64,000 nt of DNA from Paracamarosporium sp. OC-R06-R3 (taxonomy: Eukaryota; Ascomycota; Dothideomycetes; Pleosporales; Didymosphaeriaceae). Position numbers and translations under genes: made by a program. The DNA is taken from positions 62,001 through 126,000 of the forward strand of contig JACVRA010000127.1 of the NCBI GenBank assembly GCA_019828545.1. The letters run 5' to 3'. Shown here in pieces: positions 1 through 64,000 of the stretch. The notes below the pieces were generated by a model. It was not told the DNA's origin and did not search any database. It worked only from the letters and a program-made list of their open reading frames with translations. Every line of letters begins with the position of its first letter. Position 1 is the stretch's first letter.

Positions 1-1719
1 AGAGTATACTCAGCACGGCTATACCGAAAATTACGAGCCAGTTCCACTCGCTGCCCGATGTAGGATGGTACAGTGGAGCGTACCAGTTAGCTGCGTGAGT
101 CGGGATACTTGAGGTTTTATCCAAAGTCGCTAACAAGTTGCAGTGCGGCCCTCCAGCCTCTTAGCGGCAAGATTTACACTCATATGAAGCTCAAGCACGT
201 CTTTTTGTTTCATCTTTTCCTTTTCGAGCTCGGCTCTCTCGTCTGCGCGGTGGCCACGAGCTCGTCGATGCTCATCGGCGGACGTGTGCTGGCAGGATTG
301 GGAGCATCTGGACTGATGAATGGCGGGCTAAACATCATCACCAACTGTGTACCTCTGGCGAAGCGTCCGTTGTATACCGGAATCATGATTGGAATCGGGC
401 AAATTGGTCTAGTCTCGGGTCCGCTGATTGGGGGCGCTCTGACAGAGCATGTAACCTGGCGATGGTGTAAGTTTTCCTCGCCTACGTTAAGCTCATGCTC
501 ATGGATGTAGGCTTCTACATAAACCTCCCTATAGGAGCTGTTACCGCCGCCATGCTCATCTTTATTCACATCCCAGAGCCTAACCCAAAGGCACCTTATT
601 CGGTTGATCTCCTACGCGACCTCGTTCTCCACAAGCTTGATCTCCCTGGATTCGCGCTGTTTGCGCCAGCATGCATAATGCTGCTCCTCGCTCTGCAGTT
701 TGGCGGCGATGGATCACACGCTTGGGACAGCGCGTCCGTGATTGGTCTTTTTGTAGGTGCAGGCGTGGTAGCCATAATGTTCATCGCATGGGAAGCCAGA
801 GTTGGCGAAAAGGCCATGATCCCGGGAGTGTTGTTCCAAAGCAGGATCATGTTGGCGTGCATCGGGCAGACCGTCGGACTAGGTGTCTGTGTGTTTGTGG
901 GGGCCTTTTGGTTGCCGACGTATTTCCAAAGCGTGAGGGGCGCAGGACCGACGGAGAGTGGAGTCGATGGGCTGCCACAGATTTTGACCCAGCTGCTTTT
1001 CGCAATCGGGTCTGGCGCCGCTGGTATGCTTCCATTATCCTGTAAGCGATGAGGATAAAGCTGACAGAATGCAGTATCGAAATTGGGTTACTATCTCCCA
1101 TGGGCAGTCTTTAGCGGCGCGTGCCTAGCAATTGGCAGCGGTCTGTTGTCGACACTGGACCAGTATACGAGCACAGCCAAGTGGATTGGGTACTTGATAA
1201 TCGTTGGCGCAGGCCGTGGCTCAGGCATACAAATGGTAAGCGGCCATCCCGCTTCTTTTGCTCGTTTTTCTGACGTTGATCCAGTCTCTTGTGGCGACCC
1301 AATCCGCTCTTCCCATGCGACTCATCCCCGTATCACTGGCGTTCCTCATCTTCCTCCAGAACCTATCCGCAGCCATATTCCTCGTCGTCGCCAACACAAT
1401 CTTCACGCAATCTCTCATCAAGAAACTCGCCGAGTATGCACCATCCATCCCTCCAGAGGCGGCCCTAAAAGCTGGATCTAGCGCCGAAGCGGTGAGAAAT
1501 CTCGTGGCGCCGGGGGAGATGGCGGGTGTGTTGGATGCATACAGCGAGAGCTTGAGTAATATTTGGTACTTATTAGTCGCATTTTCGTCCTTTGCGTTTG
1601 TATGTTCGTTTGGAATGGGGTGGGTGGATGTGAGAAAGAAGAAAGGAGAAAAGAATGAAGAGAAAAAGAGCGAAGCAAGCGAAGAGGGGGCGGTGAGGGA
1701 GGAAAAGGAAGAAGTATAA
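1..1719 (+). CDS. MFS multidrug-type transporter, 5' end outside window
   Basis: C-terminal majority of a major facilitator protein, probably a 14-TM drug/H+ antiporter of the plasma membrane. The window opens inside an exon reading STAIPKIT, then [10 protein letters not shown], both typical of the first helices of this family. Inferred introns: 95-143, 467-510, 1024-1074 and 1236-1284; exon joins restore the family motif WRWCFYINLP (after the second intron) and KLGYYLPW. The [12 protein letters not shown] stretch is the motif-A/C-like region and GPLIGG follows. The protein ends in a charged Lys/Glu-rich cytoplasmic tail (EEKEEV, stop at 1717-1719). The alternative donor at 1042 would make a 33-bp intron and is less likely than 1024. 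Substrate cannot be read from the sequence. The downstream neighbour is a helicase fragment, so no pathway context is visible. Confidence 0.85.
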
Positions 1720-2222
1720 GCTGAGTAGACGGTTGCACGCTTACTGTCAGCGATGCCCTGCCACTGGTACTAATTCTTTCGCTCTTCTTCCGTTGCATGC
1801 ATAGGCAACTGGGACATTCATTACCTAGAGACGGATAGACTGTATAAATTTGTAATGATAAGTTATCAGCTCGATCATCATTGTCTACGTTGGTTGGTTT
1901 GGTCATGATGTCCGGGTTTCCGAGTCTCATGAAGCATGAATAGCCACAATTTTTAATCGGAGCGCAAGGATTTGTTTGAATGGAAGGTATCGTGAAGATG
2001 AAAGATGGTTCGATACGACACGGTCAATTTCTTCCAGTATTACCATGAGGTCAAGCATACAATCCATACCAATACCCGTCATTGTCATCCAGACTTCTAC
2101 TACGCTGGGGCTCGGTGAATGAACAAGCACAAAAGTACCCATGTGACTAATTTTGGTAACTGTTACGATTTCGCTTAGAGTAGGGATCTTAGCCTCTATA
2201 AAGCCATTAGTAGTGTTGCGTA
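1720..2222. other. intergenic, no gene seen
   Basis: 3' flank of the MFS gene and of the opposing SNF2 fragment. A short minus-strand open frame (1927-2226) has no recognisable motif and overlaps the end of the helicase fragment. I see nothing supportable here. Confidence 0.5.
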
Positions 2223-3330
2223 TCAACGATATACCTCCAAGGAAAATACCTTCAAAGCTCCAAGACTATCATCGGCCTGTCCGCCATCGTGTCCTGAGAG
2301 GAGTGCACCGGCGAGGTTCTTCTTGAATTCTTGCGTCTCCATAACTCTTTCTTCAAAAGATTCGCGGATGTAAAAGTGGATGCTCGTGACTTTACGCGTC
2401 TGCCCAATCCTATGGATGCGGGCCAGAGCTTGTTCTTCGATTGTTGGGTTCCTGATGATTTTTTGCTTAGTAAATATGGCGTTAAATACAGACTGGGGTT
2501 CACATGACGTACCAATGTGGCTCCATGATATAGGTGCGAGAAGCTTCAGTGAGAGTGAGCCTACATATCGCTTCTTTTAGCCGTGTAGATTATAAAATGG
2601 CAGCAATTACTTACCCTACAGCACCGCATTGTAACGTGAGTAGTATAACACGAACATCCGGATTGGACTTGAACTCATTCAACACCGGCTGTCGCTGGGC
2701 TTGCGGTACTTTGCCGTCGAAGCGAACGCAGCGTATGCCTGCTTGATTCAGGCCCGCTTCGATAAGGTCAAGCGTTAATCTCCACGTATAGAAGACGATA
2801 CTTTGTTTGTAAGATATGGGCAGACTGTAAGGAGAGAATGCACACCTCTTCACATCACGAGGAAGTCCTTTCAAGTCCGATATCAGTACATTCACTTTTG
2901 GCGGAAAGCCAGGACTTTGAAAGGCTTTTGATGTCTCCAATACATCTCCAAATACCTCCTCGAATGCGCTGCTACTAATGGAAACAGGAGCAACTACACA
3001 AAGGGGCGTATGCCCACACGCCATATGCTGGTTGTGGAGCCGGAGGTTGTAAGAACACTCGGCGCAAGCATAATTCAAGTTTCGACCGTCGTCTGAGGCC
3101 TGCGTTGGATGAATCACTGGATAGTCTGACAGGATCCAAGCAGCGCACGATCTCCCCGTCGACAGGAGATCCTGCGACGTTGATCTTCTGAAAACGAATC
3201 AATGATGAACAACCCATACTAGGTTACCGCAGAGCTCGAGAATATCTCCCAAGCTGTCCTCGTGACGTTTTGTCGTGGGAAAGTACAATGATGCTTTAAC
3301 GCTCTCCATCGCCTGCACTACAGTGGATTG
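2223..3330 (-). pseudogene. orphan C-terminal half of a SNF2/RAD5-type helicase
   Basis: Three exons read as the helicase C-terminal lobe: an exon ending at 2615 with a Cys/His-rich segment (CAEC, CGHTPLC) then SIVFYTWRLTLDLIEAGL and RFDGKVPQAQR; a short exon 2513-2560 (EASRTYIMEPHW); and 2223-2451 (NPTIEEQALARIHRIGQTRKV, motif VI). Inferred introns 2561-2614 and 2452-2512 keep frame exactly, so splicing is intact in this part. The upstream part (to about 3330) can be read in a compatible frame but I could not find a frame-consistent join to a start codon. The N-terminal ATPase lobe (Walker A, DEAH box) is absent: the next upstream feature is an unrelated gene. SNF2 enzymes need both lobes, so this is most likely a truncated, non-functional remnant; a short expressed protein is the alternative. 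Confidence 0.65.
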
Positions 3331-3702
3331 TATCCACTATCGCATAATTTGCACTTAAACTGTAGGCTCCCGATTCTCTGCAGAACCGCCATGAAAACAA
3401 AACTATGAATTGCATATAGCATATTTCATGCAGAAAACACTTGTATACTTCTCACTTATCTTTCACATGCGTGTGCAAAATGGTACTTGAGAGAACTTGC
3501 TCGAGATTCTTTGTGTATACCCCAGATATCTATATCACCACCAAATAAACCGCCTAAATGAATACAATACCAAAAATCCTCAACATCTCAAATACTTTAA
3601 ACCCCCAGTGTTATAAGTCAATGTTCGAGCCTGAAGCGCGCGTAAGCCACCGGGAAGAGTTGCGAGTGTCAGAGATACTACTCACTCATCCAGAAAGCGA
3701 CT
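3331..3702. other. intergenic, AT-leaning, no gene seen
   Basis: Between the helicase remnant and the 3' end of the small secreted protein gene. No coding signal or repeat recognised. Confidence 0.4.
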
Positions 3703-3915
3703 TTACTCGGCTTCCACCTCGATAGTCTCAACCGCAGGCTGAGCGTTACGGGCGTTGATGAAGGCGCGAACCTGGTTCGTGAGGCCAATGGAGCGTTTGC
3801 AGCCACCGGCAAAGCCCAGGCGGGTGCAATCGTCTGACGGGGCACTTCCGAAGATACCGAAAGCGGAGACAGAGGCGGCAAGAGAGAAAGCAGCGACGAC
3901 GATGGTGAACTTCAT
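3703..3915 (-). CDS. small secreted protein, 70 aa
   Basis: A 70-residue open frame with a clear N-terminal signal peptide (MKFTIVVAAFSLAASVSA, cleavage expected after SVSA). The mature part is about 52 residues with two cysteines (in DDCTRL and GGCKRS), enough for one disulfide, and an acidic C-terminus (ETIEVEAE). No intron is needed. I do not recognise a family. Size, secretion signal and paired cysteines put it in the broad class of small secreted fungal proteins, some of which are effectors; that role is not shown by the sequence. It sits alone, with an AT-rich flank on one side and a helicase remnant on the other. The same segment is open in other frames, but only this one has a signal peptide. 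Confidence 0.65.
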   Translation of the reverse strand: MKFTIVVAAFSLAASVSAFGIFGSAPSDDCTRLGFAGGCKRSIGLTNQVRAFINARNAQPAVETIEVEAE

Positions 3916-5188
3916 TTTGTCTGGTGGTGGACTGTTTAGGGTTGGAAAGATTGTGTTGGCTGGTTGAGGATGTGGAAATCGTTCGTAAGGATGTATGAAG
4001 GAATGTGTGAGTGAATGGATGCTGAAAGAAATACACGTATAATGCTGGGAGGTTATATACAGATTCTTTCACTGGCTGTGCATCTGTGAGCACGGCATGC
4101 TATACCGGAAATGATTAGAACTTCGGTCATCGCGAACGTTGAAGAAAGATCGTAAGAGAAGGACGGGAATTGAGAAGTCCACTTGCGGCCGTACTGGCAG
4201 TTGTCCGAGAAGAGTCGCATGCTACTCAGGGAATAGATGCGCTGCAATCTAAACGTAACAGAACTAACGTCTGCAGGTGGCTCCAGCAGTCGTAGTGCGC
4301 AGGCTACGACTGGCCCAGATGTCTGGCCTGGCGACAGAAACACCTTGCATAGCAGCACTACCAAGGGGGCCAAACCAACACCGCCTACTCTGAAGCTGCG
4401 TAGAGCGATAGGCCTGACCCCACGAACTGGATAATAAATTGAGATGGGTGTCTAAAAATAGTACACCCCACCAGGTAGCGCATTTCCACAATCCGATGGA
4501 TCCCGAGGTCCTATTCCGGTCTCATGATCTGCTAACTTGGGATCTGGCTAGGTGGTGCACTCCGCTCACGTCCATAGTAGTCGCCATACAATAACGGAAT
4601 TTTGGTAAGTTGAAGCTTCAAGGTTGAGTACTCCAATACCAAGTTTCTTAATTATCTGACTAGATATAACAGCAGCCAACGCGGCTTGGTTAATTGGCAT
4701 GAGGACAAAGTTCTTAATTTCGATGTTGAGCAGAGAATAAATTAATGCTGCTGCATCAATTTTTAGGAAAGCGATTACCTTACAGTGGGTGAACTGTAAA
4801 ACGGGACGCCTAGGCAAGGCGCTTGGACCCCGCCCAATACTCCCAGTACATAAACCTACCCAACGTAAAAACAGCCCTCTAGTAACACGCTTAACATTTG
4901 TTATATATAAACAGCAATCTTATAAAACTTCTGCAACTTGGAGCACCTATACGTTGAGGTAATGTGCAGCTTGTATGGGAATTTGTATGGTGGGTGCATT
5001 TGTTGGGGCGATTACGGGGTACCTCTTACGGCCGCATACAAGCTCAGCCTCGTTGGGGTTCCTAAACTTACCACAAGTGCAAGAGCTTGTAAAAACACTT
5101 CATATAGTATGCCCGAGATTAATACGAGTGATGCTGGGCGGCCTAAATCTTGAAAACTTGTGGCTTTCAACGACATTTCTGCGTGATC
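3916..5188. other. gene-poor AT-rich spacer
   Basis: About 1.3 kb with several short open frames but none with a signal peptide, domain motif or plausible intron pattern. The stretch around 4570-4930 is AT-rich. Sequence drift of this kind is common around old transposon insertions. Confidence 0.4.
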
Positions 5189-5431
5189 TTGTCCCACATG
5201 TTGGATCTTGGACAACCCGTCCAAATGAAGCACATACCTTCCATGGCCTTCAGAACTACGCGTCATCGGCCTTTAGGATATGGGCCGTCTAAACCGCCAG
5301 GCAAGAACTGGCCAAAAGCCTTCGAGAAGCGGTATCCAGAACTACAAGCAAGGAGGGAGATGGCTATAGACTGGAATCATCACAGGAAAAATACAGGTGA
5401 GAAGACAACACGCTGGTTTGAGGTAACCTAG
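5189..5431 (+). mobile_element. pogo/Fot1-like transposase DNA-binding-region scrap
   Basis: The frame reads PGKNWPKAFEKRYPELQARR and then DWNHHRKN...TRWFEV, which resembles the CENP-B/Tc5-type helix-turn-helix region of fungal pogo/Fot1 transposases (GKNW..F..RHPEL..R). The frame stops at 5429-5431 and no DDE catalytic core follows, so this is only a fragment. It lies 40 bp before a PHD-finger open frame; whether the two ever formed one gene is unclear. Recognition is from motif memory only. Confidence 0.45.
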
Positions 5432-5471
5432 AACCATTCGACAACTGGGTCGCCTGAGTTCTGGTGGGAGA

Positions 5472-6251
5472 TTGACAAATTACAGGAGTACTAGTAACCA
5501 CGGCAATACTACAACAAAGAGTTCCGATCTCGGCAGATTTACTCCATCTTCCAAAGACCAGCTCGACCCTAACGTAGTGCAATGGTCTGAGCCTATACAA
5601 TCCAAGAATAAGCGGTCACGATCGCCTCCTCCGTCACCTCCAAAGAAGGAAGCATTTATAGAAGGATCGTTTTCCGTCAACGGACAGCAATCGGAGCCCG
5701 AACTTTTGGGTTCCTCTGGAGTAGGCGTAGGCTATTTGGATATACTTTTGAACGAAGTGACCAGAGGTCTCGGCATGGACTCTGGGCTCTTCGAGAGAAT
5801 CAAAGCTACCTTCGCCAAAGACGCCAATGCTTTCTGGAGACTGGGAGAGATTGTTGATCATCTGAACGCCGACTCACTCAAAATTCTTACTCCTAAAGAC
5901 ATCATATCATACATTTGGTCAAACCATCCCGACATCGCTCAAGAATTGATTGAATATGTCCCTAACGAGCGCAAGCCCCAAGCAGTTGGGGGAAGCGCAA
6001 CCGATGATGAATCAAGTGATGGAGAAAGCGATGACGAAGAGGATGAAACATTGCCATATGATTCCCTTCTTAATTGTTTCTGCGAAAAAGAGAATTCGGG
6101 AGCAATGATTACGTGCGATAACTCTACGTGTGCGAGAAAATGGTTCCATCTCCATTGTGTAGATCTAGTTGTCACGCCATTTGAAATCGAAAAATGGTTC
6201 TGTTCTAAAGATTGTGAACGAGTCAGCGAGGTTAGCGTAGCCATAAAGTAA
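5472..6251 (+). CDS. PHD-finger protein, 259 aa
   Basis: Single-exon frame of 259 residues. The first 60 residues are polar and basic with a likely nuclear signal (KNKRSRSPPPSPPKK). Residues about 90-165 form an unidentified globular region (LDILLNEVTRGLGMDSG onward). An acidic linker (DDESSDGESDDEEDE) leads to a C-terminal PHD finger: C-x-C (CFCEKE), CDNSTC, HLHC, then FCSKDC, the Cys4-His-Cys3 pattern of about residues 200-248. PHD fingers bind histone H3 tails or unmodified lysines, so a chromatin role is likely. PHD domains also occur in some transposons, and the gene sits just downstream of a pogo-type transposase scrap, so a transposon-derived origin is possible. The start chosen is the first in-frame ATG; the frame is open a little upstream. 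Confidence 0.6.
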   Translation: MTNYRSTSNHGNTTTKSSDLGRFTPSSKDQLDPNVVQWSEPIQSKNKRSRSPPPSPPKKEAFIEGSFSVNGQQSEPELLGSSGVGVGYLDILLNEVTRGLGMDSGLFERIKATFAKDANAFWRLGEIVDHLNADSLKILTPKDIISYIWSNHPDIAQELIEYVPNERKPQAVGGSATDDESSDGESDDEEDETLPYDSLLNCFCEKENSGAMITCDNSTCARKWFHLHCVDLVVTPFEIEKWFCSKDCERVSEVSVAIK

Positions 6252-7045
6252 GTTGAATGCAATTTGGACACTTGTTCTGTAATAAATGTTGCTCCGCCGA
6301 TGTGAAAGGAACTCCAGGATTTGAGCATTCATTCTAGAACATGGTGGATTTTTTAATCTTTACCTTTCAACCTTTATCTAATCGCAGGTAATGTGATGCT
6401 ATTGAAGATTTGTCCTGTCTTGGCTGGCTTTTAGCGATTTTGTAGTCGTTCATTTTACCATGCGGTTCCACTTTCAACCTTGAACCATTCATAGCATCCT
6501 AGGATTCGTTGATTACATACTGCTGTGCTTGTACAAGCTAACATATGAACTTGAAGGTGTAGCAAAGTAATTTCAAGGAAAGAGGCAAGTTAATATTTTC
6601 ATTACTATTAGTTAGTATTATAATACCGAAGCAAAAGTATAAAAAGGAATAAAAAAAAAGTCTCTTTTATTATAATTGTCCTGTGTGGTTCTGTAGGTCC
6701 GTATCTGGGTCCGGACTAGTGACATGTGTTACTTGTTAGATAGTTCAGTATTTTCCCACTAATAACGTGTACATGGTATTTTGCTGTTAAGATGGTGCTT
6801 CTAGGTGGTTCACGTGACTGGAATTGTAAATCTCGGGCGTCGACATCCTAACAGCACCATTAGGTAAACAGACGATAGCGGCAGCTAACTATTCTAAATA
6901 AGGATTGTAGTCTGCATCAACAGATGAGATGGAATTCTGTTAAGCTGATATCAATGCCTAGGGCCAACGCATTTGCCTTGAAGAGTAAGCGCGCCGGTCC
7001 TTTGGCCGAGCTACAACGTCAACATTGCCTGCAAATCAGTCTAAC
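6252..7045. other. AT-rich intergenic spacer
   Basis: No coding frame supported. Includes an AT-rich tract at about 6580-6680 with a run of nine A's. It serves as the 5' region of URB1 at its right end. Confidence 0.4.
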
Positions 7046-7126
7046 ATGGGAGAGAGTAAACACTTGGAGGCCCGCATTGCCGTGCCCAGATCAGGGTATT
7101 CCCATAAAAGAGTTCGGCGATGGGTA
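7046..7126 (+). repeat. dispersed repeat copy A (about 81 bp)
   Basis: This segment (begins ATGGGAGAGAG, contains AGATCAGGGT, ends GATGGGTA) recurs in opposite orientation at 23135-23215, with roughly 85% identity by eye. It lies in the upstream region of URB1. Identity of the element is unknown; a short non-autonomous transposon or old duplication would fit. Confidence 0.7.
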
Positions 7127-7237
7127 GGCCGTGCGTTCTGCGCTTGCAGGGATACCCCAGGTAATGGAAAATCGCTGGACGAACTTTTTGGCTTTGCTGC
7201 ACTCGACCAGCTTGTCGCGACGGCCACGACGCAAACC

Positions 7238-10200
7238 ATGGGCAAAAGAACGGTATACGAGGCCAATCCAAAGGCCGCCCACACGGGTCACCATGCGAAG
7301 CGACAGCGCACCGACGACCCGCGCGACCGAGAGCTGCAGACGGAAGAGACGGTCGAGGACGTGATTTCGGCGCAACAGCTGCAGAGAGCGCTCGTTTTCG
7401 ACCAAGGCAACGTCGCGTCGTTGCGGCAGGGTAGGTTGGACAAAATGTGGTAAAACTCATGGCTAACTTCTCAGGTCTCCAATCCTTTAAAAAGTTTCTC
7501 GATTCGATCCTGTACTCGACCGATCCCGATAGCCTACCCCGCAAGCGCGCCATACTGAGGGAGTTTCTCGATACGCAAAAGGAAAAGGGAAAAGATGCAA
7601 AGGATACGGTTTTGCTGCCGCAACTCATGCAGGCGTGGGACTATGCCGCCGAGACCAACTTTGACATGCTCCTCGCGCAGGTTACGGCCCAGTTGGCGCT
7701 GCTCCTCAAGGTGTTTTCCACGCACCCCGACTTTGAACAATATGGATCGCTGCTCTGCAAGACATTGTTGCAGCCGTCTGTCGCCCGGCGATTTGTGCGA
7801 AACGTGTCTGCGCCGACGAGCAAGGAGAATGTCATCCTCCCAGCAGTGCGGCTGCTCATCGAAATGACAAAGTACAAGGAAGGCGCATTCGCCCGGACCG
7901 TGTATGCGCGGAAAGACTTTACCTTTGAGCCGAAGATTTTGGCGCGGAACATTGGTGCGTGGAAGAGCGTCGAGGGCCAGACTGCCGAAGAGATGCAGCG
8001 CAAGCCCAGCGTCAGGACGGTGTCGGTGCGCTATCTGCTTGCGCACCTGAAATACCAGGACGAGCGCACAAAGGCCGAAATCCTGGCCAACAAGGAGATT
8101 GTGAGGGCCATCTTTGACCATGTGACGGTCGATCCTCCCCACCTGATTGCAGAGATTCTCGATGCCTTTCGGAGCCACGTTTTCCTGGACAAGGCCATAC
8201 CCAGGGCAGTCAAGAGTCGTATTCTGAACGGGAGAGCGCTTACTCATATTGCTGGACTGTACAGGTATGAAGCACCCGAAGGCTCGATTGGGGAGAACCA
8301 AAGGGCACCAGATGCTCTCGCGCATGATTTCCTGCGCCTGGTATGCACCTCGCCCGCATATGGTGTGATGCTTCCAACGCAAGGCTTTTATCCTCAGACT
8401 AGCGACGACGACGACGGTGACGCACAAGTGGATGACCTGTTGGATGTTGATGGTGATTTCGGTCTCGACTATGCTTCCGGACCGCAGGCGCATGGCCCCG
8501 TTCGCAATGTTATTCTATCCGAGTTTTTGCAATCGCTTCGTCCTTATGCGCATACCCTGCACCAAGAGCTGGTGATTGACATTTTCAAAGCCTGTCCGGA
8601 ACTCATAGGCGATTACTTTTACAAGAAGAAGGATTTCAACTACGAGCCCAAACTCACGGCTACCTGGATAGGTTTCTCTGCATTTCTGTATCAGACAATC
8701 GAGATGCCGGTACCGCAGTTTTTTGGCGCATGGCAAGGCTATCGCGCATCTCCGCCACCAATCTACGCTTTGCTCCAAAGCGTGCTCCCTCAACCTGTTA
8801 CTCAGCAGGTGCTCGTAAAGTGTTTGAATAGCAACTCCGACCTCACACAGCTCTTTGCCGTGCGAGTGCTCATAGTCGCGTTCCACAAACTGCAAAAAGT
8901 GCTAAAGGAGCTGGACAATGCGCGCCTTTCCAGGCCGAGCAAGTCGTGGTCGAGCACGGCAGCAAGGATCGTGAGCGAATTCAGTCAGCGGTGCCCTCCT
9001 ATGAAGACAATCATTACAGCTTTCAGGCAACCAGCCTTTTCAAAAGGGTTAAAGCGTGAAGCAATCACTAGGCTTCTGAGGCTCTACTACGAGGTGATGC
9101 CCCAGATAGCGCTCGAAGAAAAGTTTGACGTCTCGGTACCACTTTGCAATGCATTGATACGGGCGGAGAAGTCGCAAGAGTCGGCAGAAGAAAAAGCATT
9201 TTGTGTCATGGAGCTCGAGCATTGGATACAAATGGCGAGGCATTCGCCTGCGATGCGGTGGTGGCAAAAGAATAGTATGTTTTTTCCATCACCAAGAAAC
9301 TTTTACTGACTGCTATAGAAACCCTCTCGCAATCGCCATTTGTAACGTTGATCAAGCTCATTGCTTCCTCGCCAGAAAGCGAGCTCTACGCCGGTGTCAA
9401 GAATATCCTCGTCGGTATTGTTCGTGACCAGGAAATGTTCCAGATCCAGACTTGTCCGGATGCGCTCGACGCGCTCGTTGCGAGTTTGAGTGCGTCGTGC
9501 GGTCAATCTGCGCCGGTGCTCGACTTTTTGGATGATTGCTGCGCGCGCTTCAGCAAAGGCCCGATCAAGTATTTTGACGATTTGGATGCTCTCCGCGCGA
9601 AGCTGCCAGATTCGGACTCGAACATCGGCCCCTTTAGCCCTCTGGTTTTAGCGCTGGTCGAGCAATGGCCTTTCAAGGGCGGAAAATCGGAAAAAGCCAA
9701 CCCAGCAGAACCACTAGCGCAATGGCTGTCAAAGTTTTTGTATTTGTTAAAACTCATCGGAGAGGACGAGCACATTTTGGAGTTGGTGCGCGACTCACTG
9801 GTCGATGCAGCTGACCAGGCGTACAAGGACGTGCTCAAAGACTCTTTCCTATGGAAAATGGGCAAAGAAAAGGTAAAGGAGGCATTGAAACTTGCGACTG
9901 GTGCGGACTTTAGTGGTTCTGAAAGATCATCCGCCTCGCCCGTGCCACCTGAGCAGCCTGTAGATTCTACCAAAACGTTACCCGCGGTGGATTTGGAGTT
10001 GCCGCCAGAGGAAGACGAGAAACACGCCGGGCTCAACCGATGGCGCAAAAAGGAGCTTGAAGAAAGCATCGAGGACGGAGACGTCGGCGAGCTCTTGCTA
10101 TGCCTATGCTCAAAACATGCCGAAATTCGCATACAAGCCGTCAACAACATCCGTCAGCTCGTAGCAGTACTCGACAAGGACAAAAACGACCACCAACAAC

Positions 10201-10814
10201 TCTGGGTGCTGCTCAACCAGACGTTGGAGACGGTAGGCACGCTGCCCGGTTCGAAGCCTCTCCCCTACGTAGGCGGCGTCTTTGCAGCCCAGTGCGTCCA
10301 AATCCTCGCGGAACCCATCCACTTCATGTACCCCAAGATTAGCAAGTTCCTCACCAGTCGCCCGTACTGGGAAGTCCGCAACATACCGCGCAAATTCGCG
10401 CATCTCATCGTCGGCAGCGAGCCCGACGAGGACGACGGATACCACAAGGAAGTCGGCTGGTTCCTCGACTACCTCATCGACTGTTTGCGCACGCCCGAAG
10501 ACATGGAAATCTTTCGCACGAACAACATGTTTGAGCGACTACTCAGTTTCTACGCTTCCAAGTCGTGCGCCATTGCGGAGAAGGAGAAGATTGTGAGGTT
10601 GCTGCTGAGGGCTGCAAGTGTGGGCGGGAGCACGACGCTGATTACGAGGTGTGGGCTTGTGAGCTGGATCAGGATGATGCTGGACAATAACGACTATCGG
10701 CATCGTGAGTTGAAGCAGTTGGCGTCTAGGATATACGATCTTTGTGATCGGGACAAGGTGGACAAGTGGAGCAACGGGACGGTTGGGGATATCGTGGCGT
10801 CGATTGTTGCTTGA
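7238..10814 (+). CDS. URB1: nucleolar pre-ribosomal-associated protein 1 (Urb1/Npa1)
   Basis: Three exons, 7238-7430, 7475-9274 and 9319-10814, give 1162 residues with frame preserved across introns of 44 and 44 bp (GTAGGT..TCAG; GTATGT..TATAG). The N-terminal domain (from LQSFKKFLDSILYS through YGVMLPTQGFYP) and the long helical repeat C-terminus match the Npa1/Urb1 family. The protein acts in the nucleolus in early 60S pre-ribosomal particles, scaffolding snoRNPs and helicase partners during 25S rRNA folding. The start is ATG at 7238, in good context after the dispersed repeat; a basic segment (AKRQR) near residue 25 fits nuclear import. An acidic loop (DDDDGDAQVDD) occurs near residue 350. 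Fungal orthologues of this length are typical; yeast Urb1 is longer. Confidence 0.85.
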
Positions 10815-11568
10815 GAGAAGATACAGCTAGTAAAGGTCGTAGCAACTATGAATAGCAAAACTTGACAAGTTTATGAGCAGTCTGATATTGATGAACCCAA
10901 GAATGCTCGCTGCAAAGTGGCTGGTGCTGTGGCGTCACCGGGCGCAGCTGCCTGGCCGAGGATATCCCGTTTCAGCAGCTGCGTTGTTGCATCAGCCCGG
11001 CCGTGGAAACCCACGAACGAACCGCCCGCCTCTGCATCAACTCAGCTCTACTCCAACCCAGCACGCCCGCCCTGCTCTCGACTTTTCCACTGCATATTAC
11101 TTGCCAGCCCCGCCAGCCCCGCCGCGTGCGATCTGCGCCTGCGACAGCTTCTCCGCTTCCTGCTACTGCCCGCAAGGGTGCTCCAGGTGCGCTACACATC
11201 CCACCACGCTCTCGCCTCTCCCCCAATGTCTCTTTCGACAACCGCCCTCGTCCGCGCATTGAACTCGTCTGCTGACGCCTTTCCAAGAGTAGCATTCCGC
11301 ATCGGCTTTTCTTCGCCGCACAACATCCACACAAAAACATCGCTCCACCGTTTATAATTACTTTGCCGCGTACACGTCATATTGTTTACCTATCCGCACA
11401 TTGAGCGCTTTGCGACACGGGCGCACCTCTGCGGCGGCCTCTTCGACGCTCCCCGCCCCACTGGCGAGTGGGCACACGACCACGTTTTGATCGCGAGCGA
11501 ATCCACTACAAGACAACCGAGACCGCGCCACAGAGGCCTCCCTCCGAGCACGCAGCACCGCGGCGAGG
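10815..11568. promoter_or_regulatory. GC-rich intergenic and pyrimidine-rich 5' leader
   Basis: Gap between URB1 and the 4E-T-like gene. The plus strand is C-rich with CT tracts (about 11030-11290), typical of fungal core promoters and long 5' leaders of constitutively expressed genes. Several overlapping open frames are by-products of the biased composition and lack motifs. Confidence 0.4.
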
Positions 11569-14154
11569 ATGGCAGGCGGCAGATATACGGTAGAGCAGCT
11601 AGAGCACCTGCGGGAGTCTCCGCTGGTAAAGAAGCCAGATGCACTGCCGTCGATTGAGCAGTGGATGGACGTTCCGAACGAGCACAACAACAACGCTAAC
11701 AATAACAACAATAGCAACAATGCGGGAAACACGACCAACCGCCGGGCGCGCACGAACCTGCGAGAAGGTGACGCAGGAGCGAGCGCCGACCGACCTTTAC
11801 TTGGTGCCATGGGCCAGTTTGGCAGGCGTGCGAGTACGCGTGAGTCTGAATCTGGCGATTCGCACGCTGTGGTAGCAGCTATTAACAGTCTCCTTGCAGA
11901 TCATGGAGACGAGCCCGTGATTGGCGGTCCTCCGAAGCTCAACTTTGCATCCGCTACCCGCACGAAACCTGGCCAGTCGAAAGAAGCCACCGGCATCACC
12001 TCGACCGACGGAGAACACCTTGGCGATCGCTTCCCTCGCAACGACCGTTGGAGGGATGGAGATCGAAACCGTGACAAGGAATATACAAACGGCCGCCGCG
12101 CCCGAAGGGAGGAGGGCGAGAATTGGCAGAATGTCAAGGGACGTAAGAGTCTGGGACAGGAAGACTTCGATAGAGGCTTTGGTCGGAACGGGGATCGCGA
12201 CCGAAAAGACGGAGATGCCGAGAACGGAGACGCGTTGCCACGCCGACGTGGTGAGCGCTGGGGTCGCCGTGACGAGAATGCAAAGGAGAGCGAGGGTGGT
12301 AAATTCGGGGCGGCTGTTCAGGGCGGCTGGCGAGATAGGAACAACCGCGAGCGCGAAAAGGAGCGCGACTGGACGCGAGGTGGCGGGAAAGCAGAAGAGG
12401 ATCCGGAATGGATGGACGCACCGGTACCCAAAAAGGAGACCAAGGCTCATACCCAGGAAGACTTCCAGCGCTGGAAGGAACAGATGAAGGCCAAGGACGC
12501 TCCGATTGAAGAGAAGGAGGAACCAAAAGGCGAACCGGGCTTCTTCGAGTTGCCCCCGACTGCTCCATCGCAACAGTCGCTGAAATCGACGGGCACCCCT
12601 TTAGCCTTGGAGCCAAATCTGGGGTCAATGTTTGGCAACTGGAGCGTCAAAGCTGCGGAATCGGGAGTCCTCGAACCGGGTACGGTCAAGGCCAAACCGG
12701 ACAAGAAGTCAAGGTTCATGAACATGTTTGCAAAGCCAGAAGAGCCAGCGGCCGCCGCAACTCCGCCGCCCGCGGCAGCACCGGCCGAGCCAGCACCAGC
12801 TGCAGTTCTAGACAGGAATGCTGACCAGGAAGGTTTCCAGCGCATCCTCCAGATGCTCGGTGGAACCAACATTGGCTCCTCTCCAGCGCCCCAGCCAAGC
12901 GCCCCTACTCCGACCAACGGCATACGGCAGGGTGGTGGCATCTCTCTCGACTTTCACCAGTCTCCACCTCCTCCTGCTCCGGAGATGCAAGAGCGTCGCG
13001 CACCACATCAGCAGATGCCCTCACGATCTTCGCTAGAAACACAAGCCCTGCTGGAGAACATCCTCGCACCCCGGCCGTCCGGCTTGGAGAGCCGACCTTC
13101 GCAGCAGTCGAGGTTCAACAGCATGTCCCCCGACAATGCTCCTTTTGACCAATTCGGGCTTCCGCGTCCAGGCTCCAACCGACCTCTTGACGAGCATCCC
13201 TATCAGCAGCCTCCTTCGCGGAACAATAACCCGCAAGACCCAAATCTCGCTGCTTTGCTGAACAGTCGTTCGCAGGTAAACCGAGACAAGGTTAACAGTG
13301 CCGAGCGTGACTTTTTGCTGAATCTCATGCAGCAGCCACGAGCCACACCGCCGCAAATGGGCAACCAGAACCTCCCTCGCCCGCCTCTAGAGAACCAAAA
13401 CATGCCCTTTTTCGACCAGGCTCGACAGCAGCCCGGCCCGCAAAAAGGCCGCGGTGGCCCCCCGCCTGGTTTCATGAGCGAGCGCATGGATCCACGCATG
13501 GATGCCATGTACGTCGAGAATGAGCTGATGCGCCAGGAGCAGGAGCGTCGCAACCAAGTGCGTGAGCTGCAACAGCAGGAAGCTTCGCGCCAAAAGGGTC
13601 GTGGCATGCCCATGGGCTACCCAGAGAACGACCGGGATGCCATGGCAGGTCTCCAACGCCGCAACACGGCCGGTGAGATCCCTCGCCAGCTCACAAACAT
13701 GGGCATCCCATCCCAGCACGTACCCGATATGCCGTTCATGGGCGGTCGCCAGCCGGGAATGCCGCCTACTCCCCAAGAAGGTCCCAACATCCGTCCTCCG
13801 CCCGGTTTCAACGGAGCCATGCGCCAGCCTCCAGGTCTTGCTGGCCCTGGCCCGCAGCACCAGATGGGTCCTGGACCGAGCTTCTCTGCCGGAAACACGC
13901 CCATGGGACCGCCCCCCGGCTTCAACCCCGCAAACAACATGCGAGGTGGCATGTTTCCTGGAGGCCCTGGAGGCCCTGGCGGTCCTGGCAACGGCATGCA
14001 AGGCCCGCCGCAAGGCTACTTTCCTCCGCCTCAAGCTTACGGACCGCCGATGGGAATGCGCGGCGAGGACCCTAGGATGATGTTCGAGCAGCAGCAGTTT
14101 GGCGGACCGGGACCGAGGGGACAGCAGCAGGGCCGTCCTCCAAACATGTACTAG
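11569..14154 (+). CDS. 4E-T/Eap1-like eIF4E-binding disordered protein
   Basis: An 841- or 861-residue, mostly disordered protein. It starts MAGGRYTVEQLEHLRES..VKKPDALP; the YTVEQLEHL stretch resembles the eIF4E-binding site of metazoan 4E-T (YxxxxL followed by L), although the position usually hydrophobic is Glu. Following regions: Asn-rich tract (residues 42-55), Arg/Asp/Glu-rich middle with basic repeats, then a Pro/Gln/Gly/Met-rich C-terminal third. Such proteins repress translation and join decapping factors in P-bodies; this function is inferred. A 60-bp intron-like segment lies inside the frame (11840-11899, GTGAGT..TTGCAG, branch ATTAAC); because it is a multiple of three with no stop, both forms stay in frame. 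The start is the first ATG after a long leader. Confidence 0.65.
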   Translation: MAGGRYTVEQLEHLRESPLVKKPDALPSIEQWMDVPNEHNNNANNNNNSNNAGNTTNRRARTNLREGDAGASADRPLLGAMGQFGRRASTRESESGDSHAVVAAINSLLADHGDEPVIGGPPKLNFASATRTKPGQSKEATGITSTDGEHLGDRFPRNDRWRDGDRNRDKEYTNGRRARREEGENWQNVKGRKSLGQEDFDRGFGRNGDRDRKDGDAENGDALPRRRGERWGRRDENAKESEGGKFGAAVQGGWRDRNNREREKERDWTRGGGKAEEDPEWMDAPVPKKETKAHTQEDFQRWKEQMKAKDAPIEEKEEPKGEPGFFELPPTAPSQQSLKSTGTPLALEPNLGSMFGNWSVKAAESGVLEPGTVKAKPDKKSRFMNMFAKPEEPAAAATPPPAAAPAEPAPAAVLDRNADQEGFQRILQMLGGTNIGSSPAPQPSAPTPTNGIRQGGGISLDFHQSPPPPAPEMQERRAPHQQMPSRSSLETQALLENILAPRPSGLESRPSQQSRFNSMSPDNAPFDQFGLPRPGSNRPLDEHPYQQPPSRNNNPQDPNLAALLNSRSQVNRDKVNSAERDFLLNLMQQPRATPPQMGNQNLPRPPLENQNMPFFDQARQQPGPQKGRGGPPPGFMSERMDPRMDAMYVENELMRQEQERRNQVRELQQQEASRQKGRGMPMGYPENDRDAMAGLQRRNTAGEIPRQLTNMGIPSQHVPDMPFMGGRQPGMPPTPQEGPNIRPPPGFNGAMRQPPGLAGPGPQHQMGPGPSFSAGNTPMGPPPGFNPANNMRGGMFPGGPGGPGGPGNGMQGPPQGYFPPPQAYGPPMGMRGEDPRMMFEQQQFGGPGPRGQQQGRPPNMY

Positions 14155-14776
14155 GAGGGAGAAGCTGCTCGGAGGGGAAGGCGTTGGGGAGTTCGAAACG
14201 ATGTCAGGTCAGGGTAAGCATACCACACTATGTTTGTCGGTTGTTCGGTCGAGCTCGGCTTTTAGCATGGAGTCGGTCGGGCTGTGTACATTTGGTTACG
14301 GGTACGCTTTGCGGGGTCTACTGTTTCTGTACCTGGCCTCACGAGCTGCATACTGGGCTGGGCGGTATGACATGTTCATGGGCGGTGGGATGGGTAAGGA
14401 TTCACCTGGCATGAATGTATGAATGAGGGGAGGGGGATCAGAGATGGTTGGTATTAAATAAGCTGCCAAGTCGTGCAGCGGAAATAGGGCATGATGCAAT
14501 GAAGGATTGTGCCTGAGTCGTGTGCTACCTGCTGTGTTACTTGCTGTGTGAGGATTGCGAAGATACGGTGAACTGCTTGGTCGTAACGGATACCAGTGTG
14601 CACGAGAAGCGCCGACGTGCGGGTGTAGTACGAGATGTCTGGGTATCTTGGTTGGTCATTGTCTCCTTCGATTCTGGACATATGCTGCCATCTGACACGA
14701 GAATGGAATCATCTGTATCAGCATCAGAACGTGATGTAGATGGCACTTTGTTCCGCATCTTAAACAAGACGAGTAC
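14155..14776. other. 3' flank, no gene seen
   Basis: Downstream of the 4E-T-like gene. Short overlapping open frames carry no motif. Leads into the inverted repeat at 14777. Confidence 0.4.
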
Positions 14777-14859
14777 GAAGGAGCTCGTTTTTGATTATCC
14801 AATTCAGTCACAGCGCCGAGTCCACTCAGGCTGGATAATCAGTAAAAACGAGCTTCTTC
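14777..14859. repeat. imperfect inverted repeat (hairpin)
   Basis: The left arm 14777-14801 (GAAGGAGCTCGTTTTT then GATTATCCA) is the near reverse complement of the right arm 14832-14859, with one substitution and a 3-base insertion, around a 30-base loop. It lies between the convergent ends of two genes. It may be a small inverted-repeat element or an RNA hairpin at a 3' end. Confidence 0.75.
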
Positions 14860-15014
14860 GCAGAGGAGTAGGGAGGAGGAGGAACGGCAACGAAAGACAA
14901 GTGCAAGACAAGACTCTATTCACCGTTACAAATTGAACAGACAAACGACACCAGCCATCTACGATATTTCTACACGCTTGAAATGCTATGTACAAGAGAA
15001 CAAGTTCGCACCCG

Positions 15015-15420
15015 TGCACCGCACGCACATCTGGGACGTCGTGTTCAGTGCACAGCCCACGCACGGCCTGAGTACCAAGAACGAGACGCAAAACGACTTT
15101 TGCGCACCGCTTTCCGCACCCAAGCCGTTCGCAAATTGTGCACTAAACACGACGTCCAGATAGTGCGGCGTGCACTCTATTATGTACAGGACAATGCCGC
15201 CACGCCGTGCCATGTCGTCCGTCCAACGTGCGCCGCACATCTGGGGCGTCGTGTTTAGGGCACAGCCTACGCACGGCCTGAGTACGAAGAACGAGACGCA
15301 AAACGACTTTTGCCCAGGCCGTTCGCAAACTATGTACTAAACACGACGTCCAGATAGTGCAATGTGCACGCTTGACTATGTACTGGAATGATGCCGTGCC
15401 GCGCCGTGCCGTCTGGATCT
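15015..15420. repeat. tandem duplication of about 205 bp with inverted ends
   Basis: Two adjacent copies begin at about 15026 (CACATCTGGGACGTCGTGTT) and 15236 (CACATCTGGGGCGTCGTGTT). Each contains GCACGGCCTGAGTAC and GAACGAGACGCAAAACGAC, and each carries near its middle the inverted partner AACACGACGTCCAGATAGTG, so each unit can fold on itself. The second copy has a small deletion (about 15316). Non-coding; the short frames on both strands are side effects of the palindrome. Confidence 0.8.
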
Positions 15421-15460
15421 GACATGTGCATGGAGGTCAGCCAGTATGGGTAGGTGATAC

Positions 15461-17174
15461 CTACAAGAACAGCATGCCTGCCATGGAGACGCACGCCAGC
15501 CCCGCGTACGCCGCACCGAGGATCCCACCGTACGCCACGAACCCAGGCGGGCTCACGGCGCCGGCAGCGCCCTTGCTGGAGCTCTGCGAGCCGCCCGTCT
15601 CGGTGCCTACGGCCGCCGTGCCCTTGCCCGTCGGACTCGGCACCGTGCCCGTACCACCGGACAGCGCTTCAAGCAGCGTGTTGCATCCCGAGCTGGTGGC
15701 TGGCGCCTGCGTCGTGGCCACGCCGCTGAAGTCGCACGCGCTGGCCGACCGCTTGTTGCCGACAAAGTACTCGTTTGCGACCCACGCAAGCTGGTCCTTG
15801 GGGCTGCAGCCGCCGAGCGCGCCAAAGTCGCCCGTCGTCGCGTTGTGCTGGATGCCTGCGCAGTAGGCGCCATCGTTTTGTGCGCAGATGTAGTTGAAGA
15901 CGTCCTCGTAGGCATCCTCGTCGGTGGACTTGATGTTGCAGGAGAGGGATGCCGCCATGCATGCGCAGAGCTGCGGGTTCACGGCAGGCGGGAGAGGCGA
16001 GGCGACGGGGAGCCAGGAGGAGCCAGTGGTTGGGCATGCAGGCGCGCTGTTGGAGGGAGTGTAGCGCGAGCGCTGGGTTGTTGTTGGGCGGGCGGAGCGC
16101 AGCTGGGATTGTAGAGATGTAAAGTCGGGGTACGGCGAGACAGAGGCGTCGTCGTTTTGCAGCTCGATCAGGCCGTAGTTGTTCTCCGACATGAACCACT
16201 GGTACACGATGCCGCCGGAGAAGACTTCGGTCATGTTGCCGTAGAGGACGTCGACCTCGGTGAAGGGGCGGTGCGTGGGTCCGCCATCCACGCCCTCGAT
16301 GCAGCCGTATTCCGCGAAGAAGACGGGGACGGGGTAGTCGTGGAAGAAGTCGTAGCGCTCGCCGTACGACGAGTCGGCGTAGTTGCTGTCGCCGCACCAC
16401 GAGTACACGTTGTACCCCCAAAAGTCGATTTGGGTAGAGTTGCCAGAGTTTCCGGGCTCGCAGGCAAAGTACGAGGCGAGGTCGTCGCGGGTCGGGACGT
16501 CGGCGGTGGCATAGCCCACGCCCAGCGTGGAGCGGTAGTTTTGGGAGGAGATGTAGCCCTTTGTGTCGCGGACGGCGGCCTTGACGAACGCTGCAGCCGC
16601 GGTCTGGTTGCCCGCGCTGACGTTTTCGTTGCCGGCGAAGAAGCCGATGACGTTCTTGTACTTGGACAGCGAGTCGACGACGCTGGTGTAGCGCTGGTAG
16701 AGGGCGACGTTCCACTCTGGGTTGTCGGACTGGATCGAGGTTGCCGGCTCACCCAGGTCGGCAATGACGTAGATGTCAGCGGCGGCAAACGTCTCCATGC
16801 ACGAGTCGTGGTTCTGCTTGGGGTCGATGGCGTAGACGCGGAGGACGTTGGTGTAGATTTGCTTCAGGTAGGGGAGATCGCGCTTGCAGCCGTCGCCGTC
16901 GGCGAGCGGATCCGTGTAGGAGGCGTTGGCGTCGGTGGTGCCATTGGGAGAGTAGTTTTGCTGGTAGGCGACGCCCTTGAGGTAGCTGGAGGGCGGTTAG
17001 TCTGCGTGTCGACTGGGGGAGGGGGAAGAGTACGCACAATTGCGAGCCGTTGTTGGTGTAGAAAAAGTGCTGGCCGTAGACCTCGATGTCGGGGATGTCG
17101 TCGTAGCTGGCGGCCTCAGCCCCGCCCGCCAGCGCAGCGGCAACGGCAGCAACGGCGGTCCAGATGCCCTTCAT
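15461..17174 (-). CDS. 1,3-beta-glucanosyltransferase, GH72 with X8/CBM43, GPI-anchored
   Basis: Two exons (17038-17174 and 15461-16985; intron of 52 bp) give 553 residues; the join restores FYLKGVAYQ. Residues 1-22 are a signal peptide. The GH72 domain spans about 25-330: GNEN (acid/base Glu near 167) and FFAEYGC (nucleophile Glu near 272). A Cys-rich X8/CBM43 module follows (CACMAASLSC...YICAQ...YCAGI...GCSPKDQ, about 365-460). A Ser/Thr/Gly-rich stretch and a hydrophobic C-terminus (LACVSMAGMLFL) fit a GPI-attachment signal. The Gas/Gel family elongates and remodels cell-wall beta-1,3-glucan outside the plasma membrane. Length and architecture match the subfamily with X8. The stop is next to the tandem hairpin repeat. 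Confidence 0.93.
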
Positions 17175-17902
17175 GATGGGCTCTTCTCTTCTAACGAGTG
17201 ACTTGGGGGAAAGAATGGCGGATGAGAAACAAGCTCAGCCACGTCTCCGGGGTTTTGTTGGAGTCGAGGAGGGGAGACCGGGTCGGCCGGAGACGCGTGT
17301 CGCCAGGTACTAGTCATCATGGGCTGTGGCTGGTGTACGAAGTATTGCTGGATATGACGCCTCGGGCCCGGAGTTGCGGGGCGGCGTGCGCACTGAGTGG
17401 CCCTGCGCCGCTCGCCTGGGATCCGTTATCGATGAGTATCCTTGCTAGGTCCTCTGCTGTTTTGCTAGTGTCGCCTTGACTTGACGACGCTTCTTGCTTC
17501 GCCCACCTGCCATGTGGAGATGGCTGTCGTAATGTATATTTCGAATCTCGTCTCCAGCCCTCGCACTGCGGGAATTACCTCGTACAAAGGCTTCTGCCAC
17601 CGCAGACGATGCTGCAAGCCACGCGGGTGTCTTTTTCGAGTTGATTAGCCGGGAGAAGGATCGATATTTGTCACCCTCCAATCACTTGTATGATACAGAT
17701 CTGACTTGCTTTTTCGGGTTTGACCTGCTTTTTTGGTCTGACCCGCGTTTATCTGTACGATGTATTTGATTTCGCCTTGAACTGCGGCATACGCGTAAGA
17801 TGCGTGGCGAAGCCAAAGCCAATATACCCCACGGGACACGTCTAACCAGTAATGCACCCCTGAACCCAACGCCAGCGAATGCATGAATCGAAAATCCAAA
17901 CT
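17175..17902. other. intergenic, promoter of GH72 gene and 3' flank of NMD3
   Basis: No coding frame supported. The right part (17690-17760) has a short imperfect internal repeat (TTTTTCGGGT / TTTTTTGGTC with GACCTGC / GACCCGC). Confidence 0.4.
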
Positions 17903-19493
17903 CTACTCTGCCATGGTCATGTCCTCGAAATCGTCCAGCAGCTGCTCCATTGGTATCGCCAGCCCCTCGTCGTCTTCCTCGACGTCGCTGCCTTCGACGT
18001 CCATGGCATCCTCACTCTGCTGTTGCTGCTGTTGCTGCTGCTGTGCCTTGTACAGCGCCATGCCGGCACGCAAATCAGCATCCTCCTCCACATCCCGCAA
18101 GAACATTTCAAAGTCGCGCTCCATCCGCTCCTGGTCCTGCTTTCTCGGCAGCATCTCCGACTCTTGCTTGGCCATGCGCTTGAGACGCCAGTTGCGCTTG
18201 GCCTTTGCCTTGTCGGTGCGCGTGTAGTGCTTCTTGACGAGGACCACGTCGGGTATCGTCGAAGCGTATTTTGACTCCTCGAGCTTGTCGAAGAGTTCGT
18301 TGTTGAAGTTTGTGCCAGTCATGTGGTAGCCCATTACCGAGTCGCCAACGTGCAGGATACCCCCGAGATGCGTGCGCGTGTAGTATGTGCTGTCATTGGA
18401 GCCCATGTCGCTCGCCCTAGTTACGGTTGCTTCGGCGAGGAAGTTGCGTCCCTTTTGCTGTCCTAGAGGTTCAATGTCGAGCACGATGAACTCCACGAGG
18501 TCTTGCACGTCTGCAAGGGGGCGGAAAGGCGTCCGCCAGTAGATGGCCGTGTCTACATCGGCGGTCTGGAGAGTCGCGGGATCGATCAGGTTGACCGAAG
18601 TCCCGATGCGATGGCACAGCGTGAGCGGCGAGATGTTGCCAATCTTTCGCGCGAGGGGAATGGGGAGGACGACGAGATCGTCTTTGCACTGGGGTTGTTA
18701 GAAAGTTCAGAAGAGTGGCTTTGGAACTTACGATGGGGACAATCTCGGCAGAGTACGAAAACTTGAAGCTCTTTGTCGAGGTATGGATATCCATGCTGAT
18801 GAGCTCCTGGCTCTTCTTCACGTTGACCGGCACCACCGCCTTGAGGAAATCCACAAAGCCTTCGGCATGGTTTCGCTGCGCAAAGTAAAAGTCGATTCCG
18901 TCGTGCACCTCCTTGATGTTGATGGTATCCTTGTGCGCGCCGTGCTTCAATATCGACTGCTCCAGGTACAAGAACGTCCTCTTGTGCGGTACCTTTTGTC
19001 GCACCTGGACGCACGCTCGCCACGTGTTGTGTGTGTAGCTCTTTGCGCAGTCGGGGCACTGGTGGTAGTTTTGCGTGTACTCGACCTCGAAGCTCTGCTG
19101 CATAATCGCACCGTCGCCGAGGTCCGACTGCACCGTGATCTTGACCTTTATGCGCCTCGAGTGCGGTTCTGTCCAGATGAAGCTGGCGTCGATGATGCGC
19201 AGCTTGTTCAGCCCTCTCAGCTTCCGCAAGCAGAGGGCAAGAAGTTCTCGAGATTCGGGCTGGGCGACCACCCACGAGTTGGGCGGAGAGAGCCATCGGT
19301 CGCAGTCGCGGCACATGTGGAGGGTGGCTTCGCGCTGGATGCCGCCGGTGGCATCGGTCTTGAGCTTTATGCAGTCATAGCAAAAGGCGCCGGCGGATTG
19401 TGTGCCGTCGATGGGGGCGCCGCAGTCTGCGCAGAGGACGGTGGCTGCGGTCTTTGGTGCGGGCGTGAACTGGAGCGGGGTGTCGACCTCCAT
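17903..19493 (-). CDS. NMD3: 60S ribosomal export adaptor Nmd3
   Basis: Two exons (18732-19493 and 17903-18688; 43-bp intron, GTAAGT..CCCCAG) give 515 residues. The N-terminal zinc ribbons are visible as CADCG..CYDC, then CRDC and CPDC. The central and C-terminal parts match the Nmd3 eIF5A-like and SH3-like domains (RNFLAEATVTRASDMGSND). A basic stretch (KAKAKRNWRLKRMAKQ) and an acidic C-terminus carry import and export signals in this family (EQLLDDFEDMTM resembles a leucine-type export signal). Nmd3 binds the joining face of pre-60S subunits and bridges them to Crm1. A run of nine Gln (about residue 470) is a local oddity. The start at 19493 (MEVDTP) was chosen over upstream in-frame ATGs that add a hydrophobic, unconserved leader. 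The promoter is shared with ATP25. Confidence 0.93.
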
Positions 19494-19777
19494 GGCGGCG
19501 ACGGGTATCAGGGGGAGAAGAGCAGGGGAGAAGAGCAGGGTGAGAAGAGCAGAGCGAGTCCTCTGGACAAGATACAGACAAGTGCTGAGGCGGGCGAATA
19601 TTGACGAGGGCCGCTTTGAAATGATGCCCCGCCACTCGAGAAATTCGTGCCCTTGCTCCACGCCTTATCGTTATCGGCACGTGCTCAGCCTTGTCGGCGT
19701 TTGCCATTGCCGACCAAAAGTTCGCGCAGCATTCCACGACGCCGCCACGATTTGCATCACATCAATCCAGGAGCACC
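19494..19777. promoter_or_regulatory. bidirectional promoter between NMD3 and ATP25
   Basis: 284 bp between the chosen starts of two divergent genes. CT- and GA-rich tracts on both strands; no TATA box was evident. Divergent pairing of a 60S export factor with a mitochondrial biogenesis gene may allow shared growth control (inference). Confidence 0.5.
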
Positions 19778-21004
19778 ATGTCGCTGTCGAGAGCCGTGTC
19801 ATCGACGTGGAGATGCACTGCATGCTCGGTCCCAATTGCACGATCCTGGCCCAGGACGTCGGCAAAGGCCTCTGCGCTTCGCGCCTCCTGGGCTCCTTCC
19901 TTCCAGCGCCCCGTTAGCTCGACCGCGACGCAAAGCACGGATAGGAACGATCCAGCAACCGACGACCCCGAGTTTGCTTTCCTCGAGCAAGATGCCACCA
20001 AATCTGTGAAGCCGCGTAGCGCTCCTCGACCGGCCGCCGAAGCACAAGCAGAGACGGCAGCGCCTCCTGCGTCAGTAGAAGAGCTTCCCGAAGCAGAAGC
20101 AAGACAACCAGAAACTTTGGAGGCAGCGCAGTCGACGCTGCCATGGTACCTCCAAAACCGCCCAGCTCCCGAGCCAACGCAAGCCGCCATCATTCCCGAC
20201 CTGCCGCCCAATTCACCTCCACTGCTGCAGACGCTTTTGGAATATATTGCAAACACTGCAGGTATGGATGACCTCCTCATCTACGACCTGCGCTACCTCG
20301 ACCCCCCGCCCGCCCTCGGCTCCTCCCTCATAATGGTTATTTGCACGGCCCGCTCAGAAAAACATCTCCACGTCTCCGCTGACCGCTTCTGCCGCTACCT
20401 CCGCCGCGAACACCACCTACGCGCGAATGCCGCTGGCCTGCTCGGAAGAAACGAGCTCAAGATAAAGCTGCGGCGGAAGGCGAAGAGAATGAAGATGCTG
20501 GCCAACGTGGGCGGCGCAGAACCAGAAGGGAACATTGACGACGGCATCAGGACGGGCTGGATATGCTGCACGGTCGGAAAGATCCAGGCGCATCCCGACG
20601 ACAAGGGCATCGTGGGCGCAAGGGGGCAGGGCGAGGGCTTCGTCGGGTTCAGCGATGTGAAGCCCGGCGTCAACGTTGTCGTCCAAATGTTTACCGAAGA
20701 AAAGAGGGCCGAGATCGACCTCGAGACGCTCTGGGGCGGTGTGCTGAAGACGCACGCCAGGAACGAGGGCAAGGCAGACGAGATGATCAAAGGCCTTGAC
20801 GAGGATCTCGAGGAAGTAGATTTGGAAGCCGAAGTCGCTGAAGAAGAAAGAGCGAGATCCAAGCCTGAGCCATCGCCGACGACGCCCCCACCGCTTCAGT
20901 TCAACAAACCGCGGCCCACCGTGGGCGACGTTTTCCCGGATGCGTCGAGCTTCGAGAGTCGCCAGCAGCTACGGCGGCTGCATACCGTAGGACTACGCGT
21001 GTAA
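19778..21004 (+). CDS. ATP25: mitochondrial Atp25-like protein (RsfS domain)
   Basis: Single-exon frame of 409 residues starting MSLSRAVSSTWRC, an Arg/Ser-rich mitochondrial presequence; ATG context is CACCATG. An in-frame ATG at 19691 is an alternative start. Residues about 148-260 contain the RsfS/Iojap-type domain (EYIANTAGMDDLLIYDLRYL, then SADRFCRYLRREHHLRAN). In Atp25 the N-terminal RsfS half acts on the mitochondrial ribosome and a C-terminal half stabilises the ATP9 mRNA. The rest of this protein is charged and ends at LHTVGLRV; it is shorter than typical two-part Atp25, so the C-terminal half looks reduced or missing, or an exon may lie downstream. NMD3 is divergent upstream. Confidence 0.75.
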   Translation: MSLSRAVSSTWRCTACSVPIARSWPRTSAKASALRASWAPSFQRPVSSTATQSTDRNDPATDDPEFAFLEQDATKSVKPRSAPRPAAEAQAETAAPPASVEELPEAEARQPETLEAAQSTLPWYLQNRPAPEPTQAAIIPDLPPNSPPLLQTLLEYIANTAGMDDLLIYDLRYLDPPPALGSSLIMVICTARSEKHLHVSADRFCRYLRREHHLRANAAGLLGRNELKIKLRRKAKRMKMLANVGGAEPEGNIDDGIRTGWICCTVGKIQAHPDDKGIVGARGQGEGFVGFSDVKPGVNVVVQMFTEEKRAEIDLETLWGGVLKTHARNEGKADEMIKGLDEDLEEVDLEAEVAEEERARSKPEPSPTTPPPLQFNKPRPTVGDVFPDASSFESRQQLRRLHTVGLRV

Positions 21005-21236
21005 GACTAGAAATACCCAATGTAAAGTAGTGTAATGTATCATGATATGCAGTCCATTCAAACTATCAGTATTCAAGCACCCGGCGTGCTTTACCCCCTG
21101 CATACATCGCCTCAAACCAAGCATGCTACTCACGTTACCACATTTCCCTTGCCTCGATACCCTCGAGAGCAAGTCACTACCCGCAGCTTCAACTCCAATC
21201 TTTTAATCCAAAGCAAGTCCACCCACGATCCACCAT

Positions 21237-22157
21237 CTACATCTCGCCCTTGTCCTCGCCCTCATGCTGGTTCCTCATCTTCTTCTGGTGCGCTGCGGCG
21301 CGTGCTGCGGATCGTGCTGTGGCGCGAATCTCCTTGACCATTCCTTCATCCTGCTTCAAGGGCGCAGATCGGCGCAGGACCTGAACGCGGGAGCTCATGC
21401 AGACTGTGCACTGGGAGAAGGGGAGGCCTAGGGGGAGTCAGTGCTTTGGTATTGAGAGTGTGGACATGGTACGTACCGTGAACAGTGCAGTAGATTTGGA
21501 GGGCGGGGTTCGAGGCTTGGGATCCAAACACGGGGTACTGGGTCGTTGGTGCTTGGTACTGGTAGTGAGTGGTGGACAGCTGGTGCTGGTACTGGGTGGA
21601 CGGGACTTGCTGCTGGTAATGAGTAGCCGGCACGTGCTGCTGGTAGTCATATTGAGCGTAATAGTCAGGCTTGGTACGGTAGTCCGTCTGGAGCATCGAC
21701 TGCGAGTCCGCCCTGTTCAGCACGTCAGATGCATCCTCGCAATTTTCGATTTCACACTGTAAACGTACGCATGTGCAGTCAACGTATGATACCACGCCAT
21801 GAGCGCGCCCTCGAGATCCTCCTCGCCCAGGTTCGCCATGCGCATCTGGAAGCCCGCGATGGCCTGCGGGTTGGGAATGTACACGTTCTTGATGAGGCGG
21901 ACTGCGGAGCGGCGCTGGGCGCGCAGCTCGTCGTTCTCGCGCTCGACGGTGCCGAGCCGCTTGCTGACGTCGTCGAGCTTGTCGTGCATCTGGTTCTTAA
22001 CCTGGTGTTTGACTTCAAGGACGGCTTCATTTACCTCTTGTTGCCACTTGGTGAGCGCGCTCGCGTTGAAGGTCACCGCTGGCGTCTTTGGCGGCGGCGG
22101 GACCTTGGAGAACTGGGCGGAAAGGTCTAAAGGTGCTTTGCGGGGCGTAAGAGGCAT
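21237..22157 (-). CDS. coiled-coil protein with Tyr/Gln-rich tract and C-terminal Cys/His motif
   Basis: Three exons (21769-22157, 21477-21712, 21237-21427; introns 56 and 49 bp) give 271 residues in one frame. Residues 35-90 are a likely coiled coil (NEAVLEVKHQVKNQMHDKL). The middle is a prion-like Tyr/Gln/His tract with THYQQQVPSTQYQHQ-type near-repeats of about 9 residues. The second splice joins YCTVHGLPFSQCTVC, a C-x3-H-x6-C-x2-C arrangement that could bind a metal; it forms only after splicing, which supports the model. The C-terminus is Ala/Arg-rich and basic, then acidic. I do not recognise a named family; low-complexity scaffold is the best description. Start at 22157 (MPLTPRKAP). 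Confidence 0.7.
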
Positions 22158-22476
22158 CCTGGTGGGTTGGTTTCGAGTGAGTAGTTTGAGATCAAAGATG
22201 GTGTGCGTGCGAAGCGTGGCTGTGAGCGTATGGTAGGTAGAAAGAGAGAAAAGGTTTGAGTTGTTTGTGTTTGTTTACAGCTACAGATACTCCAGCATGG
22301 GAAAGACTCTACCGAAAGTAGAATAGTGCGGTGAAAGTGAAAGAGTGAATGTGAGGACAAAGAGGTCGAGCATCTGCTGGATTCGGAAATCAGGAAACAT
22401 TGAACGCAGAAATCGATGGACTTGTGCGTTGCTTGATGTAAATGATTATTCTCTTGCTCGTTTACGAATCGACTAT
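22158..22476. other. intergenic promoter region
   Basis: 5' region of the coiled-coil gene and 3' flank of the thioesterase remnant. No gene seen. Confidence 0.4.
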
Positions 22477-23080
22477 TCATAGGTTCGAAGGACCCACGGC
22501 CGCTTTGCCATGCTCGCAGGTATAACAAATCTTGCCGTCTTCGGTTTCAAGCCTCATGGTTCCTGTAATCTGGGCTAGACGCTTGCCTAAGTGTATCACA
22601 CGGCTCTCAACGAACACTTTGGTGCCCAAAGGGGCGGGGCGCAGATAACTACAATTCAAGGTTCGACTGACATGTCCCTAGCGAAAAGTTAGCATTATCC
22701 TCTGCGAGGTACATGGAAGCCGCAAAGGATGCATCATTGTCACCCGAACCTTGCTGGAATCAGCGTCGGACTCACTTATCGGATGTTAGCAACTTATTCT
22801 CCAATCGATGATCAAAGCTTACCCGTATCCCAAAATCCTTCATCGCTAGCAGCAATGATTGCAGTGCTCGTAGCTATATCGAAAATCAACGCCACGGCTC
22901 CACCGTGCAAGTTGCCAGTAAGGTTACAAAGCTCTTCCGTGACTTCGAAACTAAAGATTGTCCGTGCATCGTGTGGATGCTTCGTCGTCGACTCAAAGGT
23001 CACAGACTCGAGCTTCAGGATTTTGCATATCAGGGCTTCGTGGCCCTTGTAGCCTTCGTCAATAGCGTGTTGGCTGAGTT
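22477..23080 (-). pseudogene. hotdog-fold (4HBT/PaaI-type) thioesterase, probably disrupted
   Basis: Two blocks match acyl-CoA thioesterases of the THEM/PaaI type: the right block (about 22808-23080) carries [20 protein letters not shown], the catalytic hotdog helix (HGG..D); the left block (22477-22673) carries HVSRTLNCSYLRPAPLG and AGKRLAQ-like text (LGKRLAQITGTMR), ending CEHGKAA. The right block ends at a good donor (GTAAGC) in phase 1, but every acceptor I found before HVSRTL gives the wrong phase, a one-base mismatch. The upstream side has no start codon in frame and is replaced by dispersed repeat copy B at 23135. Probably a recently disabled gene; a missed micro-exon is the alternative. 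Confidence 0.6.
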
Positions 23081-23134
23081 GAACCTGGAGCCGAGATCAG
23101 CGCAAGAGAAGGGCTGGTGCGCTGTTGGTACACG

Positions 23135-23215
23135 TACCCATCCCTGAACTCTTTCAAGGGGAGACCCTGATCTCGGCAGGGCAATTCGAGCCTCCAGGCG
23201 TTTGCTCTCTCCCAT
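23135..23215 (-). repeat. dispersed repeat copy B (inverted relative to copy A)
   Basis: Reverse complement matches 7046-7126 over 81 bp with roughly 85% identity by eye (shared GGGAGAGAG, GATCAGGGT, AAAGAGTTC, GATGGGTA). It lies exactly where the thioesterase gene should have its 5' exon, suggesting that insertion or a linked rearrangement removed the gene start. Confidence 0.7.
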
Positions 23216-24444
23216 CTTGGATTGATATGCGGAGAGAAACGGTCGTCGCTGTCACTGGAGGGTATGTCGAAGCGACGTTGTACCTCGGCCCAAGGACCGA
23301 CGCGCTTACTGCTTTAGGCAAATGTGTTGCGCTATGTAGTCTGCGACCGCCACCTCATCGATCTCGATATTCATCAACATCAAGTATGTTTTCGGTGATT
23401 TCACTTTGCGTTACTTTGGCATCCCCAACCTGCCGACTCCGGATGCATGGCTGTACAATAGCTAAGGTGGACTTCTGAGGCATTTAACGCGCTGACTGAA
23501 CAAAAAAGAGTCTCCAAAGAGCTTTTGGGGAAGAAGAACCAGTTCTTTCTCTAGAATGTCACTCAAATTCAGCGCGCTTTAACCTAGATGAGCATGGTCC
23601 AAGAATAAAATGTCCATTGTGTATCTCATTTGCCCTTTCTTATCCCAATACTGCTTTCCGTCATGTATACATGTCGCATCAATATCTCACCTTTTCCAGC
23701 AAAGATGTCACAACGACTTTGTAAGGATCTGAATATGATGGCCGCTGATTTAACCGGGAGGAATTGAAGAGCGAATGTTCATGTTTTGGCATGTGTAGGT
23801 GGCCCTGGAACAGAAGCTGTGATGGAAGAGTAAGGTATGTGGTGAAACAGGACGTCGTCATTGAGAAAGTTGGGGAATATCGTGTCCCGAAACACTTAGC
23901 CATCTTGTGTGTTTGGGAATATAAAAGACATTGTCACACCGTTAGTGAAAGGGTTATTAAGTATGCAATAGAATTGGTCACTCTTTTAGCACTGCTTGAA
24001 TTAGATTCCATATCATGTACGATGGTGACAGTAAGAGGAAAATGAGATTAAGCAGATCAACCGAAACTATTGAATGCAGTATCGTAGAATTCCGCATAAC
24101 TCACGTCGACTGATTCATGACTTCTGAGTGATCCTGCGATCCGAGACGTACATGAGAGATGATAACGATTTGAGTTTGTAGTGTGAAGCCTCGTGAGTAA
24201 TCACTTCTTCCATAAAATAATGGAAATTGCTCACAACCTCGGCTAATGGTCCAGTACCGAAGACTTTAGATTGAACGTCAGCTATTTGGCAGCCGTGGCA
24301 TCCGAATGCACCAAGATGGTGGCGTGGGCGGCACGGCTTTCTGACGATAAAATACGGCACAGCATATGAAGGTGCATTAAACGGCCTATTGATCACATTC
24401 AAAAGCCATCACCTATTCTACCTTATCAACCACTGCAAAGAGAT
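23216..24444. other. gene-poor spacer
   Basis: Short open frames on both strands (for example 23764-24045 plus, 24115-24402 minus) have no motif I recognise. May hold the promoter of the EthD-like gene at its right end. Confidence 0.35.
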
Positions 24445-24999
24445 ATGGCACCCCAGAAAGAAGTTGTCCTCAAATTGACTTCGATGCGATACAAGAAGCC
24501 GGGGGTTCTCTGAAGAACAGTTCCACGAGCATGGTAGCAAATTCCACGGTCGAAAAGCTGCTCTAGTACAGAGTCGACACGGAGCCGTCCGGGTCTCTCA
24601 GGTTATTATCTCTCTTCTGCGAAACGCTCACGCTGACGACAAAAGTATCATACGCCAACAGCAGCTCGCAAATTGTTGGAAGAAAAGATCCCGTGGGCCG
24701 TGAGACCTGGCTGGAAGATTGACGACCATGACTGCCAGGTTAGCGTCTATGTACGCGCCACCGAGACTTTGATGGATATCGTAATGGATTCTGATTTCCA
24801 GGCCCTGGTTCAGGGTGACGCAGAAATGGAAGATATGGATAGAGCCACCATAACTGCGGGCTGGGAGGAGGTCTATGTCGACGATGGGAGGATTGTCAAC
24901 GTGGAGAATGGTCAGAGCTTGTATCCGCCATTTATTGAGTGCGTTAAAGCAGGTGACGAGAGCAAGCGTACAGAGTCGACGGAGACTGTCGATTTTTAA
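24445..24999 (+). pseudogene. EthD-like dimeric alpha/beta-barrel protein with a G-run frameshift
   Basis: Two exons: 24445-24601 and 24646-24999, with a 44-bp intron. Starts MAPQKEVVLKLTSMRYKKPG and continues SEEQFHEHGSKFHGRKAALV, then YHTP and WAVRPGWKIDDHDCQVSVYV, ATITAGWEEVYVDDG, a pattern of fungal EthD-domain proteins (small barrel enzymes often found near polyketide and degradation genes). The frame breaks at a run of five G's (24501-24505): removing one G position from consideration would bring the two halves into one frame, so this is either a single-base insertion that kills the gene or an assembly error. The rest is undamaged, implying that the event is recent. No catalytic role is assigned. 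Confidence 0.65.
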
Positions 25000-25349
25000 G
25001 ATGGAGCAATCCATTCTTCACTCATAAGATTTGGAATACGAGGAAGTTTGGAACCTGCTTTGCTCGTGATTGATGATTGATATCTTTTATTGTGTTCAAA
25101 GAAGACTCCCTGAATAACAGCAAAATCTAAGTCGTCTTGGTGAATAGCAATCGTGAGCAGCTCCTTACAACTTCTCGTTACTTCCATCTGCAAAGGCTGA
25201 GAGCATGATGAGGACGAATATTCCTTTGTGGGTCTTGGCTACAACTGTGACGGACATCGAAATCCATTTGAGACGGTTGATGAATAGAAGCCTTTGGAAC
25301 CTCATGATACTACGCTATGTGTCGTCATTGTTTTTATAGCCCTAGCTAA
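25000..25349. other. intergenic between two convergent genes
   Basis: 3' flanks of the EthD-like gene and the SAT4-type gene. Nothing else seen. Confidence 0.4.
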
Positions 25350-26563
25350 CTAGACGTTCAAATCACCTTCATTCTTCGTTACAGCTCGAGGATAATCCTC
25401 TTTGCTCCTATTTCCCGGAGTAAAACGCGCCATTCCGCGGTGGACAGGAGCCCTTGAATCACCATTTTTGCCTTGTGCAAGAGACAGCTCAGACAGCTGT
25501 TCATAATTGTTGCCAGCCTGTCCGGCCTCACGAGTACTGTGTCTGCTTGTCCCATTGCTACCATTGCTGCTGCTACGATTCGAACGACGAAAAGTGAGAG
25601 ACAACAGATGGATAGCCGACGCCTGGATTTTGGCAAAGTGCGTTCTGGTTGCTAGAACTGCGAGGGTCGGTAGGCACGCAGCGACGATGCCGATGGCGAT
25701 TTCGCAAAAGGACCATACGCCAGGCCATACGAGGTTGTCTAGTATATATATTAGAGAAGCAATGGCATGAGGGACACAAGACTACTCACAACTCTCGTCT
25801 CCATCAGGAGCCTGCGCCAGTGCGACGACGCGCACGATGCCAAACACGCACACAACGCCTCCCAAGAGAAATATGCCAGACACTTGGATGCGCCGGGTGA
25901 AGTTTAGCTGGAGCGGGAAGATGTAACGGATTGGTAATGCCAGTATACCGACGTCGGTCACTACGTTGACGATGCTGAGTCTGTTAGAACGCTGGCAGCG
26001 TCGCGATGATGGCAGACTTACCCGAGGGCAGTGAATGCGGGCATTGCCTCGATGCATTTGCCTGGTTTACCCGTCCACATTGACGACAGTGGAATGCATT
26101 GTATAACGGTGACGATTATTGTCGCCAAGTTGTAGGCCACGATGAAGATGCCAAAGACCCATGATATGTATTGCAGGCTTTGGAAGACCGAGAAGATGCG
26201 GCAGTAAAAGCATAAAATCGAGAGCTTCGTCAGGACCACGCACAAGGAATATGCCATGATGCAGGTTACGTAGCCCTGAATGAAGCCAGCCCTGTTTGTG
26301 ACGAAGATTATGTGTTTGCCTTCTCCAAAAGTGACCTGGAGCCATCCTACAATGGCGTAGGTTGAAAGTGGGACCAGCGCCGCGATGATTAGCCAGTCGT
26401 CGTAGCCAAACCGTGCTTTTGCTACCCTGCGGGCCCAAACGCGCAGGCCCACGAAAAGGTAGGCCAGAGTCAGGCCTGCCGCGTTGGACGATATAATGCT
26501 CGGTTGTAAACTATCGCTCGCATGCTTCTTGAAGTAGTCAATCTCCTCTGGTGATAGCGGCAT
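25350..26563 (-). CDS. fungal rhodopsin-like/SAT4-family 7TM membrane protein
   Basis: Three exons (26022-26563, 25790-25980, 25350-25738; introns 41 and 51 bp) give 373 residues. The first exon holds the family hallmark FGYDDWLIIAA after helix 1, then CVVLTKLSILCFYCRIF and a CIPLSSMW segment in which Cys is conserved; the second starts LSIVNVVTDVGILALPI; the third gives VWPGVWSFCEIAIGIVAACL before a hydrophilic Ser/Gly/Asn-rich cytosolic tail. Seven helices are expected. This is one of the largest expanded families in plant-associated fungi; function of most members, including this one, is unknown. No retinal-binding Lys motif was recognised, so it is not an opsin. Divergent neighbour: MetE-like gene. 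Confidence 0.85.
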
Positions 26564-27264
26564 GATGGATTAAAAAGATGGACAAATTTGTCACGAGGCG
26601 AGCGTAATCCGAGCAAGCGGAATCCGAGCGAAAGTCCTGATATAAGTCCAGCCTCATTTGAGCGTCTCACGGCGGGGGCTGGGGACCCTTTCCCCGAGAC
26701 GTATCCTGACGGGCGGACAAAGGGGAATGCGTTTGGGTCCTTTGACAGGATGAACGCCGTGCAGGGTTACATCTAGAGGGATAGCCAATCAGACCCAATG
26801 ATGTCGACGCAGTAGGAACGGGCCGCGACGGCTGACGCTTACATTCTCCGCGGATTGCAACGCGATGCTTTGGCAGGGGAGATTTTACCTGGCAAAGAAC
26901 TTCTTGGAGGCTTAGGGGACCCCGGACGCGCTGTGCGTTCAGACTTAATTGGAAGGGTGTATATATGTGGAAGAATACGATTTGCAAACATATCTTACTG
27001 CGGTAAGAAGATGTTGAAAACGAACCAAACTTTTACCGTTGCGTAATCAAAAGAACAACGAATCAGAGAGTTGCACGAATAGTTACTCACGAGAAATTTG
27101 CCAAGGAAAGGCTGTAAGAGGTGATTCTTGTCGTCCATTGTTTGTGCGGGGTCTGTAGGAAGATGGTCACGTAAGCTACGCAAGCGACCTTTGTCTTTTG
27201 CCTATCAACCTAACCAAACTTCCTTCTCGCCCTCTGAAAGTACCAAAATCACGTCGAATCCACC
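26564..27264. promoter_or_regulatory. intergenic region between divergent genes
   Basis: About 700 bp separate the starts of the SAT4-type gene and the MetE-like gene. No coding frame with motifs. A TATATA stretch at 26959-26964 is far from either start. Confidence 0.35.
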
Positions 27265-28314
27265 ATGGCACCCAATGAAGTTCTCATGGTCGGTAGCGTT
27301 CCTGGGACTGGGCCGCACGATGTCTTTACTCGCCTCGTCGCCGCGCTGCCTGGCCGATTGCAAGCTGTACCAGATGGTGAGGTTGGCGAACGAAACAACT
27401 ACATTGGATGGCAGCTGCAGCGTTTCCCTCGCGTGGCCCGGCGAAATGAGTTGGGAGGTACGCCATTGCCTGAATCTGGACCGCCGACGTTTTCGCTCGA
27501 GGACATTCAACCAACTGCCTACGACGAGGCCGCACTGTCGTCCTACGCCGAGTTTACACGTCTTCGCCAGCAAAAGATTATTCCACCAAATGTTCTCTTC
27601 CAAATAGGCCTGCCCTCACCCTACAGCGTGCTGACCGGCCATGTAAAACCGGAGCTGGTCAATGCGATTGAGCCGCTGTATGAGCAGCGCTTCGTGGAAT
27701 CCATCAATCGCATCGTTGCGAATATTCGTCATGAAGATTTGATAATTCAATGGGATCTGTGCTTCGAAATCACGGCACTCGAGTTTGATCGAGGGCGGCT
27801 TATAGACAAACGCCATCAGCCCTACTTTTCGACACCTGTGCTACAAGGTTTGGTAGACCGAGTGGTGCGTCTGTGTAAACAGATTCCTGAAGATGTCAAA
27901 ATCGCCTTTCACCTTTGCTATGGCGATCTCCGACACAAGCATTTCATCGAACCAGAGGACACATTGCTCCTTGTCGAATTTGCAAACGCCTTGCTTTCGT
28001 GTGAGACGATTGGCCCGAGGACTCGGTGGATCCATCTTCCGGTACCAAAAGATCGATCAGATGCTGGATACTTTGCACCTCTGACCGGCCTCGAGCTCAG
28101 CGGCTCAAACCCACCACTCTTGTACCTCGGCCTAGTGCACGCCAATGACGAGGCTGGGACACGGAAACGCATAGAGACTGCGCAGTCTAGCATTCCATTC
28201 GCGTTTGGGGTAGCGACGGAGTGTGGACTGGGAAGGACTCCGCTGGAAGAGATTGACAGCATTTTGCAGATTTGCAAGGACGTCACCACGGAGCGCTCCT
28301 CAGAGCATCTCTAA
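27265..28314 (+). CDS. UROD/MetE-like (cobalamin-independent methionine synthase-like) protein
   Basis: Single exon, 349 residues, starting MAPNEVLMVGSVPG. The fold pattern is a single TIM barrel as in the C-terminal domain of MetE: FHLCYGD near residue 215 (His-x-Cys) and ATECGLGRTP near residue 325 (Cys then GLGRTP), the positions of the zinc ligands. Lacking the N-terminal barrel, it is not a full methionine synthase; fungal genomes carry many such short relatives of unknown substrate, presumably zinc-dependent thiol methyltransferases. It lies 0.55 kb from the O-methyltransferase end of the candidate peptide cluster; membership is possible but unproven. Confidence 0.75.
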   Translation: MAPNEVLMVGSVPGTGPHDVFTRLVAALPGRLQAVPDGEVGERNNYIGWQLQRFPRVARRNELGGTPLPESGPPTFSLEDIQPTAYDEAALSSYAEFTRLRQQKIIPPNVLFQIGLPSPYSVLTGHVKPELVNAIEPLYEQRFVESINRIVANIRHEDLIIQWDLCFEITALEFDRGRLIDKRHQPYFSTPVLQGLVDRVVRLCKQIPEDVKIAFHLCYGDLRHKHFIEPEDTLLLVEFANALLSCETIGPRTRWIHLPVPKDRSDAGYFAPLTGLELSGSNPPLLYLGLVHANDEAGTRKRIETAQSSIPFAFGVATECGLGRTPLEEIDSILQICKDVTTERSSEHL

Positions 28315-28864
28315 CCTGGGCAGAGTCAGTTGTGTCAGTAAGTAATATACATGAAAGATTACGGAGCCTGCATTCCCTTGGAAGCAGACCGACGATGGTC
28401 GACGATGAGGAACCGGCGCAAGGGCCCATGAACCCTGGTTCCCAGCTTCTGTGTTTCGGAAAGTATTCATCCGCATCAATCTAGGCAGTGATGTGCAATG
28501 CTGTGTTGGTATGGCTGTGCGGTACGAGCGGGGTTATTGCGTTGTGTAACGGTAAGCAGCGGGGTCTTTGTTCACGTTGATGCAGCGTTGGTGGAAAACA
28601 AGGGAATACCCAGATCGACAGAGCGCCGCGAGCTGCAACCCCAACCTATGGAATCTAGGTAGGTAAATCTACAAAGGAAAGGCACCTCTTTTCGCTCACC
28701 GAAGTACCCTAGAATGCGCCACACTAACACACCCGGTCATTTAGCGTACCAGAGTTGAGACAATGACGCCGAATCAACGCGCCTTACTTGTAGTAATCAC
28801 CCCATCCACGGTTCCAAAGGTTCTACAGCAGGTGAGCTGGGGCCAGAAACAAAGCCAGATCAGA
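28315..28864. other. intergenic, no gene seen
   Basis: 3' flanks of convergent genes (MetE-like and O-methyltransferase). Nothing recognised. Confidence 0.4.
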
Positions 28865-30315
28865 TCATCCCTCCCAGACAACCTCGAGGATAGCATGAGC
28901 AGCTCCTCGAGCGGAGAATGGACGGATCTTCCCGAACCGGGAGTCCGCCTCGGTGAAGATCATCTGCCATTCGGGTATGGTACGCAGCCGTGAGTTGTTG
29001 GTCGTTAGCAAGACCAGATCGATGAAGCTAAGATTTGTTCAGCACATGAATAGGGGCATTGAAGAACTTTTACATACCGGGTGGTTCGCTCGAGCGTCAA
29101 CGGCAGAGACCCTGGTTGCGGACTGAGACTTTCGTTTACGAGAATCCGCGCCCCCGTGCGCAGCGCAGGCACCTGTGCCCGGAGGATGCGGACGACGTAG
29201 TGGTCTGGCCAATTGTGGAATATCCCTCGAAACAGGTAGACGTCCGCCAAAACGGGCTGCGTCTTGAAGAAGTCATACGCTTGGAATCGGACGCGCGGAA
29301 TCGACGGTGCGGCTGCTACCACATCTGGCAGATCCTCTACCACCATGTTTAGTCGGGGATGAGCTTTACTGATTGCCCGGCTGACGTAGCCATCTGCACC
29401 GCCAACATCCACCACTGTGCCTGCACCGAGAGCGCTCCAGTCGTAGTTTGCGACAAGATGGGATTCCGAATATCCAGGCACCGACGCCGAGTAAAATTCC
29501 ATTGCCCTACTGAATTGCTTGGCCTTGATGGGCTCCGTGCGCAGGTAGTCGTACATTGTCTCGTCAGTGTTGTGGGCCAATGCGAATCCCTGTAAGAGTC
29601 AATATTGTTCGGCAATGAGCTTTTTGAGACATACCGTGTGATTGGGTTCGCCATCTTTGAAAGCATCCAACGCGTCTGCAGTCTGCTCACAAAGTCAACA
29701 CTGGGCTACGCATGTTGATTGCTACGTACCCTAGCAAAAGACCCGTAAAAGTCGTTGAATGACTGACTGACTCCCGCACGCACTAGATTGTCGGAAGCAA
29801 GTTTCCTCGATCCTGCCGAATGCGCTACGAAGCCTTCCTTTGGCTCCTTGAAAAGTCGATGAAAGGACATGGCGAAGCGCAGGATGCGTTTCAGGTCATT
29901 GACATGTAGGTCTGTGGCCTGGGCCAACTCTGTGAATGAGATCATGCCCTCTAGTGGGACCTTTTGGGCAATGTCATGGCGGGAGATGATTTGCAAGCTA
30001 GTGCCATTGTACTGCCAGCTTGTCAGTCGACATCTTTGACTTGTGTATCATGCACACCTTGGGCAGCATGCAGGTGACGGGCCCTTGTAGCAGGTCCAAT
30101 AGCTCTTGGAGCGCATCGATTGCAGTGCTGCGTGCACGCTCCATTTGCGGAGAGAGATTGAGTTTGACGGGTCCATCTATTTCAAAAGAAGGCTGCGGAA
30201 ACCCATTCTGTTGAAGATGGTTGCTGATATCGTCAGTATTGGTCTTGATAGTAGCCGCCAACTGCTCGATCCGTGGAGTCATTGTGTGCGTTGAGATGAG
30301 GGTCATTGTAGTCAC
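28865..30315 (-). CDS. SAM-dependent O-methyltransferase (AflP/OMT-type), cluster member
   Basis: Five exons (30058-30315, 29730-30011, 29635-29682, 29078-29589, 28865-29027), 420 residues; all four introns (46, 47, 45, 50 bp) keep frame. N-terminal winged-helix dimerisation region (HDIAQKVPLEGMISFTELA), SAM site VVDVGGADGY near residue 257, and the FRGIFHNWPDH catalytic His near 320. The last exon gives DLVLLTTNN...RTIPEWQMIFTEADSRF, a standard C-terminal pattern of plant-type/fungal OMTs. It ends EVVWEG. Enzymes of this type methylate hydroxyl groups of natural products; here a tyrosine-derived phenol of a ribosomal peptide is a plausible substrate (inference). Its start is only 64 bp from the stop of the first UstYa-type gene; a TATA-like element lies within that gap. 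Confidence 0.88.
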
Positions 30316-30332
30316 GGTATGTATATAAATAC

Positions 30333-30342
30333 ACTTGGATTT
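30333..30342 (-). promoter_or_regulatory. TATA-like element of the O-methyltransferase gene
   Basis: On the minus strand a TATTTATA-type stretch lies about 20-30 bases before the OMT start, in the 64-bp gap behind the UstYa-type gene. Spacing is close for a fungal TATA box, so this is tentative. Confidence 0.35.
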
Positions 30343-30379
30343 GATTGAAGATTCGTCTGACTATTCGTATAGTGGAAGT

Positions 30380-31227
30380 TTACTGCCGAGAATCGAACAT
30401 GAATTTTGTCGCGTTGATCGCGCGCCACTTTTCTGCCCATGCGTAAATTTCACCGTAGTCGCGACACTGCCGCCCGAACATGACCGAAGGATAGTGACCT
30501 GCATAAAAGGGCTCGATGCCGACGTCTGCCTTGCAGATGAGACTTTGCTGCAGATAGTCCAGGCAATGGCCAATGTGGTCAGGCTCACGCACGCCCGTCC
30601 TGTTGAACTCTTGCCCCTTGGAAGCGGCATACGCGGCGTAATATGCGCGTCGGATCGAGTACTGATTGCACGGTTAAAGAATCTCCAAAACGGGGCAATA
30701 CCTACAAGGCAATACTTACCAGGCAATGCAATTGGTGGTAAACGCCAATGATGGAGAATTCAGGTGCCAAGGTGGGATGCCTAACATATCCAAGCCCGTC
30801 TACAGGGAGTTTAGTTTGAACGACTTGAGCCCTGATATTGCTTACTGGGAATCAGCCGATCCCACGCAGGTTCGTGACTCCCATCGGCTGGCGGTGCAGC
30901 TTGCATTTCGGGCATGGTCAGGACCTGCTGCCGCAGCTGACGGGTGGCGGGCACTAAGAATCGTTATTCGTTAGCTCTCTAATCGTGACTAGAACGAAAG
31001 GGTCAACTCATACATGATGGAATGATGTTTGGAAGCGTTGACGGCTGTGTACTCGTAGATCCAAGCATTAACCCGACACCAAAGCTGAGACCACAGAGCA
31101 TCAATGCCATCGCCACCAGAAGCCAATATTTCGGCGACTTCGAGTCCGGTCGTGGCGACTCGAGATGATCGTCAGGGCTCGTTTCGAGCTTCGAGTACAG
31201 CGGGCTTCCGTATATCCGATAAAGCAT
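30380..31227 (-). CDS. UstYa-like (DUF3328) oxidase 1
   Basis: Four exons (31014-31227, 30846-30953, 30720-30799, 30380-30661), 227 residues; introns 60, 46 and 58 bp keep frame. Architecture: short cytosolic N-terminus, one transmembrane segment (YWLLVAMALMLCGLSFGVG, about residues 34-56), then a lumenal domain. The two diagnostic HxxHC motifs are present: HQLHC (at the end of exon 3) and HIGHC (exon 4, followed by DYLQQSLIC). UstYa proteins are proposed copper-type oxidases that close ether or C-C bonds in dikaritin peptides. The exon boundary directly after HQLHCL is typical of the family. It faces the peptide precursor across a 650-bp intergenic region. Confidence 0.9.
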
Positions 31228-31880
31228 GGTGGGGCTGGAGACGAGACGAAGGGAGATTCGAAATTTCTTTTAGCGATGGTGATGCGATTCATGTACGTTG
31301 GAGAAGCGGCACAGTTACCACGCCGCAGAGGAATGGGGTTGAACATGGATGACGAACCCCGACGTTGCCAAGCTGAGAGCTGCGGATGGGGCGTTGCTTG
31401 TTCGGAGGGCCCGCGTAGTGAAGCTACATGATTGATTAACAGTAAGGCAACCTATCACAAGATGAACGTACTTGTGCATGAGCCATTGAGCAGGTAACAA
31501 ATCGAAGCGCGAATACCAGGATCCATGCCAATCTTCATGCAGGTCTGAAGCCCGATGTAGTATTGAATGAGTGAACACGACAGTGAGAGTAGTCACGGAG
31601 GATCAAGGAGTGCAATGATTGGACTTTTTCATCTGCTCAGCTTCCGGCTCTAGCAAGGTAGAGTACGACCAACATTTCCATCCGAGGTTCAACCTTGCAT
31701 TCAGCAGCCCTTGAACGAATCAGCCATGTGGGGGCAATGTGTACTCCAAGACGCTGTTGGTAAGATGCATTCGGCTAGTCTTCGTCCCGGGTTTTCTTCA
31801 ACCTTGTTTTTTTTCCGCTGTGCATTGTATATATGATGACTCGACATTGATCATTCTAGATCATCAAGACAACCTCCAAA
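31228..31880. promoter_or_regulatory. shared promoter region of UstYa 1 and peptide precursor
   Basis: About 650 bp between divergent starts. A TATATA box at 31828-31833 lies about 48 bases before the precursor ATG. No gene is supported; the short frames inside lack motifs. Its position could let one regulator control both divergent genes. Confidence 0.55.
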
Positions 31881-32196
31881 ATGCGTTTCATTTCCATCCT
31901 GCTGCTCAGCTTCGTTTCCAGCGCCGCATCGCGAAGCCTCAGACGTAAGAATATCAGAGAAGAACAGACGAGTGAGCTAAGATACAGTAGGCGCAAATAT
32001 TGACGTTGTCGGCAACGAATACAAGCGGAGCATCCAAAACCCCGATGACGTTGATTTCGACCAAATTGGAGATGAATACAAACGGAGCATAACTACTCCA
32101 GAAGAGGTGGATTTTGACGCTGTGGGGGACGAGTACAAGCGGAGCACTCAAGACCCCGAGGATGTGGACTTTGACGCCGTGGGTGACGAATATTGA
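31881..32196 (+). CDS. RiPP precursor peptide, ustiloxin/phomopsin (dikaritin) type
   Basis: Two exons (31881-31944 and 31988-32196; 43-bp intron GTAAGA..TACAG), 90 residues. A signal peptide (MRFISILLLSFVSSAAS) is followed by four repeat units. Three Lys-Arg-Ser sites (Kex2 sites) separate them; every unit ends in (V/I)G(D/N)EY, and the last ends at the stop codon. Units 2-4 share a Pro-(D/E)(D/E)-VDFD spacer and are 19, 19 and 16 residues; the first is shorter. Repeats differ by many synonymous codons, so protein-level selection is likely. Dikaritins are made this way: secretion, Kex2 trimming and oxidative cyclisation through Tyr. The exact core is not certain. Flanking UstYa-type, tyrosinase and transporter genes support the call. 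Short and intron-split, so easily missed by annotation. Confidence 0.88.
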
Positions 32197-32422
32197 CTTG
32201 TTCGTGTAAATCGATAATATCAAGACCCAATCACAGTTTTGACCATTTGTGTGGGTCCGGTGCATTTCGGGCACCCCGGAATCCAGGCAAACGTTGATAA
32301 CAAGTTTTATCTTTGCATGATATCCCGGTCTTCTGCGTCTTGGTGATGACTACATGCATGGCATGGCGAACAGCTGACATGCCAAAACACAAACATGGTC
32401 TACCGTGTAATGTATACAAAAT

Positions 32423-33268
32423 CTATGTCATCGTGTCCCGACCGTAGTCTATGGGCTTCACGCCATCATCTCCGCTCTCCCTACAGAAGCCAAAGTGGTC
32501 TTTTAGAGGTATATCCTCGATGCTGTCTCGGTAGCATGCCGTGTTCTCAGCAGCCCACACGCGTAATTGCTCCCAATCTTTACATTGATGAAGTTGTCCG
32601 TCGCCAGCAGTATGATCACCGAATGAGTACAGAGGTGTATTATCTGCATTGCACTGCACGTTTTGTCGCAGAGCATCGAAACAATGGTCGAGGTGCGATC
32701 CAGGATGGTATGTGAATGGTTTGCCATCGACGGCTTCCCATAACGTTAGTCGCATGATGCGCTATATGGTTAGCAGTGCTCAACTAGAGTCGAGAGACAT
32801 ACTATGCAATGGAGTAGGTGGTATGCTTCGAGGAGATATACGGCTTTTGTTTTGTCCCCCGGGTAATAGCCACTGAGCGGCCAATGCTGCTCCGCCGCCC
32901 AATCTCGATCGACGCTCACGATGCCGTGCGCTGGATTGATTTCGTCCCAAAGACTATCGGCATCTGAGCGATTTGCGGGACTGTAGGCTGTGTTCCACCA
33001 AAAGCGCTTGTAGACGGTGTCGAGGTTGGCAGTACGGGCTGTTTGTCAGTGGCTGTTTGGTTTCTTGGAGTGATGACCTACCGAGCTGAGGTGGAATTCG
33101 CCCGTGTTGCATCCAAAAGGGCCAGCTGAGTGAGACTAGGTTTGTCACTATGAGCAAGAATATACCGCAAATCGTCCATGGCTTTAGTGATTGTTTGCGA
33201 TTCATATGCGATTCATCCGCTGTATATAAATCTTCTGATGTTTTGGATAGACGCTGGTATGGAGCCAT
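32423..33268 (-). CDS. UstYa-like (DUF3328) oxidase 2
   Basis: Three exons (33082-33268, 32803-33038, 32423-32761), 253 residues; introns of 43 and 41 bp keep frame. N-terminal tail, one transmembrane helix (WTICGIFLLIVTNLVSLSW), then a lumenal domain with the two diagnostic motifs: HLLHC (end of exon 2) and HLDHC (exon 3), with ALRQNVQCNAD after the second. Same exon break after the first motif as oxidase 1, but the protein is divergent (no close similarity elsewhere by eye), so it is a distinct paralogue. An in-frame ATG 42 bases upstream (33310) would add MKNFLLSQSQFSVI; the start at 33268 (MAPYQRL) is preferred. In known clusters two UstYa proteins act as a pair on one precursor. Confidence 0.9.
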
Positions 33269-33656
33269 GATGACAGAGAATTGGCTTTGAGAAAGTAAGA
33301 AATTCTTCATAAGAGAAATCTGGACGCATTTTTTCCCATGCTCTCACTGGAGAGTTATCACTGCTCAGCCGACAAGGGTCGCGGCCTAATCAGGGAAGAT
33401 GCATATGTGCCCTGTACGATCTGCGAGGATCCCCGTTATGCAGGGGCCGTCATACCATGCCTACACGGCCAACATATGGCAAGACCCGATAGGCGTATCA
33501 TGATGCAAACGGACATACGCGGCACACTTGCCGGTACATGCAATCGTCTAGCCTTGCATCTTCGATATTGTCTTACCCCTCGAATACCATTGGAAAATTT
33601 TGTGCAGGACATCCTCTTATCACCTTGTTGCAATCGCTGCCATTCTTACTTTTGAA

Positions 33657-34837
33657 ATGCCGTCCAGTGATTACGAATCCGAGGAAGTCCGGGCGAGCGC
33701 GGAGCCTCTGTTGGAAAAGTCAGACCCAATTGTCTCGCGGCCATTATCGAGCAGGCGTCGCAAGACTTTGAGCATTGCTGCTGTTGTACTGATAACCGTT
33801 TCAATCATTATTGGAATTGTGGATACAAAGCACCAGATATGTCGACAGACTGCGGTTCGCCGCGAATGGCGGACACTGAGCAGCTCGGAGCGCCTAGAAT
33901 ATCTTCGCGCCGTCAAGTGTCTATCTTCGATACCGTCGACTGTCTGCAACGGAACTCTGCATGACGAGTTTGCATACATTCACCGCGAAGTTGGTGACTA
34001 TTGTGAGTAGATTTCTTTTTGAAGGCTTAGCTGACCTGAGAAGCGCACGAATCGGCTGCGTTCCTGCCGTGGCATCGATACTTTTTACACATTTACGAGG
34101 AAACACTAAAGAAGAAATGTCAGTTCAGTGGGACGTTACCGTGAGTAGTACTCGACCTTTTCAAATGTGTGTTGCTAATGATGGAAGATATTGGGACTGG
34201 ACGCGGGATTGGGTGAATTTGACTCGGGCACCGGTGTGGGACGCCAAAGAAGGGTTTGGTGGCAACGGTGACATGAACTTGCCAATCACGGTAGGCCACG
34301 GTCGTTGTGTTCGGGATGGATCCTTTGCAGACTTGCAGGTTCAGTACTATAGCGACGACTGGAGTCCGCACTGTTTGTCTCGAGGATTTTTGACAGGAAG
34401 ACTCCAAGACCATTTCGGAGCGCAGCGGCTGAACGAAAGCGCAATGGCGACTGTTTTGGATCAGGCTGATTATTTCGATTTTCTCATCAAGTTGGAAGAC
34501 GGTCCGCACTTGGCCATTCCCATCAACGTGCGAGGGGACTTTTCGCGTACCACGGCGCCGAATGGTATGTTTTTGATGTCTGCCAGAGAATCTTGCTGAC
34601 GAGAAAGATCCGATATTCTTTTTGCATCACGGCCAGCTTGATCGGCTCTGGTGGAAGTGGCAGAGTCGGGATCCTGGAGCGCGGGCAATGGCATACGATG
34701 GTCCATCGAAGCACAACTCTTTTGTTGCAGCACAGCTCACAGATTTGATTACAATGGGCGGACTAGCACCCGACATTCAAGTGAGATCAATAATGGACAT
34801 TAGTGATGGGTTGCTTTGCTACAGATATCAAGATTAG
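33657..34837 (+). CDS. membrane-anchored tyrosinase (UstQ-like)
   Basis: Four exons (33657-34002, 34044-34140, 34188-34564, 34608-34837), 349 residues; introns of 41, 47 and 43 bp. After a cytosolic tail, one transmembrane segment (LSIAAVVLITVSIIIGIVD, about 38-56) leads to a lumenal type-3 copper domain: CuA side HESAAFLPWHRYFLHIYEE (split by intron 1), PYWDWTRD, then EDGPHLAIP and CuB DPIFFLHHGQLDRLWW. Ends with GLLCYRYQ, as in UstQ-type enzymes. Such tyrosinases hydroxylate or oxidise tyrosine and are standard partners in dikaritin clusters. Start 33657 (MPSSDYES) chosen for family-like N-terminus; the frame is open further upstream. Confidence 0.9.
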
Positions 34838-35049
34838 TAGTTTTTCGAATTCACGGAAACAATAATGTTTAGCCGCATAATCTGAGCTGATAGATGCATG
34901 TGAACGACCCCATTCGGCGAGTAATTTAATGAAATGATCCTGGTCGGATGTGTCCCGCGGGGCTGATTATCTCTCGGCTCTTTTTAAATTGGCCGTAGGC
35001 TGCAACCCTTGATAGTATCGTGAATTGCACCCACTTCACGACAAAAGCC

Positions 35050-36919
35050 ATGTCAGCACAGAGACCAGCCACTCCCGGTAACATTGAGAAGGAGGTGAAG
35101 CAACAACCTCCTCGAGAATCTACCACCAGTCATCTTTTAGGGTGGCGATTGTGGCTCACAACCGCGGCGTACGTACACCTTGGAGTGGGGCGTGATTAGA
35201 TTGACGATTTTAGGATCATGCTTGCCACCTTTCTTGTCAACATTGAAGTCTCCATCGTGGGCACCTCTCTAATCACAATCGCCAATAGTCTTGATAGTTT
35301 CAATGAGACGAGTTGGATTGTGACTGGATATCTCGTGACATATACTGGTGAGTTTGACGATCCACACCCCAGAGTATGAAAGCTCACTCTGCAGGATTCA
35401 TGATTGTTTGGTCCAAACTAAGTGATGTCGTCGGTCGCAAATTGACTTTTGTCTCGACCTTGGTCTTGTTCACCGTCTTTTCCGGAGGATGTGGTGCCTC
35501 GCAGACAATGACTCAGCTGTATGTATATACTTGATCACGGTGAACATGTCTGACTTTTCAGGACAATCAATCGAGTCTTTCAGGGCATCGGCGGTGCCGG
35601 AACATATTCTCTGGCAGTTGTGGTCTTGTTCGAAATGGTGCCACGCACTAGGTGGGCGGCCTACAGTGGTGGCTCCGTAGCCGTCGTCTCGGTAGCTAAT
35701 GTGCTCGGGCCCGTTATTGGTGGGCTGATCAACATAAATGGATCTTGGAGATGGGCTTTTTTATTCATGTATGTCATCCTAAACCATCTGGCCTCATTGC
35801 TAACCACACTTCCATAGTGTACCTTTCGGAGCTCTCGCCATTGGTCTCATAATCGTTGCTTATCCAGGGCAGGGTCCCAACCCGAAACGAGCGACGTTGA
35901 AATGGACGAATATAGGGCGACTCGATTTCCTCGGGGCGATTCTTTTACTTGGCGCGTCCATGATGCTGGTGACTGCACTGCTGGAGGCGAGCATTCGACT
36001 TGGCTGGAGTGCAGGTGCAACCATTTCGCTTCTTGTAATTTCAGGATGCGGTTGGATCGGATTCTTCCTCTGGGAACGACTCGTCACGAAATGGCAGAGA
36101 CCAGAGCCGATTTTTCCATGGACCTTTTTTTCCAACACTACTTTGGTTGGGATGCTATTGTACGTTTTTCCACCTCTTGAAAACAAGTTTTGACTTTTCT
36201 AGAATGACATTCATGGTTGGTGTTCCATTCAATGCCCTCATCGTAAATCTCCCGCAGCGATTCCAGGCGCTAGACTGCAAGGGTCCTCTTGGAGCTGGGA
36301 TTTGGTTGCTCCCTTATACAGCAGTTTCGCCCGTATGCTCGGTGATATCCAACGTCGTAGCGTCCAAAGGTAGGGTGCCGCTGGTACATCTGCTGCTCGC
36401 TGGCGGCATTTGTCACCTCGTAGGCGTTACTCTCTTATCGACATTGAACGGAATCGACTTTCCGTCTGCTGGTTTGGGATACGAAGCCATAGCTGGTGCA
36501 GGCGTGGGCATTACATTCTCAGTTCTCCTCCTCGGAACTCCATTCGTCGTGGATCCGCGTGATATAGGTAAGTAGTCAAACGGCAAACGATCGTGTTCTG
36601 ACAGTGGTTAGCTGTCGCAACTGGAGCTATTGTTCAGCTACGTTTCCTCGGAGGTGCCATTGGAGTCGCCATCACATCGGCTTATATGAATAGCTATTTG
36701 AAATCGTCGCTCGCGAATGTTTTGAGTCCAGAAACTCTGAATGCGGTCCTCCAAGATACTAGCGTCATCCAAGGCTTGACTTTTCAGTTGCAGCGCGAAA
36801 CCAAGTCGATCTTTGCCCGTGGGTACGCAACGCAGACTCGAATTCTTATTGGCTTTGCGGCAGTGCAGCTCATTTCGGTGGGGCTTCTATGGCGTCAAAG
36901 ACAAACGAAAGTACCCTAA
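35050..36919 (+). CDS. MFS transporter of the peptide cluster (DHA14/TRI12-like)
   Basis: Seven exons (35050-35168, 35214-35347, 35395-35518, 35562-35768, 35818-36159, 36203-36567, 36612-36919), 532 residues, all six introns keep frame. Features of a 14-helix drug antiporter: WIVTGYLVTYTGFM, motif A-like KLSDVVGRK, RVFQGIGGAGTYSLAVV, GPVIGGLI, SWRWAFLF, then IWLLPYTA and GGAIGVAI. Short hydrophilic N-terminus (QRPATPGNIEKEVKQQ) and C-terminal WRQRQTKVP. Similar in type to the transporter at the window start but not adjacent to it. Likely exports the mature peptide or gives self-protection (inference). Last gene of the cluster; the next gene on this strand lies 1.9 kb away. Confidence 0.9.
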
Positions 36920-38809
36920 ATCGCCAAAGGAACCGACTTTTGGAAGGTGGAACCTGCAGAGCATTTAGAATGCTACTTTGTTAGGAAGAACAAACATTTT
37001 TAACACGCAGAGGCATGCTGGAGAGGCTTTCTGGGCGGCCGGTAGTTATTCTACGACACCTGTGGACGGAACACAAAGGGACTGTTGGAGTTGTATCTAT
37101 CTGATAAAGACAGGGTTTATCACGAAGCCGACAAGCTTTCCTTTTGCCGGGCAGCTTACGGGCGAGACACTTTCCCACAGGCGTACAGATGCGTGTTATG
37201 CAGAGATGAGTAAAGATCCGCAAAAGTAAATGCAATATCGAAGACTTTGAGAGACTGGGAGTTCTAAGAGCCAAAGTACTGGAGCAATATGAGAACATGT
37301 ATCATATATAACAGAAATGTCCCTGAACAACGCCACAAGGCCATGGATATGGACTTACAGGGCTAGCACTCTCTGGGACGGAAACACAGTGAAGTATAGC
37401 TGAACTGAGACCAAACTGTTGAGGTCCTCATGCTGACTAAGCCAGCCAAATCGACCTTTGCGTAAGGCAGCAGTCACGTGATATGTAATTATATCCGGAA
37501 ATACCAAGGATCATGAAAGGGAGGCCCATTTTCTTACATAGGCCTTTAGTCTTAATAGAGCCGGATTAGACCTGACGCAGCGATCCTTGCGACAACCACC
37601 TTTCGTTACCACCCGTTTGACCTGGCTACAAACTATGGTCAACACCTAGCAGAACCTTGATGGCGTCCCCCGTGGAGCAAGCGAAATACGTACTACTGCT
37701 CAAAAAACCCCACTTTCGCTTGAATTGGAAGGTTGACACGCGAGCTCAAGAGAAATCACTGTCCCACACGGTTACATAGCCCGTTGTGTAAAGATGACGA
37801 TGAAGCGGGAAAAAGGCAATCAGGTTCAAGAGCATGTGTTGATACTATACTGGGAGATATTGGTCAGAACAACAATCTGGCTTACAGATTCAAAGAGAAA
37901 TACATGTACCATCTTGAGTGAATCATGAAAAGGAAACTACAATACGAACAAATACACGTACAGTAACATCTGATCCAAGTCAACACCCTCGAGAATGAAG
38001 ACGTTTCCAGACAAACTATCTCTCACAGCTCAACCAACGCTGCGCTTAGGGCAACAACTACCTGATTTAGGCATGACCACCGCTGCATCCCAACCCACCA
38101 TGGAGTGATTTGCTAATGAATAAAAGCACCAAACTCGGCAGCTTCACCTTCACCGACCATGTTTGTGCGAGTGTAATGCCGAGGCACGTGACGTCAGCTG
38201 CCGCCTTTCGCTCCCCACCACAACAATAGGTGATTTCAGACCAAGATCACATGCCCTATCCACGAACTCAGGTACTCGATCCGATCGGAAACGAAAATCT
38301 CGGATTCAAAATGCCTCAGCCGCTCCACGCCCCGATCGTCGGTTCCAAAAGCGGCCCGGCGACCACGGTGCCTACACTGCAGCGGCACGACGGCCCAGTG
38401 CTGATTATCCGAATACAACACTCAGTAGCGATGCGACAATCCGGACTTGGTCGCCTGGGCCAAAGTCTAGACACGCCTTTGCTTGCATCTGTGCGTGCCG
38501 GCTTCCAATCGCGCCACCCGCATGTTGACCCAGAACTGGCTACAGCATTAGCATGCAAGCAAATGTGCACTACAAAGGCGTATGGAGTAGAATGGTGTTT
38601 GAGGTGTTGACAGTCCTGCCGGGGAAGGCAGCGTAAGCATACAAACATGTTTGGTAGAGTAGCTTCCATCGATGCAGCCAACAAACTGAAAGTTTGGCTC
38701 GACGCAATCTACAGAACAAAAGACATTATTCTAGAATAAAAGTCTAGACTCATGTGTATGGTCGTGGATACAGTTCGATAGTTCACTCTAGACGTTTATC
38801 GGCCGAACC
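36920..38809. other. 1.9-kb intergenic spacer
   Basis: No supportable gene. Overlapping frames at 38230-38684 on both strands lack motifs and start sites with context. This is the right border of the peptide cluster. Confidence 0.4.
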
Positions 38810-39257
38810 ATGCAACGACCACGCCTCCGACTCAGAATTCCGGGTGAAGGAGAAGGAGATTATGTAACGGAAACCACTCGCTATGATCCATCGCGAGTAG
38901 ATGATGAGGATCTTGAAAGGTTGCACGACACGCGTTTGAGAAGGTTCAAGACACTGCGCAACAACACATTCTCCAACCCAGTTCACCGGCCACGCATCCC
39001 ACCGCAGAAACCCAAGGTACGTACTCTTCCAGCTACTTTTCCAGGTTTAATGTCACGATTGGCGCTAGACAGAGGCGCCGTGGGGATCGCTTTTCCGCTT
39101 TCAGTCGGCATGGCGTGAAGTCGACTCTTTGTTGATTTGGGCGAAGAGAGCCGCACCCCTCCCGATATCTGCTGCTGAAAGCAACCATGAGGGGTCTGGG
39201 TTCAACCAGGATGGAGCTTCAAAAGATGGCTCAATCCATCTTGCACAATTCGACTGA
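38810..39257 (+). CDS. hypothetical protein, 131 aa, upstream partner
   Basis: Two exons (38810-39016, 39069-39257; 52-bp intron GTACGT..CTAG) give 131 residues, the only frame-consistent join. N-terminus basic (MQRPRLRLRIP) with an acidic middle (DPSRVDDEDLERLHD), a mixed Trp-containing C-terminal part (APWGSLFRFQSAWREVDS). No membrane segment or signal. I do not recognise it. It ends 13 bases before the ATG of a trypsin-like gene on the same strand, close enough to suggest either co-expression or a misread 5' part of that gene, but a stop codon at 39255-39257 separates them. Confidence 0.45.
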
Positions 39258-39270
39258 GCGCTAATTCATC

Positions 39271-41122
39271 ATGGAGCAGGCCGATAGTCGATTCTCGCAT
39301 CGAACTGGCTGGCCCAGGTTACCTGCGCTACCTCTGGAAACAACCTCTGTACGAACGTATCGGCCGCGCCGGGAAGACCCCCGTCACACCTACCAGGCCG
39401 ACTTTGAGAAAATTGAACAAGACGTTGAGGCCATCCTGGCTGGAAACGGCGTTCATATACTGCATGTGGCTCTATACTACCGCTACAACGAAGGTATCCC
39501 CGAGTCGGAGCGAAAGCAAACATTTCTCTGCTATTCGGACCTCGAACGACAAGGACAGAATATCGAGACATGGCGCCATGCCGCTGAAGAAGTTGCCGAG
39601 ATGCTCCGACAGCAAGAATGTGAATATGCTATTGAGATTATCGACCATCGGGCGTACCACGTCGATACGAGGATAATCAAAAGCGACGAGAAAGAAGTGC
39701 TTGATGCTTGGATCGATTATGCTCCACGTGTTGAGCGGTGCATCGCCAACCACGACTGGATCACTGTGGATCTGCTGCACCGAGACTGGTATGGAGCGCG
39801 AGAAGATGCAAAGGCCACCGTTGTGATCTGTGCTAGAGACGCTAATGAGAGCTCCTGGGACGACACTCTCTCTGCACTACGAGCGCTTCTTCCCAGCTTC
39901 CTCGACGTTGAACTTGCCTATATGAAGACCGTCTATGCCATGAATGGACCTGAGGAGACGAGACGCTGTGTGACACATGAGGAGCTCGAAGACATGCTAT
40001 TCTCAGAACCCCGTTCTATATCCATGGGTGCATCTTGCGGACGCAAATGCAAGAAAAAGGACCCCGCACATGGAGATACAAATGAGCGTACCGGAGATAG
40101 TGGCACTTTGGGAGGGCTCATCAAGTTTGAAAACTGCACTACGCAGTTTGGGATCAGTTGCCACCACGTATTTTTCGACAAAACCGAGAATGGTAAATGC
40201 ACTCTTTTCTCAATCAATATATTTGCTAACCAGGAGACTAGCTCCGAAACCACCTGGCCACATCGAAGAGGTCATCACTCTCAGCCCTCCATATGTCGAC
40301 GTTGGCTTGAAAATCCAAACACTTACCCAGAGAATTGAACTGAGTACTGGGATAGCCGCATCCCTGATGACAGAATTCGCTGACCCAGGCCGTGCAGACG
40401 TTGAAAGACTTGAGAATATGAAGAGATTCTTTGCAGCGCTAAACGACAACGTACGTAATGATGGCACGGTATACGCATCATCAGGGGACTCGTTTGTCAA
40501 TAACCCAAAGCTTGAAGACGTATTCTGGGGAACATGGAGGTCGGACTGGTCTCTGATCGAAATTGACAAGAGGAGAAATGTCGTCGAGAAGACACCCAGG
40601 GACACGCCAGTAACCACATACCAATCAATCAGCCCTTTCAAGCTCTACGACGTCGTGAAATACGGCAAGACATCGGGGGAAACGATTGGAACAATAAGCG
40701 CCGCTTTCTCCATGCATCGAAACAAGACTGACGAACCACAATCTCCTCCCGAAAACCCAGCAGAAAAGCACTCGGTCGCTTGCTTCGATGGTGCAGAAGA
40801 CCCGAAGCGCAAGCATGAGGATCCACCAAAACTGCTTTCAACCAATATCTGCCATACAATCATCAGTCGCAGCAGAGATAGGTTCATGGAAGCAGGAGAC
40901 TCGGGTTGTCTTGTTCTGCTGGACCCCGAGAGTGATAAGATTGGGAAGCCTGCTGGAAACTCGAAATCTACTTCAGTCGTCGGATTGGGCTTCGGAATGA
41001 ATCAAGTCACTTGGGCAAGCTATATGATGCCCTTTGACCTAGTCGTGGAGGATATTCAACGGGTGACGAAACGAGTCGTGGTCCATCCACGGAAAGATGG
41101 AGAAGCTCAATCTCGAGAATAA
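39271..41122 (+). CDS. trypsin-like serine-protease-domain protein, 600 aa
   Basis: Two exons (39271-40192, 40242-41122; 49-bp intron with CTAAC branch) give 600 residues. Residues 1-270 are a soluble N-terminal domain (FEKIEQDVEAILAGNGVHIL, with alpha/beta character). A chymotrypsin-fold region follows: GTLGGLIKFENCTTQFGISC-H-H-V near 290-300 (catalytic His) and EAGDSGCLVLL near 525 (Gly-Asp-Ser-Gly, nucleophile Ser). The Asp of the triad was not assigned with confidence. No signal peptide, so it acts inside the cell. Pleosporalean and other fungal genomes carry hypothetical proteins with this arrangement; substrate and role are unknown to me. The 131-residue protein directly upstream may be a partner. 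Confidence 0.7.
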
Positions 41123-42215
41123 GCTTGGCGATTGGCATCTCAATCCTTATCACCTTGCGGAGGCCCGTGACCCAGTTCAAGCAAAACCATCTCCGAAAAC
41201 AACATCAAGTTATCTGTTGAATCTGAGGATACTTTCATCTTCGGGTATCGGCTCCTAGCAGGCGTTTCTATACGGGTATAAATCGTCTTTCTTGTACGGA
41301 TCACTCAACGGGCCTGGTCACTCTCATCTTTGTATTGCACGCCGGGAAGATGATTATTTGTACTGGTCATTCCCACCACACTCTTTTGGCGAACTTTCTA
41401 TGTATTTCCTTACGACATTCATTCATGTTAGATCAGTTTTGAAAATATCCTGTATTCTTGGGAAAGGTGATTGTAATGTCTTCTTGTCACACATACATGT
41501 TTCACTCAAGAACTTGTATGCGATGGGTCTGATGGAAAAAGAGCAAAATTTGATTCGCGCCAAAATTGAAGCAAAATGACCGTTTTGGCAATGATGAAGC
41601 AGCTAGGGTGACCACACTGTCGCGATCCTTTCAAGATGGAGTTGCGGCTTTCCATTGTCGGATTTGCCTCGTCTTGGCAGAACAAAGCGGGATATTTCCC
41701 ATTTTTAGAAATTGCCATGTGGATGTGCAAATGGCCCCATTGTTCTCATCTGGTGTTTGGTAGACATGAGATGACGAAGAAGAAATAGGATCGTTGCGGC
41801 CTTGACCAAGAATCTCTCCTGCGAATGCACTGACAACGTTGCTTAACAGAACTAGACGTCCTTTGGCGATGTGATGATGATTGCATCGAACGAACTAATC
41901 TAATTTTGGTAATTTCTTTGTGTTCCCTCCAAAGTCTTGTCTCTGACCAATCTCTCGCCAAAAGAGGCTGCGATGATATTGATCATCCTTGAAAACATGA
42001 AACATATGACTTCCAGTGTCTGCGCTAATAGAAGAATCGCTTCTTTTCTTCAATCAGGGTCGATGAGTCGATTATCTGATGTAGTTGTGCTGCGGCGTCT
42101 ACGGTAGATGGTGTACACTGTCCGTGCGCGCGGTTTGAGCAGCCCCCCACCCAGCTGCAACACCAAGCCTCCAACTCTCCCACAGTGACAACCTCTTTTT
42201 CAGTTCACGTCCAAG
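41123..42215. other. intergenic, no gene seen
   Basis: AT-richer spacer after the protease-like gene; short frames without motifs. Confidence 0.4.
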
Positions 42216-42834
42216 ATGTCTCCCGAGATGGCACCCACTCACAATCGACACAGGCAACCCGACCAGAACTTTAGCAAGACTTTTGGGTATGTCGTCGTGC
42301 ACGAGAAGACTGGTTGATCAAGACAAACAATTGACGCAGGACCAAGCTTCTAGCAAGACCTCTACGTACGCACGATCATACCTTGACGCCTATCCATTTT
42401 TAAAGCCATCCGAGACAGCGGGCAAAAGGATACATCCTTATCCATGGACTTGGCGAGGCGGATGCAGAGTGCGTTCTGTTGCAAACAAGAAGCATCGTGG
42501 ATGAGGATGTCGATATAGTCAAGAAATCCACCAAGTACGTCAAGATGCACGATAAATCTGGTTGCATGGGACACTAACACCTAGCAGATACCCAGCAAGA
42601 CCCTTACGTACGTCAACGAGTACGATGGACGGCCGAGCAGTTCGCTTCTCCCTTTCATCTTGCGGTGGAAGAATGCGCAAAGACAAGACCTCGACCGAAA
42701 ACCCCACAAGACCCACGCGATGGACTGGACATACATACTGGTATCGTTGATGTTATGCCGACAGTGGTGCCGTCGACATGGCTCAGCACTGAGTGGGACT
42801 TGGTGATGGCAAATTACATCAATGGAAACGGATA
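42216..42834 (+). other. possible multi-exon gene of unknown family
   Basis: Frames of coding character joined by canonical splice signals. Starts MSPEMAPTHNRHRQPDQNF (42216), donor at 42287 (GTATGT), acceptor ending 42339, then donors GTACGC and GTACGT. One path reads ILIHGLGEADAECVLLQTRS, then after a further intron a 3' block WTAEQFASPFHLAVEECAKT .. DGLDIHTGIVDVMPTVV, ending in a stop at 42832-42834. Other exon joins are also possible, so the structure is unresolved. No domain recognised. Given the neighbouring repeat field it may be a decaying gene. Confidence 0.35.
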
Positions 42835-44100
42835 AGCCGTGTACTTGGAGTATACACATGCCAAACTTTGTATTGCTACGTGTGAATGCAAGCCGGTCAA
42901 CACCAAGCACCATGGCCCACAATCACGGTCTCGTAAAGAGATTTGGCATACAGTATAGACGATTGTAGCTGTAAACAGTCTGAGAACCAAGGCGATGCCT
43001 CTCCTCGGCCACTGCTCCAACCTGCGATTGCTGCTCGACCACGGACCCAACATTCCAATGCACGGCTGCCTAGTACCCTGTTTGTCCACCAAGTCATGGC
43101 TCGTACGATATTATATTGGATATACGTCGTGGTTACGTCGGACATTTGGGGAGAAGAAGGTACCGCCCACCTCAACCCGCACCCGCACCCTCACCACACC
43201 TCAACAGCGGGATTCAGGCCTAACAGAACACAGAAAAGATTTCGCAAGCTGTAGAAATGCGAACGCTGTCAAAATTCCCAAAGCTGCCTGCTTGATTCCA
43301 TTCAACCCCAGTTCAGACGGCACCTCGACTCCTGCCTACTACCTCCTGCGCACTACCTCCTTCCCAACACCTCCTTCCGACTCAAACGTCCTCATGACCC
43401 GTCACGTCATGGTCTCGAACCATTTATCGTATGATCAAGTCACCTGACCAAGCTATGGCGCCACTTCTTGTACAATTAGAAGGCACACCCTCACTCGTCG
43501 ACCTCCTCACCCACGTCGATCCTCGTCCACAACCTCATACACACACTTTTTGTATGGGCGATATGTATATCGATTTGATCAGCTCACCGTGGAGAGTCTG
43601 ATTCCGTTCTCCTCGTCGTTCTGAGATTCGTCGTTGTCGACTTGTGCTGGGTCGATACCCTCGCAGTGCTCCTTCTCCGTCCTTGCCGCGCAATACATCA
43701 TCCGTCCACGTGACGTGCACCAACCGTGGATGGCCATACGATTGGGTACCAAGCTCGCTGGAGGAGATAGACATAAATATGTGGTGTCCCCTGGAGGGTT
43801 GGCCGAACATGGAAGGGGGAAGGGTGGGATAGTAATAGTCTTGTAGTATAGAGGAAGGGGAAGGAGCTGGGATGAGTGGGTGAGTTGAGCCTTGCTTGAT
43901 GAGGCAGACATCTGGGCGGGGGGGTGGTGACATGTCCACGGCTTGACTTGGACTTGGCCGTGGATGTGGCAGTGGGTGGGTTCTTGATTGACAAAAGGAG
44001 TGAGTCCAAGGGTTCATTGACAGGCTGGTGTTGTGATGGACGACGGCGAGCATGGTGGATAGCTGGTGCGATGACCCGAGTGCCTTCCCAGCGACGTTGA
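42835..44100. other. gene-poor left flank of the repeat field
   Basis: Biased composition; many overlapping frames on both strands but no motif. A segment at about 43095-43190 (ATACGTCGTGGTTACGTC, then AGGTACCGCCCAC) has a diverged counterpart near 54735-54830 on the other side of the repeat field. Confidence 0.4.
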
Positions 44101-47100
44101 CCACGGACGAACGCCAGCACCACGATGCACAGTCTGCTTGAAGAGTCCGGGCCGGGTGGGCGGGCAGTATCTGACAAACTCTCCGATGCCCGGCCCAGCA
44201 GTGCAGCCAGTCCAGTCTGTCGAGTTGAACTCCGTTTTCGAATAGCCGTTTCAGCAGTGCGCAGCAAGTTCAGTCCAGTTCAGTCAACACAGCGAGCGTA
44301 GCCAGTTCGAACACCGCAGTCCAATTGAACGCGATCAGCGCCGCCGGTTTTAGATTTACGAAACGGTTACGACACTGTGTGTAGCCAGTCTTGCCAGTTC
44401 AGTCCAGTAAATACAGCAAACGCAGCCAGTTGAACACGATCAGCGTCACCGGATTTACGATAACGGTTATGACGGTGCGTACAGTCAGCTCAGCCGAGTT
44501 AATTGCAACGAGCGAAGCCAGTTTAGTGTCGTCACTGCAGTCCAGTCTGATCGGTTCAGCAGTGCGTTGACGTTGGTTCAGTCGTTGCAGCCAGTTCAGC
44601 CGAGCGCAGCCAGTGCAACGATTGACCAAATTTCGAATACCCGTTTGAGCAGTGTCCAACGCGCGCCGCCAGTTTTAAAATCACGATGCTGATTGCCACA
44701 ACGTGCGTAGTCGTGCAGTCAGTTCAGTGTGTTCAACGGATCAGTCTGGCCGAATTGGTTACGACGAACTCAGCCAGCTGTTGAGTTTAATCAGTCAGAC
44801 GACCTTGTTAGTCCGGTGGTGCTGTGAGTTGATCACAATGACCGCAGTTCAAAACCACCAGCTCAACTGGTTCAGTATGTCGAGTTTATAAATCAGCCAG
44901 TCGAGTTCGTTGAGTTGGACTTGGTATCGAGTGCGCGTTCAAGCAATGCGCAGCCAGTCCAGTCCAGTCACTGCTCTCGAATCAAGTCTGTTCAGTCTAG
45001 TAAACACAGCGAGTGCAACCGGTTCGAAATCCGTCAGTCCGACTAGTGCAGTTGAACACAACAAGCATCACCAGATTCGGATTGGCGGACAGACGACCCA
45101 GCTCACCCGAGTTGATTACAACGAGCGAAGCTAGTTTATTTCGTCACTGCAGTCAGTCCAGTCTGTCGAGTTGAATCACGTTCACGTCCGTGAGTTCAGC
45201 ATTGCGCCGTCTTATCAGCGTAGCCACGTTTGCTTGATGTTGGCTCAGTCGTTGCAGCCAGTACGGTCTATTCAGTTGAAACGCTTCTTCGAACGGTTAT
45301 TCAGATTCAGCCGGGCGCAGACAGGATGGAACAAGCGCAGCCTTTGGGAGTTCTGGGCTAAGTGGGCGGGCTGTATCTAACAAACTATACGAAGCCCGAC
45401 CGCAGTGCGTGAAACCAGTCAAGTCTCGTCATTTCTTTGAATGCATAATGTCTAGTCAATAGCAGCCACTGGGAAACATTCTCAATGCCCGTTATAGCAG
45501 TGCTTACAGCCACTTTAGCGCAGTCGCGTCGTTCATTCCAGCCTGGCCTATTAGTTTAGCCAACAGCCACGCCAGTTCCGTCTCCAAACACGATAAACGC
45601 AGCCAGGTCAACCCAGTTAACTACGACAAGCGAAGCCAGTTCAATTCGGTCATTGACTAGCTCAGTTCAGTTGATGTCAACAAGCGCAGCCGGCCGTTCG
45701 GTTCACACTGCTAGCCCAGCAGCCTAGTCTATTCATCTCACGGCAACGAGCGAAGTCTCTCCAGATTCCGAGCAGGGTGGGTGGGCCGTATCCAACGAGC
45801 TCTCCAATGGCAGAAACAAACCTTTCAATGCCAGAAACGAGCTCTTCGATTGCAGACAGCGATACGTGCCGCCAGCTCTGCTTGACATCCCATCATTGCA
45901 TCCAAGTCGATCCTGTCGAACTAGCATAATCCAACGCTGCCTGATCTGTACAGTCTCAATGTCAGCCACTGCGCACCGAGCGTAGCCACGTCACTTGACG
46001 CCAGCTTCGTTAAACCACTGACAGACTTGGAAATTAGTCTAGTGAGTGCACACCGCCAGCCCAGTCTCGCCGTCAGTTCAGTGCAAGTGCTTTTTAAACG
46101 CCCATGTTAGAACAGTCTAGTCGAGTATTCAATATCTATTCCAGCAGTAAAGCCGCCAGTTTATTCCAGCCATTAACAGACTTTTCAACACGCATCCCAG
46201 CAATACACGCCGCCAATATGTTGTCAATCTAGTTCGTTCAGTGCAGTCGAATAAAACAAGCGCTGCCAGCCTCATTACCTACTACAGTTACACCGTTTGA
46301 TACGATCCAGCCAGTCATTCGAGCTTAACCGAGTCGATTACGACGATCGCAGTCGGTGGTCACTGGAAAACGCTCTAAGTTTAGTGTAGCCAGCTCGATT
46401 AACGCAGTCTCGCCGTCCAGTTCAAGGCGTGCAGCGTACAATGCAGTGCCATTGAATACGACGAACGCGCCCACCAACACCGCCAGTCCAGACACATCAG
46501 GCGAACACAGTGCAGGTCAATTTGTATATTTGAAAATTTCAGTTCCGGGTGCCACGGCGAACTCGGTCAGTCTAGTCTAACAGCGAGCGACCAAAGTCAC
46601 ATCCCAGATCCGGGCTGGGTGAATCCAACAAACGTTCAAAATGCCCAGCACAGCCAGTTCAGTCCAGGACAGCTCAATTGATTCATGTCCAACGAGCACA
46701 GCGTGTTCAAATTTGGATACGGCAGGTTGAGTCGCTGCAGCCAGGCCAGCCAGCCATCTTCAAATAGTTGCAGCGAGCTCAGTCTATCCACTAAACGAAA
46801 ACAAATGTGACCTCTTCAGATTCCACGCTGTATCAAACAAGGTATTCGAAGCCACTCCAGCAGTGCACGTAGCCATCGCCTCGCCAGTTCAGTTCATCTC
46901 GGTCAGCCCTCCAAACATCGAGAGCGCCAGCATTAACCAAGATGTACAATACCTATTCCATCAGTACATTGCAGGTTTACTCTTGTCAGTTTAGTCAAAC
47001 AAAACCAGCCCTGTCAGTCGAATCCAACGCGGCGAGTGAGTCCAGCCAGTCTAATTTCGTCGTCGCCATTATTTGAACACTGTCAGTGCAGTTGATTCAG

Positions 47101-47800
47101 TCAATACAATTAAAGAGTGCCGCCAGTATCAACTACTACAGTGAACGCTGCCATTACAACCAACTCATACTACTCAATTGAAAAAGCAACGAGCGTAGCT
47201 AGTTAGTCCAGCACGACCTTGGCTGACTACGACGAGTGCGCACAATCGGTTCGACACAGCCGGTCAAACCCAGTCGGTTCAGTGTATTCAGCTCATCCAA
47301 GCTGATAGCAACAACCTCTATGGGCTGGATCGAACAGGCGAGCGAGTACAGCTTCATTTCAGAAAGTCAAATACGACAAGCGCCGTCACCGTATTAGTCA
47401 ATCAGAAGCACAGTCAGCAGTTCAGTTTCAAGCCAGCTCAGTGAGCCACGGAGAGTACTGCTCGTTTCATTTAGATATAGTGAATCCAGCCGTGTCAGTT
47501 ATAACAAGTGTACAGGTTAGCCAATTCGAGGAAACACGGTGAGAAAAGCCAGTACAGCCAGCCAGCTCAATGCAGTCAGCGCAGAGCACACCCAGCCAGC
47601 CCCGCGTCCAGTCTAAGCAGGTTGATTACAACGACTGCAGCTCGCTCAAGCCGGTCGAGGTGAGATCCGTAAATCTGTCAGCCAGTCTGATCTCAATGCC
47701 GTCATTGATTGAATACAACGAGTGCAGCCAGGCTTGTCAGTGCACTCAGTATCCAGCAGCCTCGTCTCCGTGAACTGTCGACAGTAGTAACAGCCTGCCT
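44100..47800. repeat. 3.7-kb degenerate repeat field, CAGCCAGTTCAGTCC-rich
   Basis: Dense reuse of GCCAGTTCAGTCCAGT, ACAACGAGCGAAGCCAG and ATCAGCG-type words with no open frame of note. Larger units recur: 44489-44600 resembles 45098-45260 (CCGAGTTAATTGCAACGAGC / CCGAGTTGATTACAACGAGC, then TCGTCACTGCAGTC). Another recurring block, GGGTGGGCGGGCAGTATCTG and diverged versions, occurs near 44153, 45362, 45777, 46612 and 46835. The sequence is not AT-rich and shows no transposon proteins. Old, highly diverged satellite or processed-element remains are possible. Confidence 0.75.
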
Positions 47801-47860
47801 GCTTACTAACAGTGTCCTAGCCAATCATCTATATGGTTAGTGGCGTGATCAGATGCCACG

Positions 47861-48820
47861 TGCCGAACCTGACATTGACCACCGACCTACGCTTGCCATT
47901 CCTCGAGCATCAACACGCCACCTCTCGCTCGATGGAAAACCGACACACCATCCATCACCGACGCCGAATCCGAATCCGAATCCACGACGCCAAACTGTAA
48001 TCCGTGTCAGCCCCGGGGAGAAGCAGTAAGTCAGGTTGAACCCAGTCAACTCACGAAGCTAATGTGTTTAACAGACACCGCGTCGCGAGCCGGCAAACCG
48101 TATAAACCCCCCGGGGGAAGCAGTAAGCCAGGCTGAACTCAGCTAATTCACAAAGCTAATACGTTTAACAGACACCCTCTTGCAAGCCGGCAACCCGTAT
48201 AATAAATCCGGGGGGAAATGGTAAGCCAGTTTGACTCTCCAAGCAATTTCCTTGCTAACCTGCGTCAGATAAAGGCCCACCGCCTCCGCCAACGCCCCCG
48301 GGCACGACCTATTCAGCCATTCCAATGAATTCCAAGACATCATTGCAGATGAAGCGAAGCAATGATAAAAGTTAGTCAAACAGGACGACTGATCATGATC
48401 GAGCGGCGTGTGTCCTGATTAGCAAACAGATACTTGTATCTAATTAAACTGCACGGTACGGTTCTCTCACGAAATTGTCAAGCGAGATGAAGGAGTCTGA
48501 TTGAACAGATGAGTGTGGCTTTTGGGGAGTCAAGGGGACGTGGGTGAGGGGCCCAAATCGAACCACTGGGGGTAACGGTAAGCCAGTTTGGGTCTCCAAG
48601 CAATTCCCTTGCTAACTTGCCTCAGATAAACGCCCACCGCCTCTGCTAGCGCCCCCCAGGAGGCTGTGGGAACGACCTATTTAACCACTCGAATGAGGGA
48701 ATGGGTGAAACGTACCGAATATCGCTGCACGTTCGAGACTCTACTGACCTTGCCATAGGTGGCACCAACCCAGCGTTGCGCACATTCTACTACCGCCTCC
48801 TACACCTTCATCCGCTCATG
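47861..48820. repeat. nested direct duplications
   Basis: Two adjacent units at about 48012-48118 and 48105-48225 share AAGCTAATGTGTTTAACAGA / AAGCTAATACGTTTAACAGA, GCCGGCAA and CCGTATAA. A longer block at 48214-48330 (GGTAAGCCAGTTTGACTCTC, TTGCTAACCTGCGTCAGATA) is repeated at about 48570-48697 with changes (GGTAAGCCAGTTTGGGTCTC). No protein-coding content recognised. Confidence 0.75.
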
Positions 48821-48822
48821 AT

Positions 48823-49035
48823 AGCCCTCGCCGGGCCGAATAAATCACCCTCGATGGACCAAATAAGCCGCCCATCGAGGGCCCAACAAACCACCCTCGA
48901 TGGGCTAAACAAACCGCCCTTCAAGCGAAATATACTTCCCTCGCCGGGCCGAATAAACCGTATTCGATGGACCAAATAAACCGCCCTTCATCCGCTCGTG
49001 ATAGCCCTCGCCAGGCCAAACAAACCGACCTTCAA
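48823..49035. repeat. minisatellite, about 23-bp units
   Basis: About nine copies of degenerate units such as CCTCGATGGACCAAATAA and CCCTCGCCGGGCCGAATAAA. A phrase CATCCGCTCRTGATAGCCCT occurs at both ends (48809 and 48989). Confidence 0.8.
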
Positions 49036-49369
49036 GCACAACAGGAAGACGGGACTACGAAGCATACTAGAGCCTAGGAAGCTATCTTGTTAGGGGATAT
49101 ACATCGTGGAAAGAGGGATTAAAAGTTACTTTTTTGTTGGTCAAGGAAGATATAAAGAGGAAAGAAAAGATGAGCTTCACATAATGCAAATGCTATTGCA
49201 TGTAATTAAACGTACCAACCTAGTGTTTCATCTTCGTAAGATGGTGTCTCCCGCCTTAGCCTATCGTGTCGTACCATACACCACTACGCCTTCATCATCA
49301 GACCCGAACAAGAGTGACATCCAACACCACTAGGCACCTATAAAGAAAATCACCAAAAAACATATCCAC
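49036..49369. other. short spacer between two minisatellites
   Basis: No gene recognised; a frame at 49106-49333 has no motif. Confidence 0.35.
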
Positions 49370-50264
49370 CACTAGAACATCCGCCGCCATTACAGCCAGG
49401 ACATCTACCACCAAAAAGAGCTCACTAGTACAAGGTCCACCACTAAAGATGGGTCCGTAAAAAGAAGATTCTTGTTAAAGAGTTTCATCACCACCAAAGA
49501 TGGGTCCGTAGAAAAATTCACGCTAAAGTCACCCTCTATGCTAAACAACAAGGACCTCTTTAAAAATACACGTCGTATACATCCACAAAAGATTCCAGGG
49601 TAGGGACATCCACCACCACCAACAACAAAAATCTCGTTAAAATATCTGCAGCTCAAACGTTCACCACCAGTAGCGGCTTTAAATAAAAGTATACGTTAGG
49701 AATATCCACCACCAATACCCAGGGCTTCATATAAAAGCCCACAGCCAAGACATCTAGCACTAAGAGGGACCTTGAATAAAAGCGCACCGCAAAAACGCCC
49801 ACCACTAAAGATGTGCTCGTATAAGAGTCTAGGTCAGATATATCCGCCACTAGTAAGAACCTCAAATAAAAGCCTACTGCTAGAACACCTACCACTAGTA
49901 GGGATTCCATAAGAAAATCCACCGCTAGGATATTCACCACCAGAAGGGGCCTCAAATAGAAGTTCCCGTCGTAGAAATCTACCACCAGTAAGGGCCTTAG
50001 ATAAAAGTCCACCATGAAAACACCTACCACCAGTAGTAGCCTCAAATAAGAACCTACGCTAAGAACTGTCACCACTACTGCAAGTAATGGGTCTGTGGAA
50101 AAGCCCACCCCTACAACGTCCACCACCAAAGACGAGAGCATACAAAAGTCTACCACAGAAACATCCACCACCAGTAGCGGCCTCAAATAAAAATCCACGT
50201 CAGGGACACCCACCACCAAAGATGGCAGGTAGAACATCAGGGACACGTATACAACCACTAGCAC
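49370..50264. repeat. minisatellite of about 45-bp units with a long antisense frame
   Basis: Units built on CCACCACCAGTAGCGGCCTC, then AAATAAAAGTCCACG-type text, repeat about every 45 bp, at least a dozen times. Because 45 is a multiple of three, the minus strand keeps an open frame of 203 codons (49653-50264) made of 15-residue units such as LLVVGVFMVDFYLRP. There is no signal peptide or conserved start context, so I treat it as a by-product of the repeat. Confidence 0.8.
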
Positions 50265-50444
50265 ATATAGTACCTAGACCACCTATTAACAAAAAATCCA
50301 CGCCAGTACCCCACACAAGAGGGATAACACCAAATATCCATCCATCAAGATATGCCATGTCTCACACCGTGTGGTGGGTGGGAATAGATTCACCACCTGT
50401 GAGATTACCTCAGCATTGGTTTGGGCAGGTGGGAACTTATTCAT

Positions 50445-50498
50445 CCTGGAAGTATTCACCACCCTGGAAGTATTCACCACCCTGGAAGTATTCACCAC
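50445..50498. repeat. perfect 18-bp triplicate
   Basis: Three exact head-to-tail copies of CCTGGAAGTATTCACCAC. Perfect identity contrasts with the degenerate neighbours, so this expansion is recent. Confidence 0.95.
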
Positions 50499-50729
50499 CT
50501 CGAAACATTTAAATCCTGATGGAGATTGGGACACACCTTCCTCATCCACAACCTCATCCACCACATCACCCACCACTCACATGAGGAACATTCACACCTT
50601 GGCATTTTTAATACACTACGTAATATAAATTACGAGCTCCTATCGGCCCAAACTGCCACGTGCTTTTAACAAAAAATACGCGTCCTTAGTGAAAATTCCA
50701 TCGAGGAGGACGGCTAGAAGGAAGGCATA

Positions 50730-52300
50730 AGTTTGTGGGCGGGTGGGCGGTGAACAACAGTGGCGGACGACTCATCATGGTCATTGGTTTCGGGCGAGTG
50801 GGAGTGTATCTGAGAACAGACATTGAATGTCCAGCCACGGCTCATACGATGTCGGACAGGTCATCCCGGCCATTGGTAGGGTGGATGGGCCTGTATCTGA
50901 AAGGTGATTGTCTCAAGGTTGTTTAACTAGCAATGACTTCCACCTCCGTGCCTGGACATTTCATTATAACGAAATCCCGCGAACGCCAGGAACGACTTGG
51001 ACTAACAGGATTGAATCTGCTGCTTAGACAATCCATTATGACCTTTGGTAGTGGGCGGGTGGGACTGTATCTGGGATTAGCAACTTCCATACATGTCGAA
51101 GTGTCTTGGTCGGTTCAGCCACGGCTCACGTCACTAAGCGCGACACAAGTTAAACGATTTGAACTAACAGAATCTCACCACCATGCTCGAAAATACATCA
51201 TGGTTATTGGCAGTGGGTGGTTGTACTGATCAGCGTAAACACCAGACCAGGTCGGTTGACCTAGCTGGAGCTCCTACGACCACGTTAGACTATCCATGAT
51301 AACCATTGGTGGAGGATGGGTGAGACTGTATTTGAGAACCGTCAATCCAAAAAATGTCAGACACAACTTAGACTACCGGAATGGAATCCACCAGCCACAG
51401 CTTCCACCACGGTCAGACAATCCAGGTTTACGCTTAGGTATTGGGTGGGTGGGATTGTATCTGAGAGCCGCAACCGCCACCACCGGGGCTCCTATCCCTG
51501 GAAGTGACTCAAGTTGATGGGTAAAAATGTGATTACCAGCTACGGCTTCCACCTCTGTCAAAGTACCTTGGCTAGCGCTTAAGTAATAGTGGGTGTAGAA
51601 AATAATGCTACTACTGGAGGAGACATGGGTTGGTAGGTCAGGGTGTACATAAACCGGGACGCCTTGACCACTACTAGAACAAAATAGGATATGTTTGCGG
51701 GATGGGTGAGCGGCGAAACACCACGTTGGACTGTCCACCATGGCCATTGGATTACGGCGGGTGGGGGCGAACCTAGGAGCCACGGTTTCCACCTTAAGAA
51801 GAGACTTGAGTTGCTGGGTGGGCTTGAGTCTGCGAATAGCACTCACCACTAGAGGAGACTTGTGTTGACAGGCTAAGGTCCACTGGTTATAACTCTTACA
51901 AGCCAAGCTGTCTTGCTCACCCTACTCGTTAGAATTTGCTAGCTCTTGTTTAGGTGGTAGTAGATGGGCCTAATCTAAAAGCTAGTACTAGACATGACGT
52001 GTTGGCAGTCCACCAGCCTTGGAACAGGAGATGACAATCCATCACTCGAGTCATCCTCTACCCGTCGTTAGTTGACCTGAGACTTGCTGAATACTACTAG
52101 AAACGACTGAGTTGCCGGGTAAGTGTATTTATCAGCCACGGCTTCACCAGGAATATCTACTGCGGGAGGGTGGGTGGCAATTAAGACTCTGACACACGAC
52201 ACGAATAGCGCGAACTATGCTTGAGCTGAAGAGTAGAAGCTACCAGACACGACTTAAGTTGGGTGGGATTGGATTTAATACAATGACAGCGGGTTGGATT
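50730..52300. repeat. dispersed family with GTGGGCGGG..CTGTATCTGA words
   Basis: Recurring blocks of about 120-160 bp: ATTGG-x-GTGGGCGGGTGGGA followed by CTGTATCTGA, with versions at about 50785, 50870, 51045, 51210, 51300 and 51440. These resemble the GGGTGGGCGGGC..GTATCTGA blocks in the 44-47 kb field. No open frame with motifs. Confidence 0.65.
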
Positions 52301-52769
52301 GCTAGCTACTAGTACATGGACGGGATGTAACCGCGCTATCAGAAAACCAGACCAAAGGCTCAAGTGGTATAAGGGTAGGAGGTCATTCAGCCTCGATTAT
52401 ACTCCGCCACACAATGCTCGACCACCACGTAGACGCCCACGGTTTTTGACTCGAGGAGTGCAGTGTAGCTTACAGCAGGCCGTCATTGTAGGTGACGACT
52501 CGCCATGGGTGCGCTGCGTAGAGCATGGGATGGTTGGGCAGGCGGTGGTGTGGAGCGGAGAGTGATCTCTTGCGGTATAGAGCATGAAGATGGTCGAAGG
52601 GGACGTGTACCTCGCAGCGGTGCTGTCATCGCGTCGGGGTCGGATGACGACGCGTCCTTGGTGTGGCGTATAGCATGAGCATGGTCACGTAGACGATGAC
52701 GGGCGAGCGGTCATGGGTAGAGGGATGGAAGGGTGGAGGGGCAGAGATGGCCTTGTCGACGGTCGGCCG
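52301..52769. other. spacer, no gene seen
   Basis: Contains several degenerate open frames without motifs; precedes the AAA-ATPase remnant. Confidence 0.35.
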
Positions 52770-54254
52770 TGGATCATTTGAAAAACACGAACGAACACGA
52801 ATTCTGGAATGTCGAATATTGGGACTATGCATATGATGGTTCATTCTACCGCATGAAGCAGAATATTGAAGTCTGGTTACTAATCGGTGAGCGAATGGGA
52901 GTCAGAGAGCTGAATGTGTTCCCTCTCATTTACGCGAGCGAGGACGTCCGGGATGTGCTAGAGCAGCGAGGCCGAATGATTTAGAAGTGCAAGCATCGTA
53001 GATTCGTATCGTACGAAAACAGGTCCAGTACCTACGGAGTGAGACCATTCCCCAGGTTTACAACATTACATTGAATCTGATTGTAACAGAGCGCCGAAAG
53101 GTTCATGGTTGACTTCGGTACCTATCAACAGTTGCACTCTGATTCGTCTTTGTTGAATACAACATATCCTCTCATAAGAGATAGCAGCGCACGGGGGATG
53201 ACTGTGAAGGAGATGGAGGCCGATCAACCACCACTAGGTGCAGAATGATATGCATTTCCAGAAACCATCGTGGATTATAATTTACGTAACAAGAAATAGG
53301 GTACGTGAGGAAACTCTCAACAGACCAATATCACAGCGACTAACATTGTGGTTAGTTGACCTTGAGGTAGACCACATACGAGATGTGACGTGGAACAAAC
53401 AGTCTTTCGCTCGTCTCGTCATCGATGAAATGACGAAAGAACTCATCTAAGCACTCACCACGAATCAAATAGATCGGAAGCAGAGCACCGACGTTGTTGA
53501 AAACAAAGGCAATGGCCTCATCATTCTCCTTCACGGGGTATGCGTTCGAACCTTCCGATCTTGTCTTGCGCCAAGAGGCTAGTTCACAATAGGGCTCTGG
53601 AATGGGAAAAACTCTCACAACTGAGAGCGTAGCTGAGATGGCAGAAAATCCACTATTCCGTGTGACATACGGAGACATCGGCACCAAACCAGAGGAGGTT
53701 GAAAAATATCTTGAATCGGTCTTCTACCTTAGCAAGACTTGAGATGCTGTAGCACTTCTTGACGAGGCAGACTTGTTCCTAGAATAAAGAATGCATTCAA
53801 ATCTAGTGCGGGTACTTGAGTACTAGGAAGGTATTCTTATCTTGACGTCAAACCGGGTGGACACCTTTGACGAGGCTTTTAAATCGCGTATCCAGCTTGC
53901 TATACACTATGAGAGCTTGACTAAAAGCCAAAGACATAAGAACTGGAGAAACTTCCTAAACCTCGCGAAGTTGCCCAAGGTAGCCTGCAGAGCAACGAAA
54001 ACGTGCTGATCGGTATTGATTTTGAGGACATCGACTACTGCTTGAGCGAACTGGCAGAGTACGAAATGAATGGCCACCAGATTCGAAATGCGATTACAAC
54101 CGCAAGGCAATTGGCCAAAATCAAGAAGGAACTCATGAAGGCTAGCCATCTCAAACACGCCATCGAGGTGTCCAGCAAGTTCGATAAATATCTGAGCGAC
54201 ATCCATGAAGGATTTTCAGATGATCAAATTGTGAGGGGTGACGGGATACGTTGA
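52770..54254 (+). pseudogene. decayed AAA-ATPase (fungal DUF7025-type) gene
   Basis: Recognisable blocks in changing frames: an N-terminal part (FWNVEYWDYAYDGSFYR, then ELNVFPLIYA), later DLEVDHIRDVTWNKQSFARL (at about 53350-53450), GNGLIILLHG at the Walker A position but without the GKT loop, YGDIGTKPEEVEKYLES, LLDEADLFLE (Walker B), LTSNRVDTFDEAFKSRIQLA (sensor/arginine-finger side). Stops and frame changes interrupt every block (for example after MI at 52982-52984). Family members are cytosolic or mitochondrial ATPases. It is surely non-functional. The large number of lesions means an old decay, and it is the only protein relic inside the repeat field. Confidence 0.75.
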
Positions 54255-55669
54255 GAGGATGCAGATAATTGTTGACGCAGTTCGTATTGGCACACTTTCG
54301 CGCGCTGCCCCACTCTTAGTTTACACCACATATCGTTTCATCATACTGTTCTCAGTGTCACATATCTACAAGTACGCCATATAGTTGAAGCGATTAGTTG
54401 TGAATCGCGTCATGTGGCGCGTTGTGGCGCGTTGCGAGGCGCGTCGCGGTGTCACGTGTCAGGAGTGAGGAAGGAACCACCCAACTCAAGCATCGTCTCC
54501 ACTGACTATCACCCTAGAGACCTCACTTAGGACACCTAAAGTTTCGTCAGATACTCGTGACTCTACATTATAGTCGTGACATCAGGGCCCGCAGACCCAC
54601 TGGGCTGACTGGACCCACTGAGCCTACGGCTTTGGCTGGACTCGTTTGACTGCCCGCTCTGAGTAGACTCAATGGACTATCTGTTATAACTACATGATCA
54701 TTCTGTTGAGCCGATAGCGCTATTTATTGTACGATTGAGTACTGGTCATACGTCGTGGCTATGTCCAAAGTATGTATCAGGAAAGTACCGCCCACTCGTC
54801 CTCACCTTCACATCCGTACCTACACCGCTTCTTTTTATTCCTAAACCTCAACCATCCTTGCGCTTATGAGCTCAAGATTTCCAGATTCTCTCTATTTTCA
54901 CATAAAGCCTTTCTTTCCGCAATTAAAGACGCCTCGATGCGCGCCTGGAGTCCCGGACGACGACGGAGATAATGATGAAGATGATTTTGGACTTCTCTCG
55001 CTGCTCGAGTTGGATCCTTCTGGTGTGCTCTTTCTCTTCCTATTTGATCATCTCATCGTATCTTTGATTGTCCTTTTCTATTCCTTTATCTTTCCCAGCA
55101 CCTAACCTGCATTTGCAAGTTCTGTTCTAGCATGTTGATTGTCTGAGTGTAATAGCTGCTTCCTTCGCTTCCACGAAGGTGTCTATCATCGAACACGCGG
55201 TAGGTCGATCCCATAACAAGGTCGTCCCAGTGCCAGAGTGATGGCAATGAATCTGCCGGCGAGGATGTTCATGAGTATAAAGATGGTAAGTTTGATGATG
55301 CTCCAGAGAATTCTGCTACGTACGAGTGTGAGTGTGAAGACGAAGATGACGATGGTGACGACCATGGAGACGATGATGAACCGGCTCCTCAGAGGAGGTG
55401 ATCATAGTGCTTGACTTTGACCACACACATATCTTTTGTCGCCTCTTCTCTCCTTTGCCTGTCCTCTACTGTGCCGTGTCATGTCATTATTGTAGATTTC
55501 TGATGGTAGATTATTTCTTTTGTCTATTCCTGTAGTGAGTTCCTTTCTTCGACTTCATAGTATGCTATTCTATAGGTGGTAGCCATGCTCTAGGTGTTAA
55601 CGTTCGGAGTTGAGGAGATACATGATTCTATTCAATTTACACGGGATACCTATGTACCAACACTGTGTA
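54255..55669. other. right flank of repeat field; weak acidic-protein candidate
   Basis: Mostly non-coding. Near 54400-54470 a GC-rich imperfect repeat (GTGGCGCGTTG) occurs. A weak two-exon candidate is a frame from 54866 (MSSRFPDSLYFHIKPFF) and a 3' acidic block 55237-55401 (ECECEDEDDDGDDHGDDDE, stop at 55399-55401), but the join was not convincing. A diverged counterpart of the 43.1 kb segment lies at about 54735-54830. Confidence 0.3.
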
Positions 55670-56589
55670 TCACTTTGGCCAATGAACCACCCCTTGCTTT
55701 CCTCCATTAACGTTCAGTATCTCACCCGTTACGTATTCACTCCAGTTGTCGCTCGCTAGAAACAAAATACCCTTCGCGACAGCCTCTGGGGTCACAGCTT
55801 TCCGCAAAGGCACGCTTCGTGTCGTTAGTGTACTGCATGGATAACGACACTCCATAACTTACGTGGCTTCAACATCCCTCCAATGCATGGTAGGATCCTC
55901 TTCACAATCTTCTTTAAACTTCGATGTATTAATACAGCCAGGCGCAATAACGTTGACTCTGCAATGGTGTGAGCAGGACACCCTGTTAATTCTGCGATGA
56001 TTTACCTCGCCCCATCCCACGTTCGTGTAGCATCGGTCACGATACTATACAACAATCCACCTTGAACAGCAGACTTCCCAGCTGCATAATCGGCATTGCC
56101 GTGTACTCCGAATATCCCAGATTCGCTTCCAACAATCACCAAGTTGACGTTCTTGAGGTTGCTGACGGAACCTCGGCTTCTCACGTCTCTGAGCTGCCTC
56201 AACCACGTTTTAGCCGTTAGAAATGTCCCTTCCACGTTGACGCGATGGGTTTCTCGCCATTGGCTTATAGGCAGGTCAGCCAATGAACCATGGTGAGGTA
56301 GAAAAGACAAATCGAGTGACGCAAGCGCAATCGTGCAGCTGACAGGTCCAAAAGTCTCTGCTGCCTCCTTGAACGTATTTTCCAGGTTTTCCTCGCTTGT
56401 AATATCGCAGATGAGGAACAACGCCTGCAAAGGGTGGGTCTTGGAATAATCCTGAGTAGGCTTTTGTCGGTCGACAATAGTGACATTGGCTCCGGCAGCA
56501 AGAAAAGCATCGACGACTGCCGTGCCGAGGAATCCTGCACCACCTGTCACGAGTACATGCGTTTCTTCCAGGTGGAGAGAGAGGTCCAT
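55670..56589 (-). CDS. short-chain dehydrogenase/reductase (SDR)
   Basis: Three exons (56006-56589, 55863-55958, 55670-55814), 274 residues. Classical SDR features: TGGAGFLG (nucleotide-binding turn, about 15-22), the Tyr-x3-Lys active site YAAGK (about 168), and a C-terminal VTGEILNVNGG. The second intron is either 48 bp (acceptor AAG, exon starting VPLRKAV, branch CTAAC) or 30 bp (acceptor CAG at 55833); both keep frame and the 48-bp form is favoured by length. A homologue-like ending (GGKQGVVHWPK) supports the C-terminus. NAD(P)-dependent oxidoreductase of unknown substrate. Single-gene context next to a permease. Confidence 0.8.
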
Positions 56590-57356
56590 TGCGGCGGAAA
56601 TTCAAGATGAACGCGAGAATGAGCCATGTGGTGGATCGTGCACGGATAAAAGGCTAGACTCATGCGCCGAGACTCGGGCGTAACAGCGATGTTGTCGTTG
56701 GAAAATCAGGTTTCAGATATCCCACCTATCTTGATATCCACTGCGGGCAGCTACTCTGGATATCCTTCCTGACTTGCTCCATTCTCAATCGATGGGTACT
56801 GTCCTCTTCGTTGCTGCAAGGCACAATGTGGGTCACGAATTCTGGCACATCCATGTCTCCAGAATGCGGGGGTACGATCACCGTCTAACCGACGGCGGCA
56901 CCCCCTTGCTCTACGGATATTTGCAAGCGACAAATCAGAAGTCAGGCTGACTTATATGCATATTTTCGATGCCCCGCGTTGTGTAACTCGGAACAATCGT
57001 ACTTTTTTTGTGTGCTTCAGATAGTTCAATTAAACATCGCAAATGTGTGAAGTTGAAGCTTCTTGCCCACCAATTTGAGAGGTCGAAATCTTCTGATTAA
57101 GACGCAAATCTCTCAACGGTTGAATTTGCAAGTTGCGCGGTCAAGTTTTTGTCAAGATGGACATGATTCTGCGCGTGTGCTTATCTGCATACATGCGCTT
57201 ATCCTTGTCGCACAATGTTGAGCTTGCAGGTGAAGATAAGATGAGAATTCAAACTGAAATACAGATATCTCAGCCCGGCACCCCGATCAGGCGGTGCTAC
57301 TCCAAGATCTTTTGAATTTTCAACATAGATTTCTCTCAGTGTCGTGTTAAATCGTC
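56590..57356. promoter_or_regulatory. intergenic region between divergent SDR and permease genes
   Basis: About 770 bp between two divergent starts. No other gene supported. Confidence 0.4.
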
Positions 57357-59069
57357 ATGCAGACCTTGACGAGCCCAAACAGAAAAGAAGCAATCCCGTA
57401 TGTGGTCAAGGTCGAAGCTCCTGAGCGCAATTTCACCCTCTTGTCCATTTGCGCCGTCGGCATTGTGACAGGCAACACATGGGCTGCCATTGGCGCCAGC
57501 ATCATCGTTGCAGTCTAGTGAGCAATTTAGCAATACGCACATCTCACGGGGCTGACGTTTTCCACCAGCAATGGCGGTCCTCCTGGCGTCCTCTACGAGT
57601 TTATTGTCGTCACAATCTTCTACTGCTTTATTGGTGCCTCACTTGCCGAGCTGGCCTCAGCAATTCCAAGCAGTGCGGGTGTCTATCATTGGGCTTCTCT
57701 GACAGGCGGTACCAAGTATGGCCGCATCTGTGGCTGGTACGCCGGTTGGTGGAACATGTTTGCATGGTCCTTTGCATCTGGTCAGTTCTTAACTTTTTTT
57801 CCATTTCGTATGCTAATTCGCCCAGCGTCAATGTCAGCCATCATGGGCAACATCATCCTCTCCATATGGTCCATTCAACACGAGGACTACATGATAAAGA
57901 GATGGCACGTCTTCATCGTCTACCTCATCATGACGTGGATATGCTGTTTGGTGGTCCTGTTCGCCAACCGTGCATTGCCCACAGTCAACACCATTGGTCT
58001 AGTGTCGGTGGTCCTTGGCTTAATCGCCACCGTTCTAGTTTGTGCCATCATGCCATCGATGAATGGAAAAGGTCACGCAAAGAATACCTCTGTCTGGTCC
58101 GAGTGGCTCAACAACACTGGTTACACGAGCAATGGCTTCGCCTTCATAGCCGGGATGCTAAACGGCGCCTACGCCATCGGAACACCGGATGCAGTCTCAC
58201 ACTTGGCTGAAGAAATCCCTAACCCATCAAGAAACATACCCCTAGCAATCGGAGCACAGACAGTGATTGGGTTCGGAACAGCCTTCATCTACCTCGTCAC
58301 GCTCTTCTATGGCATCACCGACATGGACTCGGTTCTTGACACGTCGGCCAATTTTCCTTTATCCGCCATTTACCAGCACGTAACCAATTCGAAAAGAGCC
58401 GCCACTGGTCTTTTGGTCGTCATCTTGGTCCCGATAATCGCTACATGCATCGCCGCGTACATTACCGTGGGACGCACGCTGTGGACCTTGGCTCGCGACG
58501 ACGCCACGCCGATTTCTTCTTATTTAGGAACCCTTCACCCAAAATTCAAAAATCCATTCAACGCAACGCTCGTTTCCGGAATCTTCACTACGTTTCTCGG
58601 CTGCATCTATATTGGGTCAACCACAGCGTTCGGCGCATTTGTTGGCGCATTCGTTGTTCTGTCAACACTATCATACCTTACGACCATACTTCCATTCATG
58701 GCTTCCGGTCGATTCCACCAACGCAGCGACGTGACAATAGATCGAATCCAGCCGGGCCCATTTGAGATGAACCACACCGTTGGGATGATAGTCAACCTAG
58801 TATCATGTGCGTACATTATCGTTAGCATCGTCGTGTACTGCTTCCCATACAGTCTGCCCGTAACTGCACAAAACATGAACTATTCGTGCCTCATCACGGG
58901 AGGCCTGACCGCGGTTATTACGACAGTGTGGTTCTGCAAACAGGAACAGTACGCGAAGCCTGCAATTCTCATCACGGAGGGGGTGTTGGTAGCATCAGAC
59001 CCAACCCACGCTGGAGCGATGGATACTACTGGTCAGAATCGGAAGGATACTTCCATACACTCAACATGA
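57357..59069 (+). CDS. amino-acid/choline/GABA-type permease (APC family)
   Basis: Three exons (57357-57517, 57569-57780, 57826-59069), 538 residues; introns 51 and 45 bp. Twelve hydrophobic segments are expected; family signatures include NGGPPGVLYEFIVV, SLAELASAIPSSAGVYHWAS (consensus permease pattern), NGAYAIGTPDAVSHLAEEIP and the ARDDATPISS loop. Similar to yeast choline/GABA transporters (Hnm1/Uga4-type), so import of a small amine or amino acid across the plasma membrane is likely; the exact substrate is not readable. The N-terminus is short (about 25 residues before RNFTLLSICAVG), so an upstream exon cannot be excluded. Confidence 0.85.
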
Positions 59070-60285
59070 ATAGTTACATAATGTTATCATGTGTTGTTCT
59101 GGCTCTTCTTCAAGAGTATGGGTCGTGGTTGCTTAAATATTCATACTTGTGTGAAAAGAACTGTCCATTTCCGCTAACTTGCCATTCGCGCTCCGTAACT
59201 GTACAAGAAACCAATTAATCAGCTCTCGCCAATTTAATTGATTGTTAATCATTTCGTTTCGTCTAAAGTCACCTGGCTAGGACTATTATAGTTTCGTGAG
59301 GGGTCGCCGTAATTGTAGAGCCTTAAACATCCTCCCTCTTATGTGCCCAGAATTCTAAATCTTCTCTAAATACTACTCAAAACTATTTCTAAATACTAAA
59401 CAGAACCCTTGATTCACGACAAAAACCATATTTGTTATTGTAAATATTTTTCCCAAGTCGTTCCATAGTATATAGTAACAGATCCGTTATTTTTTCTGAC
59501 ACTACTCTGTCTTCTGGTGTTTACTCGCACGACCACCACTTACGAATGGACCCCCAAAAATGGATTTTTATAGTTAAATTGAACAAGAATATAAAATGAA
59601 CATCGCGACAAGAGAAGATATACAACAACCTTCGCGGAACAGCGTCGAACGCCAAACCCACAGCTTGCACATTTGAATCCTAGTCCAGTCAAATCTTTTG
59701 CTCTAATCTTTCTATTACGACTCTATTGTGATGATTCTTAGGGGGAATCACCTGTTTTCCTTTTACTAATTTTGTACTCAGGTCTACGCCGAGTCTTTAT
59801 AAGCAAAACAGAATTCAGGTACAACAATCTACACCAGCACTAGCACCGACCGACGCGTGTCTCGGCTCGTGGAATTCTTAAATGTTTAGCTAGTCGTTCC
59901 CCTGCCCATCAGACCGACCGACTAACCCTCAGAGTTGCGGTGACGTATTTAAGATTATGGTTAGAATATCTCGTCCATCAACGAAAGGCCCTTAGGAATA
60001 ATCACTTGTTAAGCTAATTATTCTCTCCCCTGCCCGGAAGACCACCTAACCCTCAAAGCTAGCATGAGCTATTGAAGACTCTAATTTTCTACCCACTACT
60101 GACTATAAGTTTGAGTCTTGGCTCGCAAGATCTCGTCCCCTAATGATCAATCTCATTTGTACACAGTAGAGATCACGCTGTTTAGTAGAACATCTTCAAT
60201 ATCAGACCCTGTTCAAGCTCTCCAATATTTATTAAGCGTATGAACTAAATATATACATGTCTGTTAATAAACCTTTTCACCATGC
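59070..60285. other. AT-rich 1.2-kb intergenic region
   Basis: No gene seen. Two diverged copies of CCCCTGCCC..GACC..CTAACCCTCA with AGAGTTGCGGTGACG / AAAGCTAGCATGAG lie at about 59897-59945 and 60027-60072. Confidence 0.4.
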
Positions 60286-61715
60286 CTAGCTAGTGACACC
60301 CACACAGGCATACGTGTTGGCCCAGAGGTTGTTGCAGCCGCTTCCTGCACCAGAGTTCCACTTGGTGAACTGGGCAAGCGTAATTTTGTACAAGTCGAGG
60401 ATGGACTGACAGGTGGTGGTTGTGCTGACGAAATGGAACTTGTTACAATTGGAGACCATGCCATCCTGAGTGGGGGTGGGCGTAGTAACACCGTTGCCAG
60501 CCTTGGTCGTGGTAGTCGTGGTCGTGGTCGGGGTCGGGGTGGTGCCGATGCGTCCGACGCATACGTAGGCGTCAAGCCAGAGGCCCTTGCAGTCGGTACC
60601 AACCGAGGGATTGTAGTTGCGGAACTGCGTCTGGCTGAGGTTGTTGGCCGAGGCAATCGAAGCGCACGTGTCGCCTAACTTTACAAAGTAGAACTTGTTG
60701 CAGTCGGTGATCATCTCGGGCTGCGTGGGCGAGGGTGTGACAATGCCGTTGCCAGTAGTAGTAGGCTTTTGGGTCGTCGTGGGCGAAGGCTCGCTGCCAA
60801 TGACGCTGACGCAGACGTAGACGTTGGCCCACATGCCCGAGCAGGTATCGCCGACGGATGGGTTGTAACTGACAAACTGGGCACGTGAGATGCCGTACTT
60901 CTTAGCGATGTCGTCGCAGTTTTGGTCCTTTTCAACAAAGTGGAACGCGTCACAGTTGTCCACCATGTCGGCTTGGGTCGGCGTTGGCGTGGCGATGCCA
61001 TTGCCAGTTGTCGTCGGCGATGCCGTCGTCGTTATCGGTGAGCCTCCAATAATGCCAACACAAACATAGACTTTTGCCCACATGCCGGAACACGTGTTGC
61101 CAACGGACGGGTTGTAGCTGACGAACTGAGCACGGGTGATGCCGTAGGTCTTGGCGATGTTGTCGCAGTTTTCGTTCGTCTCGACAAAGTGGAACTTGTT
61201 GCAGTTGTCCACCATGTCGGCCTGAGTTGGTGTGGGCGTGGTGATACCATTACCCGCCGAGGTTGTGGTCGTAGGGGCGGGCGTAGTCGTGGTGGGGGCG
61301 GGCCCAGAGTCGGCCGGAGCCTCGACACAATATGACTGGCCAGTCAAAAAGTTGCCGCAGTCGGATGTGATGGAGGGATTCTGCGGGTGAGTGGCAGTAA
61401 GCAAGGGGCATTCACACTGGCGTCTAAAAATTCTGTTATGAATAGACGTACCCAGGCTAGGAAGTCGGCCATGCTGATCCCCCACTCGCCAGGCATGTTC
61501 TTGCACGATATGGAACCATCATTATCCCACCACCATGTGCACGTCGCAGCCGTGTTGGGGTCGGACGGGAAGTTGGGAGATTCGTCCATAATGTGCACCT
61601 TCCCCGTGCTGTTGGAGATGCTCGTGGTGTTGGAGGGAACTCGCATGGAAGGGAGCGCCGCAGCACCGCGAAGTCCAACGACCGCGAGGCTGAGCAGAGA
61701 CAAGAAGCGAACCAT
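60286..61715 (-). CDS. secreted LysM protein with five LysM-type modules
   Basis: Two exons (61452-61715, 60286-61380; 71-bp intron), 452 residues. Signal peptide (MVRFLSLLSLAVVGLRGAAA). The first module (about 55-110: CTWWWDNDGSISC...ADFLAWNPSITSDC) is split by the intron and restored by splicing; four more modules follow, spaced by Thr/Pro linkers (TTTTPAPTTTT). Modules 2 and 3 are near-copies (TRAQFVSYNPSVGNTCSGMW / SRAQFVSYNPSVGDTCSGMW). LysM binds N-acetylglucosamine chains of chitin; secreted multi-LysM proteins without an enzyme domain often mask hyphal chitin or protect hyphae. It is divergent from a LysM-chitinase gene, a common pairing. Confidence 0.92.
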
Positions 61716-63011
61716 TCTGATGGGAGGAAGTAGCAGATAGAGATGGCTTGCATCAACTGGGGTGACGACTCATCCATCACGCCGTGCGTCCTGTCCTTCT
61801 TATACATGGTAGAAGTCAAGGAAGAGTATTGACCGCCTAGTCTTCCTACTCTGGTGTATTGTAAAAATAAGAAAGTGGTGTTAGCATCGATCCTTCACAA
61901 GCCTGCTCGCCGGCATTGACTGATTCTACATCCTGGCTAAAAGAGTTAACGCTTGGCTAAATTAAGCTATTTACACAATATTTTATCGGGATTCCTCAGA
62001 TAAGCGAAGTAATTTCCGCACCTTCCAACCCCTGATCAGCGCTAACACTTACATAACGGTACTGTGAAAACCGCGTTACCGAATATCAGAATCTACAAGG
62101 AGAATCTGTAAAGTTGGGGGAACAGAAGTCCATCCAATCAACTTACTCAATAGCTGGCGTTTTCAGAGTTTTCTGCGAAATTACGCTCTATTCAAGCCAA
62201 TGAGAATGCGTGGAGAGTTTCTGGACAATTTCCCTACCAAAGTAAGCACCCTATTCACATTCGATTCTATTCAACGATGGCCGGCTTGCCGTTCCGTTCC
62301 GGTGAAGAGAAATTGGTTCCGGGGCGTACTCAAGTAAATAGTCCCTCTTGGCAGGGCGAACCGGGCGAGAAAAGATTCTGTAAGACGTGAAGGATTGTTA
62401 AGTAAGCTGCATTCAATAGAAGAAATCCTCTACCCTTGGCGTTGTACACCTTCGGTAATGTTTCCGATTTTTTTTTGCCAAGCTGATGGCCCCCAAATAG
62501 GAGTTGTTCATGTTATCCTGGTGCCTAGCAGAGCCCATGACCCCTTACCCCAGTGGTTCAGGAACGAAATCCTTTGGTAGCACGGGCCGTGATCGAGGCC
62601 TATGTAGCGCTGACGGTCTGCCTAGAAAAGTTCTATGTATACGGCCGAGTAACTGTAGGATGAGTAGCTAAGCGACCAGAGTTCCTAGAGTACTCGCCTA
62701 GTAGGATTAATCGCGAATCCTCTGGTTATGTTGGACGACATGCCAGCATCACGCGAGCATCGCTTCTTGTTGCTTGGCAAGAGTGTTCTAATACTACGCC
62801 CCGTGCGAGACCCCCCTAATACTAGGAGTGGGTTTCCAGTGTCTTGATTCAGAAACTCGGATCGGCAAGTTGCTGGATGTGAACCCCCATGAAATGTAGG
62901 AATACGTATATAAGTGGAATGCAGGTCAGATCCATTGTGCCCTTTCCCAGGCACCACAAGTCGTTTCCGTTTTCTTGGGTCTGAATTATTGTGCTCCACA
63001 TCCTTTTCACC
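61716..63011. promoter_or_regulatory. 1.3-kb divergent promoter region
   Basis: Lies between the starts of the LysM gene and the chitinase gene. No gene supported; short frames lack motifs. Long divergent upstream regions of this kind are typical of regulated secreted-protein genes. Confidence 0.45.
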
Positions 63012-64000
63012 ATGCGGCTCCAATGCGGCGTGCTGCCGCTTGCCTTGGCCAGCAGCACGTTCGCTCTCTCTCAATGGGAACGCACGAAGCTAAACCACCG
63101 GCCTTGCCCGGCTGCTTGCGACTCTAACAGTGACTGGTTAACGTGGTTCGAATATCACAGCGTCAAAGATTTGGCTATTTGCGATGAGCCGCTCCTCCTT
63201 ACCTTCAGCCTATACGCCCCCATCGATGACCCCCACACTCACACCACCATACGCGCCTGCACCGTGGGCGACGATGAGAGCACCATGAATTTCCTCGAGG
63301 ATTCGGGCTACGTCTCCCCTGACGCCAAAGGTTCGACTAATTTTGGCCCAATGAATAGGCGTCGCGATGATTCGGCTAATATGACATGTGGCGTCGGTGG
63401 TTCGATCCAGGAGTCTCGCGCCACGTCCAACCTTGCCAGTTGGGAGACTGACGAGGACACTCTCAGCGATGAGGCGGCCCTCGATGTCATTGTTGCTGCT
63501 CAGACGCTCAAGAAGAATCTCCAAAAAATAACAGTGACGTGTGACGAGAGAAAGAACCTCTTTGCCTACTACCACGGCACCCTCGTCGCCATCTACTCTG
63601 GATCTCGCGTCGACTTGAAGCAGACGTCCGAGTCCATGCTGGACGAGCTCATTGCAGAGTTTGGAAATTCGAGTTCGTCACTTTCACGAAAGGCTATCGA
63701 GGCATGCGCCGGCTACTGCACCGCCACCCACATCTTTGGTGTCGTTGCCGATCCGAGTGGTGACTTTAGCGCTGTGCAGGACATTGTAAGGACTTGGAAC
63801 GAAGGCGAGCTGTTGCACGATCACGAGGCATCCACGATGAGAACTGTTGCAGTCGGGAAACCATTGTCCTCGTCGCTCTGGATCTACGGCAGCGGTAATG
63901 GTACCAGCAACGGCACCGCGCTTGAGTCGCGCAGTCTCTTCAATCCCAGGGCCGAATGCCGCAGCATCAGGGTTGAGGACAAGGACACGTGCACGTCGCT
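63012..64000 (+). CDS. secreted LysM/GH18 chitinase, 3' end beyond window
   Basis: Open from ATG 63012 to the window end without a stop (at least 329 residues). Signal peptide (MRLQCGVLPLALASSTFAL), then CPAACDSNSDWLTWFEYHSV, a Cys-containing N-terminal domain found in large fungal GH18 chitinases with LysM modules. The last visible part (AECRSIRVEDKDTCTSL) is the beginning of a LysM module. The GH18 catalytic domain (DxxDxDxE) lies outside the window, so the chitinase call is by family pattern. No intron was needed in this part. Divergent with the five-LysM gene. Confidence 0.7.
   Translation, partial: MRLQCGVLPLALASSTFALSQWERTKLNHRPCPAACDSNSDWLTWFEYHSVKDLAICDEPLLLTFSLYAPIDDPHTHTTIRACTVGDDESTMNFLEDSGYVSPDAKGSTNFGPMNRRRDDSANMTCGVGGSIQESRATSNLASWETDEDTLSDEAALDVIVAAQTLKKNLQKITVTCDERKNLFAYYHGTLVAIYSGSRVDLKQTSESMLDELIAEFGNSSSSLSRKAIEACAGYCTATHIFGVVADPSGDFSAVQDIVRTWNEGELLHDHEASTMRTVAVGKPLSSSLWIYGSGNGTSNGTALESRSLFNPRAECRSIRVEDKDTCTS

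Follow-up and report, generated by a model that had tools for sequence, protein, structure and literature searches.

Does the 8-kb stretch at positions 28865-36919 of the window (the whole 64,000-nucleotide piece of Paracamarosporium sp. OC-R06-R3 DNA that was analysed) hold a dikaritin-type RiPP cluster, as a sequence-only reading had proposed, and if so, how does it relate to the clusters of this type already described? We consider it very probable that the locus is a compact cluster of the dikaritin type, with a minimal cyclisation set of one tyrosinase and two UstYa-type oxidases and a core carrying a C-terminal tyrosine; the genes, their motifs, a co-location unlikely to be chance and the homologues of the precursor all support the proposal. 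Hand-made splice models with GT-AG introns yield six uninterrupted proteins across the interval, and together with Pfam and a motif scan they bear out the six genes in 8 kb, with the motifs and the order that had been read from the sequence:

28865..30306, minus strand: O-methyltransferase-fold protein, 417 aa (splice model; PF00891, 88 bits); exons 30058-30306, 29730-30011, 29635-29682, 29078-29589, 28865-29027
30380..31227, minus strand: UstYa-type (DUF3328) oxidase 1, 227 aa (PF11807, 79.7 bits; HQLHC and HIGHC); exons 31014-31227, 30846-30953, 30720-30799, 30380-30661
31881..32196, plus strand: precursor, 90 aa, or 89 aa with an alternative acceptor (models; repeat units; no Pfam match); exons 31881-31944, 31988 (or 31991)-32196
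32423..33268, minus strand: UstYa-type (DUF3328) oxidase 2, 253 aa (PF11807, 75.9 bits; HLLHC and HLDHC); exons 33082-33268, 32803-33038, 32423-32761
33657..34837, plus strand: membrane-anchored tyrosinase (UstQ-like), 349 aa (PF00264, 133.1 bits); exons 33657-34002, 34044-34140, 34188-34564, 34608-34837
35050..36919, plus strand: MFS transporter, 532 aa (PF07690, 123.4 bits); seven exons, 35050-35168, 35214-35347, 35395-35518, 35562-35768, 35818-36159, 36203-36567, 36612-36919

The precursor begins with a hydrophobic stretch (residues 3-14, mean Kyte-Doolittle 2.25) that is signal-like, as judged by hydrophobicity alone, and continues with four units, each ending in (V/I)G(D/N)EY; KR follows units 1-3 and a stop codon follows unit 4. 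The signal peptide and Kex2-bounded repeats that had been described are thus present as a hydrophobic start and three KR sites; unit 4, in which EY is directly followed by the stop codon, lacks a Kex2 site. A tandem acceptor gives the single intron two possible ends, 31987 and 31990, of which the latter alone (89 aa) places RR before unit 1. Unit 1 is divergent (ANIDVVGNEY, with no Phe), the core of unit 2 is VDFDQIGDEY, and units 3 and 4 differ in their last ten codons by five synonymous and no amino-acid changes, compared with two synonymous and four amino-acid changes in the seven codons upstream. Because the changes in its ten codons are all synonymous, unlike those in the preceding seven, VDFDAVGDEY stands out as the apparent selected core and looks to be under purifying selection. 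A scan of the 64 kb for 4-mers that recur before KR or RR found two places, GDEY in the precursor and an unrelated AHLG, and the same scan gave none in 40 of 40 three-base-block shuffles. Around 49.6-50.3 kb, a repetitive stretch read in antisense was considered as a second repeat precursor but rejected, because stops break its plus-strand translation in all three frames. Searching the source genome for paralogues recovered the window copy alone, and two homologues were found, in Annulohypoxylon moriforme and Whalleya microplaca. Across the three species, G, E and Y are identical in all 10 units, with V or I at position 6 and Tyr last, and each of the three precursors ends in GDEY.

The oxidative enzymes likewise agree with what had been claimed for them. 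Both UstYa-type oxidases have a PF11807 match, two HxxHC motifs and one strongly hydrophobic N-terminal segment, and at least two HxxHC motifs recur in 44 of the 48 homologues of oxidase 2 (best 82%). The oxidase-2 orthologue of A. moriforme, as modelled by prediction (mean pLDDT 82.5), carries the two motifs on successive helices (133-152 and 163-178), an arrangement shared with CctR, a binuclear-copper DUF3328 enzyme, in the account given in PMC12435403. Solved structures offered neither a relative by sequence (best E 0.033) nor a match by fold at E <= 0.001 for the UstYa fold, so that the copper site assigned here derives from that CctR account. The tyrosinase, too, carries a single strongly hydrophobic segment at its N-terminus, beside its PF00264 domain. 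Its six histidines are conserved together in 111 of the best 120 of 408 homologues; among these matches listed are proteins named ustQ in Fulvia (P0139) and Metarhizium (P0163), and a Hypomontagnella tyrosinase with 66% identity. For the Whalleya orthologue, a predicted structure (pLDDT 87.2) matches the Aspergillus oryzae catechol oxidase 4j3p at TM 0.74. Pro259, which stands in place of the second His in the HxxxH usually present at the second copper site, was considered as a sign of damage; this was rejected, Pro being present in 103 of the 120 listed homologues, including the two named ustQ. The MFS transporter matches DHA2-type efflux families, all below the family cut-offs.

No FMO, P450 or S41 peptidase was detected near the cluster by Pfam on the six genes and a further 10 long ORFs of the window, by the motif scan and by a genome search for S41 peptidases (6 matches in the genome, 0 on the cluster contig); the earlier reading had likewise noted no FMO within reach. 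Zn2Cys6 and P450 haem motifs occur in no frame of the window, in a scan that a motif split by introns could escape. The four intergenic regions share no word longer than 10 bases, and that one, present in two of them, is not meaningful as a promoter motif.

UstYa genes are numerous in this genome (54 loci in 43 Mb, beside 22 tyrosinase loci), and it might be argued that two of them landed next to a tyrosinase by accident; under uniform placement, 0.55 tyrosinase–UstYa pairs within 10 kb would be expected, and at least one UstYa locus lay within 4 kb of any tyrosinase locus in 19.8% of 20,000 simulations. At least two such loci within 4 kb, however, arose in only 0.115% of the same simulations, in which uniform placement ignores gene-rich regions. 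In the genome itself a UstYa gene lies within 10 kb of 1 of the 22 tyrosinase loci, the one studied here, which has two. A repeat precursor moreover sits between the two oxidases, and homologues appear to share contigs, as judged by equal contig sizes: both precursor homologues lie on a contig equal in size to that of a close homologue of oxidase 2 (288131) or of the tyrosinase (1513493), although for a contig of 1.5 Mb an equal size says little about clustering. As far as it was run, the check on whether homologues are scattered in other genomes thus favours a cluster. Thirteen species are named in both the oxidase-2 and the listed tyrosinase matches (compared by eye), with equal contig sizes in 4 and unequal sizes in 9; for Xylariales named in both, sizes are equal in 2 of 4. 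The 9 mismatches of 13 perhaps stem from cluster representatives of different assemblies or loci. This comparison covered 48 of 48 oxidase-2 rows and, of the 120 listed tyrosinase rows, 26 by script and 94 by eye, the latter giving no further match. Co-location of the cluster genes by chance is unlikely, and the idea of mere neighbours deserves hardly any credence. Oxidase 1, the methyltransferase-fold protein and the MFS transporter are assigned to the cluster by their position only.

Alternatively, the precursor could yield an unmodified linear secreted peptide, in the manner of pheromone- or signal-like Kex2-processed repeat proteins (KEPs), with the oxidases as bystanders. An acidic mature peptide such as this one could function without modification, and in the fungal survey of PMC7329392 only 1758 of 7878 Kex2-processed repeat proteins have DUF3328 neighbours. 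According to the same source, however, KEPs annotated as mating factors or pheromones nearly all have no DUF3328 gene nearby, whereas here UstYa-type genes flank the precursor on both sides, with the tyrosinase next, and 2 of 2 precursor homologues lie on a contig equal in size to that of an enzyme homologue. We regard a linear product as improbable, though less so than accidental neighbours.

If the dikaritin-type cluster is accepted, its six genes would presumably be co-expressed and a pathway can be proposed. The precursor would enter the secretory pathway, where Kex2 would cut after KR and a carboxypeptidase would trim KR to leave peptides that end in (V/I)G(D/N)EY and whose C-terminal Tyr is free; no such trimming would be needed for the last unit. 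The tyrosinase and the two UstYa-type copper oxidases, which probably act as dimers, would then form an oxidative side-chain cross-link involving this Tyr, most likely an ether bond that links the Tyr oxygen with the beta-carbon of the Val or Ile standing four residues before it. Methylation of the product by the methyltransferase-fold protein may follow, for example at a phenol or catechol oxygen, and export by the MFS protein would complete the pathway. There is precedent for so small a set in ustiloxin, for which ustQ, ustYa and ustYb alone are described as giving the first cyclic intermediate (PMC6514808). Computed [M+H]+ values for VDFDAVGDEY are 1129.468 (linear), 1127.453 (one cross-link), 1141.468 (cross-link and methyl) and 1157.463 (cross-link, O and methyl); for VDFDQIGDEY they are 1200.506 (linear) and 1198.490 (cross-linked), and for the full unit SITTPEEVDFDAVGDEY 1886.818 (linear) and 1884.802 (cross-linked).

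An O-methyltransferase had been named, and the fold assignment holds (PF00891), but whether the protein transfers a methyl group is uncertain, because its best solved relative is HpiI (130.7 bits), followed by 7bqj (120.8 bits) and CalO6 (78.4 bits), with LepI also matched. HpiI and its kin, and LepI, we take to be methyltransferase-fold pericyclases. The cluster could therefore be as described and yet contain a non-methylating protein, pericyclase-like or otherwise, or one that serves another pathway, as the rank of HpiI and 7bqj above CalO6 would suggest. Against this, the protein has the glycine-rich VVDVGGADG and FHNWPD, stretches presumably like those of ordinary SAM-dependent O-methyltransferases, and a short cross-linked peptide offers no obvious pericyclic substrate. 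O-Methyltransferases are also reported in the clan R1 clusters of lichens (PMC12048977). On balance we find a non-methylating protein unlikely, although it carries appreciable weight.

Where does such a cluster belong? DUF3328 genes are the defining feature of dikaritins according to Montalban-Lopez et al., as cited in PMC12048977, and in this broad sense (fungal RiPPs processed by DUF3328 proteins) the locus is very probably a dikaritin cluster, with two DUF3328 proteins bearing paired HxxHC and a repeat precursor with Kex2 sites and a signal judged by hydrophobicity only. The clusters for ustiloxin B (Aspergillus flavus) and phomopsin (Phomopsis leptostromiformis) likewise have a signal-bearing multi-core KR precursor, DUF3328 oxidases, a tyrosinase and a transporter, and the tyrosinase here is of the UstQ/PhomQ type (PF00264; ustQ-named homologues). 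The ustiloxin/phomopsin set that had been expected is present to this extent. In those products Tyr comes first and is linked to an internal Ile (PMC9233826), whereas here each of the 10 units from the three species closes with Tyr, and for this reason we do not file the cluster under ustiloxins and phomopsins. Those systems also have an S41 peptidase and a PhomR-like zinc-finger regulator, in contrast to a contig with no S41 match and window frames with no Zn2Cys6 motif (in the intron-blind scan), and UstM and PhomM are N-methyltransferases, from which the Methyltransf_2 protein, the only such candidate among the six genes, may differ. Counting against the cluster reading are the small number of precursor homologues (2), the divergent unit 1 and the lack of a nearby S41 peptidase or regulator among what was found.

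Victorin has a C-terminal Phe joined to an internal Leu and so sets a precedent for a C-terminal aromatic cross-link partner, while epichloecyclins have an N-terminal Ile joined to an internal Tyr (both as given in PMC9233826); VDFDAVGDEY with its terminal Tyr differs from the cores of both. Asperipin-2a is described with a four-gene set of precursor, one DUF3328 oxidase, transporter and reductase (PMC6514808), so that a peptidase and a regulator are not required in a cluster; that source mentions no tyrosinase or methyltransferase for it, whereas our locus has a tyrosinase and a methyltransferase-fold protein, plus two oxidases. Clan R1 of Parmeliaceae, in the account of PMC12048977, likewise combines two DUF3328 genes, a tyrosinase and an O-methyltransferase with no FMO, P450 or PLP enzyme. 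As described there, clan R1 has no recognised repeat precursor, has an FGE-sulfatase and has its O-methyltransferase between the oxidase genes, whereas here that gene lies outside the pair and a scan of the six genes and a further 10 ORFs showed no sulfatase-modifying enzyme. Among the matches listed, oxidase 2 has lichen homologues in Imshaugia and Usnea, and the tyrosinase in Letharia and Usnea; in the tyrosinase tree the lichen proteins fall outside the Xylariales clade, which argues for kinship, not identity.

The cluster had been offered as new. The locus and its predicted product are; the type is known, the enzymes are widespread in Xylariales, and the set of tyrosinase, two DUF3328 proteins and O-methyltransferase occurs in lichens as reported in PMC12048977. 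It is possible, although we put this forward only tentatively, that tyrosinase, two UstYa proteins and a methyltransferase-fold enzyme with a VDFDAVGDEY-like core, a C-terminal Tyr donor and a last core free of Kex2 processing define a distinct fungal RiPP subtype. If so, the locus supplies a precursor for the lichen set and predicts a search target there, and the core motif may help to find the precursors of the lichen clusters. A named precursor with an explicit core, tied to a very small enzyme set, also makes cross-linking by a tyrosinase and two UstYa proteins testable with few parts.

The same motif could serve as a search term in Xylariales, through which the oxidase-2 and tyrosinase families run and in which annotation readily overlooks small precursor genes. 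Trees of oxidase 2 (30 of 48 homologues; model alignment, 33 of 48) and of the tyrosinase (30 of 120 listed homologues; model alignment, 40 of 120) each place the protein with a Xylariales-rich clade of support 100/99, the window rows branching outside the Xylariales or unresolved within them. The closest relatives of both enzymes are Xylariales, which may reflect an allied family or a transfer. Kuhnert et al. (2021) report ustiloxin-like RiPP clusters from Hypoxylaceae, in Hypomontagnella species, Hypoxylon rubiginosum and H. pulicicidum; in PMC8403587 these were found through similarity to phomA/gigA-type precursors, and they may belong to the type described here. KEP type G-6 (#13) of Umemura (2020), which PMC7329392 describes as Y- and D-rich and as including Hypoxylon and Monosporascus, has a DUF3328 gene near 46 of its 49 members.

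Hand-built splice models, with exons joined by script, give six uninterrupted genes within 28865-36919 (the window is C23 62001-126000 in a source genome of 43.1 Mb and 337 contigs), and all six genes claimed in the sequence-only reading are present. A Pfam search of the six proteins assigned families to five (Methyltransf_2, UstYa twice, Tyrosinase and MFS_1) and returned no match for the precursor.

28865-36919: the cluster, in order methyltransferase-fold gene (-), UstYa-type oxidase 1 (-), precursor (+), oxidase 2 (-), tyrosinase (+) and MFS transporter (+)
31881-32196 (+): precursor gene
34188-34837 (+): part of the tyrosinase gene (33657-34837) that encodes the second copper site

The cluster is well defined; its gene set is minimal and its core unusual. 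The precursor has a hydrophobic stretch near its start, at residues 3-14, and carries the units ANIDVVGNEY, VDFDQIGDEY, VDFDAVGDEY and VDFDAVGDEY, in that order. The Kex2-bounded repeats that had been proposed hold for the first three, each followed by KR, but the fourth ends directly at the stop codon. Pairs of 17-residue units were compared codon by codon, the last ten codons against the seven preceding. Units 3 and 4 show 5 synonymous and 0 amino-acid differences in the last ten (2 and 4 in the preceding seven), units 2 and 3 show 5 and 2 (2 and 4), and units 2 and 4 show 6 and 2 (1 and 3), which argues that selection keeps the ten residues ending in Tyr while the spacer is free to drift. 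The precursor intron (31945-31990) has a tandem acceptor, CAGTAG, whose two choices lie one residue apart; the later would put a dibasic RR ahead of unit 1.

Within the genome no precursor copy was found besides the one at this locus, and a search of 5.8 billion proteins returned two homologues, from Annulohypoxylon moriforme and Whalleya microplaca (72-73% identity across about 60% of the query), each with three units and GDEY as its C-terminal end. These three species together have 10 units, in which G, E and Y never vary, position 6 is V in nine and I in one, and Phe is present in all except unit 1 of the window precursor.

The dikaritin-type reading of the cluster holds in a broad sense. 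It is not placed with the ustiloxins or phomopsins, because those peptides have Tyr at the other end of the core, whereas here it is C-terminal, and because we found no S41 peptidase on the window's contig and no regulator (Zn2Cys6 motif) in the window's reading frames. In the ustiloxin pathway, ustQ, ustYa and ustYb are enough for the first cyclic intermediate (PMC6514808), and this locus has a matching tyrosinase and two UstYa-type genes. All steps beyond the precursor sequence we infer from such precedents: the precursor would be secreted, cut by Kex2 and C-terminally trimmed, after which the C-terminal Tyr would be oxidatively joined to a side chain further upstream, with the invariant Val/Ile at position 6, four residues ahead of Tyr, as the likeliest partner. 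A second cross-link site could be the Phe at unit position 3, which unit 1 lacks. Methylation and export would complete the route.

Each oxidase carries a pair of HxxHC motifs and is hydrophobic in one segment near the N-terminus, yet the two are only 27% identical over 89 residues. Structure prediction for the A. moriforme oxidase-2 orthologue (pLDDT 82.5, pTM 0.71) places the motifs on two consecutive helices; a fold search of solved structures gave no match for this model. The DUF3328 hydroxylase CctR was shown to be a membrane-associated dimer whose HxxHC motifs form a binuclear copper site, and to depend on oxygen and electrons (PMC12435403). For the tyrosinase, the predicted model of the Whalleya orthologue (pLDDT 87.2) is similar to the catechol oxidase of Aspergillus oryzae (4j3p, TM 0.74), and 111 of the best 120 of 408 tyrosinase homologues keep the same six histidines together. 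In the motif GPHLAIP of the window tyrosinase, Pro stands where the HxxxH of the second copper site usually has its second His. Pro occupies this position in 103 of the same 120 homologues, with His209 kept in 118; the replacement is a family-wide feature of these UstQ-like proteins, whose copper ligands merit a structure. The proposed O-methyltransferase does belong to Methyltransf_2, but its chemistry is less sure. Its best match among solved structures is HpiI (130.7 bits), followed by ordinary O-methyltransferases and LepI; since HpiI and LepI are pericyclases with a methyltransferase fold, methyl transfer is a plausible but uncertain assignment.

After merging exon-level matches, the genome holds at least 54 UstYa (PF11807) and at least 22 tyrosinase loci, both lower bounds. 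Only the window tyrosinase has UstYa loci closer than 10 kb: two, lying 1.3 and 3.4 kb away. The next-closest pair in the genome is 30 kb apart. In 20,000 simulations under uniform placement, a simple null, at least one UstYa locus fell within 4 kb of any tyrosinase in 19.8% and at least two in 0.115%. Some contigs (for example C50, C163 and C260) carry several UstYa loci each, and the strain is rich in possible DUF3328 pathways.

The expected co-occurrence in other genomes is borne out in part. Taking equal size in bases to indicate the same contig, which carries no measure of distance between genes, both precursor homologues share a contig with a cluster-enzyme homologue: in A. moriforme the best oxidase-2 homologue (82% identity; 288131 bases), and in Whalleya a tyrosinase homologue (68% identity; 1513493 bases). 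Among the matches listed, homologues of oxidase 2 and of the tyrosinase lie on contigs of equal size in Xylariomycetidae sp. FL2044, Viridothelium virens, Massariosphaeria phaeospora and Xylaria telfairii (the last of only 31662 bases), but in 9 of 13 species with both, counted by name and including Xylaria longipes and Nemania diffusa, the contigs differ; these cases may come from representatives of different assemblies or loci. In trees, the window oxidase 2 falls in one clade with eight rows of Xylariales (support 100/99), and the tyrosinase joins 17 rows, made up of Xylariales and allies and two environmental rows (100/99). Aspergillus supplies the nearest rows outside both clades, with moderate support (88/80 and 87/82, respectively).

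Clusters of the dikaritin type are common, and many Xylariales share these enzymes. A survey of 1461 fungal strains reports 7878 Kex2-processed repeat proteins, with DUF3328 genes near 1758 of them and a small peak for tyrosinase at a distance of two genes; its Y- and D-rich type G-6 includes Hypoxylon and Monosporascus (PMC7329392), and may already count the window precursor. Ustiloxin-like clusters are reported from several Hypoxylaceae (PMC8403587). The lichen clan R1 shares the set of two DUF3328 genes, tyrosinase and O-methyltransferase (here, O-methyltransferase fold), but has no recognised repeat precursor, which the window locus has; the authors of that report state that O-methyltransferases had never before been reported from dikaritin clusters (PMC12048977). 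Our search by title and abstract for DUF3328 or dikaritin clusters with an O-methyltransferase, with subscription journals mostly outside its scope, found no description of this cluster.

Outside the six genes, the window contains:

27238-28314 (+): intact 358-codon open reading frame, convergent with the methyltransferase-fold gene and without a match in a Pfam search; it could mark the cluster edge
39265-41122 (+): two long, overlapping open reading frames starting 2.3 kb past the transporter gene, showing a GDSGC motif like that of serine proteases and no significant family above the Pfam cut-off
48000-50500: repeat-rich region with tandem arrays of 97-, 23- and 18-base period and degenerate coding-like repeats interrupted by stops
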